Below are positions 1 through 64,000 of a stretch of 64,000 bases of DNA, piece by piece. The stretch spans positions 1,984,001-2,048,000 of the forward strand of contig NZ_CP043329.1 of the NCBI RefSeq assembly GCF_008195825.1, read 5' to 3'. Each line of letters begins with the position of its first letter. Position 1 is the first letter of the stretch. Source of the stretch: Pedobacter aquae (GTDB lineage: Bacteria > Bacteroidota > Bacteroidia > Sphingobacteriales > Sphingobacteriaceae). The notes below the pieces were generated by a model, which was not told the origin of the DNA, ran no database searches, and was given only the letters and a program-made list of their open reading frames with translations. The position numbers and the translations under genes were made by a program.

Positions 1-1167
1 CACCTCCAAATGTACCTACCCATAAAGAACCATCCTTATCTTCTAAAACAGCGTTAACCAGAACATGGCTTAAGCCTATTTTACCTCCTATACGTTCTCC
101 TATATTCCTAAAATTAGAGTTTCCTGCATAATAAAAGTTTATTCCACCACCAAATGTACCTACCCAAACACAAGAAGCTTTATCTTTCATAAAACTCCAA
201 ATAGCATTATCATTTAAAGAATTAGGGTTTAATGGATCATGCTGATAATTAGTAAATTTTTGAGTTTTAATATTTAAAGAACTAATACCATTTCTTGTAG
301 CAAACCATACGGTTTGATGATCATAAATTAAAATATCCCTTACCCAATTAGACGCTAGAGTATTAGCGTTATTTTCTTCAGATATAAAACTAGTAACCTT
401 ATCTTTTTTTATATCATAAAAAAATACACCGGTAACCTCGGTTCCAAACCATAAATTACCTGTGTAATCTTGTTTGATTACCATAACTTTAGAATCTATA
501 AGCAATGGTGTTTGATTAAAGACTTTTGGTAAAGACACTAACTTACCCGTAAATGGGTTAAACTTCTTTAAGCCTTGTTTAGTGCCTACCCATAAATAAT
601 TACTATTATCTATAAATAAAGAAAATATAGGTACAGTTCTAAAAGATGGATTTTCAGAATCATAATCTACATCTTCTAATTTTAAAGTTTTCTTATTTAA
701 CTTCTTTAAACCCCCAAATGTACCTACCCAAATATTTTTTTGTTTGTCTTCAACTATTGTAGATACATAATTACGTCCTCCTTTTATCTCTTGTATATCT
801 ATATGAGTAAAAGTTTCTGAATCTTTATTGTAAAGATTTAAGCCATTTGCTGTGCCTATCCATATTTGTTTATAGCTATCTTGAATAATGGCATTAACAC
901 GGTTATTACTGATACTTTTGGGGTTAGTATCATCAAAAATGAAATTTTTAAACTCATACCCATCATAACGGGTAAGCCCTTTTAGGTTACCAAACCAAAT
1001 GAAGCCTTTATCATCTTGTAAAAATCCAGAAATAGGACTTTGTACTAAGCCTTCTTTATAAGAGATATGCTTAAAATTTATCTCATGGGCCTTTTCTTGA
1101 GCTTTTAAATTTAAAAGCATACAAAAAATGCCACAAACAAATAGAACTTGTAAATGAGAGTTTTCAA
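1..1167 (-). CDS. Two-component regulator propeller protein, N-terminal part (runs off left edge)
   Basis: Partial gene; only the N-terminal sensor region is in the window. At least eight Reg_prop blades are readable, with cores such as IWFGNLKGLTRYDG, IWVGTFGGLKKLN and LWVGTKQGLKKFN. In Bacteroidota this repeat usually forms the periplasmic propeller of a hybrid two-component system or polysaccharide-utilisation sensor; the kinase part would lie beyond base 1. The start is uncertain. A good signal peptide (KTLIYKFYLFVAFFVCF) begins at a TTG at 1167 but is one frame off the blades. One extra T at the run at 1113-1116 would join it to LNLKAQ-EKAHEIN. Otherwise an in-frame ATG near 1122 is the only ATG start. 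The blades are continuous from about 1120 to 1. Confidence 0.8.
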
Positions 1168-1265
1168 AAGTTAAAAGATAAGTTGGCTTATACGAATCTA
1201 GTAAATTATAATTTAATGTATTAAATTTTTTACAAGTAATATTATAATCTTCAGCTTCAAAAACA

Positions 1266-1298
1266 AAAAGGCGAAATTTTAAAATTTCGCCTTTTTTA
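1266..1298. terminator. Hairpin terminator downstream of parC
   Basis: A 15-bp perfect inverted repeat (AAAAGGCGAAATTTT and its complement) lies 4-36 bases past the parC stop codon. It is flanked by A-rich and T-rich runs, so it can act on either strand. It also separates parC from the sensor gene to its left. Confidence 0.8.
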
Positions 1299-1301
1299 TA
1301 T

Positions 1302-4019
1302 TTAAAATAATCCCAATTGCCCTTTGTCGTCTATATCAATGTCATCGGGGTTGGTAATTTCAAAATCTACTTTTTTAAGAGGTTTTACTTCTGCTTTTTC
1401 TGGCTGCTTTTCATCCTCAGGAGATTCATCATTATCATCAGCTATTTCTGAAGTGCTGTTCTCTAAATCATCTGTTTCTTCTTCATCTGAAGGCGCTTCT
1501 GGCTTTTCTTCTTCTGGTTCTTCGGCTTGCTCATCAGTTAGTAAAATTACCTTTTGCACATCATGCGGACTTAATTTGTTCCCTTGTGCTTTCATGCCTT
1601 TTACATCTATCAGCTCTGCTAAGTCAACCTCGCTTTCATCATAAAGTTGGCTTTTACCTTTTAAAGCTTCTATTTTTACTATTGGATGTTGCGCTTTGGT
1701 TATGATAATCATTTTAGAACCTGGCTCTTCATTAATGAAACCAATTCTTTTACCTATGGCTAAGTCTTCAAATTTAAAGCGTTTGATATAGTAAACCTTT
1801 GATTTTCCGTCTTGATGGATAACGGAATAAATCGTTTCTAGATTAAACTTCTCCATCCTCATCATTTTATCATCAAAATGATTGGTTAAATCAAAACTAC
1901 TAAGCTCATAACTACCATCAGCAAATACGCATAATATTTTATCTTCTGCTTGGAACTCGCCTAAGAAACGCCCATGGCCGTTTTCATTTAAGCGTTTTAC
2001 CACATCATCAAACCATATTCTTCTTCCGGCAAGTGTAGAAACTCCTTTAGATTTTAAGGTGATTTTCTTTACCGCATATTTGCTTGCGATATTACCTTGG
2101 GAGGCTCTTCCTTTAATGGCTGTCTCGGCAAAATCTAAATCAAAACTTAGTTTACGGAGTTTAGACATCGGCTTTAAAGCCACATTTACAACTTCTGCTT
2201 CTCCGTTAGGGTTGGCTGTAAAATACAATACTTTAGACCCTTTGGTTCCTTTGGTTAAATCGTATTCCTTATCTCTGGTAACACCGCCAACAGCAAACCT
2301 TTTAATGTAAGATGTGCCTGTTTTGCCGTCTTTATAAATCATGTTATAAATGGTGCGGTCATCATTCTTTTTAAAAACCCCAACATGTAAAATGCCTTTT
2401 CCTACGAAAGTTTTGTCTTGTACTTTGGTTACTAGGCAAATACCATCTTCTCTAAAAACAATGATATCGTCTAAATCAGAACAATCAAAAACATATTCGT
2501 CTTTCTTTAAACCTGTTCCTACAAAACCATCTTCCCTACTTACATAAAACTTAGTATTTGCTAAAGCCACTTGCGAAGCCTCTACCCTATCAAAAGCTCT
2601 GATTTCTGTTTTACGTTCTCTGCCTTTGCCGTACTTCTCTTTCAATTTCAGGAAATAATCAATAGCAAAATCTGTAAGATGCTTTAAATGCTTTTTAATT
2701 TGGACGATTTCTTTTTCTAAAGCGGCCATTTGCTCATCCGCTTTTTTAACATCAAAGCGGGTGATGCTGCTCATAGGTTTATCAATCAACCTTTTAAAAT
2801 CTTCAGCTAAGATTTCTCTGTAAAGAGATGACTTAAATGGCTCGAAAAGTTGATGTAATACCTTTACAACTTCATCAAAATTTGACGAGTTTTCATAATC
2901 AGGATGTTTGTACATCCCTTCCTGAATGAATATTTTTAGTAAAGAGCTAAAGAAAATCTTCTCTTGCAAATCATGCAATTTAATCTCTAACTCCCTTTTT
3001 AATAAGTTTTTGGTGTAATGTGTACTCTCTGTAAGAATATCATTTACACTTAAAAAATGAGGTTTATCGCCTTTAATAACACAAGTATTTGGCGATATAG
3101 ATGTTTCACAAGCTGTAAAAGCATATAAAGCATCTATGGTAACGTCTGGTGATATACCTGGCGCCAAATGAATCAAAATCTCTACATCCTTTGCTGTATT
3201 ATCTTCTATTTTCTTGATTTTGATTTTTCCCTTATCATTAGCTGCGATAATACTATCAATTAAACCGATAGTTGTGGTGCTAAAAGGGATTTCGGTAATA
3301 ACTAAAGTCTTTTTATCTAGCTCAGAAATTTTAGCTCGAACCCTAATTTTACCACCGCGTTGACCTTCATTATAGGCGGAAAAATCTGCCATACCACCAG
3401 TTTGAAAATCAGGAAGGATATCTGGTCTATTTCCTTTTAAAACCTCTATAGAAGCATCTATTAACTCTATAAAGTTATGCGGCATCACCTTGGTAGCTAA
3501 ACCAACAGCTATACCTTCTGCGCCTTGTGCTAATAATAAAGGAAATTTTACAGGTAATGTAACGGGTTCTTTATTTCTACCATCATAAGAAGCTTGCCAT
3601 TCTGTAGTATCAGGATTAAAAACTACGTCTAATGCAAACTTAGATAACCTTGCTTCTATATAACGCGGAGCTGCCGCAGAATCTCCTGTAATAGGATCTC
3701 CCCAGTTTCCTTGTGTGTCTATTAAAAGATTTTTCTGACCAATTTGTACCATGGCATCCCCAATAGAGGCATCACCATGTGGATGATACTTCATGGTATT
3801 ACCAATAACGTTTGCCGCTTTGTTAAAACGACCGTCGTCCATTTCTTTTAAAGAGTGAAGAATACGTCTTTGTACAGGCTTTAAACCATCATGTATATGA
3901 GGTACCGCCCTATCCAAAATTACATAAGAAGCATAATCTAAGAACCAGTTCTCGTACAGGCCGTTTATAGCCGTTACATTATGAAGTACTTCTTCGTTTT
4001 CGTAATTGTTTTCTTCCAT
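1302..4019 (-). CDS. parC: DNA topoisomerase IV subunit A
   Basis: 905-residue GyrA/ParC-type type IIA topoisomerase subunit, which cuts and rejoins DNA to decatenate chromosomes. The N-terminal winged-helix/tower region has GLKPVQRRIL, the GNTMKYHPHGDASIG stretch, and the active-site tyrosine in SAAAPRYIEAR (about Y120). The C-terminal beta-pinwheel covers roughly residues 480-830. The tail (about 840-905) is an acidic, Glu/Asp-rich extension. The matching ParE gene lies about 1.9 kb upstream on the same strand, which favours ParC over GyrA. Start ATG at 4019. The two genes are separated by cda, a tandem repeat array and a GxxExxY gene, which is unusual spacing for a normally compact pair. 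Confidence 0.93.
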   Translation of the reverse strand: MEENNYENEEVLHNVTAINGLYENWFLDYASYVILDRAVPHIHDGLKPVQRRILHSLKEMDDGRFNKAANVIGNTMKYHPHGDASIGDAMVQIGQKNLLIDTQGNWGDPITGDSAAAPRYIEARLSKFALDVVFNPDTTEWQASYDGRNKEPVTLPVKFPLLLAQGAEGIAVGLATKVMPHNFIELIDASIEVLKGNRPDILPDFQTGGMADFSAYNEGQRGGKIRVRAKISELDKKTLVITEIPFSTTTIGLIDSIIAANDKGKIKIKKIEDNTAKDVEILIHLAPGISPDVTIDALYAFTACETSISPNTCVIKGDKPHFLSVNDILTESTHYTKNLLKRELEIKLHDLQEKIFFSSLLKIFIQEGMYKHPDYENSSNFDEVVKVLHQLFEPFKSSLYREILAEDFKRLIDKPMSSITRFDVKKADEQMAALEKEIVQIKKHLKHLTDFAIDYFLKLKEKYGKGRERKTEIRAFDRVEASQVALANTKFYVSREDGFVGTGLKKDEYVFDCSDLDDIIVFREDGICLVTKVQDKTFVGKGILHVGVFKKNDDRTIYNMIYKDGKTGTSYIKRFAVGGVTRDKEYDLTKGTKGSKVLYFTANPNGEAEVVNVALKPMSKLRKLSFDLDFAETAIKGRASQGNIASKYAVKKITLKSKGVSTLAGRRIWFDDVVKRLNENGHGRFLGEFQAEDKILCVFADGSYELSSFDLTNHFDDKMMRMEKFNLETIYSVIHQDGKSKVYYIKRFKFEDLAIGKRIGFINEEPGSKMIIITKAQHPIVKIEALKGKSQLYDESEVDLAELIDVKGMKAQGNKLSPHDVQKVILLTDEQAEEPEEEKPEAPSDEEETDDLENSTSEIADDNDESPEDEKQPEKAEVKPLKKVDFEITNPDDIDIDDKGQLGLF

Positions 4020-4072
4020 ATTATTATAAACTACAGAGATTTATTTAGGAACCCCCATCTTTGTTTATTATT

Positions 4073-4456
4073 TTATTCAATATTGTTAATCAATCTTTTA
4101 ATTCCGCTCTTTAACAAGAGAACATTAAAATTAATAAGCAAACCTAACTTACATTCCGAAAGCTTTAAATAAGTTAACATTTGTGCTAAATGTATATCAT
4201 TTATTTCTGCTACAGCTTTTACTTCAACAATAAGCTTATTATCAACTAGAATATCTAATCTATAACCACAATCTAATTCTACATCTTCATATAATAGTGG
4301 CAGTTTTTCTTCCTTTTTAACGTTTAAACCCGATTTCTTTAATTCGTAATATAAACATTCTTTATATGCAGACTCTAGCAAACCAGGACCTAAATATTTA
4401 TGAACTTTTATAGAAGCTCCTATTACTTCGGTTGCTAGTTTGTTTTCTATGTTCAT
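4073..4456 (-). CDS. GxxExxY family PD-(D/E)XK nuclease-fold protein
   Basis: Intact member of the GxxExxY family: GPGLLESAYKECLYYEL carries the name-giving motif. A PD-(D/E)XK-like core follows (GYRLDILVDNKLIVEVKAV, with D, E-x-K). The biochemical role of the family is unknown to me. The ATG at 4456 (MNIENKLATEVIGASIKVHK) fits the usual N-terminus. The frame remains open to a GTG at 4501, but that extension lies in repeat sequence and is probably not translated. The gene sits between parC and a tandem array of inverted-repeat units; the first half-repeat (TAACCACAGAG) begins right at its 5' edge (4494). A second family member lies at 27501. Confidence 0.88.
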   Translation of the reverse strand: MNIENKLATEVIGASIKVHKYLGPGLLESAYKECLYYELKKSGLNVKKEEKLPLLYEDVELDCGYRLDILVDNKLIVEVKAVAEINDIHLAQMLTYLKLSECKLGLLINFNVLLLKSGIKRLINNIE

Positions 4457-4530
4457 ATGGTGTTTTAATTCGTTTTTAACTGCAATTTTTGTTTTAACCA
4501 CAGAGAGTAATGATTTTATCTCTATTCAAA

Positions 4531-5344
4531 AGCAACCCAGCTCTGTGCTCTCCGTGTACTCTGTGGTTATTTTTTTTATTAAACGCCGAGTTTTTTTGTT
4601 TAACCACAGAGGGCGCAAAGTACACAGAGTTGCCTAAATTCGCTTTACCTAGCTAGGTATTTAATTCTCAAACTCCATTTTATGAGTAAGCCAGCTCTGT
4701 GCTCTCCGTGTACTCTGTGGTTATTTTTTTATTAAACTCCGAGTTTTTTTGTTTAACCACAGAGGGCGCAAAGTACACAGAGTTGCATAAATACGCTTTA
4801 CCTAGCTAGGTATTTAATTCTCAAACTCCATTTTATGAGCAACCCAGCTCTGTGCTCTCCGTGTACTCTGTGGTTATTTTTTTTATTAAACGCCGAGTTT
4901 TTTTGTTTAACCACAGAGGGCGCAAAGTACACAGAGTTGCATAAATACGCTTTACCTAGCTAGGTATTTAATTCTCAAACTCCATTTTATGAGCAACCCA
5001 GCTCTGTGCTCTCCTTGTACTCTGTGGTTATTTTTTTTATTAAACGCCGAGTTTTTTTGTTTAACCACAGAGGGCGCAAAGTACACAGAGTTGCATAAAT
5101 ACGCTTTACCTAGCTAGGTATTTAATTCTCAAACTCCATTTTATGAGCAACCCAGCTCTGTGCTCTCCTTGTACTCTGTGGTTATTTTTTTTATTAAACG
5201 CCGAGTTTTTTTGTTTAACCACAGAGGGCGCAAAGTACACAGAGTTGCATAAATACGCTTTACCTAGCTAGGTATTTAATTCTCAAACTCCATTTTATGA
5301 GCAACCCAGCTCTGTGCTCTCCGTGTACTCTGTGGTTATTTTTA
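4531..5344. repeat. Tandem array, five and a fraction ~154-bp units with internal inverted repeats
   Basis: The block starting AGCTCTGTGCTCTCC recurs with GCTCTGTG at 4540, 4694, 4847, 5001, 5155 and 5309, a period of 153-154 bp. The copies are nearly identical; one-base differences include CCGTG/CCTTG and GAGTAAG/GAGCAACC. The sixth copy stops after about 40 bases. Each unit has two 29-base arms (in unit 1, 4541-4569 and 4601-4629) forming an imperfect inverted repeat built on TAACCACAGAG, with a 31-base loop, and a perfect ACCTAGCTAGGT palindrome. No gene is visible inside. The array fills the space between the GxxExxY gene and cda. Confidence 0.95.
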
Positions 5345-5389
5345 TAAACCTTGGAGTTCCAAATAAAACTCTGTTGTAAAATCAAAAAA

Positions 5390-5880
5390 TCACCCTTTAC
5401 CCAACCTTTTTTCAAAAAACATCATTGGTAAAAAGCTATTTACACCTTTAACTTTCCAAACTTCTCCGTTAATGCAGTAAAGTAAAACCTCTATGGGTTT
5501 ATTTTGCTTCTGCTCATACTCGGCCATTACCTGCAAACAAGGGCCACAAGAAGTTACAGGCCTTAATAATTGAAATTCTTGTGTTGATGCTGTAACTGCT
5601 ATGGTAAGTATTTCTTCCTCTGGAAAATTTGCTCCGGCAGCAAAAAGAGCTACCCTTTCTGCACATAAACCTGATGGATATGCTGCATTTTCCTGATTAC
5701 TTCCTCTAACAACCTGCTTATTACTTAATAAAACAGCCGCACCCACTCTAAATTTAGAGTAAGGAGAGTAAGAAGACTCCATAGCTTTAACAGCCTCTAA
5801 ACATAATTGCTTGTCTTGGGTAGAAAGTTCATCAATACCTGCATAAGCTTCGTAAGCTATGTTTATATTTTAACTTCCAT
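5390..5880 (-). CDS. cdd: Cytidine deaminase (single frameshift near 5868-5871)
   Basis: Pyrimidine salvage enzyme deaminating cytidine/deoxycytidine to uridine. The zinc site is visible: NAAYPSGLCAERVALFAAG (C-A-E) and SCGPCLQVM (C-x2-C), after SPYSKFRVGAAVLL. The intact frame starts only at an internal ATG (5782), but family-like sequence (NIAYEAYAGIDELSTQDK) continues upstream in the same frame. Adding one A to the run at 5868-5871 joins it to ATG 5880 (MEVKN...), giving 163 residues, a normal length. That ATG overlaps the parE stop as TAATG, which supports translational coupling. The lesion is most likely a sequencing error. Confidence 0.88.
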
Positions 5881-7804
5881 TAAGCTGCGTTTTCTTTACT
5901 AGCCAATAAAGCATCTGCTGCTTCCTGTACTGCTTTAGCATCAGCTATAATATCAGCCTCGTCTTTCTCTATTCTTAAATTCTGAACGATATGTTTTTGT
6001 CTATCTGGAGTATTTTTACCCATGTAATACTCTAACAGGTTTTTGATTTTCATATCTGCTGATAAAATTACGGGGTCTAACCTAATATCAGCGCCTATAA
6101 AATTTTCAAACTCATCCGGGGAGATTTCACCTAAACCCTTAAACCTGGTTATTTCTGGCTTATTACCCAATTTATCAATAGCTAAAACGCGTTCTTCATC
6201 GCTATAGCAATAAATGGTTTCTTTTTTATTTCTTACCCTAAATAAAGGTGTTTGTAAAATAAACACGTGACCAGTTTTTACCAAATCAGGGAAAAATTGC
6301 AAAAAGAAAGTCATTAGTAATAAACGGATGTGCATGCCATCCACATCGGCATCTGTTGCAATAACAATATTATTATAGCGTAAACCTTCTAAACCATCTT
6401 CAATATTTAAAGCGTGTTGCAAAAGGTTAAATTCTTCATTCTCATACACTACTTTTTTGGTTAAACCATAAGCATTTAATGGCTTACCTTTTAAACTGAA
6501 AACAGCCTGTGTTTTTACTTCACGAGCTTTGGTGATAGAACCAGAAGCCGAGTCTCCCTCGGTAATAAATAAAGTTGTCTTTTTACGGTCTTCTTCAGAA
6601 AGCTTCTCATCATCCATATGCCATTTACAGTCTCTTAACTTACGGTTGTGTAAAGAAGCTTTTTTGGCTCTTTCATTAGCTAGTTTTTTGATACCCGCTA
6701 TGTCTTTACGCTCTCTTTCTGATTGCAGAATACGTTTTAATAAGCCGTCTGCCGTTTCCGGATGCTTGTGTAAATAGTCGTCTAGCTCTTTCTTAACAAA
6801 ATCATTGATAAAAGTTCTAACCGTAGGGCCATCCGGACCAACATTTAAAGAGCCTAGTTTGGTTTTGGTTTGCGACTCAAAAACGGGTTCTTGTACCCTG
6901 ATAGATATTGCCGCTACAATAGAGGCTCTAACATCAGAGGCATCAAATTCCTTCTTGTAAAATTCTCTTATGGTACGTACAACCGCTTCTCTAAAAGCTT
7001 GCTGATGTGTACCCCTTGGGTGGTGTGCTGCCCATTCACAAAAGAATAATACTCTTCGCCGTATTGCTGCCCGTGGGTCATGGCTATTTCAATATCTTCG
7101 CCTTTTAAATGGATGATTTGGTATCGGTTTGATTCTGCATCGGTATTTCTTACCAATAAATCATGCAAACCTCTTTCTGAGAAGAATTTTTGATTATTAA
7201 AATTGACAGTTAAACCGGCATTTAAGAAAACATAATTCCAAATCATGTTTTCAATAAACTCTGGTATGTATCTAAAATTCCTGAAAATACTTTCATCAGG
7301 AATAAAAACTATAGCCGTACCGTTGCGCTGTGTAGTTTCTATTTCAGGATTATCTTTAACTAATTCTCCCCTTTCAAATTCGGCTTTTTTTGTTTTTCCA
7401 TCACGGTAAGATTGAACCGTGAAAGATGCAGATAAAGCGTTAACGGCTTTTGTACCTACCCCGTTTAAGCCTACAGATTTTTGGAAGGCCTTAGAATCGT
7501 ACTTACCGCCAGTGTTTATTTTACTAACGCAATCTATTACTTTCCCTAAAGGGATACCTCTACCATAATCTCTGATAGAAACTTTATGATCACTTACAGA
7601 AATATCTATGGTTCTACCTGCGCCCATCACAAACTCATCAATGGAGTTATCCATAATCTCTTTCAAGAGCACATAAATACCATCATCAAAAGCAGAGCCG
7701 TCTCCTAGCTTCCCGATATACATTCCAGGTCTTAACCTGATATGTTCTTTCCAATCGAGCGAGCGAATGCTATCTTCACTGTAATTCACTTGTAATTCAG
7801 CCAT
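5880..7804 (-). CDS. parE: DNA topoisomerase IV subunit B (single frameshift at 7012-7015)
   Basis: ATPase subunit partnering ParC. N-terminal GHKL ATPase: [36 protein letters not shown]. The TOPRIM domain follows, with [11 protein letters not shown] and the [10 protein letters not shown] acid cluster. The frame breaks after NGQHTTQG; adding one G to the four-base run at 7012-7015 restores [20 protein letters not shown] and a continuous 641-residue protein. Loss of an essential gene by one base in a homopolymer is far more likely a sequencing error than a pseudogene. A promoter precedes it at 7858-7888. The stop overlaps the cda start. Confidence 0.93.
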
Positions 7805-7857
7805 TTCTTTTTATAGATTGATATGGAAAATGAGAAAACATTATTTTTTCCCTTGTA

Positions 7858-7888
7858 CAAAGCTAAAATTTTACGCAAAAGGGGCAAA
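7858..7888 (-). promoter_or_regulatory. Bacteroidota-type promoter of parE
   Basis: Read on the minus strand: TTTG (7888-7885), a 19-base spacer, then TAGCTTTG (7865-7858), matching the Bacteroidota -33/-7 pattern TTTG-N19-TAnnTTTG. It lies about 54 bases before the parE start and likely drives parE-cda. Confidence 0.7.
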
Positions 7889-7987
7889 TATGATTTATTA
7901 ACATTTAGACATTCTCCGGGATGAGTAAGCCTCAACACCAAATCAGAAAAATCCAAATGTTTAATATTAATTCGTAAGGAGCTTTAA

Positions 7988-8718
7988 TTAAGCTTTGTTG
8001 TACAAATCTCTGATCACAACACTGGCTACCGTACAACCAAATATAGCTGGCATCCAGGAAACTGTACCAATTAAAGATTTTTAGGTCCACCTTCTGGCGC
8101 TAAAATAACTTTATTTGCATCTGGAAGTTCTGATGAGAACACCACTTTTAAGCCTTTTCTAATACCAAATTTCCTCAATCTTTTTCTTACATAACGGGCT
8201 AAAGTACAGTTATAAGAATCAGATATATCTGATACTCTTACTTTGGAGGGGTCTACCCTGCCGCCAGCGCCCATAGAAGACACCAAAGGAATGCCTTTTT
8301 CTAAGCAGGTTTGAATAAAAAACACTTTTGGAGAAAGCGTATCGATACAATCTACGGCATAGTCAAAATTACCTTCATTAAGAATTTCTTCGGTACGTTG
8401 GTCTTTGATATATTCATTAATAACGGTTAAATCTATATCAGGATTAATATCGCGTAAACGCTGAGCCATGACTTCTGCTTTAGGCTGATTATCTGTAGAT
8501 ATTAAAGCAGGAATTTGCCTGTTACGGTTACTTGCCTCTACCACATCAGCATCTACAATAGTCATTTTACCCACTCCAGCTCTGGCTATCATTTCTGCAC
8601 AAATGCCTCCAACACCACCTAAACCTACAACCAACACATTGGCATTCATTAATTTTTGCATTTGATGATTGTCTAGCAATAAATTGGTGCGAGACATCCA
8701 ATGAGGAATTTCAATCAT
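7988..8718 (-). CDS. tcdA: tRNA threonylcarbamoyladenosine dehydratase, ThiF/MoeB-like (frameshift at 8078-8082)
   Basis: E1-like adenylating enzyme that cyclises t6A37 of tRNAs to ct6A. NVLVVGLGGVGGICAEMIARAG is the nucleotide-binding loop; NRNRQ and DCIDTLSPKVFFI are typical of the TcdA/CsdL branch of the ThiF family. The frame stops early at 8071 after GGPKNL. One extra A in the five-base run at 8078-8082 restores KSLIGTVSWMPAIFGCTVAS to a stop at 7988, giving 243 residues, the usual length. The next gene (TatD-like) lies eight bases upstream on the same strand. Confidence 0.88.
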
Positions 8719-8726
8719 GATATTAT

Positions 8727-9407
8727 TTATGGAATTAATCTTTTAAAAACGGCTTCAAAATTATAAAAAACCTGCTTTTTTAATTGCACTATATCTATTT
8801 TTCTGATTTTTGCAGCTTGCTGATAAAGCGCTTCAATCTGTAAATGTGCTGTATCTGTTTCTAGAAAGAAACGGTCTGCCGGTACTTCCTGAAATGTTTT
8901 TGCAGCTTTGCTATCCTCGTAAAACAAATCCTTCCCAAAAGAAAAATACACCTGTGGATATTTTAAAAACTGATTTAGCTGGTGCAGATTAGCTTTAAAA
9001 CCATGTAGAACAAATGGCATCTTAAACTGCTTTAAATAAGGGAGTACATCGGCGTAAGCCTTAACAGCATGAATAATAACTGGTTTTTGATAAGCTTCTG
9101 CAGTAGCTAATTGCTTTTGAAAAACTTGCTTTTGCAATTCTAAACTAGGTCCATTTACTCGGTCTAAACCAATTTCACCTATGGCCAATACATTTTCTAT
9201 TTCTAAATAAGAAGCCAAATTTTGGGATATATCTTGAGCCTCGGAAGCAAACCAAGGGTGTAAGCCTACAGAAACAGCATAATCCAAATGATGCAAATTC
9301 TGAGGTTTTAAAACAAAAAAAGCATTTCTCAAAATCCACTCGTGACAGCTAGATGCCTTTTTATGCGTGTGAATATTGATGAAATGCTCTTTTGTAGGAT
9401 ATATCAT
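8727..9407 (-). CDS. TatD family metal-dependent hydrolase
   Basis: 226 residues, TIM-barrel metallohydrolase of the TatD/YcfH type (DNase or related). Metal ligands visible: FINIHTHKK (HxH) near residue 12, IGEIGLD with the bridging Glu, IIHAVKAY, VLHGF and LETDT near the C-terminus. It is somewhat short for the family (about 250-260). No signal peptide, so cytosolic. It abuts the DUF4403 gene (one base apart) and precedes tcdA, probably one transcript. The exact substrate cannot be read from sequence. Confidence 0.85.
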   Translation of the reverse strand: MIYPTKEHFINIHTHKKASSCHEWILRNAFFVLKPQNLHHLDYAVSVGLHPWFASEAQDISQNLASYLEIENVLAIGEIGLDRVNGPSLELQKQVFQKQLATAEAYQKPVIIHAVKAYADVLPYLKQFKMPFVLHGFKANLHQLNQFLKYPQVYFSFGKDLFYEDSKAAKTFQEVPADRFFLETDTAHLQIEALYQQAAKIRKIDIVQLKKQVFYNFEAVFKRLIP

Positions 9408-10804
9408 TTATTCTAAGCCATCTATAGTTACAGCAACTTTTCCGTTTGCAGTCATCATGGCTACAATAGCATTTGGTGTTAAGATAATTTTATCTGGCGT
9501 AAACTGATTTAAAGCGCCATTAACTTTTACCCCCTTTACTGGCTGATAATTGGTTAAATAGCTTTTCATTGATTTTTCTCCCTCTGCTAACTGTGCTGCA
9601 ATAGAAAAACGGCAATTTTGTTTGATTTTATTGAGGATAATACCATGCGCCAACCAGCTTCCTGCTTTAAGGAGTTTACTTTTAGAATCTAACACATAAT
9701 CTATCTGGTCTAGATACACTTCTTTGGTTGTAGCATCATATAAAGGCACTCCAGAAAGGTAAAAATCACCATTAACAGCACCACTCATGTTTACCGCGAC
9801 AATCATTTTTCCTTCTTTACCCCAAAGGTCTACTTTATTAACCGTTACAGATTTCTTTCCAGACTCAAATTTCTGACCAGCAAAATTTTTCTGAATAATT
9901 TCTGATGCATAAGTGTATGGTGCAAAAGCAGCTACATTAACTTTAAACTCGTTAGGAATTTTATCTACCGCTTTTAATGCAATAGCGTTTTTATTAAAAG
10001 TAAGCGATGGTTTTCTACCTATAGATGTCTCTAAATAAGTTTTTAAGCCTAAGGTAGCCGTTATTTTTTATTAGCTGCAACAGCTTTTGTAGCATACATT
10101 TCTACTGGCTGCATTGCAAACCAAGTGTTATATTGCTCATCAACCTGTATGGGAGATGCAATAGCTTGTAAAGCGTCTAAGACATAAGGTTTAATATCTA
10201 AAGATTGTGCGATAGCGTCATCAACCATTTTAGATAATCTGCCTTTAAAAACGCTGATTGCAGGGTTGATTAAATAGGTAATTGGCACATTTTTACCAGC
10301 TACACTTATACTAGGGCTTTCTTTCCAAACAATTTCCTGAATAACGGTATTGGTGTTAATTTTCCAATCTTTTAAAGCCACCAAAGAGTTTAGTTTTACA
10401 ACGCCATTTAAATAAAAATCGCGGGTATCATACATAGAAACACCCATACTCTCAAAGCCATATTTAACTTTCCCGTTGATACGTAATGGCAGGTCTATAT
10501 AAATTCTTCCGTTTTGCTCTTTAATGGTAACAGGAGCTTCTTTGGTAACTTTCATCATCACGTTATCACCATCTAAAGATTTATCGTCATAAATGATGCC
10601 TACCAAATACTTATTGGTTTGGTTTTGTAAGTCGGCAATGCTAACCTCTACAGGCATATTGATATAGGATAACTGCTTATCATATACAACTGTAGTGGAA
10701 GAATAATCTGGAAGTGGTTTTAAAGCTGTTACTTGTTTGCTAGTGCTACAGCCAGCTATTACAAATAAAGCCGAAGCAAAGAATATAGATAATACGGTTT
10801 TCAT
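9408..10804 (-). CDS. DUF4403 family lipoprotein (frameshift at 10064-10069)
   Basis: Lipoprotein of a Bacteroidota family of unknown function (DUF4403). ATG at 10804 gives a signal peptide with lipobox (MKTVLSIFFASALFVIAGCS; Cys about residue 19); in-frame codons up to 10864 are probably not used. The frame ends at 10061 after AVAANKK. One extra A in the six-base run at 10064-10069 leads into ITATLGLKTYLETSIGRKPS and on to the stop at 9408, giving 465 residues. The two halves read as one beta-rich protein, consistent with the family. Confidence 0.82.
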
Positions 10805-11015
10805 GTTTTTAAAAATTTCACAAAGATAATTCATAATTGATGTAAAAAAATAGGATAAAATCATATTTTTTGAGGATAAAACACAAGAAAGTAAAAATTA
10901 ATTCTATTTATAATCAGATGGTTATAAAAAAATTAAAATTTTAAAAAACGCTTTGGCATTATTTTTCGTAACCTATTTTAAAATCAGTCGTCTTATTATC
11001 TAAAAAACCAAACAT

Positions 11016-11141
11016 ATGAAAACTAAAGAAACTACTAAAAGCACCACAAGCAAAGTAAAAAACTTGATTAAAAAATTTGATAAGCAATTAGCTGCTTTAT
11101 TGATGGAAGATATTAAATCATTAAAGTTAAAAACTGCCTAA
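11016..11141 (+). CDS. Small hypothetical protein (41 aa)
   Basis: Short ORF beginning MKTKETTKSTTSKVKN and ending LMEDIKSLKLKTA. It is Lys/Thr-rich at the start, followed by a likely amphipathic helix (LIKKFDKQLAALLMEDI). The ATG lies in a typical AT-rich leader and the ORF fills the space before tRNA-Ala. I do not recognise a family. It could be a real small protein or chance; the codon use looks like its neighbours. Confidence 0.45.
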   Translation: MKTKETTKSTTSKVKNLIKKFDKQLAALLMEDIKSLKLKTA

Positions 11142-11239
11142 GCCAGCCTCATGAGCTTCCGTTTGTAATAATTTCATAATTATTAGAGCCTGTATTGTAA
11201 ATACTCTTAAGTTTTTACATATTTGCTCACCTTAAAAAC

Positions 11240-11313
11240 GGGGGTTTAGCTCATTTGGCTAGAGCGCTTGCCTGGCAGGCAAGAGGTGACCGGTTCGAAT
11301 CCGGTAATCTCCA
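11240..11313 (+). tRNA. tRNA-Ala (anticodon GGC)
   Basis: 74-nt cloverleaf. Acceptor GGGGGTT pairs with AATCTCC and includes the alanine identity pair G3:U70. D arm AGCTCATTTGGCTAGAGC; anticodon stem CTTGC/GCAAG with loop CTGGCAG giving anticodon GGC (11274-11276); T arm CCGG-TTCGAAT-CCGG. The 3' CCA is not encoded. Confidence 0.95.
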
Positions 11314-11323
11314 CAACTTATTA

Positions 11324-11362
11324 AAATCCTCTTTAAGAAAATTAAAGAGGATTTTTCTTTTT
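11324..11362 (+). terminator. Terminator after tRNA-Ala
   Basis: Inverted repeat AATCCTCTTTAA / TTAAAGAGGATT with a short GAAAA-type loop, followed by TTTTTCTTTTT. It starts about ten bases after the tRNA. Confidence 0.85.
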
Positions 11363-11423
11363 AGAGCTTTTCACAAGAAACCATTGTATTTCAATCTTAT
11401 TGTAAAAAGAGATATATAACTAT

Positions 11424-11456
11424 TAACAGGGTACTCACAGGGTACTAACAGGGTCA
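11424..11456. repeat. Three tandem 11-bp repeats
   Basis: TAACAGGGTAC, TCACAGGGTAC and TAACAGGGTCA follow one another directly, about 110 bases past tRNA-Ala. An inverted relative (CTCCCTGTTAGA) occurs at 11491-11502. The rest of 11363-11546 holds nothing I can identify. Confidence 0.75.
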
Positions 11457-11546
11457 TTACCCGTTAATAACAAGTAAATTTACGAGTAAGCTCCCTGTTA
11501 GATTCTTGTTATATTCCTATAAGTTCTGAATGTATCACTCTTTAAA

Positions 11547-11714
11547 TTACTGACCTCGCTTACGCTGATTATCTTTATTAGAAGTTTGATCAGACCGCTG
11601 TCCACCTGCATTGCTGATACCTATTTTCTTTTTGTCTTCTTTTAAAGAATTAAAATTTCTGTCGGCAGTAGATTTACCTTGTAAACTTCCTGCACCTTTA
11701 CTTTTGTCTTTCAT
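11547..11714 (-). CDS. Small basic hypothetical protein (55 aa)
   Basis: Starts MKDKSKGAGSLQGKSTADRN, then FNSLKEDKKKIGISNAGG, and ends DNQRKRGQ. It is highly charged, Lys/Arg/Ser/Gly/Asn-rich, likely disordered, with no membrane segment. It resembles short conserved Bacteroidota hypotheticals, but I assign no function. ATG at 11714. Confidence 0.65.
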   Translation of the reverse strand: MKDKSKGAGSLQGKSTADRNFNSLKEDKKKIGISNAGGQRSDQTSNKDNQRKRGQ

Positions 11715-11824
11715 ATGGTATTGTTTAGGATATGTTTAACAAAGGATAGACCAATATTAAATCTCATAAAAATAAATGGCATATAGTTTGCGAACTTTTA
11801 TTTCGGGAAAATGGACCCGATATT

Positions 11825-11983
11825 ATGAAAACATTATTGAATATTCTTGCAATGCTGTTTGTATTGGGATGGGGCTTAGGAGTATTTGTTTTTACTGCCG
11901 GTATATTGATTCATATTTTATTAGTATTAGGCGTATTCACGATGATTATTAATTTGTTAAGCGAAGAAGAATCTACAGGATAA
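11825..11983 (+). CDS. lmo0937-type small membrane protein (52 aa)
   Basis: MKTLLNILAMLFVLGWGLGV followed by FVFTAGILIHILLVLGVFTM and a short polar tail (SEEESTG). The two hydrophobic helices with the G-x-HILLV-type second helix match the lmo0937/DUF5670 family of small stress-associated membrane proteins. Function unknown. Confidence 0.75.
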   Translation: MKTLLNILAMLFVLGWGLGVFVFTAGILIHILLVLGVFTMIINLLSEEESTG

Positions 11984-12000
11984 AATAAATATACATCTAT

Positions 12001-12333
12001 ATGGAAAACGCAAGCCAACATCGAAAAGATTTTGACACTATGGTTGAAGCTTTAAATGATTTAAATGCCAGAGGATATTCTGGAAATTTAAAGCTTAGAG
12101 CCGATTTTTTAGAAGAAACAGAAAAGCAATTGATTTTATATCCAGAAAACTTTAAAGTGGTAGAGTCTTACCGTTTTGAAGGCATTACAGACCCTGCAGA
12201 TAATGCTGTGGTTTATGCTATAGAATCTATTGAAGGAGATTTTAAAGGCGTATTGGTAAATGCTTATGGCGCTTACGCTGATGACGCCTCTTCTGAATTA
12301 ATCAAAAAACTGGAAATAGAACATCAGCATTAA
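12001..12333 (+). CDS. Conserved Bacteroidota hypothetical (110 aa)
   Basis: Soluble 110-residue protein: helix DTMVEALNDLNARGYSG, then YRFEGITDPADNAVVYAIES and GVLVNAYGAYAD. This family is often labelled 'phosphoribosylpyrophosphate synthetase' in databases, but it is far too short and has no PRPP-binding loop, so I would not transfer that name. It lies 17 bases after the lmo0937-type gene and is followed by a strong terminator. Confidence 0.8.
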   Translation: MENASQHRKDFDTMVEALNDLNARGYSGNLKLRADFLEETEKQLILYPENFKVVESYRFEGITDPADNAVVYAIESIEGDFKGVLVNAYGAYADDASSELIKKLEIEHQH

Positions 12334-12348
12334 TATTTTTTTGAAACA

Positions 12349-12386
12349 AAAAAGGGATAGTTTTCAATAAAGACTATCCCTTTTTC
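12349..12386. terminator. Bidirectional terminator
   Basis: A perfect 13-bp stem, AAAAAGGGATAGT (12349-12361) with its complement at 12373-12385 and an 11-base loop, lies between the convergent genes ending at 12333 and 12402. Confidence 0.85.
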
Positions 12387-12401
12387 TATATAAGCTACAA
12401 C

Positions 12402-13481
12402 TTAGACAGCAACAGGATAATCTGTAAACCCTTTTTCGTCTGGAGTATAAAGTGTATTGAAATCTGGCTGTGCTAAAGCAAGGTTTTGTTGTAAGCGTTC
12501 TACCAAATCTGGGTTTGAAATAAAAGGTTTGCCAAACGCAATTAAATCTGCTTTTCCATCTTGCAAATCTTGAATAGCTCTTTCTAAATCATAAGCTCCG
12601 CACCAAATTAAAGTACCTTTAAAATTTGCTCTTATGGTTGCTCTTAAATCTGCCGGAACTAAATCTAACCCATTTGCAGAATGATCTAAAAGGTGTAAAT
12701 AAGCAACACCTAAATCATTTAATTTCTGCGATAGATAATCATAAGTTTCGGTTACTTCATTGTAAGCAGGTATATCATTAAAACCGCTAAACGGAGAAAA
12801 TCTTACCCCTACTTTTTCTTTACCGATAGCTGCAATTGTTTGCGCTGCAATCTCCAATAAAAATTTACTTCTATTTACTACCGAGCCACCATATTCATCT
12901 GTACGGTTGTTTACAACTCCGTTAATAAATTGTTCAATCAAATAACCATTAGCAGCATGAAGTTCTACGCCATCAAAACCTGCCTCTACAGCTAATTTTG
13001 CGGCGTTTACATATTCCTGAATGGTTGCTTTAACTTCTTCTGTAGTTAATGCATGTGGCTGAGTGTGTGGCTTCATCCCTTCAGCATCTGTCCACATATC
13101 ACCTGCAGCGGTAATGTTAGACGGACCAACAACTCTAGCTCCTTTAGGAAGATTTACTTCGTGTGAAACTCTACCTGTATGCATCAGTTGTATAAATATT
13201 TTAGCGCCTTTTGCATGTACAGCATCTGTAACTTTATGCCAACCCGCTACTTGTTGCTGATTGAAAATACCAGGAATTCTGGCATAACCTAAACCATTAG
13301 GTGACGGGGAAGTACCTTCTGTGATGATTAATCCTGCTCCTGCTCTTTGCTGGTAATAAGTTACCATTAAATCGTTAGGAATGTTATTTATAGCTCTAGA
13401 ACGAGTCATTGGAGCCATAACAGCTCTATTTTGTAAGGTAAGTTGACCTAAATTATAAGTCTGAAATAAGTGATTGCTCAT
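12402..13481 (-). CDS. Alkene reductase, Old Yellow Enzyme family
   Basis: 359-residue FMN-dependent TIM-barrel oxidoreductase (NemA/XenB-like) reducing activated C=C bonds or nitro compounds with NAD(P)H. Visible: NRAVMAPMTRSRA, the GVELHAANGYLIEQF active-site segment with the usual H-x-x-N pair, NRTDEYGGSVVNRSKFLLE, and GKPFISNPDLVERL. The length is normal. A TGTTTAAACA palindrome 13 bases upstream of the ATG (13494-13503) is shared with the yceI promoter region and suggests common repressor control. Confidence 0.9.
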   Translation of the reverse strand: MSNHLFQTYNLGQLTLQNRAVMAPMTRSRAINNIPNDLMVTYYQQRAGAGLIITEGTSPSPNGLGYARIPGIFNQQQVAGWHKVTDAVHAKGAKIFIQLMHTGRVSHEVNLPKGARVVGPSNITAAGDMWTDAEGMKPHTQPHALTTEEVKATIQEYVNAAKLAVEAGFDGVELHAANGYLIEQFINGVVNNRTDEYGGSVVNRSKFLLEIAAQTIAAIGKEKVGVRFSPFSGFNDIPAYNEVTETYDYLSQKLNDLGVAYLHLLDHSANGLDLVPADLRATIRANFKGTLIWCGAYDLERAIQDLQDGKADLIAFGKPFISNPDLVERLQQNLALAQPDFNTLYTPDEKGFTDYPVAV

Positions 13482-13492
13482 ATTGTAATTAC

Positions 13493-13508
13493 ATGTTTAA
13501 ACAAACAT
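13493..13508. promoter_or_regulatory. Palindromic operator candidate before alkene reductase
   Basis: ATGTTTAAACAAACAT contains the perfect palindrome TGTTTAAACA (13494-13503). The same core occurs as ATGTTTAAACAT at 50846-50857 before yceI. It lies about 12 bases upstream of the start codon. Confidence 0.5.
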
Positions 13509-13570
13509 ATTACAAATATCATTCCCACGTGTCATGAAAGAAACAGTTATTCGTCAGTAAAAAGTAAGTC

Positions 13571-14677
13571 TTACCTATTCAAATACTCATAAATAAGCTT
13601 TGCGGTTTTCTCAGAAGCGCCTGGCAAACCCATTTTATCTGCTAGTAGCTGATATTGCTGTAATTGAAGTACTCGTTTCTCTCCTTCTAAAAGGGGTTTT
13701 AGCTCTTTCAAAATTTGCGCTGCATTACAATCTTCCTGAATTAATTCTTTAACCACCTCTTTATCCATAATTAAATTCACTAAAGAGATAAATCTGATTT
13801 TTACAAGCATCCTAGCAATAGTAATACTTATTTTTCCGCCTTTATACAAAACAACTTCTGGTACTTTAAATAAAGCGGTCTCTAAGGTTGCCGTTCCGGA
13901 AGTTACCAAAGCAGCATGTGCATGGTGCAACAAATCATAAGTAGCACCAAAAACAACAGGAATATTCCTTCCGTTTAAAAATGAATCGTAATGTTCTTGA
14001 TTAAAACTAGGCGCTCCGGCAATTACAAATTGATAATCAGGCAGTTTATCGGCTACAGCCAACATATCTGGCAATAAGTATTGTAGTTCTTGTTTTCTGC
14101 TTCCGGGTAAAAGTGCGATGATTTTCTTATCACCTAATTTATAAGAAGCCAAGAAATCATCCTGAGGTGTAAAGGCGGCAATGGCATCTAATAAAGGATT
14201 GCCCACGTAATCAACCTCCATACCCCATTCTTTATAAAAATCAACTTCGAAAGGTAAAATGCAAAACATTTTATCTACTACCTTTTTAATTTTGAGTACA
14301 CGTTTTTGGTTCCATGCCCAAACTTTAGGAGAGATATAATAATACACTTTGATGTTGTGCTTCTTAGCAAAATCGGCAATTTTTAAGTTAAAGCCAGGGA
14401 AATCAACCAGAATCAAAACATCGGGCTGGTAAGCTAATACATCCTGTTTACAGAAACTAATGTTTTTAAGAACAGCTCTTAAATTCATAAGTACTTCTAG
14501 GAAGCCCATAAAAGCCATATCTGCATAGTGCTTTACCAAAGTTCCACCTTGTGCCTGCATTAAATCGCCACCAAAAAACCTAAACTCTGCCTCAGCGTCT
14601 AAATTTTTAAGCGCTTTCATGAGGTTTGCACCATGTAAATCTCCGGAAGCTTCGCCAGCTACAATGTAATATCTCAT
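13571..14677 (-). CDS. lpxB: Lipid-A-disaccharide synthase
   Basis: 368-residue GT19 glycosyltransferase joining UDP-2,3-diacylglucosamine and lipid X to form lipid A disaccharide at the inner membrane. Typical: MRYYIVAGEASGDLHGANLM at the start, VLILVDFPGFNLKIA, YYISPKVWAWNQKRV, LLPGSRKQEL and TSGTATLETAL. It ends close to YLNR. It lies downstream of surE and the small membrane gene on the same strand, a gene order familiar in Bacteroidota. Confidence 0.94.
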   Translation of the reverse strand: MRYYIVAGEASGDLHGANLMKALKNLDAEAEFRFFGGDLMQAQGGTLVKHYADMAFMGFLEVLMNLRAVLKNISFCKQDVLAYQPDVLILVDFPGFNLKIADFAKKHNIKVYYYISPKVWAWNQKRVLKIKKVVDKMFCILPFEVDFYKEWGMEVDYVGNPLLDAIAAFTPQDDFLASYKLGDKKIIALLPGSRKQELQYLLPDMLAVADKLPDYQFVIAGAPSFNQEHYDSFLNGRNIPVVFGATYDLLHHAHAALVTSGTATLETALFKVPEVVLYKGGKISITIARMLVKIRFISLVNLIMDKEVVKELIQEDCNAAQILKELKPLLEGEKRVLQLQQYQLLADKMGLPGASEKTAKLIYEYLNR

Positions 14678-14686
14678 GAATAATAT

Positions 14687-14947
14687 TTAAAGATTGTATT
14701 TGTAAAAAAAGAAAATGATAGCGCAAATGAAAGATGCAGAAATAATACCTCTTACTGTTTGCTCGTATTCGTCTTTATATACAAACTTTATAAGAACCAG
14801 ATTTAAAGCTACACAACCTACGTATAACAAATCGTCTTTTGCTAATACAATTAAGTTTCTTTTCAAAACTTGCACCAGCAAAAAGGCTATACCAGGTACT
14901 ACAAGACCCAGTGCTAAGCCTAACCAAACATTATCTTTCTTAAACAT
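14687..14947 (-). CDS. Small membrane protein between surE and lpxB
   Basis: 86 residues with about three hydrophobic segments (WLGLALGLVVPGIAFLLVQV, DLLYVGCVALNLVLIKFVY, IISASFICAIIFFFYKY). Its start overlaps the end of surE by eight bases and it ends nine bases before lpxB, so it is co-transcribed. Function unknown. The ATG at 14947 is the natural start. Confidence 0.75.
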   Translation of the reverse strand: MFKKDNVWLGLALGLVVPGIAFLLVQVLKRNLIVLAKDDLLYVGCVALNLVLIKFVYKDEYEQTVRGIISASFICAIIFFFYKYNL

Positions 14948-15713
14948 TAAAATCCCATGTATTTAAGGTAGAAATTGCATGATGAGCTGTCATATCAAAC
15001 TGAACGGGTACAACAGAAACAAAACCATTGTTTAAAGCCCAAACATCAGAGTCTTCACCGTGGTCATGAGATTGGAAAACACCTGTTAACCAATAATAAC
15101 TTCTTTTATAAGGGTCTTGTCTTTCATCAAAATCCTCTGCCCATTTAGCATTTGCTTGTCGGCATATTTTTATACCCTTCAATTGCTGCCCAGCCGGGAA
15201 ATTAACATTTAATAAAACACCTGGCTGTAAGCCATTTTTAAGTACTTGTAAGCAAATCTCTTTGATGTATTTTTTACAATGTTCAAAATTGGCATCCCAT
15301 GTGTAATCATCTAAAGAGAAACCAATTGAAGGAATACTTTCTATAGCGCCTTCAACAGCTGCAGACATGGTACCAGAATATAAAACATTAATAGAATTAT
15401 TAAGACCATGGTTAATTCCTGAAACACAGATATCGGGCTTTTTACCTTTAAAAATTTTGGTTACCGCTAGTTTTACACAGTCTACAGGTGTACCAGAACA
15501 TTTATACATCTCTACCCCTTCGTATAAACTAACCTTATCCATTCTTAAAGGTTTACCAATAGTGATGGCATGGCCCATACCCGATTGCGGACTATCAGGA
15601 GCAACTACGGTTACCTCTCCTAACTCTTTCATCACTTCAATTAAAGCCTTAATTCCTGGAGCTGTTATACCATCATCATTAACTACCAGTATTTTATATT
15701 TTTTAGTACTCAT
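14940..15713 (-). CDS. surE: 5'/3'-nucleotidase SurE
   Basis: 257 residues. Metal-dependent nucleotidase acting on nucleoside monophosphates and polyphosphate. The diagnostic N-terminus VVNDDGITAPGIKAL (metal-binding DD), SPQSGMGHAIT, CSGTPVDCVKLA, and SGINHGLNNSINVLYSGTM with the metal-ligand Asn are all present. First gene of the surE-membrane protein-lpxB run; divergent from the ClC gene, with 37 bases between starts. Confidence 0.93.
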   Translation of the reverse strand: MSTKKYKILVVNDDGITAPGIKALIEVMKELGEVTVVAPDSPQSGMGHAITIGKPLRMDKVSLYEGVEMYKCSGTPVDCVKLAVTKIFKGKKPDICVSGINHGLNNSINVLYSGTMSAAVEGAIESIPSIGFSLDDYTWDANFEHCKKYIKEICLQVLKNGLQPGVLLNVNFPAGQQLKGIKICRQANAKWAEDFDERQDPYKRSYYWLTGVFQSHDHGEDSDVWALNNGFVSVVPVQFDMTAHHAISTLNTWDFNV

Positions 15714-15750
15714 CTGTATTATTCTCTTTATTAATTAACCTTGAAAACGC

Positions 15751-17535
15751 ATGCCTAAAAACACACCAAGTATCACAAAGTTAAGAAAGCTAAGGGTAAA
15801 ACTAAGAAAGATTGTAAGTCGGCAAAAAAACAAGAACATAACCGTTATCTTATTAAGTGCCTTAGTAGGTTTAATAGTTGGTTTAGCGGCTATTTTAATT
15901 AAACAGATAATTTATGCGGTAGAAAATTATGCGGTAAGTTTCTTTCCGGGTTATTTATTTTTTGTTTTGCCCATGATAGGCTTATTGCTGGTAACTTTTT
16001 TAAACGGCAATATTTTCAAGAAATTGGTAGCTTTTAAAGGGATGCAGCATGTTATACAAGCTATAGAAAACCATCAATCTTTTATCAATATCAGGCTAAT
16101 ATATGCCAAGTTTGTTACAGCAGGTATTACCATTGGTTTTGGAGGAAGCTCTGGCATGGAGGCCGCAATTGTTACTTCTGGGGCATCTATTGGCTCTAAT
16201 TTAGGGAAATCATTAGGCTTAAATTATCAACTTAGAACTTTATTAATAGGATGCGGAACGGCATCTGGTATTTCTGCCATGTATAATGCCCCTATTGGCG
16301 GGTTTTTATTTGCCTTAGAAGTGATATTACCTGAATTCACCCCTGCTTTACTCATTCCTTTACTGATAGCATCGGCCACAGGAAAAATTTTATTTGAGAT
16401 GATTATGGGGGAAAACCTCCGTTTTGACGCTCATGTGGAGGCCTTTTCTTATGAAAGCTTACCCTATGTAGTTTTAATAGGTTTTGTTGGTGCTTTTACA
16501 GCGATGTATATGATTAAAACTTATGGTTTCTGTTATAAAATACTCTCTAGGTTAAATAATCCTTATTTAATGGCTTTAATAGGTGGTGGACTTTTAGGTT
16601 GTTTGATTTATATTTTCCCTGCTTTGTATGGCGAGGGCTATGTAAGCATCAATCGTTTACTACACGGACAAGAAACTGAGGTTTGGAAAAATTCCATCTT
16701 CCAAAATTTAAATATTCCTTTTCAGGGATTATTGATTTTATTGGTATTGCTATTACTACGGCCGCTTAGCACTGGCCTGAGTTTGAGCGCAGGTGGCGAA
16801 GGAGGTTATTTTGCACCATCTCTAGTGGCAGGCGGTATAAGTGGATATTTACTTTATAAGGTAATCATCGCGGTAAGCGGACCTCATCTAGATTTAGAAG
16901 GCAATACTTTTATATTTTTAGGGATGGCTGCCACTTTTGCATGTGTTATGCGGGCACCCGTAACGGCTATTTTCCTCATTGCTGATACCACCCAAAGCTA
17001 TGCGATAATAGTCCCTTTAATGATAGCAACAACTATAGCTTACACTTTTAAGAATTATATTGATGCACACCATCCGCTTACAAAAGATAGCCATGGACCA
17101 TTGCAAATGGAGAAATTTATCCTTAACCAGATTAATTTGCGTGATATTATAGACCCTGTGGATACTTTTGTGTACACCAACTATACACTACGTAAAATAA
17201 TTGAACACTTTTCTAATCATGACCATGCGATTATACCAGTTTTAAACAGCCAAAATGAGGTTGTTGGAATTATTGAACTAAAAAAAGTACGAGAATTAAT
17301 GAAAAATTTTGAGCAATACGATAGTATTGTTGCTGAACAATTATTAGAAAAAGATTTTCTCCAAATAGAATACGCACAACTTAGAAATGAATTGATTAGC
17401 GCACCAGAATTAATAAAGCGAAACCACGTATTAGTGAAAAGAAAAGAAAATACCATAGGTTATGTCTCTAAATACAAGGTTTTGAATATGTATAACCAGT
17501 ATTTAAACCACCCAGACCGCTTATTTGTAAAATAA
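15751..17535 (+). CDS. ClC family chloride channel/transporter with CBS domains
   Basis: 594 residues. ClC membrane core with about 10-12 helices (residues ~25-440); GFGGSSGMEAAIVTSGA corresponds to the anion-selectivity loop and GGEGGYFAPSLVAGG to the later filter motif. In many exchangers the first motif is GREGP; here it is SSGMEA, so exchanger versus channel behaviour is uncertain. Two CBS-like segments follow (about 450-590), presumably regulatory. Inner membrane. Confidence 0.88.
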   Translation: MPKNTPSITKLRKLRVKLRKIVSRQKNKNITVILLSALVGLIVGLAAILIKQIIYAVENYAVSFFPGYLFFVLPMIGLLLVTFLNGNIFKKLVAFKGMQHVIQAIENHQSFINIRLIYAKFVTAGITIGFGGSSGMEAAIVTSGASIGSNLGKSLGLNYQLRTLLIGCGTASGISAMYNAPIGGFLFALEVILPEFTPALLIPLLIASATGKILFEMIMGENLRFDAHVEAFSYESLPYVVLIGFVGAFTAMYMIKTYGFCYKILSRLNNPYLMALIGGGLLGCLIYIFPALYGEGYVSINRLLHGQETEVWKNSIFQNLNIPFQGLLILLVLLLLRPLSTGLSLSAGGEGGYFAPSLVAGGISGYLLYKVIIAVSGPHLDLEGNTFIFLGMAATFACVMRAPVTAIFLIADTTQSYAIIVPLMIATTIAYTFKNYIDAHHPLTKDSHGPLQMEKFILNQINLRDIIDPVDTFVYTNYTLRKIIEHFSNHDHAIIPVLNSQNEVVGIIELKKVRELMKNFEQYDSIVAEQLLEKDFLQIEYAQLRNELISAPELIKRNHVLVKRKENTIGYVSKYKVLNMYNQYLNHPDRLFVK

Positions 17536-17549
17536 GCATTAAAAAGAAA

Positions 17550-17580
17550 AAGGAGACATGGGCATGTCTCCTTAATCTTT
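17550..17580 (+). terminator. Hairpin after the ClC gene
   Basis: Perfect AAGGAGACATG / CATGTCTCCTT inverted repeat (17550-17573), 15 bases after the stop. The T-run is weak (AATCTTT), so termination efficiency is uncertain. Confidence 0.6.
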
Positions 17581-17714
17581 ACTAAACCTAAACCTAAACG
17601 TATGAATAATCTTTCGATCAGAGAAGATTACATTTGATATTTATCAAAGTGCATACCAAAATTTTATAATAAGTGTAACAAAAAAGCAGCTTATGATTAG
17701 CTTATCCTTAATAT

Positions 17715-17900
17715 TTACAAACTTCTTAACCAATTAATCACTTCGTCTCTGGTTTTACCTGTTTTGTTCTGTATTTTTCCAAGCATTTCATCTTCTTGGC
17801 CTTCTTGGTAAGTTAAATCATCATCGGTTAAATCGGCATAAGCCTGTTTTACTTTACCTTTAATTTCATTCCACTTACCTTTTAATTCTAAATTGTCCAT
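17715..17900 (-). CDS. CsbD family stress protein
   Basis: 61 residues: [20 protein letters not shown], then [20 protein letters not shown]. This is the standard CsbD-like layout of a small soluble protein usually induced by general stress; molecular role unknown. Single gene, ATG at 17900. Confidence 0.88.
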
Positions 17901-17964
17901 GATGTTTTTCTTTTAGGGTGAATAAATATTTATATCATTCACCCAAGCATCATGCCACTAGAAG

Positions 17965-19875
17965 CTAAGATAATCTGCCGTTTTTAATCTCATCTACTAC
18001 CGCTGGGTCTAATAAAGTTGAGGTATCTCCTAAGCTATTTACCTCTCCCTCAGCAATTTTTCTTAAAATTCTTCTCATGATTTTCCCAGATCTAGTTTTA
18101 GGTAAACCACTTACAAATTGTATTTTATCTGGCTTAGCAATAGCACCAATAATACGACTAACCGTCATAGAGATATCTTTTCTGGTTAGTTCATCGTCAT
18201 CTGTTTCTCTAGAAAGTATTACATAAGCGTAAATACCTTGTCCTTTAATATCATGCGGATAACCTACCACGGCAGACTCTACCACATCAGAGAACATATT
18301 GATAGCGTTTTCTACTTCTGCGGTTCCAATTCTATGTCCAGATACATTAATAACATCATCTACCCTGCCGGTAATGCGGTAATAACCATCTTCATCTCGC
18401 ATACAACCATCGCCAGTAAAGTATAAATTCTCATACGTAGCAAAGTAGTTTACACGGCAACGCTCGTGGTCTCCGTAGGTTGTTCTTAGCATTCCCGGCC
18501 ACGGAAATTTGATACATAAATTACCAGAAACGCCATTTCCTATAATTTCTTCGCCCTTTTCATCAACTAAAATAGGTTGTATGCCCGGTAATGGTAAAGT
18601 GGCAAAGCAAGGTTTTACGGGTGTAACATTGGCTAAAGGAGATATTAAAATACCACCAGTTTCTGTTTGCCACCATGTATCCACAATAGGACAATTCTTT
18701 TTACCAATATGCTCATGATACCAATTCCATGCTTCTTCATTGATAGGCTCTCCCACAGAACCTAAAACTCTTAAAGAGCTTAAATCTTTATCTTTCACGA
18801 AATCTAAACCAAACTGCATTAAAGAGCGGATTGCCGTAGGCGCTGTGTATAAGATATTTACTTTATATTCTGCAACAATATCCCAAAATCTACCAGCATC
18901 TGGCCAAGTTGGCACTCCTTCAAACAATAAACTTGTGGCACCCATAGCTAATGGTCCATAAACGATATAGGTGTGTCCAGTAATCCATCCAATATCTGCT
19001 GTACAGAAATAAACTTCTTCTGGCTGGTACTGAAAAACGTTTTGGAAACTGTAACCAGCATAAACCATGTAGCCTCCGCAAGTATGCACTACGCCTTTAG
19101 GTTTCCCGGTTGAACCGGATGTGTACAAAATAAACAAGGGGTCTTCTGCATCCATTTCTTCTGCAGGGCAATTTAGCATTCCCAAAGTTTCCACTTTTTT
19201 AATTTCATCTTCCCACCAAACATCACGACCTTTTATCATGGATATTGGTGTTCTGCTACGGGTAAGCACAATAACTCTTTTAACAGATGGGCATTGCACC
19301 AAAGCATCATCCATCACATTTTTTAAGGGCACTTCTTTGGTACCACGGTAAGAACCATCGGCAGTAATAACCATGCTACAATTAGCATCTTGTATTCTAT
19401 CTGCAATAGATTGGGCAGAAAAACCACCAAATACTACCGAGTGTATAGCCCCAATTCTGGCACAAGCTAATACCGCAACTGCCAATTCTGGCACCATAGG
19501 CATGTAAATACAAATTCTATCGCCTTTTTTAGCACCGTTGTTTTTTAAAACATTGGCAAACAAACATACTTTTTGGTGTAATTGCTTGTAGGTAAAAGCT
19601 CGGTGATGCTCCTCGGGGTCGTTTGGTTCCCAAATTAGAGCAGGCTGGTCGCCTTTATCTGCTAAATGCCTATCTAAGCAGTTTTCTGTAATGTTTAATT
19701 TTCCTCCAACAAACCAATTGATATCAGGCTCTTTAAAGTTCCAGTCTAACACTTTGTTCCACTTCTTTTTCCAAACGAAGCTGCTTGCAACAGTATCCCA
19801 AAATTGCTCTGGCTGCTCAACACTGTGTTGATAAACTTTCTGATAATCTTCAAACGACTTGATGCTTAAATCCAT
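17965..19875 (-). CDS. acs: Acetyl-CoA synthetase
   Basis: 636-residue AMP-forming acetate:CoA ligase. ATP/AMP loop LYTSGSTGKPKGVVHT, DTWWQTETGG, YFTGDGCMRDEDGYYRITGR, and the C-terminal PKTRSGKIMRRILR with the catalytic lysine that is acetylated in homologues. Length is normal. It ends the run symporter-kinase, receiver, acs (nine bases after the receiver gene), implying acetate or propionate sensing, uptake and activation in one unit. Confidence 0.95.
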   Translation of the reverse strand: MDLSIKSFEDYQKVYQHSVEQPEQFWDTVASSFVWKKKWNKVLDWNFKEPDINWFVGGKLNITENCLDRHLADKGDQPALIWEPNDPEEHHRAFTYKQLHQKVCLFANVLKNNGAKKGDRICIYMPMVPELAVAVLACARIGAIHSVVFGGFSAQSIADRIQDANCSMVITADGSYRGTKEVPLKNVMDDALVQCPSVKRVIVLTRSRTPISMIKGRDVWWEDEIKKVETLGMLNCPAEEMDAEDPLFILYTSGSTGKPKGVVHTCGGYMVYAGYSFQNVFQYQPEEVYFCTADIGWITGHTYIVYGPLAMGATSLLFEGVPTWPDAGRFWDIVAEYKVNILYTAPTAIRSLMQFGLDFVKDKDLSSLRVLGSVGEPINEEAWNWYHEHIGKKNCPIVDTWWQTETGGILISPLANVTPVKPCFATLPLPGIQPILVDEKGEEIIGNGVSGNLCIKFPWPGMLRTTYGDHERCRVNYFATYENLYFTGDGCMRDEDGYYRITGRVDDVINVSGHRIGTAEVENAINMFSDVVESAVVGYPHDIKGQGIYAYVILSRETDDDELTRKDISMTVSRIIGAIAKPDKIQFVSGLPKTRSGKIMRRILRKIAEGEVNSLGDTSTLLDPAVVDEIKNGRLS

Positions 19876-19883
19876 TTTTCTCT

Positions 19884-20279
19884 TTATTTTATTGTTTTAT
19901 AATCTTCCTTATTTAATGCTGTTATTTTCTCTATCAAACGGCGGGTAGAGAAAGGTTTTATGATAAACAAATCTGCTCCTTTACTATACGCCAATTTAAT
20001 ATCCTCATCTTTACTTTTTGCCGAAATAAAAATCACTTTTATATGTTTGTAAACTTCGCTTTGCTTCACAAAATCACAAACTTCGTAACCGTTAACATCG
20101 GGCATCATAATATCCAGTAATATTAATTCTGGTTCATGCTGTTTTATCTTCACTATAGCTTCTGTACCGCTTAAAGCAATAAAAACTTCGTAGCCTACTT
20201 TTCTTAATAAAAACTCTACAGACATCACTATGGCTGGGTCATCATCAACAATTAAAACTTTTCTAGCTATACTCATCAT
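19884..20279 (-). CDS. Stand-alone response-regulator receiver
   Basis: 131 residues, receiver domain only: acidic pocket VDDDP, phosphorylatable D56 in LILLDIMMPDVNGYEV, a Ser in FISAKSKDEDI at the Thr/Ser switch position, and Lys in FIIKPF. No DNA-binding output domain, unlike the LuxR-type CrbR partner known in proteobacterial systems. It overlaps the kinase stop by four bases (ATGA) and precedes acs. It may act through protein contacts or pass phosphate to another regulator. Confidence 0.88.
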   Translation of the reverse strand: MMSIARKVLIVDDDPAIVMSVEFLLRKVGYEVFIALSGTEAIVKIKQHEPELILLDIMMPDVNGYEVCDFVKQSEVYKHIKVIFISAKSKDEDIKLAYSKGADLFIIKPFSTRRLIEKITALNKEDYKTIK

Positions 20280-22995
20280 TTAATCTCTATAGGTAATGTA
20301 AAATAAAAACAAGTACCAGATGTTGCGGCATCAGTTACACCAATTTCGCCTTGATGTAACTCCACAATTTTCTTGCAAATTGCTAAGCCCAAACCACTTC
20401 CTTCTGCCTTTTTGGTTTGATTTTCTGTTTGATAGAACTTGTTAAAAACGTAATTTTTATCCTTGTCAGGGATGCCTTCACCATTATCTGTGATGTTTAT
20501 TTTTATAAAGCCTTCATCCTCTAAAACCATCACTTTTATCTCTCCATCCTTTGTACTACAATACTTAATAGCATTAGAAACCAGGTTGTTAACCACCCTG
20601 GATAGTAAATCCTGATCTCCATAAACTAAAGGAAGATGCTCTGGAAAAGATATAGATAAGGTGATATTTTTATCTTTAATTAGCTGAGATAAAGCATGCA
20701 AGACATCTTCTACTAATTTTTTAATAGCTATTTCCTGATGCTTTATATTTTGCTTACCAGATTCTAATTTCTCTAAATCTAAAACCTGAGTAATTAACCT
20801 ACTTAAGCGCTCAATTTCCTTAATCATGGTGGCTAAAAACTGTTGTCTTTGTAAGGTATCTAACTCCGGGTTATCGAATAAAATCTCAGAGAAGGCTCTT
20901 ATAGAAGTAAGCGGTGTGCGTAGCTCATGCGTAATGCTGTACAGGAAATCATCTTTAATAATTTCTGCTTCTTTCATTTGCATATTGGCCAGTTCTAAGG
21001 CATCAGAAGCTTTTTTAGTTGTTCTGATTTTTGTTGTAGTTCTTTGTTTAAGCTGATAAATTGCTGAGATTCTTTCAGGATTTCTACAACTTCATTCAAG
21101 CTTATTTCTTCTTCTTTAACAATAGACTCTATTAATATTCTTGATGATGCAGAACCAATAACACCCGATAAAATTTTCTCTGCATAAGTAATCAAGCGTT
21201 GGTCGGCATTGGTGTCTTCTTGCAATAAATTAAGTTGATACCTCCTAGAAAAATGCGTTAAGAGTTGCTTGGTTTTCTCTTGCCCTAAGAATTGCTCCAT
21301 CAAGCTTTTAATTTCTTTTATTTTGATTTGCCCTGTTCTGTTTAACGATGTTTCATAAGCAGCTTTATATTTTGATACGTTGATAAAAAGCTCGGCCTGT
21401 ATTTCTTCCTGATTGCTTGATTTAGTATATAAAGAGCCTAAAATGTAAAGTAAAATATTGATAAACATGCTCCAAAAAAAGGCATGAGTTAATGGCGTAA
21501 AAGCTGCCAAACCAAATAATTGGTTGGGTTTTAACAGGTAAACACCAAACAAACCGTCGCTTAATATCTCTTTAGGTAATAAACCCGCACCAATAATGGC
21601 CGGGATAATTAATGTAAAAAACCATATGGTAAAACCGCTGATGATACCCATTAAAGCGCCATTTTTATTGGCCCTAGACCAAAACATCCCACCAATAACA
21701 GCAGGTGCAAATTGTGCTACAGCGGCAAAAGAAATTAAACCTGTTGAAACTAGCGAGTAACTTTCTGCTATCTCAGCAAAATAAGCGTAAGCTAAAAGCA
21801 GGATTAGGATGATTGATAACCTTCTGATGTTTTTGATAGAACGCTCTACTTTATGGATGAAAATCTTTTTAAAAGGAGCTACTTTAAGAATGAGTGGTAT
21901 CAACAAATTATTGCTCAGCATGGTACTTAAAGCAATAGTTTCCACAATAATCATCCCTGTTGCTGCAGAAAAACCTCCCAAATAAACCAATAAAGTAACC
22001 CCTTGATGATGGTGTACAAATGGCAGAGAGAGTATACTAAAATCAGCCTCAAAGCTTGATGATGTAGGTAGTAACTGCCCTGCTAAAGCTATGGGTAATA
22101 CAAATAAATTAATGATTAAGAGATACAGAGGAAATAACCAAATAGCTTTATAAAGGTGTTTTTCATCAACATTCTCTACCACCGAAACCTGAAACTGCCT
22201 TGGTAATAACAATACCGCAAACATAGATAGGATGCACATTACCAACCAATCGGTATAATTGTAAGAAGCGTCAAAAGTAAAACTCTTTTGTAGTGCGGGT
22301 ATGGCGGCTGCTCTGCTAAAAATATCATCAAACCCATTAAAAAGAAAGAAAATAACAAAAATTCCACCTACTAAAAAAGCTACTAATTTCACTATCGACT
22401 CAAATGCTACGGCGGTAACCATCCCTTCATGTCTTTCTGTTGAATCTACTTTACGTGTACCAAAAATGATGATGAAAACAGCTAGTAAAACAGTTATCCA
22501 AAAGGGAATATTACTTAATAAAGAGATGCTTGAATTTGAATTGGTATGCTGAGGATGATTAACTAAAAAAGCAAAGGTTATAGCAATGGCCTTTATTTGT
22601 AAGGAAATGTAGGGAATTACGCCTAACACGCAAACAATAGTTGCTAAAGTACCTAAAGAGGTGTTTTTACCATAACGGGCAGAAATAAAATCAGCAATGG
22701 AGGTTATTCTTTGCGCCTTGCAGATTCTTATCATCTTCCTGAGAATCAAGAACCAAAGCGGTGCTGCAATGGTAGGCCCTATGTAAATAGCTAAGAAATC
22801 AGGACCAAAATCTGCCGCCCTGCCAATGCTGCCATAGAAAGTCCATGCGGTACAATAAACCGCCATAGAAAGTGCATAAACGTAAGGCTTCAGCGTAGTG
22901 CTTTTTTGGTTTGATTTTTTCTCGGCCCAATAAGCCACACCAAACAGTAAAAGCAGGTAACCAAAAGAAAATATGACAACCAATAAAGTATTCAT
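20276..22995 (-). CDS. Sodium:solute symporter-histidine kinase fusion, CrbS/CbrA-like (frameshift at 21011-21016)
   Basis: 906 residues once one A is added to the run at 21011-21016 (…SEQLKK then ASDALELANMQMK). Residues 1 to about 520 form an SSS/SLC5 transporter (AYWAEKKSNQKS, AVYCTAWTFYGSIGRAADFGP, TSIADFISARYGKN). After a linker (about 520-665) comes the kinase: DHp H-box SITHELRTPLTSIRAFSEI, N-box NAIKYC, DNGEGIP, and GSGLGLAICKKIV. This matches SLC5-linked sensor kinases such as CrbS, which control acs in Vibrio and Pseudomonas. The genetic link to acs here supports an acetate-sensing role, which is an inference. Confidence 0.9.
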
Positions 22996-22997
22996 AT

Positions 22998-23198
22998 CTA
23001 TTCTCGACTATCCTTTCTTACCACATAAAACAATACTGCGATGATGAAAATCCAAGCAACAAATAGGTATAAATACAAGGTAGGGATACCCCAAATTAAA
23101 GAAGAGCGATTAAAAATAGAAAGTACAGGATATAGCAACAGCACACAAAATATAGCGCTAAAGAAAACTAACTTTTCATTCATTAATCGCTCTCTCAT
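22998..23198 (-). CDS. Small membrane protein, DUF3311-like
   Basis: About 60-66 residues with two hydrophobic helices (LVFFSAIFCVLLLYPVLSIF and LYLFVAWIFIIAVLFYVV) around a WGIPTLY turn. Such pairs of small proteins accompany SSS transporters in many bacteria. It ends two bases before the symporter-kinase start. A second Met (MNEKLVFF) at 23183 is the likelier start. Confidence 0.7.
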   Translation of the reverse strand: MRERLMNEKLVFFSAIFCVLLLYPVLSIFNRSSLIWGIPTLYLYLFVAWIFIIAVLFYVVRKDSRE

Positions 23199-23203
23199 TT
23201 CTA

Positions 23204-23428
23204 CTAATCTTCCTGATTATATTCGCCCTGCATAGCGTATAAGCCAAAAACAAACATGCCTCCTACTATAATGGGGGCTAAAATAAAGCAGTAAATAATG
23301 GCTGGCACTAAATCCTCAGTACTGCCAGTAGCAAATTTTGGAAGAGCTTGACTAACCAGCAAATAATAACCAGCTGCAATACCCAGAAGAATCCATACTA
23401 TTCCTAATATTCTTTTTATAAAATTCAT
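23204..23428 (-). CDS. Small membrane protein (74 aa)
   Basis: Two predicted membrane helices (ILGIVWILLGIAAGYYLLVS and AIIYCFILAPIIVGGMFVFGLYAM) and an acidic tail. It sits between the MFS carrier and the DUF3311-like gene in the same run. I recall similar Bacteroidota proteins (DUF6814) beside metabolite carriers, but give no function. Confidence 0.7.
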   Translation of the reverse strand: MNFIKRILGIVWILLGIAAGYYLLVSQALPKFATGSTEDLVPAIIYCFILAPIIVGGMFVFGLYAMQGEYNQED

Positions 23429-23439
23429 GTCTTTTAAAA

Positions 23440-25011
23440 TTAATCGTTCATAGCTTTTTGTTTACCAATGTAGAGTACACCTATAATAAAGCATACACCA
23501 GCAATAATGATTGGATACCATAAACCTTCCAGATAAGGCTTATCAAAAGGTAATACCTGCCCAGCAGCTGCGGCGGCCTCGTTAGCTGTAGTAGCTTGCG
23601 ATGCTAAATAGGTAGCAATAGCAGGTAATAATCCACCAAAAACACCATTTCCAATGTGGTAAGGTAAAGACATAGAAGTATACCTGATATTGGTTGGGAA
23701 CATCTCTACTAAAAATGCTGCAATTGGGCCATAAACCATGGCTACATAAATAACCTGAATCAATACTAAAGCAACAAGAATATAAAAGCTTTCATTACCG
23801 ACATTTACTATTTTTGTAATTTTAGCTTTACTCGCTTGCGCTGATGATGAAATAACTTGTTCTGATATCTCGGTATAAATAGTTCCATCAGTATAAGATT
23901 TGGTTGTGGTTACAGTTTTGATAGAATCTGAAGTACCTTCTTTAAGTGAAACTGCAAGATCTGTTTGCACTTTATCCTGAAGTTCTACTTTATTAGTTAC
24001 ATCTGCTGTCTGATAAATTTTATCATAGATTGGTCTGTAAGTTAAAATCGCGACAAGCATACCCACCATCATGATACCTTTTCTGCCTATTTTATCAGAT
24101 AACCAACCGAAAAACACGAAAAAACCCGTTCCTAACATCAAAGCCAAAGCAATGATATAATTGGTTTGATCAAATTCTATATGGCAAACAGTTTGTAAGA
24201 ACGATAAGGCATAAAACTGCCCGGTATACCATACCACGCCCTGACCCATAGTTGCACCAAATAAGGCTAGCAAAACAAATTTGAAGTTTAACTTTTTCCC
24301 GAATGATTCTTTTAAAGGATTAGCAACGGTTTTACCCTCGGCTTTAGCTTTCTTAAACAACGGAGATTCATCCATATTTCTTCTGATGAAGTAAGAAACG
24401 GCTACCATTACAATAGAAATTAAGAAAGGTACACGCCATCCCCAGTCTTCAAAAGAAGCTTTATCCATAGAATTTCTGGTTATCAGAATCACAAAAAGCG
24501 AAATAAATAAACCTACCGTGGCTGTAGTTTGTATCCATGCTGTTCTTAAACCTCTTTTATTAGGTTCAGAATGCTCTGCTACATAGGTTGCAGCACCACC
24601 GTATTCACCTCCTAAAGCTAATCCTTGTAATAGTCTTAAAATCAAAACTAAAACCGGTGCTATAAAACCAATAGTATCATAACTTGGAATTAAGCCTATA
24701 GCAAAAGTTGAGAAGCCCATCAACAATAAGGTTACCATAAAGGTGTATTTCCTTCCTATAATATCGCCTAATCTACCAAAGAACAATGCGCCAAAAGGCC
24801 TTACCACAAAACCTGCTGCAAAGGTGGCTAAAGTTGATAAAAACGCTGCTGTGGGATTGTCTTGCGGGAAAAATTTAGTTGCAATAATAACGGCTAAGCT
24901 TCCGAAGATATAGAAGTCATACCATTCAATGAGGGTGCCTGCACTGGAGACACCAATTACTTTCCAAAGGTTTTTTTTATCCACCTTTTGTTGCGGAACA
25001 CTTTCTAACAT
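23440..25011 (-). CDS. MFS metabolite:H+ symporter (ProP/ShiA-like)
   Basis: 523 residues, about 12 membrane helices. Family features: SSAGTLIEWYDFYIFGSLA, FGRLGDIIGRKYTF after helix 2, LRLLQGLALGGEYGGAATYVAEH, and GWLSDKIGRKG in the second half. Residues ~330-395 form an extra hydrophilic insert rich in Thr/Ser/Lys between helices of the C-terminal half; this is unusual for the family. First gene of the run ending with acs, so a carboxylate substrate is plausible but not shown. Confidence 0.88.
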   Translation of the reverse strand: MLESVPQQKVDKKNLWKVIGVSSAGTLIEWYDFYIFGSLAVIIATKFFPQDNPTAAFLSTLATFAAGFVVRPFGALFFGRLGDIIGRKYTFMVTLLLMGFSTFAIGLIPSYDTIGFIAPVLVLILRLLQGLALGGEYGGAATYVAEHSEPNKRGLRTAWIQTTATVGLFISLFVILITRNSMDKASFEDWGWRVPFLISIVMVAVSYFIRRNMDESPLFKKAKAEGKTVANPLKESFGKKLNFKFVLLALFGATMGQGVVWYTGQFYALSFLQTVCHIEFDQTNYIIALALMLGTGFFVFFGWLSDKIGRKGIMMVGMLVAILTYRPIYDKIYQTADVTNKVELQDKVQTDLAVSLKEGTSDSIKTVTTTKSYTDGTIYTEISEQVISSSAQASKAKITKIVNVGNESFYILVALVLIQVIYVAMVYGPIAAFLVEMFPTNIRYTSMSLPYHIGNGVFGGLLPAIATYLASQATTANEAAAAAGQVLPFDKPYLEGLWYPIIIAGVCFIIGVLYIGKQKAMND

Positions 25012-25116
25012 AATTAAAATTCTAGGTTGTTTGGTTTATAAAAGTTTTATAAAGCTTGTTATAAAGTCGCTTAAAAACAAACTACAATCTTAAAAATGCT
25101 AACTATATATATAAGC

Positions 25117-25548
25117 TTATTTAAACCTATCCCACTTGATGAGCATATATTTGTCTCCTAATTCTGTAACAATCATTCCTGCTCCTTTTAAATTCTCTTC
25201 CTGAGCATAAAAATCTATCAATTCTTGATGTTTAAGTATTTTATATGAAGGTTTATAGACCGTTTTAACCGGTCTTATTAACTGAAACTTTTTAACCCAT
25301 TTAATTACGGAAACATGGCTTACACCCAACAAACGTTCTATTTCTCGGTAAGAAACTCCCTCAACGTATAACTGCAAAGCTTTGATAATGTAAGAATTAT
25401 CTACTTGTTTACCTAACTTATCAACCGTGAAATAATATTGGCAATCTTTGCACTTAAAGCGTTGTTTATGATTGATAACTCCACTTTTAACCACCTGATG
25501 AGATTGGCATTTTGGACAAGTCTTTTTTATTTCTTTTGTTGGCTCCAT
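25117..25548 (-). CDS. InsA-like zinc-ribbon/HTH DNA-binding protein
   Basis: 143 residues. N-terminal zinc ribbon (CPKCQSHQVVKSG...FKCKDCQYYF, two C-x2-C pairs), then a helix-turn-helix (GVSYREIERLLGVSHVSVIKWV). This equals the InsA part of IS1-type transposases, but no DDE catalytic domain, partner ORF or terminal repeats are nearby. The C-terminus (HQELIDFYAQEENLKGAGMIV...) is not transposase-like. It probably is a domesticated regulator, and it lies directly upstream of the MFS-to-acs run on the same strand. Confidence 0.78.
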   Translation of the reverse strand: MEPTKEIKKTCPKCQSHQVVKSGVINHKQRFKCKDCQYYFTVDKLGKQVDNSYIIKALQLYVEGVSYREIERLLGVSHVSVIKWVKKFQLIRPVKTVYKPSYKILKHQELIDFYAQEENLKGAGMIVTELGDKYMLIKWDRFK

Positions 25549-25754
25549 AAACTATAGCAAATTAGCAATAAAATTTTAATAAGAAAAATGAAGCCTATTT
25601 ACAAAGGCATTTGCTTACAAGATTTTAGCGATTAAAAGAGGGGAAGAAATAAATTCTAAAAATAATTGAGTTTACTATTGCCTAATACATTTTATTTATT
25701 GATATTTGCACACTCTTTGTAAAACTGAGTTTTAATAGAAAACACGATATAGTC

Positions 25755-25988
25755 ATGTCAAGAATTTGTGATTTAACAGGAAAAGCATCATTAGTAGGTA
25801 ACCACGTATCTCACTCGAACGTGAAAACCAAACGTAAGTTTCATCCTAACCTTCAATTAAAGAGATTTTATATCCCTGAAGAAGACCGTTGGATAACTTT
25901 AAAAGTTTCCACATCAGCAATAAAAACTATCAATAAAATCGGTATTACCGAGGCTATTAACAGATTCATTAATAAAGGATCTATTTAA
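25755..25988 (+). CDS. rpmB: 50S ribosomal protein L28
   Basis: 77 residues: MSRICDLTGKASLVGNHVSH...KTKRKFHPNLQ and the DRWITLKVSTSAIKTI core. Standard bL28. First of the L28-L33-DUF4295 block, with 27-36 base spacers. Confidence 0.95.
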   Translation: MSRICDLTGKASLVGNHVSHSNVKTKRKFHPNLQLKRFYIPEEDRWITLKVSTSAIKTINKIGITEAINRFINKGSI

Positions 25989-26015
25989 ATTTAAGACTTT
26001 TAAAACCGAAATAGA

Positions 26016-26198
26016 ATGGCTAAGAAAGGCAACAGAGTTCAAGTAATTTTAGAATGTACTGAACATAAAGAAAGCGGAATGGCGGGTACTTCAAGGTATA
26101 TCACTACTAAGAACCGTAAAAACACTCCAGAGAGATTAGAGATAAAGAAATTTAACCCTGTTTTAAGGAAAGTTACTTTACACAAAGAAATTAAGTAA
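26016..26198 (+). CDS. rpmG: 50S ribosomal protein L33
   Basis: 60 residues: [14 protein letters not shown]...[21 protein letters not shown]. Typical Bacteroidota bL33; it keeps only one of the usual zinc-binding cysteines (ECTEH), so it is the C-minus form. Confidence 0.94.
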
Positions 26199-26234
26199 GA
26201 AATAGCTACCTGTTAGCATAAAATAATATTTAAC

Positions 26235-26408
26235 ATGGCAAAGAAAGTAGTTGCAACCCTAAAAACCGGAACCGGTAAAGAGTATTCAAAGGTTATTACT
26301 ATGGTTAAGTCTCCTAAAACAGGCGCTTATACCTTTAAAGAAGTTATTGCACACAATGATCACATTAAAGATGCTATCGTTGCTGCAAAAGAAGGCACTA
26401 ACGCTTAA
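26235..26408 (+). CDS. DUF4295 ribosome-associated small protein (57 aa)
   Basis: MAKKVVATLKTGTGKEYSKV then SPKTGAYTFKEVIAHNDHI. This basic protein is encoded next to L28 and L33 in Bacteroidota. From memory, the family corresponds to the Bacteroidota-specific ribosomal protein called bL38 in ribosome structures; that link should be checked. The gene is intact. Confidence 0.85.
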   Translation: MAKKVVATLKTGTGKEYSKVITMVKSPKTGAYTFKEVIAHNDHIKDAIVAAKEGTNA

Positions 26409-26430
26409 TTTAAAACTTCTATGATATTGA

Positions 26431-26466
26431 AGCCGTTCTAATAACCATTAGAATGGCTTTTTTTAT
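26431..26466 (+). terminator. Terminator after the ribosomal protein block
   Basis: AGCCGTTCTAAT / ATTAGAATGGCT stem with AACC loop and a seven-T run. It lies between DUF4295 and ftsY, ending 16 bases before the ftsY ATG, so it may also attenuate ftsY. Confidence 0.8.
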
Positions 26467-26481
26467 TTAATTTTATACCCT

Positions 26482-27450
26482 ATGGGATTATTTGATTTCT
26501 TTAAGAAAAAAGAAAAAACTGTTGAAGAAAAAGAAGCACTGGATAAAGGGCTTGAAAAAACTAAAGACACGTTTTTTTCTAAAATAAGTAAAGCTGTTGT
26601 TGGAAAATCTACAGTTGATGATGATGTTTTAGACGAATTAGAGGAAATATTAGTAACCTCTGATGTAGGTGTTAGCACTACACTGAAAATTATAGAAAGA
26701 ATACAAGCAAGAGTTGCTAAAGATAAATACTTAAATACCAGTGAGCTCAACAACATCCTAAAAGAAGAAATACAAGGATTATTAGAAGAAAACAACTCAA
26801 GTGATTTTGAAAATTTAGCATCTTACAGTAACCAAAAGCCTTATGTAATTATGGTTGTTGGTGTAAATGGTGTTGGAAAAACCACTACTATTGGTAAAAT
26901 GGCTTATCAATTAAGAGAAGCCGGACAGAAAGTTGTTTTAGGTGCTGCCGATACATTTAGAGCTGCAGCTGTAGATCAAATTAAACTTTGGGGAGAGCGT
27001 GTTAACGTAAGAGTAGTATCGCAAGGCATGAATGCCGACCCTGCCTCAGTTGCGTTTGACACCTTACAATCTGCTGTTGCTAACCAAGAAGATATAGCTA
27101 TTATTGATACAGCCGGAAGGTTACATAATAAAGTAGGCTTAATGAACGAGCTTTCTAAGATTAAAAATGTTATGAATAAAGTTGTACCTGGTGCACCTCA
27201 TGAAATTTTATTGGTTTTAGATGCTTCTACAGGGCAAAATGCTATTGAACAGTGTAAGCAATTTACACAAGCAACAGATGTAAACGCCTTAGCACTAACT
27301 AAATTAGATGGTACAGCCAAAGGCGGTGTAGTTATCGGAATTTCTGATCAGTTTAAAATCCCGGTAAAATATATTGGTGTTGGCGAAAAAATGACCGACT
27401 TACAGCTTTTCAATAAAAAAGAGTTTGTGGATAGTTTGTTTAGTACATGA
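26482..27450 (+). CDS. ftsY: Signal recognition particle receptor FtsY
   Basis: 322 residues. NG domain GTPase docking SRP-ribosome complexes to the membrane: GVNGVGKTTTIGKMA (P-loop), GAADTFRAAAVDQ, DTAGRLHNKVGLMNEL, LTKLDGTAKGG and GVGEKMTDLQLF. The N-terminal A region is a short charged helix (FFKKKEKTVEEKEALDKG). ATG at 26482 follows the terminator hairpin closely. Confidence 0.95.
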   Translation: MGLFDFFKKKEKTVEEKEALDKGLEKTKDTFFSKISKAVVGKSTVDDDVLDELEEILVTSDVGVSTTLKIIERIQARVAKDKYLNTSELNNILKEEIQGLLEENNSSDFENLASYSNQKPYVIMVVGVNGVGKTTTIGKMAYQLREAGQKVVLGAADTFRAAAVDQIKLWGERVNVRVVSQGMNADPASVAFDTLQSAVANQEDIAIIDTAGRLHNKVGLMNELSKIKNVMNKVVPGAPHEILLVLDASTGQNAIEQCKQFTQATDVNALALTKLDGTAKGGVVIGISDQFKIPVKYIGVGEKMTDLQLFNKKEFVDSLFST

Positions 27451-27463
27451 TTACCTAGATTAA

Positions 27464-27914
27464 TTTGATTATACTGATTTCTTGTTGATCTATCTATAAT
27501 ATGGCAGAATCAAATTTAGTAAAAGACACTCTTACACATAAGATCATTGGATGCTGTTATGAAGTACATAAAGAATTAGGTCCTGGTTTTTTAGAAAAAA
27601 TATACGCAAGAGCCCTTATCCTTCAATTTAATAAAGAGAATTTAAAATTTGAATATGAAAAAGAATTTACAGTTTTATTTCAATGACAATCTGTAGGTAA
27701 ATTTCGATGTGATTTTTTAGTTGAAAATAAAATCATTGTTGAATTAAAATCAGTTACCGGAATAATGCCGAAACTTTTTCAAAGTCAAGTGATATCTTAT
27801 TTAAAGGCTAGTAAAGTAAAAACTGGTTTGTTAATAAATTTCGGAAATACAAGTTGTGAAGTTAAAAGATTTTCTGTTTAGCGTCAGTGAAATCAAAAAA
27901 TCGGTGAAATCAAA
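27464..27914. repeat. Imperfect inverted repeats flanking the GxxExxY cassette
   Basis: Left flank (27464-27495: TTTGATTATACTGATTTCTT...) and right flank (27885-27914) are related as imperfect inverted repeats: the complement of the right flank reads TTTGATTTCACCGATTTTTT. They bracket the GxxExxY gene between ftsY and rimO. Confidence 0.6.
27501..27881 (+). pseudogene. GxxExxY family PD-(D/E)XK protein, interrupted by TGA
   Basis: 126 codons with one in-frame TGA at 27684-27686. N-terminal half: GCCYEVHKELGPGFLEKIYARAL (GxxExxY-type motif). After the stop the same frame continues with VGKFRCDFLVENKIIVELKS (PD-(D/E)XK core) to LLINFGNTSCEVKRFSV. Because the frame is unchanged, the break is a substitution, not an indel, so it may be a true nonsense mutation; an alternative is a sequencing error. 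Flanked by imperfect inverted repeats. About 38 bases before the rimO start. Confidence 0.82.
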
Positions 27915-27918
27915 AATA

Positions 27919-29246
27919 ATGAAAGTAAAATCAACAAAATCCCCTATCATAAAACCACGTGTTAATGTAGTTACCTTAGGCTGCTCTAAGAATACTTATG
28001 ACTCTGAGGTTCTTATGGGGCAATTAAAAGGCAATCAAATAGATGTTGTGCATGAGGCAGACCGTGTACAAGAAAATGATATAATTGTTATCAATACTTG
28101 TGGATTTATAGATAATGCTAAGCAAGAATCTATTGATACGATATTGCAGTTTAGCGAGTTAAAAGAACAAGGTAAAGTTGGAAAAGTTATTGTTACCGGA
28201 TGTTTATCAGAACGTTATACTCCAGAATTATCAGCAGAAATTACTAATGTTGACGCCTGGTTTGGTACTAACGATTTACAAAACCTTCTAACCTCGGTAG
28301 GTGCCAACTACAAATATGAGCTACTGGGAGAAAGACTTTTAACAACACCATCGCATTTTGCTTATTTTAAAATAGCCGAAGGTTGTAACAGACCATGCTC
28401 TTTTTGTGCTATTCCTCTCATGCGAGGCAAACACTTATCAAAACCTATTGAAGAATTGGTAAAAGAAGCTAAACATTTAGCTAAAAATGGCACAAAAGAA
28501 CTTATTTTAATTGCTCAAGATCTTACTTATTATGGTTTAGATCTTTATAATGAGCGTAAATTGGCTGATTTAATGCGCCACCTTTCTGATGTTGATGGTA
28601 TTGAATGGATAAGATTACAATATGCTTATCCGTCTGGTTTCCCTATGGATATTTTAGATGTGATGAATGAGCGCTCTAATATTTGTAATTACTTAGATAT
28701 GCCGCTACAACATATTACAGATAATATGTTAAAATCTATGCGTAGAGGAACAACAAAGCAAAAAACCATCGACTTGGTTAATCAGATTAGAGATAAAGTG
28801 CCTGATATTGCTATGAGAACCACCTTGATTTGCGGTTACCCAGGCGAGACGAAACAAGATTTTGAAGAAATGTTAAATTGGGTTGAAGAAACCAAATTTG
28901 ATAGATTAGGCTGTTTTACTTATTCACATGAAGAAAAACACATGCTTATGATTTGATTGATGATGTAGCGCAAGAAGTAAAGGAAGAACGTGTTGAGGCT
29001 ATTATGGAAGTGCAGCAAGGCATCTCTTTTGACCTCAATCAGCAAAAAGTTGGCAACACTTACAAAGTTTTAATTGATAAAAAAGAAGGTGATTATTTTG
29101 TGGGAAGAACACAATTTGATTCTCCGGAAGTAGATAACGAAGTTTTACTACATGCTGCCGATAATTATGCTACTACTGGCAGTTTTGTTCAAGTTAAAAT
29201 AGACCGAGCCGAGGACTTTGACCTTTATGGAACTATTGTCAAATAA
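27919..29246 (+). CDS. rimO: Ribosomal protein S12 methylthiotransferase RimO (frameshift at 28934-28938)
   Basis: Radical-SAM enzyme adding a methylthio group to S12 Asp. N-terminal UPF0004 domain (VVTLGCSKNTYDSEVLMG, three Fe-S cysteines), radical-SAM motif EGCNRPCSFCAIPLMRGK, then RTTLICGYPGETKQDF and a C-terminal TRAM domain (residues ~375-442). The frame breaks after HEEKH; one extra A in the five-base run at 28934-28938 gives KTHAYDLIDDVAQEVKEER and 442 residues. ATG at 27919 is preferred over the GTG at 27856, which lies in the GxxExxY flank. Confidence 0.93.
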
Positions 29247-29293
29247 TTGATAGAAATAGGGGAAATGATGAATTTCTCCTATTTTCGTTTTCA

Positions 29294-30880
29294 ATGGAAG
29301 CTCAGTATATTGATTATGAAGAAACCCGATGTTTTTCACCGGCGTTAATCAGATACATCAGGCAAGATGCCGATTTAAAGCCTTTTTATCATCATCCAGC
29401 AAATCTTGCAGGTTTTAAAGCTCTGCTAGCAAATAAAAAAGTCATCGCCAACAGGCAAGCTTTGGTTGAGGTTTTAAAAGAGCAATACCAAGCTATCACC
29501 AACCAGTCTGCTGTAACACAAACCCATATCAACCAGCTTTTACAGGATAACAGCTATACCATTACAACAGGGCATCAGCTCAATATTTTTACAGGTCCGC
29601 TTTATTTTATATTCAAAATAGTAACAGCTATTAATTTAGCTAAAGACCTTAAAAAAGAGTTTCCTCACCAAAATTTTATCCCAGTTTATTGGATGGCTTC
29701 AGAAGATCATGATTTTGAAGAAATTAACCATACTTATATTGGAGGTAAAAAAATAGCGTGGAAAAAAGAAACAGCTGGCGCAACTGGCAAGGTAGATACA
29801 AAATCCATCATCCAAGCTTTAAATGAATATAAAGGAATTTTAGGCCTTTCTGATAATGCTTTACAACTGAGTAAAATGGTTGATGAAGCTTATACCAAGT
29901 TTGCTAAACTTGCCGATGCTACCAGATATTTAGTGAATGAGATTTTCGGAGAACACGGCTTGGTGATTATAGATGCAGATCATCCACAGCTAAAAAAACA
30001 GTTTGTTCCTATTATCAAACAAGATATTACGAAGCAGCATAGCTTCAAAAATATCTCTGATACTGATAAAGCATTAACGGATATTGGGATAACACCGCAA
30101 GTAAATGCCAGAGAGATTAATTTTTTTTATCTAACGGATGATTTACGTGAGCGCATTATTTATGAAGGCCAACAATATCAAGTATTAAATACAGCTATTA
30201 AGTTCTCTGAGGATGAATTAAAGCAGGAAATAGAAAATAATCCTGAAAGATTTAGCCCAAATGTGGTGATGCGCCCACTTTATCAAGAAGTGATATTGCC
30301 CAATATTGCTTATATAGGTGGCGGGGCCGAAGTGATTTATTGGTTACAACTAAAATTAAATTTTGATTTCTATAAGGTAGATTTCCCTATTTTGATACTT
30401 AGAAACTCGGCCATGATTGCCAATACTAAGCTAAAAGATAAATTAAACAGACTTAAGCTAGACTTTAAAGATATTTTCGAAGATATAGATACCCTAAAAT
30501 CTCGTTGGATAAAAGCACACTCTAACCATATTTTAGATTTAAAAAACGAGTGGAGAGAGCTAGAATGTATTTTTGAAAGGTTAAAATTAAGAGCTCATAA
30601 AATAGATCCTACTTTATCGCCAAGCACAGAAGCTGTAAAAGTAAGATTAGAAAAAGCGATTCTGAATCTCGAGAAGAAGCTCTTAAAAGCCGAAAAAAAG
30701 AATTTTGCTGATGCGATGAGTAATCTGGATAAAATAAAATATGCCCTTTTCCCCGGTGGAGGTTTACAAGAACGGAAAGAGAACTTCGGCTTATTTTATG
30801 TAGCCCAAGGAGATGATTTTATCCAAAATCTAATCCAACATTTTATACCTTTAGATTTTAAATTTACCATACTTATTTAA
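29294..30880 (+). CDS. bshC: Bacillithiol biosynthesis cysteine-adding enzyme BshC
   Basis: 528 residues; adds cysteine to glucosaminyl-malate, the last step of bacillithiol synthesis. Typical TTGHQLNIFTGPLYFIFKI, PVYWMASEDHDFEEINHT, GIIDADHP-like VIIDADHPQLKK, and PNIAYIGGGAEVIYWLQLK near the C-terminus, followed by a coiled-coil region. Length is normal. The stop overlaps the next ATG (TAATG), implying coupling with the dehydrogenase gene. Confidence 0.93.
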   Translation: MEAQYIDYEETRCFSPALIRYIRQDADLKPFYHHPANLAGFKALLANKKVIANRQALVEVLKEQYQAITNQSAVTQTHINQLLQDNSYTITTGHQLNIFTGPLYFIFKIVTAINLAKDLKKEFPHQNFIPVYWMASEDHDFEEINHTYIGGKKIAWKKETAGATGKVDTKSIIQALNEYKGILGLSDNALQLSKMVDEAYTKFAKLADATRYLVNEIFGEHGLVIIDADHPQLKKQFVPIIKQDITKQHSFKNISDTDKALTDIGITPQVNAREINFFYLTDDLRERIIYEGQQYQVLNTAIKFSEDELKQEIENNPERFSPNVVMRPLYQEVILPNIAYIGGGAEVIYWLQLKLNFDFYKVDFPILILRNSAMIANTKLKDKLNRLKLDFKDIFEDIDTLKSRWIKAHSNHILDLKNEWRELECIFERLKLRAHKIDPTLSPSTEAVKVRLEKAILNLEKKLLKAEKKNFADAMSNLDKIKYALFPGGGLQERKENFGLFYVAQGDDFIQNLIQHFIPLDFKFTILI

Positions 30881-31962
30881 TGGAATACCATATTTTCCCT
30901 GAACAGCAGTTAAGAAGTTTTACAGAAAATATTTTTAAAGCAATGGGTTGCTCTGATGAGCATGCCCAGCTGGCTGCCGATGTTTTAATAAAAGCAGATT
31001 TAAGAGGTATAGACTCTCATGGCGTTGCCCGTTTAACAGGATATGTAAGGCTATGGGAGAAAAAAAGAATTAATACCAAACCACATATTAAAGTAGTACA
31101 CGAAACTAACAGCACCGCTACCGTTGATGGCGATGCAGGATTAGGGCTTATTGTTGCACCTTGGGCTATGCAAGTAGCCATTAGAAAAGCCGAGGAATGT
31201 GGTTCTGGCTGGGTAGCAGTAAGAAACTCGAACCATTTTGGTATTGCTGCTTACCATACTTTAATGGCTGTAGAGCAAGACATGATTGGCTTTGCTGTAA
31301 CCAATGCTAGTCCTTTGGTGGCACCAACCTTTTCTACCGAAAGAATGCTAGGGACCAACCCTATTTGTTACGCTTTTCCGGCAGAAAACTACCCGCCAAT
31401 GGTGGTTGATATGGCAACTTCTACCGCGGCCAATGGCAAACTAGAAATAGCACAAAGAAAAAATACAGAAGTACCTAACGGTTGGATACAAGATAAAGAA
31501 GGAAATACTACCATAGACCCTCATGGGTTAAAAGCTGGTGGTTCTTTACTTCCGCTAGGCTCTGATAGAGAACATGGCAGCCATAAAGGATTTGGCTTAA
31601 GTGCTACAGTTGATATTTTATCGGCAGTATTGTCTGGTGCTAGTTATGGGCCTTGGGCGCCGCCTTTTGTAGCCTTTATGGACCCACTTCCTAATCAACC
31701 AGGGCAAGGGCTTGGCCATTTCTTAGGCGCTATGCGGGTTGATGGTTTTAGACCTAAAGCAGATTTTAAAGCACACATGGATAATTGGATAAAGCGCTTT
31801 AAAGAAGCTAAGCCTATTAACGAAAATCAAAAAGTTATTATACCTGGCGAGCCAGAACTAGCAGCAGAAAAGGACAGGAAAATTAATGGTATACCTTTAA
31901 TAGAAGCTGTTGTTAAAGATATGAATGAAGTTGCAGCTAAATTTGGGTTGCCTATTTTATAA
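30880..31962 (+). CDS. Malate/L-lactate dehydrogenase family (Ldh/YbiC) oxidoreductase
   Basis: 360 residues of the LDH2/YlbC family, which is unrelated to classical LDH/MDH and binds NAD(P)H. Visible: DLRGIDSHGVARL, VRNSNHFGIAAYHT, VDMATSTAANGKLE and HGSHKGFGLSATVDIL. Substrate (malate, lactate, ureidoglycolate or similar 2-hydroxyacids) cannot be decided from sequence. Translationally coupled to bshC. Confidence 0.9.
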   Translation: MEYHIFPEQQLRSFTENIFKAMGCSDEHAQLAADVLIKADLRGIDSHGVARLTGYVRLWEKKRINTKPHIKVVHETNSTATVDGDAGLGLIVAPWAMQVAIRKAEECGSGWVAVRNSNHFGIAAYHTLMAVEQDMIGFAVTNASPLVAPTFSTERMLGTNPICYAFPAENYPPMVVDMATSTAANGKLEIAQRKNTEVPNGWIQDKEGNTTIDPHGLKAGGSLLPLGSDREHGSHKGFGLSATVDILSAVLSGASYGPWAPPFVAFMDPLPNQPGQGLGHFLGAMRVDGFRPKADFKAHMDNWIKRFKEAKPINENQKVIIPGEPELAAEKDRKINGIPLIEAVVKDMNEVAAKFGLPIL

Positions 31963-31965
31963 ATC

Positions 31966-32388
31966 TTACCGATTTTTAAAATAGCTTAAATACATATCGG
32001 GAGTAAAAACAGCTAATTCACTTTTTTGATAACCTTTAACGTTTCTGGTTATAATAAAAGAAACGTACTGGTGATGAATAGCCGAAAAGTTCTGTAACGC
32101 ATCCTCAAAATCTTTAAAGTCAGAATTTAAAGAATCTATAATAGTGTTTTTATCCATCTGAAGAACATCTATTATAGTAAGCAGTTGTTTTAACTTTTCA
32201 ACTATAACTTGATGCTTTGCTATTTTTCTTAAGAGGTAATAAACGTTACAAATGATAACTGGAGTTGTAAAACCTTTTATCTGCTTTTTTTCACATAAGG
32301 TAAAAACTTCTGCGGCACTTTTAACAAAAGGTTCTCTGTCAAAAAAGAAGTCTAAAATTACATCTGTATCTATTAATACATGATCCAT
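31966..32388 (-). CDS. PIN domain toxin (VapC-like)
   Basis: 140 residues from ATG 32388 (MDHVLIDTDVILDFFFDREPF); the frame is open to 32445 but that part overlaps the antitoxin. PIN fold RNase: acidic residues in LIDTDV, SAAEVF, and DFEDALQNFSA, with IITRNVKGY near the end. The antitoxin stop lies one base before this ATG, the classic order of antitoxin then toxin. Convergent with the dehydrogenase gene, three bases apart. Confidence 0.88.
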   Translation of the reverse strand: MDHVLIDTDVILDFFFDREPFVKSAAEVFTLCEKKQIKGFTTPVIICNVYYLLRKIAKHQVIVEKLKQLLTIIDVLQMDKNTIIDSLNSDFKDFEDALQNFSAIHHQYVSFIITRNVKGYQKSELAVFTPDMYLSYFKNR

Positions 32389-32389
32389 T

Positions 32390-32647
32390 TTACAAATATT
32401 TTGCTTGTAATCTATCTCTAAGCTCCTTTTTATAGTCCATTTCATTAGCTATTTTAAAGCTTCCTTTTAAAGATTTCACTACAGGAGTTAAATGCTCATT
32501 TTTTTGACTTTCAGTTTCTTTCGTAAGGCTTTTAAGATAATTTTCTATGATATCAGACAAGCTGCGATTTTTACTTTTAGCATATTTCTTTGCTTTGGCA
32601 ATAATCTCTTCTTCAATGGTTAAAGTTAGTTTGGTATTCATATCCAT
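32390..32647 (-). CDS. Antitoxin of PIN-type pair (DUF6364-like)
   Basis: 85 residues: NTKLTLTIEEEIIAKAKKYA with ribbon-helix-helix-like N-terminus, KNRSLSDIIENYL, and a charged C-terminus for toxin binding. A probable -7 element (TATATTTG on the minus strand, 32662-32669) and an inverted repeat (32678-32709) precede it, consistent with autorepression. Confidence 0.85.
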   Translation of the reverse strand: MDMNTKLTLTIEEEIIAKAKKYAKSKNRSLSDIIENYLKSLTKETESQKNEHLTPVVKSLKGSFKIANEMDYKKELRDRLQAKYL

Positions 32648-32661
32648 TTAAATTATCAGTA

Positions 32662-32709
32662 CAAATATAACACAAAAACACGTGTGATAAACATAAAAAT
32701 CACACGTGT
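32662..32709 (-). promoter_or_regulatory. Toxin-antitoxin promoter with 11-bp inverted-repeat operator
   Basis: Minus-strand TATATTTG (-7 type) at 32662-32669, with a perfect inverted repeat ACACGTGTGAT (32678-32688) / ATCACACGTGT (32699-32709), 10-base spacer, covering the -33 area. This is the expected place for an RHH antitoxin operator. Confidence 0.6.
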
Positions 32710-32716
32710 ACCAATA

Positions 32717-32752
32717 AAAAAAGCGAACCTTTAATTAAAAGTTCGCTTTTAT
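32717..32752 (-). terminator. Terminator after lepB
   Basis: AAAAGCGAAC / GTTCGCTTTT stem lying 18 bases past the lepB stop, flanked by an A-run on the plus strand (T-run on the transcript). Confidence 0.75.
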
Positions 32753-32769
32753 TATATTTTAAATGAGAA

Positions 32770-33879
32770 TTAATGAATCCCCATAAATAGTCTATTCCAT
32801 CTTATCTTATCAAAGAAAGTTCCATTTTCATTCCAACTCATCCATACGAATAAGGCTTTACCAACAATATGATCTTCTGGTACAAAACCCCAATATCTAG
32901 AATCTAATGAATTATGGCGATTATCTCCCATCATCCAATAATAATTCATTTTAAAAGTATAAGTGTTAGATTTTTTTCCATTGATATAAAAATCATTACC
33001 CTTTACTTCTAATTGGTTACCCTCGTACAATTGAATAGCTCTTTTGTACATGGGGAAAGTTAAGCTATCTAAAGTAACTGTCCAGCCTTGTTTAGGAACA
33101 ATGATAGGTCCGTAATTATCCTCGTTCCATTTCAAATTAGGATCATGCGGAAAAATTTCTTGTTTAAACTCCCCTTTTTGAGCTATCATAGGTGTAAAAA
33201 CCTTCACATTAGAAAAAGCTTTTACTTTACTGATTTCTGTAGATGGCATGATAAAAACATATTCATCGGCACTAACACGCTCTACATCAGTATCTATATC
33301 CTCTAAAGCTTTAGGATTAAATTCGCTACCATCAGTTTTAACGTAATAGGTTGTTTGGCTTCTTTCTGGAATATCAACCTGTTTTCCATTTACAAAAACA
33401 ACACCATTATCAATGCTTAAAGTATCGCCACCAATGGCTAAACATCTTTTAATGTAGTTCTCTCGCTTATCAATTGGACGATTTAAAGGTTCATCAGCAT
33501 CCATAGGATAATTAAATACCACTACATCATTACGCTTTATATCCTGAAAACCAGGTAAACGGTAATAAGGTAATTGCCAGCCGTCCCAATAAGCTTTAGT
33601 ACCCGTTACGGGCATCGTATGATGAGCAAAAGGAAAGGCGATAGGCGTTATAGGTGTACGAGCACCATAGTTAACCTTACTTACAAATAAGAAATCGCCC
33701 ACCAATAAAGAGCGCTCCATAGAACCTGTTGGTATGGTATAAGCCTCTATAAACAAACCACGAATTAAAGTAGCGGCTATAACAGCGAAAACTATCGCAT
33801 CAAGCCATTCTCTACCTGCACTTTTCTTTTTTGCTGGTGTTTTTTTGTTTTTGTTCTTTTCCCAGAATTTAAAATTCAT
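32770..33879 (-). CDS. lepB: Signal peptidase I
   Basis: 369 residues, inner-membrane Ser/Lys protease. One N-terminal membrane anchor ([19 protein letters not shown]), catalytic Ser in [13 protein letters not shown], catalytic Lys in [14 protein letters not shown], and box [16 protein letters not shown]. An insert of about 100 residues between the two halves is usual for Bacteroidota. Last gene of parA-parB-DUF5683-dapB-lepB. Confidence 0.94.
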
Positions 33880-33890
33880 GTGTGTATTAT

Positions 33891-34637
33891 TTATACATTA
33901 AAATTGTACATCTCTTTTACAGAGTAAAAACCTTTTTTACCTTGTAACCATTCACCAGCTAAAACAGCCCCTAAAGCAAAGCCTTGTCTGCCATGCGCTA
34001 CATGCTTTAATTCTATACGGTCTACATCAGAATCATAAATAACTGCATGTGTGCCCGGTACTTCGCCTTCTCTGTAAGATTCTATGATTAGATGCTCTGG
34101 GCGATGTTGTGTTACATTATTTTCTGAAGCATTGACATCAACCCACTCTTTTTTAGTTTTAAACTCTTCTAAAATGTCTTCAGCAATGGTAATAGCTGTA
34201 CCGCTTGGCGAATCTAATTTATGAATATGATGAATTTCTTCCATACCAACATCATATTGGTCAGAAAAGTTATTCATCATCTTGGCAGCAATTTTACTGA
34301 TTTGGAAAAATATATTAACCCCTACACTAAAGTTAGAGCCATACATAACAGTAGAATTTGCTGCTAAGCAAGCATCTTTAACTTGTTGTAACTGGCCGTA
34401 CCAACCTGTTGTACCTACAACCAATGGCACTTGTGCATCAATACATATTTGGATATTGGCTAAAACGGTAGCTGGTGTGCTAAACTCTATGGCAACATCT
34501 GCCTTTTGCAGATTCTCTACCGTAAGTTCATGTATATTGCTTTCATCTATTTTTAAAACAATTTCGTGATTACGGTCTAAGGCAATGCTCTCAATCATTT
34601 TACCCATTTTACCGTAGCCTAATAATGCTATCTTCAT
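33891..34637 (-). CDS. dapB: 4-hydroxy-tetrahydrodipicolinate reductase
   Basis: 248 residues, lysine/diaminopimelate pathway. NAD(P)H Rossmann start [38 protein letters not shown], and the catalytic [20 protein letters not shown]. Overlaps the DUF5683 gene by four bases (ATGA). Length is normal for the short Bacteroidota type. Confidence 0.94.
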
Positions 34638-35245
34638 AATTTTATGGTTAATTTAAGCATAGGAACCGGAGCTTGGTTTATGCCGAAAGAATAAACTGGT
34701 GTATAAATTGAAGGTGATATTTTGATGGCTAAATCGTCATCAACATCAAAAGTTGCTAAGCGGGCATCTATATAGGCATCAATCATATTGATACCATAAA
34801 AGCCGACAAAAGCCAATATACTTAAATCTCTATTTCTTCTGTAAAAGTCTTTTGCGCTGTAAATTTGTACGTCCGAAGCATTGAAGTATTGCTCAAGTTC
34901 TTTACGACCTTCGCTTCTGGCCTGGCTTTCGCCTAAGAACTCTTTATAAAGACGCTGATTAAAATCATAAACTAAGCCTATACCTACAAAACCACCATAA
35001 ACTAAGGGTACTTTCCACCATTTACCGTTTCTTGCTTGTCCCCACCCGGGGATAATAGCAGAACGTAAAACAGCTTTACGTGGCGATTGCAGTTCTGTAC
35101 TATCTTTAAACAAAGAAAAAACATCTCTATTTAAACGTTGTTTAACAAATATTTTTGGCTTTTCTACCGATACAGTATCTTTATTCTGTGCCAAACACAA
35201 AACACCGCTACATAGTAAAATCGCAAAAAACAAAGGCTTAAGCAT
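34634..35245 (-). CDS. DUF5683 domain protein
   Basis: 203 residues with a signal peptide (MLKPLFFAILLCSGVLCLAQ). RSAIIPGWGQARNGKWWKVPLVYGGF is the family hallmark, followed by a hydrophobic stretch and NMIDAYIDARLATFDVDDDLAIKI, which looks like a beta-rich, possibly outer-membrane end. Function unknown, but the position between parB and dapB is conserved in Bacteroidota. Confidence 0.85.
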   Translation of the reverse strand: MLKPLFFAILLCSGVLCLAQNKDTVSVEKPKIFVKQRLNRDVFSLFKDSTELQSPRKAVLRSAIIPGWGQARNGKWWKVPLVYGGFVGIGLVYDFNQRLYKEFLGESQARSEGRKELEQYFNASDVQIYSAKDFYRRNRDLSILAFVGFYGINMIDAYIDARLATFDVDDDLAIKISPSIYTPVYSFGINQAPVPMLKLTIKL

Positions 35246-35246
35246 G

Positions 35247-36158
35247 CTACCAGTCCAAAAGTTCTAAAATCCTACTCAGGTCATCATCAGATAAAAAAGG
35301 AATTTCTATACTTCCTTTTCCGTTTGGCTGAACTTTCATCTTAATTTTAGTTGCAAATTTTGAAGATAAATCGTCCTGTATTTTTTGATACTGAAAAGAA
35401 ACACCATCTACTTTTTTTGCTGATTCTGGTTTTTTAGCACCATTTTGCTTGATATTTCTTACCAGCTCTTCTACCTTTCTTACTGATAAATCTTTATCAA
35501 TAATCTCTTGAAAAATAAATAACTGACTGGAAGAATCTTCTACACTAATAAGCGCTCTTGCATGGCCCATAGATAAATGATTATCTCTGATAGCAGCCTG
35601 TATTACCGGAGGTAATTTTAACAAACGCAGATAATTGGTAATGGTTGAGCGGTTTTTAGAAACCCGATCGCCCAATTCTTCTTGCTTTAAAGAGCATTCA
35701 TCTATCATTCTCTGGAAACTTAAAGCTACTTCTATAGCGTTTAAATTTTCTCTTTGGATGTTTTCTATTAAAGCCATTTCCAGCATCTGCTGGTCGTTAG
35801 CGGTACGTATATAAGCCGGTATTTCATCAATACCTGCCATTTTAGTAGCTCTTAATCTTCTTTCACCAGAAATTAACTGATAAGCATCTCCGACTTTGCG
35901 AACAGTAATAGGCTGAATTAAGCCTTGCAGTTTAATAGATTCTGAAAGTTCTTTTAAAGCTTCTTCATCAAACTCAAAACGAGGTTGAAACGGGTTAACC
36001 TGTATTTGGTTGATTTTAATTTTACTGATAGAACCTAAAGAACCTGAATTTGCACTTTCTGAAACGATGGGCTGCTGGCGCTGATAGGATGTATCCGGAG
36101 TATCATTAAGTAAAGCACCTAAACCTTTACCTAAACCAAATTTTCTTTCTTTAGTCAT
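35247..36158 (-). CDS. parB: Chromosome partitioning protein ParB
   Basis: 303 residues. CTP-binding ParB/Srx domain: INQIQVNPFQPRFEFDEEAL, GLIQPITVRKVG, LISGERRLRATKMAGIDEIPAYIR (GERRxRA), ENIQRENLNAIE; then the HTH (KQEELGDRVSKNRSTITNYLRLLKLP) that binds parS. I found no palindrome that I could confidently call parS. Three bases downstream of parA. Confidence 0.95.
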   Translation of the reverse strand: MTKERKFGLGKGLGALLNDTPDTSYQRQQPIVSESANSGSLGSISKIKINQIQVNPFQPRFEFDEEALKELSESIKLQGLIQPITVRKVGDAYQLISGERRLRATKMAGIDEIPAYIRTANDQQMLEMALIENIQRENLNAIEVALSFQRMIDECSLKQEELGDRVSKNRSTITNYLRLLKLPPVIQAAIRDNHLSMGHARALISVEDSSSQLFIFQEIIDKDLSVRKVEELVRNIKQNGAKKPESAKKVDGVSFQYQKIQDDLSSKFATKIKMKVQPNGKGSIEIPFLSDDDLSRILELLDW

Positions 36159-36161
36159 GCT

Positions 36162-36965
36162 TTATACTACTTCTTTTTGATCAACCGGACTTTCTTTTGA
36201 TAAACCATTCTTTTTGATAATCTCGCGGGCAAGATTTAAATAGTTTATAGCGCCTTTAGAGTTAGCATCATGCATAATCACAGAAATACCAAAACTTGGC
36301 GCCTCGCTTAATCTTGTGTTTCTAGCTATAATGGTTTGGAAAACTAAATCTTCAAAATGAGAACGCACTTCTTCTACCACTTGGTTAGAAAGACGTAAAC
36401 GTACATCATACATGGTTAATAAAATACCTTCTATTTGTAATTCTGGATTTAAACGTGTTTGTACAATTTTGATGGTGTTTAATAGTTTACCTAAACCTTC
36501 TAATGCAAAATATTCGCATTGTACAGGGATGATTACAGAATCTGCGGCAGTAAGTGCATTAATGGTTATCAAACCTAAAGATGGAGAACAATCAATAATG
36601 ATAAAATCATATTGATCTCTAATTTTTTCTAAAACAGCCTTCATCTTGAACTCGCGTTCATGAAGATTAATCATTTCTATTTCTGCACCTACTAAATCTA
36701 TGTGGGCAGGTAATAAATCAAGATTAGGGGTTTCTGTTTTCCTAATAGCCTCTTTAGGATCAACATCATTAATGATACATTCGTAAATACTTGTTTTGAT
36801 GGTACGAGGATCAAAGCCTATACCTGATGTAGAATTTGCCTGAGGATCGGCATCAACAATTAAAGTTTTAAATTCTAGTACGGCTAAACTTGCTGCTAAA
36901 TTAATAGAAGAAGTTGTTTTACCTACCCCTCCTTTTTGATTGGCAATTGCTATTATCTTACTCAT
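36162..36965 (-). CDS. parA: Chromosome partitioning ATPase ParA/Soj
   Basis: 267 residues. Deviant Walker A KGGVGKTTSSINLAASLA, VDADPQANSTSGIG (A'), IIDCSPSLGLITINAL (Walker B), and PVQCEYFALEGLGKLL. Works with ParB-parS in origin segregation. First gene of the minus-strand run to lepB. Confidence 0.95.
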   Translation of the reverse strand: MSKIIAIANQKGGVGKTTSSINLAASLAVLEFKTLIVDADPQANSTSGIGFDPRTIKTSIYECIINDVDPKEAIRKTETPNLDLLPAHIDLVGAEIEMINLHEREFKMKAVLEKIRDQYDFIIIDCSPSLGLITINALTAADSVIIPVQCEYFALEGLGKLLNTIKIVQTRLNPELQIEGILLTMYDVRLRLSNQVVEEVRSHFEDLVFQTIIARNTRLSEAPSFGISVIMHDANSKGAINYLNLAREIIKKNGLSKESPVDQKEVV

Positions 36966-37133
36966 CTACCTAAAGTGTATTGCTATTTTGCTTTGTTTGT
37001 TTTTTATAAAGGTTAAAAAAAAGCCATAAATTTGTAATTTTAAGCCTGTTTAACCCTTTTTCATAAAGGGCTAAGATACAAATTTAAACAATATCAATTT
37101 CCACACGTTTACAAGACTTATAAACATATCAAT

Positions 37134-37669
37134 ATGACTTTAATAATTTCAGCAACTAACAGGCTGAATAGTAATACGCTTAAAGTAGCAAAATATTACC
37201 AAAAAATTTTAAAAGCCAAAGGCACAGAAGCTTCTGTTTTATCTTTAACAGATTTACCAGAAAATTTAATCGTTTCTGATTTGTATGGTAAAAGAAGTGC
37301 TGATTTCCAGAACATACAACAATTAGTGTCTGCTGCTGATAAATTTCTATTTGTTATTCCAGAATATAATGGAAGTTTCCCTGGTGTTTTAAAAGTTTTT
37401 ATGGATGCGTGTGATTTCCCTCAATCTTTTTATGGCAAAAAGCTGCATTAGTAGGTATAGCATCAGGTAAATATGGAAACATACGCGGTATAGACCATTT
37501 TACTGGCGTTTGTAATTATATGAATATGCAGGTTCTGCCATTAAAAATTCATATTACAGCGGTTCATAAAGAATTAAATGAAGATGCTGATTTCTTTAAT
37601 GCCGATACTATTAAGTTTTGCGATGAGCAGGCAGAAAAGTTTATTACTTTTAAGCTACATCAAACTTAA
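37134..37669 (+). CDS. NADPH-dependent FMN reductase family (frameshift at 37437-37441)
   Basis: 178 residues once one A is added to the five-base run at 37437-37441 (SFYGKK then AALVGIASGKYGNIRGIDHF). N-terminal ATNRLNSNTLKVAKYYQKIL and PEYNGSFPGVLKVFMDAC are characteristic of the FMN-binding flavodoxin-like fold. Role: quinone, azo or chromate-type reduction, unspecific. Its 3' end overlaps the convergent binding-protein gene by 20 bases. Confidence 0.85.
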
Positions 37670-38573
37670 GCCAAGCATTACCCTCATAACCAAAATTGAA
37701 ATATTTTGGTGTGATAATTTCAGCTAAAATCTCAATAGAATCTACTAACCTAGGACCACTTCTGTTAAAATAGTGGTTACCATCAGCAATGTAGATTTTA
37801 TTGTTTTTAACTGCTTGTAATTGGCTCCATTGCGGCTGACTTAATAAAACATTTAGCTCTTGCATGGTTCTGGAAATAGAAAATCCGCATGGCATGATGA
37901 TCATGATATCAGGATTTGCTTCTGCAATTTCATCCCAACTTACAAAAGGAGAATGCTCGCTATTTTGCGCTAATAATGATGTGCCTCCAGCAATTTCTAC
38001 CAACTCAGGAATCCAATTTCCTGAAACCATAACAGGCTCTAGCCATTCTATACAAGCTACTTTAGGTTTCTCGTTAAAAAATTTTAGTTTATGTTTTATG
38101 ATGTCTTTTCGCTCTTCTAAATCTTCTATCAAAGCTTCGGCTGCAAGCATCGTGTCTGTTGCTGTAGCTATTTTTCTGATATCATCAAAAACATCATTTA
38201 AAACTTTAGGCTCTAAAGAAATAATTTGGGTTTGATGACCAATAAAATCGGCTAAAGCCTCTTCAACATCTTTTAAAGAAACGGCACAAACATCGCACTG
38301 TGCTTGGGTGATGATGATATCTGGCTTTAACTCTTGAATTAATGCTTTATCAATCTTATAAATAGATAAAGAATCTGATAAAATTTCTTTAACCTGCTGG
38401 TCTATTTCTTTACTACTACCTGTTGAAGTGAATTTTGCATCAGAGCAAATGGGCAAATGCTGGATACTTACAGGGAAATCACACTCGTGAGAGCGGCCAA
38501 CAAGGTTTTCTTCTAAGCCTAAGGCACAAATAATTTCGGTTGCGGCAGGTAATAAAGAAATAATTCTCTTCAT
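37650..38573 (-). CDS. BtuF-like periplasmic-binding-fold protein without signal peptide
   Basis: About 307 residues from ATG 38573 (MKRIISLLPAATEIICALGL). Class III binding-protein fold seen in cobalamin/haem uptake: LVGRSHECDFP, ITQAQCDVCAV, VACIEWLEPVMVSGNWIPEL, and PQWSQLQAVKNNKIYIADG. No export signal is visible, as in other Bacteroidota members. A cobalamin role is a guess; no ABC permease is adjacent. Confidence 0.8.
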   Translation of the reverse strand: MKRIISLLPAATEIICALGLEENLVGRSHECDFPVSIQHLPICSDAKFTSTGSSKEIDQQVKEILSDSLSIYKIDKALIQELKPDIIITQAQCDVCAVSLKDVEEALADFIGHQTQIISLEPKVLNDVFDDIRKIATATDTMLAAEALIEDLEERKDIIKHKLKFFNEKPKVACIEWLEPVMVSGNWIPELVEIAGGTSLLAQNSEHSPFVSWDEIAEANPDIMIIMPCGFSISRTMQELNVLLSQPQWSQLQAVKNNKIYIADGNHYFNRSGPRLVDSIEILAEIITPKYFNFGYEGNAWLKFDVA

Positions 38574-38605
38574 GAATATCAAATTTCTGCAAAGATAGTA
38601 AAATC

Positions 38606-38642
38606 AAAACAGGGATAAACCAATCCGATTTATCCCTGTTTT
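38606..38642. terminator. Bidirectional terminator
   Basis: Perfect 14-bp stem AAAACAGGGATAAA (38606-38619) with its complement at 38629-38642 and a nine-base loop, between the TonB-receptor stop and the 5' end of the BtuF-like gene. Confidence 0.8.
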
Positions 38643-38662
38643 AAATTGTTTTATTAATGGTT

Positions 38663-41141
38663 TTAGTTGCCCATACCGCCACCTGCTTGGCCGCCACTTT
38701 CACCTTGTTTTAAGTCGTCATTTTTAACACCTTTTTTAGGGTTTTGATTAACTTTTAAACTTCCAAATCTCCAACTGAAGTTAACGCCAACAGAACGGAA
38801 AGGAATGGAGAAATTATTAGATTGTACAAAGGCTGGATTTCTAATCTCAGACTCGAAGTTTTTACGATTGTTGAATGGATCTATCATATTTAATCCAATA
38901 CTTCCTTTTTTATTAAATAGCTCTTTTTTAAGACCTAAACTCCACATATTGAAAGATGGATTTCTACCTTGGAAAGTTCTTCTTGGTGAGTTGGCAATTA
39001 AAAAAGTCTCGAAAACTAAACCTTTAGGCATGGTATAAGTTGCGCTTAAGAAACCATTATATATCAGGTAAACTTTATCTTCTATAGCTGATATATTTGC
39101 GCTGGCTGCAGATAAGTTAATATCATAAGTATAAATATTAAAATTACCTCTTAAGGTAAGTTTTTTGTTGGGTTGATAGAACCAAAGAAGTTAAATCCTA
39201 CAGAATTATTTTTACCAACGTTATCATAAGTGGTATAAGAAATATTTTTTCCATCAACAGGTATATTGGTAATAATACTCTCAATAATATCTGTAGTTGC
39301 TCTATAATAAATAGAAGCATTGATAATAGTTGTTTTAACAAAAGTGGAATAATTAATCTCGAAATTATCTGCCAATTCTGGCCCAAGAAGCGGATTACCT
39401 TGAGATTGATTATAAAAATCGGCCGAGTTTAAGAATGGATTCAAGAAAAATACACTTGGCCTTTGTAAACGTTTATTATAGCTAAACTTCACCGTTTGAA
39501 AATTTTTGAAAGTTCTTGAAACCACAAAGCTTGGCACAAAATTGCCATAATCATTGGTGAAAGGCGTAAAAGCAGCAGTTCCGGTTGCAAAACCATTAAT
39601 ATCTGTAAACTCATACCTACCTCCTATTTTCACTCCATACTTTTTAGCCAAAGTAAAGCCGAAGGTTGTATAGGCAGAAAATACATCCTGATTATAATCA
39701 TAAATAAAATTTCTACCATCTACGGGGATTCTATTACCTCCTAATAAATCTGCACTATCTACACCAGAATCATTGGTGATATCTCTTATGATAGCTTTTA
39801 CACCTGTTTCCCAAACTACTTTTTGAAAGGATGGGTATAATCTAACTGAAAGGTAGATTCTTTGTTGATAGCATCACTAGTACCAATTTCTTGACGAGCT
39901 AGGGTAGAAAAATAAGAATCATAATCATTAACCAAATTACTCTGGGTTAGCTGCCATGCTAATGAAATTTCTTGTCCTTCTTTTTTGAATTTGTGGGTAT
40001 AATCATTATTCCAATCGTAACCCGTTACCCTATTTTTGTTGTTAGTTACCCTGGTAAAGGCTTGTTGTACTCCTCCAAAAGAATTTCTATTGTTGTTAAA
40101 ACCATCTACACCAAACTCAAACCAGTTTAGTTTAAGGGTAGAGCTAACAGAGTTGTATTTATTAAAATCATAATCGGCACCAATAGAACCATTGGTAGCT
40201 AAACGCTCTGTTGTACTTCTACCATTTTGTAAATTAAAATCTCCGTTGTTGTTTACTCTATTAAAATCTAGAATAGAAGTTTGTGGCCAAGAATAGTAAC
40301 CACCACCATTTGCAGTAACCGTTAACCTACTCTTTTTAAGATTTAAATTTAAGTTTCCACTGTTTTGACGGATACCTACACCTGCATTAACAGAACCGCT
40401 CATCCCTTCCAAGTTATTTTTTTTGGTGATGATATTGATGATACCAGAAGTACCCTCAGCATCGTATTTAGCCGATGGTGATGTAATGACTTCTACGTTT
40501 TTAATTTGATCTGCAGGAATCGCTTTTAAAGCATCAGCAATATTACCTGCCATAGTACCCGATGGTTTACCATTAATTAAAACCCTGATGTTTGAGCTTC
40601 CTCTTAAAGATACGTTACCATCATAATCAACAGATAAAAGAGGCACTTTACGTAAAACATCTGTAGCATTACCGCCAGCAATAGCTACGTCTTTCTCTGC
40701 ATTATAAACCAGCTTATCAATTTTATTTTCTACGATAGAGGTTTGCCCTTCTACCACAATTTCTTTAAGAACTTTAGTATTAGGAGACAATTTAATAGTG
40801 CCTAAATTAATATCTGGCTTACTATTGGTAGTTACTACTGGGTCTATAACTTTTGTATGATATCCAATAAAAGAAATGGTTATTCGGTATCTACCGGGTA
40901 TAATTTTCTCGATTTTGAAAGAACCTTTTTCATCGGCCAAAGAGCCGTTTGTAGATTTTGTTTGCTGACTTCTTGACAATGCAATGGTTGCATAATCTAC
41001 CGGTTTGTTTGTTGCAGAATCTATTACCGTACCCGATATTTTTCCGATAATAGCACTTGAACCGCCGCCTGCTCCCATAGGCATTTGAGCAAATGTTTTA
41101 GTTGATATAAAAACAACTATTAATAAGTATAAATATTTCAT
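38663..41141 (-). CDS. TonB-dependent receptor-like outer membrane protein (two frameshifts)
   Basis: 826 residues after two one-base corrections (T runs at 39820-39824 and 39161-39166 each lack one base). Signal peptide MKYLYLLIVVFISTKTFAQ; CarboxypepD_reg-like domain (GKISGTVIDSATNKPVDYATIAL...GRYRITISFIGY); plug domain (NATDVLRKVPLLSVDYDGNVSLRGSSNIRVLINGK); then a large beta-barrel ending in FSWRFGSLKVN plus a Gly/Gln-rich tail (GGQAGGGMGN). Substrate unknown; no SusD partner is adjacent. ATG 41141 is the signal-peptide start; codons up to 41225 are unlikely. Confidence 0.88.
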
Positions 41142-41257
41142 CCCTTGTTTTGTTGTGTTTGCAAAATTAGAAGCAAAAAAAAAGTAAATGTTACAGGAAT
41201 GAAGAATTATTTTCTCCTGTAACACTTACTTTACTAAACCTCTCTTTAAAAAGAGTT

Positions 41258-41688
41258 TTACATGTATTTGTTTTGAATTAAATATTCAATAACTCTTGAG
41301 AATTGTGGTGCTGTTTGATCTACCTTATCTACTACATTACTATTGAAATCTAAAAAGTTAGAACCAGTGTGGGTAACGTTATCTTTATAGGTTTTTAAAG
41401 ACGCTTCTAAAATATTACGTTCTTTTTTTGAATGCTTTAGTACCGACTTTACATCATAAGTAGCAATTAAAGCCCCTTTTTTATTGTAAATAGAGACTAC
41501 ATAATTCTTGATTTTAGATTTTGCAGCAACTATCTCCTTTTCATCGGCTTTAATTTTTCCTAAAACTTTGTCTTTTGCTTTAATTTCATCGTTCTCTATT
41601 ACTATATCAGGTTTTTTATCATCAAAAGAAGCCGCATTAGAGAAATTAGAACATAACAGTACAAGTAAAATAAAAATTAAATTTTCAT
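41258..41688 (-). CDS. Small exported protein (frameshift near start, 41682-41685)
   Basis: With one extra A in the run at 41682-41685 the ORF reads MKNLIFILLVLLCSNFSNAAS (a clean signal peptide), then a Lys/Asp-rich domain (VLGKIKADEKEIVAAKSKIK, YVVSIYNKKGALIATYDVK) and ends IEYLIQNKYM: 143 residues. Family not recognised; a secreted, helical or beta-hairpin domain is plausible. Downstream of leuS, convergent with nothing. Confidence 0.65.
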
Positions 41689-41763
41689 AGTTTATGGGTT
41701 GTTAATTTGTTTAGTATAGATTGTTACGTAAAGATAGCATTTACGGTTTTAATTTTTCAAATT

Positions 41764-44700
41764 CTAAACTACAATATTAACAATTCTTCCTTTTACTACA
41801 ATCACCTTTTTGGGGGATTTACCTTCTAAATATTTCTGAACAGCTTCGTTTGCTAAAACTTCCTTTTCTATATCTGCCGCTTCCATACTTAAAGGGAAGC
41901 TTAAATTAGTTCTGGTTTTACCGTTAACAGAAATAGGATAGTTAAAATCATTTTCCACCAAATACTCTGGGTTAAATTTAGGGAAGTTTGCATAAGAAAT
42001 TGTTCCTGCGGCATTTCCTAATAAAGCCCAAAGCTCTTCTGTAACATGTGGTGCATAAGGGTGCAACAGCAAAACTAAATCTTGAAGGATAGCTCTTTTG
42101 TTACATTTTAAATCTGTTAACTCGTTAACCGCAATCATGAAACTAGAAACCGATGTATTGAAAGAAAAACGCTCTATATCTTCTTCTACCTTTTTGATGA
42201 TTTTATGTAAAGCTTTTAACTCGGCTTTTGTTGGTGCTTCATCAGCAACTACAAAATTGAAGGCTTCATCATGAAACAGTTTCCAAAACTTTCTTAAAAA
42301 CTTAAACACACCTTCTATACCATTGGTATTCCATGGTTTACTTTGCTCTAGAGGACCTAAGAACATTTCGTACATACGTAGAGTGTCTGCTCCGTAACGT
42401 TCGGTTAAATCATCGGGGTTAACCACGTTGAATTTGGATTTAGACATTTTTTCTACTTCAGCTCCGCAGATGTATTTAGCCTCACCCCTGCCCTCTCCAA
42501 AGGAGAGGGAGTTGGTTCCATCCTCGAAAATAAAGACAGCATCTTTATATTCAGGTCTGGATGCTCTAAATTTTTCTGTATCTAGGATATCGTTGTTTAC
42601 GATATTGACATCGACATGTAAAGCAGAAGTTTTTGTATAATCTATATCAAAAGTAATTTCAAAATCATCTGAATCTAACCTATTTTTTATTTGTGATAAC
42701 ATTAAACTTTTAATACTATCATTCTCAAAAGAAGATAAACTACCTTTTAAACCTTTTTCGTAAAGACCTTTAGATAGAAGAATTATAGGAAAAGGTAACT
42801 TCGACTCATTATAAAAGTCTACATCATTATCTTCTAAATTTTTAATCTTTAGCTTATAATTTTTTAATTGAATCCTATAAACAAAATTAGACCTTCCCTG
42901 AATCATCCCTTGATTAATCAATTTTTTGAAAGGTTCTTCTTCTGTTACATAGCCTAAATCTTTTAAGAATTTATTCCAAAAACGGCTATATAATAAGTGT
43001 CCTGTAGCATGCTCAGAACCACCTATGTATAAATCAACATCTTTCCAATAAGCTATTTTATCTTTATCAGCGAAAGCGTTTTCATTTTTTGCATCCATAT
43101 AACGGTACCAATACCAACTACTACCTGCCCAACCTGGCATGGTACTTAATTCATACTCGTACTCGTCTTTATATTTCCAGTCTTTTGCTCTTCCTAGCGG
43201 TGGTTCGCCAGATTCTGTAGGTAAGTATTTATCAACTTCTGGCAGCATTAATGGTAACTCGCTTTCGTCTATTAAGTATGGCAAGCCATTTTTAAAATAC
43301 ACGGGAACAGGTTCTCCCCAATAACGTTGGCGACCAAAAATAGCATCACGCATACGGTAATTTATTTTTGCGTAACCCATACCTTCTTGCTCTAAAAATG
43401 CAATTACTTTGGCTGTTGCCTCTTTATAGTTTAAGCCGTTGATAAATCCTGAATTAACATACCGTCCTTCTTTAGTTGGATCGGCCTCGTTTTCCATTTG
43501 CTGTGCATCTAAGATTTGGATGATTGGCAAATTGTACTGCTGTGCAAATAAATAATCACGCTGGTCTCCGGAAGGAACAGCCATAACCGCACCTGTACCA
43601 TAACCTGCTAACACGTAATCAGCTATCCAAATTGGCACTCTGGCACCATCAACCGGGTTGATAGCATAAGCTCCTGTAAAAGCTCCTGAAACCGTTTTAG
43701 TATCGGCCATACGATCTAATTCTGATTTCTTTTTGGTTTGAGCAATGTAAGCTTCAATTTCTGCTTTTTGTGCAGCTGTAGTAATTTGCGCTACCAATTC
43801 ATGCTCTGGTGCTAATACTAAAAATGAAACCCCGAAAATGGTATCTACACGGGTTGTGAAAACTTCAACATGGGCCTCACCCCCCGCCCTCTCCGAAGGA
43901 GAGGGAGCTGCCAGTCCTGCGGATAAACGCTCGGATTGTATCGTTTGATTTGTTGTAAATTCTTTTTGCTGGGATAAATGCTCTAGCTTTTCTTTTATAA
44001 CAGAAACTACTTTTTCTGTTTGATTGATTGCTTCTTCGTTGGTAAAGCGGATAACTTCAAAACCTGCTTGATTTAAGAAATGAGTTCTTATTTTATCATA
44101 TTCTGCTGCATCAATATCCTGGTGATAACCTCCGTCAACTTCGATAACAAGTTTTTGTGACAGACATGCAAAATCAGCAATATATCCTTCAATTACATGC
44201 TGCCTTCTTATTTTAAAACCTATTTGACTATTACGTAAACTCTGCCAAAGAACAAATTCCGCATCTGTTTGATTCTTGCGATTAATTTTAGAATTCTCTT
44301 TCAATAAATTCCAAGCAAAAGAATTAGCCGTTTCATATCCGAATGATAGGTTCTCCTGCGCTCCCTTCTCCTTTGGAGAAGGGTTGGGGATGAGGCTAAA
44401 TTTCACCATCGCTCCTACACTCTTCCCTATCCAGTTGCGCTGCATTTCTTTTAGCGGTTCTGGCCAATCTATAACATTTAAGCCTTGAAGCAATCTTTCA
44501 GCGTAAGCGGTAATACGCATACTCCATTGCATCATTTTCTTTTGCTCTACAGGATGCCCGCCACGTTCTGAAAAACCATCTTTAACTTCGTCATTAGCTA
44601 ATACGGTACCTAAAGCGGGGCACCAATTAACAGTACTTTCTTTTAAAAAAGTTAAACGGTATTTTAATAGCTCTGCTTGTTTCTCTTCTTCAGAAAAAGC

Positions 44701-45267
44701 AGCCCAGTCTGTTGGTAAAAGTTTTTGCGTATCATCATCAGAAACAGCATTTAGATTTGCTGTTCCTTGTGTTTCTAAATGATGGATTAAAGTAGAAATA
44801 TGCTCTGCTTTGTCAGAAGATTTATTATACCATGCATTAAACAATTGCATAAAAATCCACTGTGTCCATTTATAATAGTCTGGCGAGCTGGTACGCACTT
44901 CTTTACTCCAATCAAAAGAAAAGCCTAGATTATCTAATTGCTCACGATATCTTTTAATGTTAGCCTCTGTGGTAATTGCCGGATGTTGCCCCGTTTGTAT
45001 GGCATATTGTTCTGCTGGTAAACCAAAAGAATCATAACCCATAGGGTGCAAAACGTTAAAGCCTTTTAACCTTTTATAACGAGCAAAAATATCAGAAGCT
45101 ATATAACCCAGCGGATGCCCAACATGTAAACCAGCACCAGAAGGATAAGGAAACATATCTAACACATAATATTTGGGTTTAGTGGTATCGGTTTCTACTT
45201 TATAAGTTTGGTTTTGAGCCCAGAAATTTTGCCACTTAGTTTCTATACTTTTAAATTGATAATCCAT
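41764..45267 (-). CDS. leuS: Leucyl-tRNA synthetase with in-frame DUF559 nuclease insertion
   Basis: 1167 residues; typical Bacteroidota LeuRS has about 930. Charges tRNA-Leu. HIGH motif as HVGH (48-51), editing (CP1) domain with [13 protein letters not shown] after the insertion, and KMSKS at 940-944; catalytic parts look intact. Residues 291-466 (44397-43870) are foreign: a palindrome-encoded NPSPKEKG, then a DUF559 domain, then a second palindrome ([12 protein letters not shown]). Residues about 796-850 and 917-930 are further extra pieces, the latter ([11 protein letters not shown]) a third palindrome copy. The frame is open throughout. Divergent from ftsX. Confidence 0.93.
42479..42520. 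repeat. ~40-bp palindromic element, copy C (in leuS)
   Basis: GCCTCACCCCTG then CCCTCTCC-AAA-GGAGAGGG (42491-42509). Same orientation as copy B. Encodes [11 protein letters not shown] in the leuS frame just before [14 protein letters not shown], so it is a tolerated in-frame insertion. Confidence 0.85.
43871..43912. repeat. ~40-bp palindromic element, copy B (cassette 3' edge)
   Basis: GGGCCTCACCCCCC then CCCTCTCC-GAA-GGAGAGGG (43887-43905). Inverted relative to copy A. Confidence 0.85.
44356..44397. repeat. ~40-bp palindromic element, copy A (cassette 5' edge)
   Basis: CCCTTCTCC-TTT-GGAGAAGGG (44363-44383) followed by TTGGGGATGAGGC. On the minus strand it begins GCCTCATCCCCAACC, matching copies B and C. 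Confidence 0.85.
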
Positions 45268-45481
45268 TTCGCAATTCTTTATTTGTGCGAAAATAAAAAA
45301 TTAATGTATAGGCTTTAGGGTTTTATTTATTTTAAGATGCTGAGCTTATAAAATATCAAGACATAAAAACGTTATTTAAATATTTTAAAAGCCAAAAAAT
45401 GTTAAATTCTATAGTTTACAAGCAATCATGCTTATTTTAGACTAAGGTTTCTTATTTTCGCAGAAATAATCGTCAGTTTTT

Positions 45482-46360
45482 ATGGAAGAATTTGAAGATA
45501 GCAGAGCATCAAAAAAAACCAAAACCATTTATATCTCAACCGTTATAAGCATTTCTTTAGTGTTATTGATGGTTGGTTTACTAGGTTTAATTCTGGTACA
45601 TGGTAAAAATTTATCAAACTATGTTAAAGAAAACATTGTACTTAACCTGGTGATTAATGAGGGTACAAAAGAGGTTGATATTTTGGCTTTGCAAAAACAG
45701 GTAGAGGCTAACGGTTATGTAAAATCTACACAATACATTAGTAAAGAGCTAGCTGCAAGAAACTTAACTCAAGATTTAGGTGAAGATTTTATTAAGTTTT
45801 TGGGCTATAATCCTTTACTTTCTTCTATTGATGTTTATTTAAAAGCAGAATATGCTAACAACCAAAGCATTGAAATTTTAAGTAAACAGCTTCAAAAGAA
45901 CCCCATGATTAATGAGGTGCGGTATCAAAAATCTTTAGTGGATATGATTAATCAAAACATCAGGACTATATCTTTAGTAATTTTTGGATTTGGTGCTGTG
46001 CTTTTAATCATTGCTATTGCTTTAATTAATAATACCATAAGATTGGCCATTTACTCGCAACGTTTCTTAATAAAAAGTATGCAATTAGTAGGTGCTACAA
46101 GAAGTTTTATTAGAAAGCCTTTCTTAGTATATGGCTTTTTACATGGCTTAATTGCTGGTTTAATTGCTATTATTTTATTGGTGCTAACTTTATATTTTGC
46201 ACAACAGCAAATTCCAGAATTGGTAATTTTAAGAAACTACTATGAGTTTGCAATTGTATTTATAGCTGTAATTGGTGTAGGCATATTTATCTCATGCTTA
46301 AGCACTTACTTTGCGGTTACAAAATACTTGAAATTAAAAATTTACGATTTATACAGATAA
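45482..46360 (+). CDS. ftsX: Cell division protein FtsX
   Basis: 292 residues, membrane partner of the ATPase FtsE; regulates peptidoglycan hydrolases during division. One N-terminal helix (ISTVISISLVLLMVGLLGLIL), a periplasmic loop (~45-165), then three helices; SMQLVGATRSFIRKPFLVYG is the conserved cytoplasmic segment. First of the ftsX-DUF3098-uppP-truB-ribF set. ftsE is not in the window. Confidence 0.93.
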   Translation: MEEFEDSRASKKTKTIYISTVISISLVLLMVGLLGLILVHGKNLSNYVKENIVLNLVINEGTKEVDILALQKQVEANGYVKSTQYISKELAARNLTQDLGEDFIKFLGYNPLLSSIDVYLKAEYANNQSIEILSKQLQKNPMINEVRYQKSLVDMINQNIRTISLVIFGFGAVLLIIAIALINNTIRLAIYSQRFLIKSMQLVGATRSFIRKPFLVYGFLHGLIAGLIAIILLVLTLYFAQQQIPELVILRNYYEFAIVFIAVIGVGIFISCLSTYFAVTKYLKLKIYDLYR

Positions 46361-46363
46361 ACC

Positions 46364-46600
46364 ATGTCTCAAAAACCAACATCAACCCCAGACAATAAAG
46401 TTCAATTTGTTTTTGGTAAAAGCAACTATCAGTTTTTGGTGATTAGTATCGCTATCGTAATTATTGGTTTTGCTTTAATGACAGGCGATACAGATATTTA
46501 TGATTTCAGGAAAACTGTTTTAGCCCCTATTGTGGTTTTAGCTGGTTTTGCTTTAGGCTTTTACGCTATCTTAAAAAAATCAACTCCTAAATCTCATTAA
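46364..46600 (+). CDS. DUF3098 membrane protein
   Basis: 78 residues, two membrane helices ([20 protein letters not shown] and [20 protein letters not shown]) around [10 protein letters not shown]. Unknown function, conserved between ftsX and uppP. Its stop overlaps the uppP ATG (TAATG). Confidence 0.88.
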
Positions 46601-47394
46601 TGAATCTTTTTGAAGCTATTATTTTAGCCATTATAGAAGGTTTAACAGAGTTTTTACCAGTTTCTTCTACTGGCCACATGATTATTGCCTCTTCTTTAAT
46701 GGGTATACAATCTGATAATTTTGTTAAACTATTTACGGTTGCCATACAACTAGGCACTATTTTATCGGTTTTTGCACTTTATTTTAAAAGATTCTTTAGG
46801 TCTTTAGATTTTTATTTTAAACTATTTGTTGCTTTTATTCCGGCCATTATATTCGGTGTACTTTTTAGCGATAAAATTGATGAATTATTAGAAAGTCCGC
46901 TTACGGTAGCCATTTCTTTATTGGTTGGAGGGATTATCCTCCTATTTGTTGATAAATGGTTTAAAGATGGCAATATAGATAACTCTGATGACATAAACTA
47001 TCCAACAGCTTTTAAAATAGGGATGTTTCAATGTATTGCGATGATCCCTGGCGTTTCAAGATCTGCTGCTAGTATCATCGGCGGGATGACACAGAAACTT
47101 AGCAGAAAAGCAGCAGCAGAATTTTCTTTCTTTTTAGCTGTGCCTACTATGTTTGCAGCTACAGCAAAAAAACTATTCGACTTTTATAAAGACGGCAATA
47201 CAATTACCAGTGAAGAAGTAAACTTACTTTTAATTGGCAACATCGTTGGTTTTGTGGTAGCATTAATTGCGATAAAAAGCTTCATTGGCTATTTAAGCAA
47301 GCATGGCTTTAAAATATTTGGGATATACAGAATTATAGTTGGTGCTATACTTATTGCTTTTATTTTGAGCGGTGCCAACCTACAAGTGGTATAA
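46600..47394 (+). CDS. uppP: Undecaprenyl-diphosphate phosphatase
   Basis: 264 residues, BacA/UppP family integral membrane phosphatase that recycles the carrier lipid for cell-wall synthesis. Signature [14 protein letters not shown] and [14 protein letters not shown], both active-site regions. About eight membrane helices. Start and stop both overlap neighbours by one base, so it is strongly coupled. Confidence 0.95.
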
Positions 47395-48119
47395 TGGAAG
47401 AAGTTCAAGAAAAAAAATTCCCCAATTTTGATTTTACTACTGGCGAAGTTTTATTGATTAACAAGCCTTACAAATGGACATCTTTTGATGTGGTAGGTAA
47501 ACTGCGTAACTCTTTTAAACCTTTAAAATTAAAAGTTGGTCATGCTGGTACGTTAGACCCTCTGGCTACCGGTTTATTAATCATTTGCACAGGAAAACTC
47601 ACCAAACAAATTGATACTTTTCAGGCCGAGGAGAAAGAATATACGGGTACCATTACTATAGGTGCTACTACACCTTCTTATGATTTAGAAACAGAGGTTG
47701 ACCAGAATTTTGATATTTCTGCACTTACAGAAGATGCTATAAAAGACAATACCCAACATTTTATTGGCGAATTAGACCAATTTCCACCAGCACATTCGGC
47801 CATTAAAGTAGATGGCGAAAGGCTTTACATGAAAGCAAGAAGAGGTGAAGATGTTGAACTAAAATCAAGAAAAGTTACCATTTCTGAATTTGAAATTACC
47901 AGAATAGAGCTCCCTGAAATAGATTTTAGAGTAGTTTGTAGCAAAGGTACCTATATACGTTCTTTGGCTCATGATTTTGGCAAGAAATTAAATAACGGCG
48001 CTTATTTAAGTAAACTTAGAAGAACCAAAAGTGGTAATTTTAATGTTGATGATGCTTTTGAGATTATGGAATTGGTAAATCATATCAGAGAGATTAAACA
48101 AAACCCTGATTTTAAATAA
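47394..48119 (+). CDS. truB: tRNA pseudouridine(55) synthase
   Basis: 241 residues. LLINKPYKWTSFDVVGKLR, catalytic Asp in VGHAGTLDPLATGLLI, FPPAHSAIKVDGERLY, and SKGTYIRSLAHDFG. Modifies U55 in the T arm of tRNAs. Confidence 0.95.
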   Translation: MEEVQEKKFPNFDFTTGEVLLINKPYKWTSFDVVGKLRNSFKPLKLKVGHAGTLDPLATGLLIICTGKLTKQIDTFQAEEKEYTGTITIGATTPSYDLETEVDQNFDISALTEDAIKDNTQHFIGELDQFPPAHSAIKVDGERLYMKARRGEDVELKSRKVTISEFEITRIELPEIDFRVVCSKGTYIRSLAHDFGKKLNNGAYLSKLRRTKSGNFNVDDAFEIMELVNHIREIKQNPDFK

Positions 48120-48128
48120 TTCAGTATC

Positions 48129-49133
48129 ATGAAGATTTATAATCATATAAATGAGTTTAAGAAGCTAGATAACGCTGTAGTTACCATAGGTACTTTTGAT
48201 GGTGTACATCTAGGGCATCAAAAAATAATTGGAACACTTGTTGAAGAAGCTGTCAAAACAAACGGAGAAACGGTTATCCTTACTTTTTTTCCGCATCCAA
48301 GAATGATTCTTCATCCAGAAGATCATCAGCTAAAACTTATCAATAATATGATAGAAAAAGCTGCTTTACTAAGTAGCTTAGGCGTAAACCATCTAATTAT
48401 AACGCCCTTTACCAGAGATTTCTCTAACCTAAGTCCAGAGAACTATATTAAAGACATTCTTGTTGATAAAATTGGAACCAAAACCATCATTATTGGTTAC
48501 GACCATAGGTTTGGTAAAGACCGTAGCGGAAGCTTAAAAGAGCTTCAACATTTCTCAACTACTTTTAATTATAAAGTTGAAGAAATACCCGAGCAAGATA
48601 TTAACGATGTTACCGTTTCATCAACCAAAATAAGAGAAGCCATTTTAGCTGGAGATGTAAAAACAGCTCATGATTTTATGGGGCACCCTTTTTCTTTAAC
48701 CGGAAAAGTTATCAAAGGCGACCAAATTGGACGTACCCTTGGCTACCCTACCGCCAATTTATTTATTGAAGAAAACTATAAACTTATTCCGTCTGACGGG
48801 ATTTATGCTGTTGAAGTTTTCATTAAAAAGAACCGTAACAAAAATCAAATTATAGGAAACCCTTTCTATATTTCTACCGATGCTAAACTTGATGTTACCG
48901 AAGTTCAGAAATTTAGAGGCATGGCTTATATTGGGCACAGACCAACCATTAACGGAATGAGCCAAAATATTGAAGTTAATATTTTTGATTTTGCCGATGA
49001 TATTTACCACCAACATATTCAATTAGATTTTCTTCACTTCATTAGACACGATATAAAATTCGGAAACCTGGAGCAGCTTACCGCTCAACTAGCTAAAGAT
49101 AAAACTGCTGTAGAAAAGATATTTGTATCTTAA
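48129..49133 (+). CDS. ribF: Bifunctional riboflavin kinase/FAD synthetase
   Basis: 334 residues. N-terminal FMN adenylyltransferase: TIGTFDGVHLGHQKIIG, GYDHRFGKDRSG, VSSTKIREAILAGD. C-terminal riboflavin kinase: IGRTLGYPTANLFIEE, GIYAVEV, and RPTINGMSQNIEVNIFDF. Makes FMN and FAD. Ten bases after truB. Confidence 0.94.
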   Translation: MKIYNHINEFKKLDNAVVTIGTFDGVHLGHQKIIGTLVEEAVKTNGETVILTFFPHPRMILHPEDHQLKLINNMIEKAALLSSLGVNHLIITPFTRDFSNLSPENYIKDILVDKIGTKTIIIGYDHRFGKDRSGSLKELQHFSTTFNYKVEEIPEQDINDVTVSSTKIREAILAGDVKTAHDFMGHPFSLTGKVIKGDQIGRTLGYPTANLFIEENYKLIPSDGIYAVEVFIKKNRNKNQIIGNPFYISTDAKLDVTEVQKFRGMAYIGHRPTINGMSQNIEVNIFDFADDIYHQHIQLDFLHFIRHDIKFGNLEQLTAQLAKDKTAVEKIFVS

Positions 49134-49183
49134 ACTTATAGCTATTGGCTGATATTTTGCCAGCTAATTTTAAAGGGCTAAAT

Positions 49184-50221
49184 ATGAATATAGACCGCGA
49201 GAAAGCAGATTTTTTAGATGAGATGATAGATTACTGGAAGAAAGAATCTATTATTGAAGAAGAAACTGCCGAAAAGCTAAAATCTTCTTATGAAACCAAA
49301 GCATTCGACTGGCGCAAATTAGCACAATACGCTATTTATATTGCGTTAGCTTGTGGCGTATTTGCTTTAGGCTCTCTCCTTATTGATGATGACATCTTGA
49401 ATTTCATTTATCAAATTTATGATGCTCCAAATTACATCATCAGTTTATTTTCTTTTGCTATAGCCGCTTGGGTACTATATAGAGGTAATAAAAGAAGAGC
49501 AACATTCCCTAAACAGGAATTCACCAATGAAGCCTTACTTTTTATTGGTGTTATGCTAATTGCTAATGGTTTAGCTTATTTAGGAAAATCTTTTCAGGGG
49601 AATGCAGATAGGTATTCTACTATCTTCCTGATGGCGATACCTGTTTATGCATTTTTAGGTTATTTCTTTAAATCTAGGTTGATATGGGCTTTTGCCTTAT
49701 TCTCGTTAGGTGCCTGGTTTGGTACAGAAAGCAGCTATCTATCTAGAAGTAATTTTTATTTCCTGGGGATGAATTACCCTTTACGCTTTGTTTGTTTTGG
49801 AGCTATTTTAACTGCCTTATCTTTTACCTTAAAGAATATCAAGAAGCACCAATTCTTATTCCAAACCACTTACTTTATTGGTTTATTATACTCATTTTCT
49901 GCACTTTGGCTCTTATCAATTTTCGGAAATTTTGCTTCTATAGACCAATGGTATCAGGTAAACCAAATACAGCTTTTTGCTTGGGCTTTACTTTCTATTT
50001 CCATCTGTATCCTTACCCTATTTATTGGCTTTAAATTTAAAGATGAAATGGCTAGAGAGTTTGGGGCTACCTTCCTCATCATTAACTTATACAGTAGGTT
50101 TTTTGAATATTTTTGGGATAGCTGGCATAAAGCTTTATTCTTCTTTATTTTGGCAATTTCTTTTTGGTTGATTGGGCGTAAAGCAGAGAAAATCTGGAAT
50201 GTTGAATTTCTAAAAAAGTAA
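49184..50221 (+). CDS. DUF2157-type membrane protein
   Basis: 345 residues from ATG 49184 (MNIDREKADFLDEMIDYWKK), with a soluble N-terminal helical part and about nine or ten hydrophobic helices. The N-terminal helix plus multi-TM layout matches DUF2157 proteins of unknown function. An upstream TTG at 49145 is in frame but unlikely to be the start. Follows ribF by 50 bases. Confidence 0.78.
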   Translation: MNIDREKADFLDEMIDYWKKESIIEEETAEKLKSSYETKAFDWRKLAQYAIYIALACGVFALGSLLIDDDILNFIYQIYDAPNYIISLFSFAIAAWVLYRGNKRRATFPKQEFTNEALLFIGVMLIANGLAYLGKSFQGNADRYSTIFLMAIPVYAFLGYFFKSRLIWAFALFSLGAWFGTESSYLSRSNFYFLGMNYPLRFVCFGAILTALSFTLKNIKKHQFLFQTTYFIGLLYSFSALWLLSIFGNFASIDQWYQVNQIQLFAWALLSISICILTLFIGFKFKDEMAREFGATFLIINLYSRFFEYFWDSWHKALFFFILAISFWLIGRKAEKIWNVEFLKK

Positions 50222-50248
50222 AAGCCCTCCAAATTTGAAGGGCTTTAA
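50221..50248 (+). terminator. Hairpin after the DUF2157 gene
   Basis: AAAGCCCT / AGGGCTTT stem right after the stop codon; the following T content is weak. Confidence 0.6.
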
Positions 50249-50279
50249 GATATATTAGTGTGTTAGTGTGTGTTCTAAA

Positions 50280-50812
50280 TTATGCTTGTTTTGTAAATTG
50301 TACGTTAATGGTTAATTTAATTTCATCGCCTACAACAATTTTACCTGCCTCGGTTACGCCATTCCAAGTTAAGCCAAATGCAGTACGGCTGATTTTACCT
50401 GTTACCTCAAAACCTGCTTTTTCTTGATTATAGAAATCTGTTGCTGTTCCACCAAATTCAACATCAAGCGTAACTGGTTTAGTTACATCTTTTATAGTTA
50501 AATGCCCTTCTAATTTATAATCATCGCCACTTTTGGTAAAAGCAGTTGATGTAAATTTCATAGCTGGATATTTCTCTGCATCAAAAAATCAGCAGATTTT
50601 AAGTGATTATCTCTATCCGTTTGGTTGGTATCTATACTGGTAACATCCAAAGAAAAATCAATAGATGCGTTAGTGAAATCTTCGCTTTCTGTACTTAAGT
50701 TACCATCAAATACTTTAAAAGTACCTGTTACGGTAGAAATTACTAAGTGCTTAACTTTAAATTGCACCTCTGAGTGCATAGGGTCTACAACCCATTTTCC
50801 AATGTTTGACAT
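50280..50812 (-). CDS. YceI family lipid-binding-type protein (frameshift at 50583-50588)
   Basis: 177 residues when one T is added to the run at 50583-50588 (NHLKSADFF then DAEKYPAMKFTSTAF). Lipocalin-like YceI barrel that binds polyprenoid lipids such as quinones: KWVVDPMHSEVQFKVKHLVIS at the start, RDNHLKSADFF, and GNLTIKDVTKPV-like HLTIKDVTKPVTLDVEF. No signal peptide, so a cytoplasmic form. An ATGTTTAAACAT palindrome lies 34 bases upstream. Confidence 0.88.
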
Positions 50813-50845
50813 ATGCTTTTTATTTTAATTTAAAATCTAATATAC

Positions 50846-50857
50846 ATGTTTAAACAT
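50846..50857. promoter_or_regulatory. Palindromic operator candidate before yceI
   Basis: Perfect 12-bp palindrome ATGTTTAAACAT, whose core TGTTTAAACA recurs before the alkene reductase (13494-13503). Confidence 0.5.
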
Positions 50858-50888
50858 CTAAATACAATAATTGTTTTTTTATTAGAAT

Positions 50889-51506
50889 TTATTTAAAAAA
50901 TACAAGCTTTACAATATGAATAATTGCTAAAGCAAAGAATATACAAGCTACGCTTTTATTAATTATTTGGTGACTTAAAGCAAATTTATTTTGGATGTAT
51001 TGGGCAAATTTAGCGAATAGGTATAAAGCAGAAAAAGCACCTATAGCAGCTCCAACGGCAAAAATTTCTAATCCAAAACCCTCCGTGGTAATCCATTGAT
51101 GAGATATAAGATAGGTTCCTCCAATCATCCAGAAAGGTATTTGCATAGGATTAAATATTCCTAAGATGATACCGGTTTTAATGCTGTCTCTTTTTCTGTG
51201 GTTGGTATTTTGCTTTAATTCTTTTTTTGCGTTGCTCCAACTACTGGTTCCTAAAATGATAAAAACAGCTATTAATACCCAATCTAGCCAGTGCATCAAA
51301 TCTTTTTTTGTAGCAAACCATTCTGCGAAGCGCATCAACACATAAGTAAAACAAGCCTCAAAAATAGAAAATGTGAGTATAAATACCAATGCTTGTTTCA
51401 TGCCTTTATTCACAGACATTTGAACAGCCGTGAGGTTAATATTGCCGAAGGGCAAATAACCTACAAAGTTTACAACTACAGCAACTATAAAGGTGAGTAA
51501 AAACAT
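50889..51506 (-). CDS. LysE/RhtB-type transporter
   Basis: 205 residues, six hydrophobic helices. PFGNINLTAVQMSVNKGMKQAL near the start and GIILGIFNPMQIPFWMIGG match LysE family exporters (amino acid or small-molecule efflux). Substrate unknown. ATG at 51506. Confidence 0.8.
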   Translation of the reverse strand: MFLLTFIVAVVVNFVGYLPFGNINLTAVQMSVNKGMKQALVFILTFSIFEACFTYVLMRFAEWFATKKDLMHWLDWVLIAVFIILGTSSWSNAKKELKQNTNHRKRDSIKTGIILGIFNPMQIPFWMIGGTYLISHQWITTEGFGLEIFAVGAAIGAFSALYLFAKFAQYIQNKFALSHQIINKSVACIFFALAIIHIVKLVFFK

Positions 51507-51601
51507 GGCTGCAAATATATATGGCTTATTTCATATTAACTCTAATAAAAGAGACGTTTTTTCTATGAGTTAAAATAATACTTTTGCAAAAAAAATATCA
51601 C

Positions 51602-52540
51602 ATGTCTCATCCTTTAAAAGCAATTCTTTTTGGTTTACTCTCGGCCTTATTTTTTAGTGCTACTTATATTTTAAATAAAAGTATGGCTAGTGCCGGAGGA
51701 GATTTCTTATGGTCGGCTTGTTTAAGATACATCATTACCTTACCCATTATTTTAATGGTAGCCTTATTAAGTAAAGGTGGTAAAACTATGTTTAAAGCAG
51801 TTTTTAACAACCCTTTACCTTGGTTATTATGGGGAAGTGTAGGTTTTGGGCTGTTTTATATCGCCTTAACGGCAGCAGCCTCTTTTAGTCCGGCTTGGTT
51901 GGTTGCTGGTACTTTTCAAACTACCATTATTGCGGGTTTACTTCTTTCTCCATTAATCTATAAAGATGAGCGAAAAATCATCCCCAAAAAGGCTTTTATA
52001 GCAACCTGTATCATCCTATTAGGCGTAATAATTTCTCAAATTGGCGAGGTTAAATCATCTTCCTTGCTTTATATCCTTATTGGGGCTTTATTAGTGATGT
52101 TTTCTGCCTTTATGTTTCCTTTAGGCAATAGAATGATTTTACTATTTCAAGAAAAAGAACATATTAAACTAAATGCCATACAACGTGTTGCGGGGATGAC
52201 TTTAGGATCTATGCCTTTATGGTTAATAGTTGCCGCTATAGCTTACTTTAGAAGTGGTGCGCCATCATCTTCAGAGGTTGTACAATCGGGTATAATTGCT
52301 TTATCGTCTGGTGTAATTGCTACTGTTTTATTTTTTAAAGCTACAGAAATGGCGGGTAGCAATACTTCTATTTTAGGTGCGGTAGAAGCAACACAATCTG
52401 CCGAGATTGGCATTACCTTAATGTTAGAGCTTTTATTCTTAAATGGAAAAGCACCATCTACATTAAGTATTTTAGGGATGATATTGATAACCTTAGGTAT
52501 GTTGTATTATACCAAAATATCATCGGCTAAAAGCCATTAA
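51602..52540 (+). CDS. DMT superfamily multidrug-type efflux transporter
   Basis: 312 residues from ATG 51602 (MSHPLKAILFGLLSALFFSA), about ten helices, two EamA-like halves. ASFSPAWLVAGTFQTTIIAGLL and EATQSAEIGITLMLELLF are typical of the multidrug-resistance-like DMT branch. Divergent from the LysE gene. Substrate not predictable. Confidence 0.8.
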   Translation: MSHPLKAILFGLLSALFFSATYILNKSMASAGGDFLWSACLRYIITLPIILMVALLSKGGKTMFKAVFNNPLPWLLWGSVGFGLFYIALTAAASFSPAWLVAGTFQTTIIAGLLLSPLIYKDERKIIPKKAFIATCIILLGVIISQIGEVKSSSLLYILIGALLVMFSAFMFPLGNRMILLFQEKEHIKLNAIQRVAGMTLGSMPLWLIVAAIAYFRSGAPSSSEVVQSGIIALSSGVIATVLFFKATEMAGSNTSILGAVEATQSAEIGITLMLELLFLNGKAPSTLSILGMILITLGMLYYTKISSAKSH

Positions 52541-52544
52541 ACAA

Positions 52545-52575
52545 AAAAGCTGCTACATTTCTGCAACAGCTTTTA
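52545..52575. terminator. Bidirectional terminator
   Basis: AAAAGCTG / CAGCTTTT stem between the convergent DMT gene and cysN. Confidence 0.7.
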
Positions 52576-52592
52576 CCATCATAAATTATATT

Positions 52593-53840
52593 TTAAAGTG
52601 CTGCTCTTAACATTAAAGCACCAACGGTTACATTGGTTCTACTATCAATAATAATGGCACCACCGTTTCTCTTATTTACATCGTAAGCATCAAAAGCCAA
52701 TTCATCAGCTGTTTTAATTTCTACCCTACCAATGTCATTCAATCCAAAAGCATCAGCGTTTACTTTTTCTAGTGTATTGATATTTACTTTGTATAGTATC
52801 TCTTGAATTTTGCATCGCGTAAGCTTACTATTATGCTGAATAAAATAGGTAGCTGATGTATCTAATTCGCGAGTATCCATCCAGCAGATATCAGCCTCAA
52901 TTAAATTAGAAACTATAGGCTGTCTTTCGGCCTCAGAAATCATATCTCCTCTACTGATATCTATCTCATCTTCTAAATGCATGGTAATAGATTTTCCTTC
53001 TTCTGCAATGGCATGCTCGCCATCAAAAGTTTCAATTTTTGAAATTTTTGATTTCATACCAGAAGGTAATACTTTTATCGTATCTCCTACTTTAAAAGCA
53101 CCGCTTGCCACACGGCCGGCATAACCTCTATAATCATGAAGCTCTTCTGTTTGTGGCCTAATTACCCATTGTACTGGGAAACGAGCTGGTAAAAGCGCAT
53201 CCATTTCTCTAACAGGTACCGTTTCTAAATGGTCTAACAAGCTTTTGCCTTTATACCATGGCATGTTTAAAGAGTTATTAACGATGTTATCTCCTTTTAA
53301 CGCACTTACAGGGATAAAAGTAACTTCATGCAAATTCAATTTAACAGCTAAAGAGTGGTAATCTGCGTGGATTTTCTCAAAAACTTCTTCACTATAATCA
53401 ACCATATCCATTTTATTTACGCAAACTACCACATGCTCTAAAGCAAGTAGAGAAACTAAATAAGAATGGCGGATGGTTTGCTCTATCACACCTTTACGAG
53501 CATCTATCAGAATAATAGCTAAATCTGCGTTAGAAGCACCTGTAACCATATTTCTGGTATACTGGATATGACCAGGTGTATCAGCAATGATGAACTTACG
53601 TTTCTCTGTTTGGAAATATTTATAAGCAACATCAATTGTAATTCCTTGTTCACGTTCTGCTTTTAAACCATCGGTTAAAATGGCTAAATCTATAGAACCA
53701 TCATCGTTTTTACGACTAGAGTTTTGGATAGCTTCTAATTGATCTTGTAAAATAGATTCTGTATCGTACAGCATTCTACCAATTAAGGTACTTTTACCAT
53801 CATCAACACTTCCTGCTGTTAAAAATTTTAAAATATCCAT
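52593..53840 (-). CDS. cysN: Sulfate adenylyltransferase subunit 1 (GTPase)
   Basis: 415 residues. Elongation-factor-like GTPase activating CysD: GSVDDGKSTLIGRMLYD, ADTPGHIQYTRNM, NKMDMVDY. Two beta-barrel domains follow. It lacks a fused APS kinase (CysC) domain, and no cysC is present in the window. The start overlaps the cysD stop as TAATG. Confidence 0.94.
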   Translation of the reverse strand: MDILKFLTAGSVDDGKSTLIGRMLYDTESILQDQLEAIQNSSRKNDDGSIDLAILTDGLKAEREQGITIDVAYKYFQTEKRKFIIADTPGHIQYTRNMVTGASNADLAIILIDARKGVIEQTIRHSYLVSLLALEHVVVCVNKMDMVDYSEEVFEKIHADYHSLAVKLNLHEVTFIPVSALKGDNIVNNSLNMPWYKGKSLLDHLETVPVREMDALLPARFPVQWVIRPQTEELHDYRGYAGRVASGAFKVGDTIKVLPSGMKSKISKIETFDGEHAIAEEGKSITMHLEDEIDISRGDMISEAERQPIVSNLIEADICWMDTRELDTSATYFIQHNSKLTRCKIQEILYKVNINTLEKVNADAFGLNDIGRVEIKTADELAFDAYDVNKRNGGAIIIDSRTNVTVGALMLRAAL

Positions 53841-54730
53841 TAGAAATATCCTCCTTTTTTACGGTCTTCCATAGCCGCTTCTGAAACTTTATCATCCATT
53901 CTGGCACCACGCTCACTTATTTTAGATTGTGAAATCTCTAAAATAATATCATCTATTTGGTCTTTATCAGACTCTACAGCGGCGGTACAAGTCATATCAC
54001 CAACGGTTCTAAATCTTACTTTTTTTCTGGTGATGATATCTTCTTCATCCATATTTAGATATTCTGAAGCTGCCATCCATTGCCCGTTACGCATAATCAC
54101 GTCACGTTCATGAGCAAAATAAACAGAAGGTAATTCTATGTTCTCACGTTTGATGTAATTCCAAACGTCAAGCTCTGTCCAATTACTAATTGGGAATACC
54201 CTAACATTTTCTCCTTTATGGATTTTTCCGTTATAGATATTCCAAAGCTCTGGGCGCTGGCGTTTTGGATCCCATTGGCCAAACTCATCACGAACAGAGA
54301 AAATTCTTTCTTTAGCTCTCGCTTTTTCTTCGTCTCTTCTAGCTCCACCAATACAAGCATCAAACTTACCTTCTAAGATGGTATCTAAAAGTGTAACCGT
54401 TTGTAAAGCATTTCTACTAGCATTTTTGCCTGTTTGCTCTATTACTTTTCCTTGGTCTATAGAATCTTGAACGTACCCAACAATAAGTTTTTCTCCTAAT
54501 TGTTCTACCAATTTATCTCTAAACTCTATGGTTTCAGGGAAATTGTGGCCTGTATCAATATGTACCAAAGGAAAAGGAAATTTTCCCGGACGGAAAGCTT
54601 TTTCTGCCAATTTCACAAGGGTAATAGAATCTTTACCTCCCGAAAATAAAAGTGCAGGCTTTTCAAATTGCCCTGCAACTTCTCTTAAAATTGCAATTGC
54701 TTCTGCCTCTAACTGATCTAAATAATCCAT
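53840..54730 (-). CDS. cysD: Sulfate adenylyltransferase subunit 2
   Basis: 296 residues. PP-loop ATP pyrophosphatase domain: LLFSGGKDSITLVKLA, DTGHNFPETIEFRD, GGARRDEEKARAKERIF, and FPISNWTELDVWNYI. Forms adenosine 5'-phosphosulfate with CysN. The upstream spacer (54731-54812) is made of GCTAAAAGC-type repeats. Confidence 0.95.
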   Translation of the reverse strand: MDYLDQLEAEAIAILREVAGQFEKPALLFSGGKDSITLVKLAEKAFRPGKFPFPLVHIDTGHNFPETIEFRDKLVEQLGEKLIVGYVQDSIDQGKVIEQTGKNASRNALQTVTLLDTILEGKFDACIGGARRDEEKARAKERIFSVRDEFGQWDPKRQRPELWNIYNGKIHKGENVRVFPISNWTELDVWNYIKRENIELPSVYFAHERDVIMRNGQWMAASEYLNMDEEDIITRKKVRFRTVGDMTCTAAVESDKDQIDDIILEISQSKISERGARMDDKVSEAAMEDRKKGGYF

Positions 54731-54812
54731 ATTTTAATGCTAAAAGCTGAAAGCCTAAGGCTAAAAGCTTCTTATAAATTTTTATGTTTTTTCTACTTTT
54801 GGCTTTTCGCCT
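54731..54812. repeat. GCTAAAAGC-type repeat spacer
   Basis: Between cysD and cysH: GCTAAAAGCTGAAAGC, AAGGCTAAAAGC, and inverted GGCTTTTCGCC / AGCTTTTCGC stretches. Low-complexity palindromic filler; no gene is visible. Confidence 0.6.
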
Positions 54813-55523
54813 TTAGCTTTTCGCTTCTAAATCATGCAAACCGCATTCTTTTTTGCTTTGGTCTTCCCACCACCATCTTCCTGCTCTAAAATCTTCTCCT
54901 TCTCTTACGGCTCTGGTACATGGTGCACAACCTATGCTAGGGAAACCTTTGTCATGTAAAGGGTTATATGGGATGTTGTTTGTAGCAACATACTTTTTAA
55001 CGTCTTCTAATGTCCAATGAAAAATTGGGTGCACTTTTACCAATTGATGCGCTTCATCCCACTCTACCCAATCCATATCTTCACGGTTGGTAGATTGATC
55101 TGCCCTGATACCCGTTATCCAAATTTTTTGCCCCTTTAAAGCTCTATTTAAAGGTTCTACTTTTCTTATACCACAGCAGCTTTTTCTATTTTCTACCGAT
55201 TCATAAAAACTATTTGGCCCTTTGGCCGATACAAACTCTTGTAACAAAGCCGCATCAGGAAAATAGGTATGAATAGGCTTTTGATAGGTTTCTAAAGTCC
55301 TATTCCACACATAATAAGTTTCTGGAAATAATCTTCCTGTTTCTAAAGTAAATACCTTTATGGGTAGGGCTTTAGTAAAAATCATGTGCGAAATTACTTG
55401 GTCTTCCCAACCAAAACTTGTTGAAAAAACAATCTCTCCCTCGTAGCTTTTAGCTAAGACTGCTAAAACCTCTTCAGGACTAAGACCTTTTATAATTTCT
55501 TTTATTTCTTCTGCTTTATTCAT
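54813..55523 (-). CDS. cysH: Adenylyl-sulfate (APS) reductase, CysH family
   Basis: 236 residues from ATG 55523 (MNKAEEIKEIIKGLSPEEVL). Substrate loop VFSTSFGWEDQVISH, TLETGRLFPETYYVW, catalytic region VENRKSCCGIRKVEPL, and GCAPCTRAVREGEDFRAGRWWW. The CC...CxxC cysteines indicate the 4Fe-4S form that reduces APS directly rather than PAPS, which fits the missing CysC. The catalytic cysteine lies near the end in KKECGLHD. Confidence 0.93.
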   Translation of the reverse strand: MNKAEEIKEIIKGLSPEEVLAVLAKSYEGEIVFSTSFGWEDQVISHMIFTKALPIKVFTLETGRLFPETYYVWNRTLETYQKPIHTYFPDAALLQEFVSAKGPNSFYESVENRKSCCGIRKVEPLNRALKGQKIWITGIRADQSTNREDMDWVEWDEAHQLVKVHPIFHWTLEDVKKYVATNNIPYNPLHDKGFPSIGCAPCTRAVREGEDFRAGRWWWEDQSKKECGLHDLEAKS

Positions 55524-55567
55524 GTTAAAATTTCGGCAAAAATACAATTCTTAAACTTTATAAAACC

Positions 55568-57082
55568 CTATGCTAAAAATTTCATGATAAAACCAATGAT
55601 ATTTTTGCTGCTAGCTAAAATCACAATGATACCTACTGCAAACATGATGGTTTTGGCTGATATCTTATTTGATACTTTAGCTGCTATAGGCGATGCTATG
55701 GCGCTTCCTAAAACTAAACCGCTTACGGCGTACCAATGTAAATCATTCAACATGGTAACAAAGGTTAAGGAGCTCATTAAAGCCACAAAAAACCTACTCA
55801 GTTTAACCGAACCTAAAGAATAACGAGCATTTCTACCACCAGCAATAAGGGTTGATAATACAATAGTACCCCAACCACCGCCACCAACAGCATCTACAAA
55901 ACCACCTGTAAAGCCTAAAGGCGCTACTTTCGTGATTTTTTTCTTTGCTGGCTCGTTTTTTCTTCTGTTAGCTATAATAGCTTTCCTGATGATAATCACC
56001 CCTAAAACAAAAGTGTAAACAGAAATTAGGGGTTTGGTATAATGACTGTAATGTTCTAAAGACGATAACAAAAACGCTCCTATAACCGCACCTATAATCC
56101 CAGGAATAACCAACATTTTAAAGAGTTTCTTATTTACATTACCCATTTTAAAATGCATCCAGCCGGCTATACCATTACTTAATATTTCTGAGATATGTAC
56201 TGCCGTACTAGCTGATGCAGGAGGAATCCCCATAGAAAGTGAAAAAGTTGTAGAAGTTACGCCGTATGACATCCCAATAGCACCATCAACCATAGCGAAA
56301 ATAAAACCTGCTATTAAAAAATAATAGAAGTATGGATTAACGGTAAGCAAGTAATTCTTAAAAGCCGGGTCTTGATTCCAAAGGGCAAAAAATGTTATCC
56401 CTGCAAAGGCCAGAACAGTTATCCAGATAATCCAACCTAAAGCTTTAGGAGAGATTTTCTGTTTAGGCTCTTCATCAACCAAACTAGCGGTAACTTCATT
56501 TAGCTTTTTAACTTTATAAGCGAAATCTCCTGTTAAGGTATTTCTTATTTTATTGATGTTATCTAGAGTTTGGTCTAACTCATCTGGTAAACTTTCGTTT
56601 AACACCTGTTTTAGTCTTTTTGCTACCGTTGGCGATTTACCATTGGTAGAAATAGCAATTTTAAGATTTCCTTTTTTTACAATTGAGCCTAAATAAAAAT
56701 CGCATAGATGAGGTGTATCAGCAACATTAACCAATATGCCATTTACCTTGCATAATTGCTGTATTTGTTGGTGAAGCTCGTAATTATCGGTGGCTAATAT
56801 CACCAGCTCTTTACCTTCTAAATCTGATACCTGAAATTGACGTTGAATAGTTTTTACTTGCGGATGTTTCTCTAACAAAGTAAAAACTTCGTCTAAATAC
56901 CTATCTGCAACTACGGTAATATTTGCATCAGGACTATTGTTTAACATAGCTTCAAGCTTTTCTAAACCTACATTACCACCACCTACCAATAAGGTATTGA
57001 AGTTTTGCAGCTTTAAGAAAATAGGAAAAAGCTGATTTCCAGCCTTTTCCTTTTCACTATCTTGAGCTAATGTTTGATTCAT
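55568..57082 (-). CDS. Siroheme synthase N-domain fused to TauE/SafE transporter
   Basis: 504 residues. Residues ~15-205: precorrin-2 dehydrogenase/ferrochelatase (Met8/CysG-N) with LLVGGGNVGLEKLEAML, VILATDN, ISTNGKSPTVAKRLK. Residues ~225-504: TauE/SafE membrane domain of about seven or eight helices (MVDGAIGMSYGVTSTTFSLSMG, GFTGGFVDAVGGGGWGTI). The first half makes siroheme for sulfite reductase; the second probably moves sulfite or another sulfur anion. Both fit the operon. It ends 44 bases before cysH and lies 18 bases after the sulfite reductase stop. Confidence 0.9.
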   Translation of the reverse strand: MNQTLAQDSEKEKAGNQLFPIFLKLQNFNTLLVGGGNVGLEKLEAMLNNSPDANITVVADRYLDEVFTLLEKHPQVKTIQRQFQVSDLEGKELVILATDNYELHQQIQQLCKVNGILVNVADTPHLCDFYLGSIVKKGNLKIAISTNGKSPTVAKRLKQVLNESLPDELDQTLDNINKIRNTLTGDFAYKVKKLNEVTASLVDEEPKQKISPKALGWIIWITVLAFAGITFFALWNQDPAFKNYLLTVNPYFYYFLIAGFIFAMVDGAIGMSYGVTSTTFSLSMGIPPASASTAVHISEILSNGIAGWMHFKMGNVNKKLFKMLVIPGIIGAVIGAFLLSSLEHYSHYTKPLISVYTFVLGVIIIRKAIIANRRKNEPAKKKITKVAPLGFTGGFVDAVGGGGWGTIVLSTLIAGGRNARYSLGSVKLSRFFVALMSSLTFVTMLNDLHWYAVSGLVLGSAIASPIAAKVSNKISAKTIMFAVGIIVILASSKNIIGFIMKFLA

Positions 57083-57099
57083 TTTTATGTTGGTAGCTA

Positions 57100-59205
57100 T
57101 TATGCGTTTGCAGATTTCTCTAACTCCGGTTGATTTCTGTGATTTTTAACTTTCTCAAGAAAATCATTTGCTTGTGCAAGGTAAGACTCTGCAAAAGCTG
57201 CTGTAGGCTCATTTTTATTGATTTCTAAAACTAAATCGCTAAAAGGACCATCTACAAACTGTCCTTCAAAACGCTCTGTAAATTCTTTGATGATACCAGA
57301 TTGTGTACTGCTATTCACTCCCAAATCTAACAATAATGCTTTAGCACCACTAACAAATACGCTATAAGAATAGTAAATAGCATCGGCCCAAGCTTGTTTT
57401 TCATAAGCTTCTACTGCCCAGCTAAATTTCTCTTCAGCTTCAAATATTAAAGTAGCTACTAAGTCTATTACAACACCAGCACACTCACCAACCCCAATAG
57501 CCGTTTGGAAAGTTTCTTCATGTCCCCAATCAACAAAATCACTATCGGTAAACAAAGTGCTATCTGCCAAAGGCTTTAATAATTGATAGAAATAATCTTT
57601 TCCTTTTTCATCGTAATAAGCGTGGAATGTTTGGTTTTCTGATGCATTTGTATGAAAATCATCCAACACATTCCTTAAAACCTGTGGTGCTCTTTTAGAT
57701 GGAACTTTTAAAACTTTATCTGCTGCTCTGCCTAAACCATCGCCAACAATACCACCACCTAAAAGTACTTGTACCGCTGGTAAAACTTTACCATTGGCTT
57801 TTAAAGAACTTCCGTGGAAACCAATATGTGCTAAACCATGCTGACCGCAGCTATTCATACATCCACTAATTTTAATTTTGATATCTCTATCGTAAATCAA
57901 CTCTGGATATTCCTCATAAATTACTGATTCTAAAATACGGCTTAGCTCTGTACTGTTAGAGATACCCAAATTGCAAGTATCTGTACCCGGGCAGGTAGTC
58001 ACATCGGCAACGCTATCAAAACCTAAAGCAACCAGATTTAATGATTTTAAAACATTATACAAAGCAGGTAAATTTTCTGCTGGCACATATTTTAAAAGTA
58101 AACCTTGGTTAATGGTGATTCTAATCTCATCTGCAACTAAATTCTTGATACCATCAATCAATAACCTTGCTTGTGCAGTAGGCATATCGCCAGTGCTTAC
58201 TTTTATATAAGCCCCAAAAAAGCCTTCTTGCTTTTGCTCGAAAGTATTGGTAGCTACCCATTTTTGGTATTCAACTTCATCTATAACGGTTACTTGCTCA
58301 GTAACTTTTACTGGTAAAACCGGAGTTTTAACGGTATCTCTGTTGATTTTAAAAGTCTTAACTTTTATAGCGGTCTTTTCTTCTTCAACTAATCTTAAAA
58401 CTTCGTCTATCCCGATTTTATTAACCAAGAACTTCATACGAGCTTTATTTCTGTTATTACGCTCGCCATATCTATCAAAAACACGAAGTACAGCTTCTCC
58501 AAAAGGGATAATATCGTCTTCATGCATAAACTCGCTTACTACATGCGCTAAAGAAGGTTGTGCACCCAAACCACCACCTAGTAAAACTTTGAAACCTCTT
58601 ACTTCTTGGCCGTTCTCTATTTTCACTTTAGGGATAAAACCTAAATCATGAATAAAAGAGAAAGCAGTATCATCATCACTTGAAGAAAAAGAAATCTTAA
58701 TTTTTCTACCCATTTCTTGGCAGATAGGATTTCTTAGAAAATACTCGAAATATGCCTGTGCATAAGGAGAAACATCAAATGGTTCTTTAGGATCTATTCC
58801 TGAAGTTGGCGATGCTGTAACATTTCTTACCGTGTTACCGCAAGCTTCTCTTAAAGTAATATCATCTTCTGCAAGTTTTGCCCATAATTCTGGCGTTCTA
58901 TCTAAACTTACATAATGAATTTGAATATCCTGACGGGTAGTAAAATGCAGATTTTTTGATGCATACTCATCGGAAATATCTGCAATTTTTAAAATTTGCT
59001 TAAAAGTAACTTTACCAAAAGGTAATTTGATACGAACCATTTGAACACCAGGCTGTCTTTGGCCGTAAACGCCTCTGGCCAACCTTAGACTTCTAAATTT
59101 TTCATCATGAATTTTTCCTTCACGAAAAGCTCTAATCTTTTGTTCAAGATCTATAATTTCTTTTTCTACTAAAGGATTTTCAAGTTCTGTTCTAAAGCTT
59201 TGCAT
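57100..59205 (-). CDS. Sulfite/nitrite reductase with C-terminal HEPN-like domain
   Basis: 701 residues. Siroheme/4Fe-4S protein: ferredoxin-like repeats (VRIKLPFGKVTFKQILKIAD, LHFTTRQDIQIHYV) and cluster cysteines in VTTCPGTDTCNLGISNST and ISGCMNSCGQHGLAHIGF. Residues beyond about 560 form an additional helical part (WAVEAYEKQAWADAIYYSYS, SGAKALLLDLG) typical of HEPN folds, rarely fused to sulfite reductase outside Bacteroidota. Genomic context shows the assimilatory sulfite function. Intrinsic terminator 14 bases before ATG (59219-59256). Confidence 0.9.
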   Translation of the reverse strand: MQSFRTELENPLVEKEIIDLEQKIRAFREGKIHDEKFRSLRLARGVYGQRQPGVQMVRIKLPFGKVTFKQILKIADISDEYASKNLHFTTRQDIQIHYVSLDRTPELWAKLAEDDITLREACGNTVRNVTASPTSGIDPKEPFDVSPYAQAYFEYFLRNPICQEMGRKIKISFSSSDDDTAFSFIHDLGFIPKVKIENGQEVRGFKVLLGGGLGAQPSLAHVVSEFMHEDDIIPFGEAVLRVFDRYGERNNRNKARMKFLVNKIGIDEVLRLVEEEKTAIKVKTFKINRDTVKTPVLPVKVTEQVTVIDEVEYQKWVATNTFEQKQEGFFGAYIKVSTGDMPTAQARLLIDGIKNLVADEIRITINQGLLLKYVPAENLPALYNVLKSLNLVALGFDSVADVTTCPGTDTCNLGISNSTELSRILESVIYEEYPELIYDRDIKIKISGCMNSCGQHGLAHIGFHGSSLKANGKVLPAVQVLLGGGIVGDGLGRAADKVLKVPSKRAPQVLRNVLDDFHTNASENQTFHAYYDEKGKDYFYQLLKPLADSTLFTDSDFVDWGHEETFQTAIGVGECAGVVIDLVATLIFEAEEKFSWAVEAYEKQAWADAIYYSYSVFVSGAKALLLDLGVNSSTQSGIIKEFTERFEGQFVDGPFSDLVLEINKNEPTAAFAESYLAQANDFLEKVKNHRNQPELEKSANA

Positions 59206-59423
59206 AATATTTTTATATAAAAAAACCTCCCTGAAACAAATCAGAAGAGGTTTTCAATTAACACACTAGAAATAATATTTTGATGTGCTTGCTCTCCTGT
59301 ACCCACCTCAACTATTTATTTTTTGCAGGTAAAATTCAACTGTAAACCATCAAACTAATTTTGACTTCTGCAAATATATATAAAGTATACAGAATTAGTA
59401 GACATTTTTTAAAAAAAATCAGC
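59206..59423 (-). promoter_or_regulatory. Leader with intrinsic terminator (attenuator candidate) before sulfite reductase
   Basis: A minus-strand -7-type box TATATTTG (59378-59371), then about 115 bases of leader, then a hairpin (AAAACCTC / GAGGTTTT plus CTGA/TCAG, 59219-59256) with a seven-T run ending only 14 bases before the sulfite reductase ATG. No room is left for a promoter after the hairpin, so transcription must pass it. Two tiny reading frames occur in the leader (MVYS; and a GTG frame starting GTGEQAHQ). No known riboswitch core was recognised. Confidence 0.55.
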
Positions 59424-59855
59424 TTAGCCAGCTAATCTTTTCTCCTTAGCAATTAAATCTGCGATGGTAGTCTCAGATAAAATTTTTAAAGTTGCGTCTC
59501 TTACATCTTTAAAAGTATCTCTGATACCGCAAGTGCTTTCCTCTTTACACTCATCGCAACGTTGATAAAAATTTAAGCTTACGCAAGGTAATTGAGCTAT
59601 TGGCCCCCCGGTCAAGCGCATTACTTGCACAAGATTTATCTCTTGAGGATCTTTTAATAAAGAATAACCACCGCCAGCACCTTTTTTACTGTATAAAAAG
59701 CCAGCATTACGCAACTCGAGCAAAATTTGTTCGAGAAATTTCTTAGGAATTTTCTCTGTTTCTGCAATAAAAGAAATATTAACAGATTCTTTCTGGTAGC
59801 GTTCTCCTAAAGCAATAAGTGCTCTAATAGCGTATTTGGTTTTCTTGGATAACAT
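59424..59855 (-). CDS. Rrf2 family transcriptional regulator
   Basis: 143 residues. N-terminal winged helix (LSKKTKYAIRALIALGERYQ, IPKKFLEQILLELRNAGFLYSKKGAGGGYSL) and cysteines C-x9-C-x2-C-x6-C (LPCVSLNFYQRCDECKEESTCGI), consistent with an Fe-S or thiol-responsive IscR/CymR type. Position directly before the sulfur operon suggests it controls it. Confidence 0.9.
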   Translation of the reverse strand: MLSKKTKYAIRALIALGERYQKESVNISFIAETEKIPKKFLEQILLELRNAGFLYSKKGAGGGYSLLKDPQEINLVQVMRLTGGPIAQLPCVSLNFYQRCDECKEESTCGIRDTFKDVRDATLKILSETTIADLIAKEKRLAG

Positions 59856-59856
59856 T

Positions 59857-60272
59857 TTAATTTATTTCTATAGCATAGGTAATATCAACACCGCCTGCTG
59901 CAAGCATATCATGTACAGAGCAGTATTTTTTCACAGCCAATTCTGCTGCCTTTTCTACCTTTTGCAAATCTAAGTTACCTTTAAATTTAAAATCATATGT
60001 ATAGAAGTGAAAACTGCTGGTATACCATCTTTTCTTTGGGCTTCTACTACCACTTTTAAATCTTCTATAACTTGTCTTTGTTTTTTTAGTATTGATATTA
60101 AATCTAAAGAACTGCAAGACGCTAACGCCATTAAAACTAGCTCCATAGGTCTTGCGCCTAAACCTTCACCGCCAATTTCCGGAGAACCGTCTATATGTAC
60201 TTTAATATCACTAAAACTACTTGCAGCTTCGAAATGTACTGCATCGTTAACTCTATTTAATTCTACTTTCAT
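59857..60272 (-). CDS. OsmC/Ohr family protein (frameshift near 59995-60000)
   Basis: 138 residues when one base is added near 59995-60000 (FTSIH then YDFKFKGNLDLQKVEKAAEL). Two halves in different frames both match OsmC: ARPMELVLMALASCSSLDLISIL contains the active cysteine region and VKKYCSVHDMLAAGGVDITY the second cysteine. Thiol peroxidase-like or disulfide-handling role. Between metZ and the Rrf2 regulator. Confidence 0.85.
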
Positions 60273-60396
60273 TTTTTAGATATGAGTATGGAGATGTGAG
60301 CTATGAGACTTGCCTATCGTGAGATAAATTAACATATCGCATAACTCAAATGACCTTAATTCTAACTATTAACTAATGAACTATATACTAATGAAA
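60273..60396. other. Repeat-like spacer metZ-OsmC
   Basis: ATGAGTATGGAGATGTGAGC/TATGAG and ACTAATGAACTATATACTAATG stretches. This looks like degenerate dispersed repeat filler; no gene found. Confidence 0.4.
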
Positions 60397-61566
60397 TTAC
60401 CTACTAACCTCTAAAGCTTTAGAAATATCCTCCACAATATCATCAATATTTTCTAAACCCACAGAAATCCTGATACTACCTGGAAAAATACCAATTTGCT
60501 TACGCTCTTCTTCTGATAATTTAGAGTGCGTAGTTGATGCCGGATGTGTTGCAATGGTTCTTGAATCTCCTAAATTTGAAGAAATCAAAACCATTTCTAA
60601 AGCATCTAAGAAACGCTTTGCTCTTTCAAAACCACCTTTTATAACAAAAGTTACAATTCCACCGCCTTGTTTCATTTGTCTTTTTGCCAAATCATATTGT
60701 GGATGCGATGGTAAATGCGGATACCTAACTACTTCAACTTCTGCACTAGCTTCTAAAGCTTCTGCTACTTTTAAAGCGTTGCTACAATGCCTATCCATTC
60801 TTACAGGTAAAGTTTCTAAGCTTTTAGATAATAGCCAAGCGTTAAATGCAGACATGGCTGGGCCTGTATGCCTAATGAAGAACATCATCTCCTTAATTAA
60901 ATCTGCTTTCCCGGCAACAATACCACCTAAAACACGTCCTTGTCCGTCCATATATTTTGTGGCAGAGTGACTCACAATATCAACGCCGTAAGCGATAGGC
61001 TTTTGTAGATATGGGGTTGCAAAGCAATTATCTACATTGATAATAATGTTTGGATACTTTTCTTTGATTTTACAAAGCCACTCTAAATCAACCAGCTCAA
61101 GACCTGGGTTTGATGGCGTTTCTAAGAAAATCATTTTAGTGTTTTCTTGTATAGCTGCTTCTAAACCTTCTGGATTTGCAGCATCAACATAAGTTGAGGT
61201 AATACCCCATCTAGGAAACAAAGTTGTTAAAAGCTGATGGGTAGAACCAAAAATAGAACGGAAAGCCACCACATGATCGCCACTTTTTAATAAGCCAGCA
61301 AATGATGCAAATACAGCCGCCATGCCAGAAGAAAAAGCCAAACCTGCCTCTGCTCCTTCTAAAGCGCATACTTTTTCAATAAACTCGGTTGTGTTGGGGT
61401 TAGAGTATCTTGAGTAAATATTCCCTTGTATTTCATCAGCAAAAATAGCTCTACCTTGTTCAGCATCATCAAATATAAAACTTGATGTTAGGTATAAAGG
61501 AACAGAATGCTCTCTGTTTTGTGATCTTGCTGCTTGTGTTCTTATTAATTTTGATTCTTCTTTCAT
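60397..61566 (-). CDS. metZ: O-succinylhomoserine sulfhydrylase-type PLP enzyme
   Basis: 389 residues, Cys/Met metabolism PLP family. YSRYSNPNTTEFIEKVCALEGA, AFSSGMAAVFASFAGLLKSG, VDNCFATPYLQKP, PLP lysine in SHSATKYMDGQGRVLGG, and the family GDSRTIATHPASTTHSKL. Most like MetZ, which joins sulfide to O-succinylhomoserine giving homocysteine; cystathionine gamma-synthase is the alternative. It precedes the sulfate-reduction genes, so sulfide produced there would be used here. Confidence 0.88.
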   Translation of the reverse strand: MKEESKLIRTQAARSQNREHSVPLYLTSSFIFDDAEQGRAIFADEIQGNIYSRYSNPNTTEFIEKVCALEGAEAGLAFSSGMAAVFASFAGLLKSGDHVVAFRSIFGSTHQLLTTLFPRWGITSTYVDAANPEGLEAAIQENTKMIFLETPSNPGLELVDLEWLCKIKEKYPNIIINVDNCFATPYLQKPIAYGVDIVSHSATKYMDGQGRVLGGIVAGKADLIKEMMFFIRHTGPAMSAFNAWLLSKSLETLPVRMDRHCSNALKVAEALEASAEVEVVRYPHLPSHPQYDLAKRQMKQGGGIVTFVIKGGFERAKRFLDALEMVLISSNLGDSRTIATHPASTTHSKLSEEERKQIGIFPGSIRISVGLENIDDIVEDISKALEVSR

Positions 61567-61691
61567 CTTTATTCAGTTGTCAGTTTTTAGTTGACAGTTA
61601 TCAGTTTCTCGTTGTCAGTTGACCATTGCCAGTTTTAGTTAGCCTTCCAAACTTCGGACTTCGGACTTCGGTCATCAAACCTCTGTCTTCA
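61567..61691. repeat. CAGTTGTCAGTT-type repeat spacer
   Basis: Between metZ and uvrA: repeated AGTTGTCAGTT, AGTTGACAGTTATCAGTT, GTTGTCAGTTGACC and a triple ACTTCGG. Dispersed repeat filler without a gene. Confidence 0.65.
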
Positions 61692-64000
61692 TCAAAACCT
61701 CTCTCTCAAATATTCCCCAGTATATGATTTTTGTTCTTTGATGAGCTGTTCTGGTGTGCCTTCAAAAACTAGGTTACCACCTTTATCGCCACCTTCTGGG
61801 CCAATATCTATTATCCAATCTGCACATTTTATAACATCCATATTATGCTCTATCACAATAATAGTATTGCCTTGCTCTATTAATGCTTCAAAAGATTTTA
61901 GCAATTTTTTAATATCATGAAAATGCAAACCTGTGGTTGGCTCGTCAAAAATGAATAAATTTTTGTGACTATTATTACCTTTTATAAGAAAAGATGCCAA
62001 TTTTATCCTTTGTGCCTCGCCTCCAGATAGCGTATTTGATGATTGTCCTAAGTGTACATAACCCAAACCAACATCTGCCAAAGGTTTTATTTTATTGATG
62101 ATTTTTTGCTCAGATTCAAAGAATACCAAAGCTTCATCAATGGTCAAGTCTAAAACCTCTGATACCGTTTTATCTTTATAAGTAACATCTAAAACGTGTT
62201 GTTTAAAACGTTTTCCTCCGCAAGCTTCACATGGCAAGAATATATCTGCCATAAATTGCATCTCTATTTTCACCTCGCCTTCGCCTTGGCAAACATCACA
62301 CCTACCCCCTCAACGTTAAAAGAGAAGGCCGCTGGTTTTAATCCGGCTGCTTTAGCCGCAGGTTGTGCTGCGTATAAAGCTCTTATCTCATCCCAAGCCT
62401 TAACATAAGTAACCGGATTTGAACGAGACGAACGCCCTATTGGATTTTGATCTACCAACTCAACCTGATTTAATAAATCATAAGCCCCTTCTATACCATC
62501 ATACAAACCGGTTTGCTCACCAGAATAATTACCTAAAACTTTTTGTAAAGCAGGAAATAAAACTCTTTTTACCAAAGATGTTTTACCCGAACCCGATACT
62601 CCTGTAACAGCAGTTAATACATTAAGCGGAAATTTTACATTGATATTTTGAAGATTATTTTCTCTTGCTCCTTTTATTTCTATAAAATCTACTGGCTTTC
62701 TTCTATTCTTAGGAATAGCAATTGCTTCTCTTCCACTCAGGTATTTACCGGTTAAACTCTTCTCATCTTTAAGAATCTGTTGGTAAGAGCCTTCGAAAAT
62801 TAAATTTCCCCCTTGTGTACCTGCTTCGGGGCCAATATCAATGATATGATCTGCGGCTTGCATAATTTCTTCCTCATGCTCTACTACCAAAACGGTATTA
62901 CCAACATCTCGTAAAGATTTTAAAACACCTATCAGTCTGTTAGTGTCCCTTGGGTGTAAGCCTATACTTGGCTCATCTAAAACATAAACAGAGCCTACCA
63001 AAGAACTGCCAAGAGATGTTGCCAGGTTAATTCTTTGCGACTCGCCACCGGATAAGGTGTTGGATAAACGATTTAAAGTTAAATATCCTAAACCAACCTC
63101 GTTTAAAAAAACAACTCGGTTAGTGATTTCTAATAACAATCTTTTAGAGATTTTCTGCTGCTGCTCGTCTAATTCGATATGTTTAAAAAACTCCAGAAGT
63201 TTCTCTAAAGGCATTAAAACCAAATCTGTAATAGAAAAGCCATTAACCTTAACATAAGCAGCATCTGGACGTAAGCGTGTACCCAGGCAGTCTGGACAAT
63301 TGGTTTTACCACGATAACGTGATAGCATTACCCGATATTGAATTTTATAGGTTTGTTCTTCTAGATATTTAAAAAATTCATCTAAGCCTTCGAAATATTT
63401 ATTCCCTTTCCAAAGCAATTTACGCTCTGCAACGGTTAACTGGCTAACAGGTCTGTGAATAGGAAAATCAAATTTTGATGCATTTTTAATGAGCTTATCT
63501 AACCATTCTCGCATCTTTTCGCCACGCCAAGGAGCTATAGCACCATCATAAATAGATTTTGATTTATCTGGGATAACCAAATCTTCATCAATACCTATTA
63601 CTTTTCCGTAACCTTCGCATTTTGGGCATGCTCCGTAAGGATTATTAAAGCTAAAGAAATTTGGAGTTGGCTCCTCAAACTTTATCCCGTCTAACTCAAA
63701 CCTATCTGTAAAATGCTTTCTATCATCGCTATAATCAACAAAGCAATCGCCTTTACCTTCAAAAAAAGCAGTTTGTACAGAGTCTGCAATTCTACTTAAA
63801 GTTTCATCTTCTTGATTGGTTACTACCCTATCTATCAGGATTAAGATTGCATGCTCATCGGCTAAATATTCGTTCTTAATGCTAGCATCTTCCAAGATGG
63901 CTTCAACCTTTTTTATCTCACCTTTAAAAACAACTCTGGCGAAGCCTTTCTGCAATAATACAGCTAACTCTTCTTTTAAAGTTCTGTTATTGTGTGGATG
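61692..64000 (-). CDS. uvrA: UvrABC excinuclease subunit A, partial (frameshift at 62305-62309; runs off right edge)
   Basis: C-terminal about 770 residues of UvrA, the damage-recognising ABC ATPase of nucleotide excision repair. Zinc-finger 1 (YGACPKCEGYGKVIGID), first signature LSGGESQRINLATSLGSSL, second Walker A TGVSGSGKTSLVKRVLFPAL, zinc site 2 (PCEACGGKRFKQHVLDV), second signature LSGGEAQRIKLASFLI. The frame breaks at a five-C run (62305-62309); one more base restores VEGGRCDVCQGEGEVKIEM. The N-terminus lies beyond base 64000. Confidence 0.94.

What the first reader, a model, noticed from the sequence alone, without database searches (positions are those of the whole stretch)
43870..44397. 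DUF559 nuclease cassette inserted in frame inside leuS
Seen: LeuRS residues 291-466 are a complete DUF559 domain, bounded by two oppositely oriented copies of a palindromic element, with the essential synthetase frame open on both sides. It sits at the start of the CP1 editing domain, a loop that can tolerate extra residues. Known: DUF559 belongs to the PD-(D/E)XK/Vsr-like nuclease group. Inference: the cassette spreads as nuclease plus palindromes and survives because its length is a multiple of three and its product tolerates being a surface loop. Unlike an intein it has no splicing motifs, so the domain stays in LeuRS.
Basis: partly seen in the sequence, partly recalled or inferred. Interest (0 to 1): 0.85.

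Follow-up and report, generated by a model that had tools for sequence, protein, structure and literature searches.

The report
Selfish nuclease riding inside essential enzymes
A DNA-cutting domain related to homing endonucleases, flanked by matching palindromes, sits in frame inside an essential enzyme of this bacterium, and similar inserts occur inside many other housekeeping proteins of its phylum with no sign that they are spliced out.

Summary
The cassette (43874-44396, LeuRS residues 291-465) is a DUF559 domain between inverted repeats of 35-37 nt, each a foot (GCCTCAyCCC) plus a palindrome. A third, solo copy (42478-42516) adds 13 residues to the same LeuRS. DUF559 models onto homing endonuclease I-Bth0305I (Z 12.0) and Vsr (Z 10.5). 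DUF559 is embedded in or fused to many Bacteroidota proteins: LeuRS (two sites), IleRS, ValRS, MetH, RecG, a mutase and others; Pfam confirms 17 unrelated host families. Inverted repeats flank 89 of 124 embedded and 31 of 42 free-standing copies. In the genus the LeuRS site holds DUF559 in 9 of 18 genomes, lacks it in 8, and is undecidable in 1. Between two genomes the cassette is far less diverged at silent sites than its flanks, which points to lateral entry; dN/dS of 0.04-0.12 says the nuclease is kept. Best reading: a non-splicing, protein-embedded selfish nuclease that spreads by homing-like copying and sometimes enters new genes, with solo palindromes as by-products. Mobility is inferred from comparison; cleavage, copying and transposition are untested. 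My searches of the held library found no description of it.

The parts
41764..45267 (-). leuS, chimeric leucyl-tRNA synthetase, 1167 aa, single open frame
   Evidence: HIGH-like H48-H51 and KMSKS 940-944 invariant in 32 LeuRS
43874..44396 (-). whole cassette, foot to foot, LeuRS residues 291-465
44360..44396 (-). inverted repeat at the upstream (N-terminal) end: foot GCCTCATCCC + palindrome at 44364-44382
43874..43908 (+). inverted repeat at the downstream (C-terminal) end: foot GCCTCACCCC + palindrome at 43887-43905
43984..44301 (-). DUF559 (EDxHD/Vsr-like) nuclease domain; no ATG or GTG between cassette start and domain
44323..44385 (-). linker, residues 295-315, largely repeat-encoded, predicted disordered
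   Evidence: pLDDT below 50
43879..43962 (-). linker, residues 436-463, largely repeat-encoded at its end, predicted disordered
   Evidence: pLDDT below 50
42478..42516 (+). solo element in the same leuS: 39 nt, encodes [13 protein letters not shown]; palindrome 42491-42509; absent in several relatives

Best explanation
A selfish, protein-embedded nuclease cassette. A Vsr/EDxHD-type nuclease domain lies between two inverted REP-like repeats and is read in frame, without its own usual start and without a stop, as part of an essential enzyme. Proposed working (inferred): the nuclease cuts or nicks a cassette-free allele, or a hairpin formed by the repeats, and break repair copies the cassette in, so that it spreads laterally between relatives; at times it lands in another gene. 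Copies survive where the frame stays open and the loop tolerates a tethered domain, and being inside an essential gene shields them from deletion. Solo and paired palindromes without nuclease would be by-products or non-autonomous copies. Shown: architecture, many hosts, presence/absence, lateral signal, purifying selection, fold. Inferred: cutting, copying, jumping, the role of the palindromes.
For: Architecture: flank-to-flank inverted repeats above every shuffle in 89 of 124 embedded and 31 of 42 free-standing DUF559 loci (60 shuffles each); 37 of 54 in an earlier test with 100 shuffles, 36 of 54 above all offset windows of the same locus. Hosts: Pfam finds DUF559 with the host domains in 17 unrelated families, class I synthetases counted once. 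Mobility: LeuRS site with DUF559 in 9, without in 8 of 18 genomes; 5 changes of presence on the leuS tree; silent differences G000-G097 11 of 164 codons in the cassette against 147 of 557 in flanking leuS, p 7e-9, while the leuS backbone of G000 is nearer to G018 and G084, which lack it (95.2 and 95.0% against 90.7%), and AU p for G000+G097 is 0.0105. Host labels are clustered on a 170-row DUF559 tree but switch (51 changes against 115.6 shuffled; LeuRS site 1 needs 13, at least 2 forced). The 'viral' locus L265 has the cassette in a ValRS-like frame with 30 of 30 identical repeat letters. Nuclease: profile hit to I-Bth0305I E 1.3e-7, Z 12.0 over 95 residues and Vsr Z 10.5; 13 invariant residues in 70 domains incl. 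E20 D48 E59 D61 H65 D74; dN/dS 0.04-0.12 in the 6 of 15 pairs where it could be computed. Element carriage: of 101 family genomes, DUF559 is in 22 of 24 with 3 or more elements and in 15 of 77 others. Nuclease distance and palindrome similarity correlate, r -0.37, 0 of 2000 permutations.
Against: No cleavage, copying or transposition was observed. The occupied/empty comparison is not clean: a few codons differ at the junctions and I saw no target duplication. The closest relatives G018 and G084 are not empty but carry another insert at the same point. Element carriage is not strict: G067 and G098 have 10 and 7 elements without a strong DUF559 match, and in their genus (g21) the 4 genomes with DUF559 have fewer than 3; none of these tests corrects for phylogeny. 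RecG copies show paired repeats above shuffles in only 1 of 11 and form one clade, as long vertical residence would. The group tested by AU was chosen after seeing the cassette. Loci were chosen for long frames or similarity to embedded domains.
Confidence: 0.62

Rival explanations
1. Passenger model: the palindromes are the mobile units, moved by another enzyme (for example a Y1/RAYT transposase), and DUF559 is a passenger caught between two of them.
For: Solo and paired palindromes without nuclease exist in frame in aspS, metH, argB, argC, miaB and elsewhere; five Y1_Tnp genes exist in this genome; two element-rich genomes lack a strong DUF559 match.
Against: None of the 5 Y1_Tnp loci carries the element within the 3.2-3.3 kb read. 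The paired repeats surround DUF559 in most loci read, embedded or free; palindrome type goes with nuclease lineage: 6 of 7 HisF copies read have paired CCCCCT-type repeats although 4 of those genomes (G034, G054, G082, G089) hold 4-10 CTCTCC-type elements. The nuclease is under purifying selection.
Confidence: 0.17
2. Local recombination without drive: the cassette is inert and was exchanged between relatives by ordinary homologous recombination at a tolerant loop.
For: leuS of this genus is recombinant and the loop accepts unrelated short inserts.
Against: The low silent divergence covers the cassette and not the flanks on either side; the same arrangement occurs in many unrelated genes; catalytic residues are kept.
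Confidence: 0.12
3. Domesticated domain: DUF559 now serves LeuRS and the other hosts (nucleic-acid binding, regulation, or protection of an anti-phage nuclease inside an essential gene).
For: Purifying selection; some host groups, such as RecG, HisF and the mutase, form one clade each.
Against: Presence is patchy inside one genus; hosts share no pathway; flanking repeats occur alone elsewhere.
Confidence: 0.07
4. The insert is removed after all, by protein splicing, RNA splicing or ribosome bypass.
For: A 174-residue insert in an essential enzyme invites it; the LeuRS frame of G107 is broken just after DUF559.
Against: No Hint domain in Pfam, no Rfam match in 41700-45500, the frame is open throughout, and host proteins differ widely. 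G107 is a fragmented assembly with repeats at the break.
Confidence: 0.02

Closest known systems
Rickettsia palindromic elements (RPE; Ogata et al. 2000, 2002, known here from passages of the review PMC10969869)
   Same: Short palindromic elements that sit in frame inside unrelated housekeeping proteins and stay in the product; patchy among relatives.
   Different: Other phylum; RPEs are about 150 bp in that review and no nuclease is mentioned in the passages read. Here the elements are about 32-39 nt and occur as inverted pairs around a nuclease domain.
EDxHD homing endonucleases (I-Bth0305I, PDB 3r3p; family described in PMC3943268, passages)
   Same: Same fold and detectable sequence relation of the catalytic domain; lateral signal at a fixed site.
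   Different: Those passages place such enzymes in phage introns, with extra DNA-binding modules; here there is no intron, and the 115-residue core stands alone between repeats.
Inteins with homing endonucleases (recalled)
   Same: Nuclease embedded in frame in an essential protein, at few sites, patchy.
   Different: No splicing domain found; the insert presumably stays.
REPtrons / REPINs with RAYT transposases (PMC3733652, passages)
   Same: A palindromic repeat family with a foot, in inverted pairs around a DNA-cutting enzyme gene; solo copies dispersed.
   Different: Enzyme is Vsr-like, not a Y1 HUH transposase; foot is CCTCAyCC, not GTAG or CGTC; many copies lie in frame in genes.
Caulobacter VsrA (DUF559; PMC12907096, one passage)
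   Same: DUF559 protein reported there to be responsible for the SOS response in cells lacking a methyltransferase, so the domain can act on DNA in a cell.
   Different: Described in the passage as a Vsr-like endonuclease; nothing there on embedding or palindromes.

Membership tests
DUF559 (PF04480) | profile match over the curated cut-off | tested here: met
   109.8 bits, cut-off 20.6
EDxHD / Vsr-like nuclease fold | fold of I-Bth0305I and Vsr catalytic domains | tested here: met
   Z 12.0 (rmsd 2.8, 95 aligned) and 10.5 (rmsd 2.3, 100 aligned); profile E 1.3e-7
EDxHD / Vsr-like nuclease fold | conserved acidic and histidine active-site residues | tested here: inconclusive
   E20 D48 E59 D61 H65 D74 invariant in 70 domains; which of them match the EDxHD letters is from recall, not from a residue-level test
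Homing endonuclease | cuts the empty site; cassette transferred by repair | not testable with these tools
   only the indirect lateral signal
Intein | Hint splicing domain flanking the nuclease | tested here: not met
   no Hint family in Pfam at E 0.01
Group I/II intron | intron RNA structure, frame interrupted | tested here: not met
   frame open throughout; no Rfam match at gathering score
Insertion sequence / transposon | transposase between terminal inverted repeats | tested here: not met
   inverted repeats present, but the only domain between them is DUF559
Insertion sequence / transposon | target site duplication | tested here: inconclusive
   none seen at leuS or aspS, but no perfectly clean empty site of a close relative
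REPtron (RAYT) | Y1 HUH transposase flanked by GTAG-tagged REPs | tested here: not met
   no Y1 in the cassette; 5 Y1 loci of this genome lack the element; foot is not GTAG
Rickettsia palindromic element | palindromic element in frame in unrelated genes | tested here: met
   as a way of life: 9 of 11 palindromes in genes, in frame
Rickettsia palindromic element | sequence relation to RPE families | not tested
   no RPE sequence was compared

The most novel reading that the evidence does not exclude
A phylum-wide class of autonomous mobile elements whose vehicle is the host protein itself: a homing-type nuclease with its own palindromic ends that inserts in frame into the disordered loops of essential enzymes, never splices, and seeds the genome with in-frame palindromic peptides. 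It would be the missing autonomous partner for RPE-like protein-coding palindromes.
Probability: 0.5. Interest if true: 0.95.

Novelty: new variant of a known kind. Interest (0 to 1): 0.85.

Why it matters
Selfish nucleases in genes are thought to need an intron or intein to escape harming the host. Here one seems to live openly inside essential enzymes by being a tolerated loop. If right, it supplies an enzyme for in-frame palindromic elements, whose movement was left open for Rickettsia in what I read, explains many odd inserts in Bacteroidota proteins, gives a natural list of insertion-tolerant loops in essential enzymes (useful in protein engineering), and offers a new source of compact nucleases. 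It also warns annotators that DUF559 'fusions' may be parasites and not functional domains.

Tried and rejected
Considered and set aside. Misassembly: same cassette in other genomes. Intein or intron. RAYT mobilisation in this genome: no element at the 5 Y1 loci. Strictly vertical descent. Purely site-specific homing as the reason for the LeuRS position: weakened, because G018, G084, G040, G109 and G054 have other short inserts at the same point. Genome carriage of elements as proof of dependence on DUF559: strong overall but contradicted in genus g21. Viral carriage: 80 viral loci were fetched but only L265 was read; it is a ValRS-like gene, so no case for phage spread was made.

Led nowhere: the first paper searches for DUF559 with palindromic (2 papers) or with Bacteroidetes and mobile (0 papers); all 14 papers that hold DUF559 were seen as a listing and none has this subject in title or abstract; five further searches, seen as listings, gave no match. 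Ogata 2002 is not held, so RPE facts come from review passages. Subscription journals are mostly missing from the library.

Rows left out: of 55 long-frame loci, 54 were tested (L169 has too short a flank). Of the loci read, L136 (masked) and L223 (host not named) were not labelled for the tree. Of the 170 loci in the tree, 166 had enough flank. Four of 18 genus genomes (G104, G107, G108, G109) were left out of the leuS tree. dN/dS could not be computed for 9 of 15 pairs (saturated). Host names are mine, read from sequence, except where Pfam searches are cited; Pfam does not separate IleRS, ValRS and LeuRS, and HisF was not put to Pfam. Counts of strong DUF559 genomes (37 of 101, E below 1e-20) and of element numbers were copied by hand.

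Full report
What is there. leuS (41764-45267, minus) is one frame of 1167 aa. Inside it, residues 291-465 (43874-44396) form a cassette: DUF559 (E 7.8e-32) between two inverted repeats of 37 and 35 nt, each a foot (GCCTCAyCCC) plus a palindrome, feet outward. The only possible start codon between the cassette start and the domain is a TTG at codon 322, so the domain is probably made only as part of LeuRS. A third element (42478-42516) stands alone and adds [13 protein letters not shown]. The genome has 11 strict palindromes and a single DUF559. Nine of the 11 lie in open frames and are read in frame: three in LeuRS, one each in MetH, ArgB, ArgC, AspRS, MiaB (there with a second, looser element) and a GH43 protein; two are intergenic.

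Recent movement of the solo elements. Against the close relatives G097, G084 and G018: the aspS element is in G000 only; G097 and G084 have a short native sequence and G018 another insert. argC, argB, metH and the miaB pair are in G000 and G097 and absent in G084 and G018. The GH43 copy is intact in G000 and G097 and degenerate in the other two; the two intergenic copies are in G000, G097 and G018 but not G084. Junctions are not clean (a few codons differ) and I saw no target duplication.

The LeuRS site in the genus. Of 18 genomes, 9 have DUF559 there (G000, G097, G065, G101, G075, G091, G104, G106, G107), 8 do not (G018, G084, G102, G103, G105, G040, G109, G054), and in G108 the contig ends inside the left foot. 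G105, G102 and G103 are nearly empty; G018, G084, G040, G109 and G054 have unrelated short inserts at the same point. G104, G106 and G107 carry another palindrome type (CCCCCTTCGGGGG-like) and a nuclease that joins Flavobacteriaceae-type copies on the tree (support 86 and 90, not starred), while the window's lineage forms its own group (94). G106 has the cassette and its sister G105 (support 100/100) does not.

Lateral entry. Between G000 and G097 silent differences are 11 of 164 codons in the cassette and 147 of 557 in leuS on both sides (p 7e-9). Yet the leuS backbone of G000 is 95.2 and 95.0% identical to G018 and G084, which lack the cassette, and 90.7% to G097; holding G000 and G097 together costs 14.9 log units, AU p 0.0105 (the pair was chosen after seeing the cassette). 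Presence needs 5 changes on that 14-row tree. A tract of plain recombination would also do this, but its edges would have to coincide with the cassette.

How general. DUF559 is matched in 51 of 101 family genomes and 222 of 395 Bacteroidota genomes. DUF559 stands in frame in LeuRS at two sites, IleRS, ValRS, MetH, RecG, a B12-dependent mutase, UvrD-like helicase, HsdR, HsdM, GH31 and others, and as an N-terminal fusion in HemF, HisF, RNase H, guanylate kinase and an aconitase-family protein. Pfam confirms 17 unrelated host families with class I synthetases counted once. These samples are biased towards embedded copies, so no frequency is claimed.

Paired repeats. The two flanks match as inverted repeats above all shuffles in 37 of 54 long-frame loci, 36 of 54 above all offset windows, in 25 of 36 further loci, and, over the joint set, in 89 of 124 embedded and 31 of 42 free-standing copies (RecG only 1 of 11, HsdR 2 of 5). 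The palindromes differ between genomes but match within a cassette. They go with the nuclease lineage (r -0.37, 0 of 2000 permutations, 110 loci; shared ancestry not removed). In 6 of 7 HisF copies read the paired repeats are of the CCCCCT type, although four of those genomes hold 4-10 CTCTCC-type elements. In some clades (HemF, many free copies) the feet point inward. L265, filed as viral, is a ValRS-like gene with the cassette and 30 of 30 identical repeat letters.

The enzyme. A model of the window's domain from 70 sequences (pLDDT 89.6) matches an uncharacterised DUF559 protein (3hrl, Z 16.0), the homing endonuclease I-Bth0305I (3r3p, Z 12.0) and Vsr (Z 10.5); the profile finds 3r3p at E 1.3e-7. 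Thirteen columns are invariant in 70 domains. dN/dS within the genus is 0.04-0.12 in the 6 computable pairs, close to LeuRS itself (0.02-0.09), so the nuclease is maintained although it is only a guest. A model of the chimera (pLDDT 73.8, pTM 0.57) is weak but shows the domain (about 316-435) folded and two of its least certain stretches, 295-315 and 436-463, where the repeats and adjoining sequence are translated: they look like disordered tethers.

Hosts and lineages. On 170 DUF559 domains, host labels cluster (51 changes for 19 groups, shuffled mean 115.6, 0 of 200 as low). RecG, HisF and the mutase are one group each, while LeuRS site 1 needs 13 changes, of which 2 are forced by starred branches (108 columns, many forks unresolved). 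So cassettes stay with a host gene for long and sometimes change it, and the same LeuRS point has been entered more than once.

Element carriage. With two element types, 24 of 101 family genomes have 3 or more copies; 22 of these have a strong DUF559, against 15 of the other 77 (p 2e-10). This is not corrected for phylogeny, the cassettes' own repeats are counted, and genus g21 goes the other way (two element-rich genomes without DUF559).

What it is. Parts are known: Vsr-like homing nucleases, REP-like palindromes, in-frame palindromic elements. The combination, a nuclease that lives untrimmed inside essential proteins with its own palindromic ends, I did not find in print (open-access library, listings), apart from the RPE precedent read in passages. 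I therefore rate it a new variant of a known kind and put the bolder reading, a new class of element, in the section on the most novel reading.

Noticed in passing
window 42619-42876 (LeuRS residues about 798-883): Between FVYR and LHVDVNI this LeuRS has a long stretch that is unalignable among near-identical relatives (G000, G018, G084, G101, G107 all differ) where other genomes have about 25 residues: a hypervariable region of an essential enzyme.
   Followed up: partly
L083, L084 (G018, G084), leuS at the cassette site: A different insert of about 22-26 residues (ERPTSEVGSQDSSDLRLRTSDL), itself an imperfect inverted repeat, occupies the same point; G040, G109 and G054 have further kinds.
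   Followed up: partly
L093 (G107) 293-1777 and 1714-3927: The LeuRS frame is broken just after DUF559, in a repeat-rich linker; either an assembly error of a fragmented genome or a split LeuRS.
   Followed up: no
L265 (IMGVR_UViG_2894185313_000007): A contig filed as viral carries a complete ValRS-like gene with the cassette and perfect 30-nt inverted repeats, plus a second in-frame repeat insert further on.
   Followed up: partly
L012 (miaB of the window's genome): Two elements flank a spacer of about 25-35 residues without nuclease, in frame in MiaB: a possible non-autonomous pair.
   Followed up: partly
upstream of L002 and L011 in the window's genome: AAAGTACAGAGTATAAAGTAGAAA-like and TTAGTTGGTTAGTTTGTTAGG-like stretches match many places in relatives: other intergenic repeat families.
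   Followed up: no
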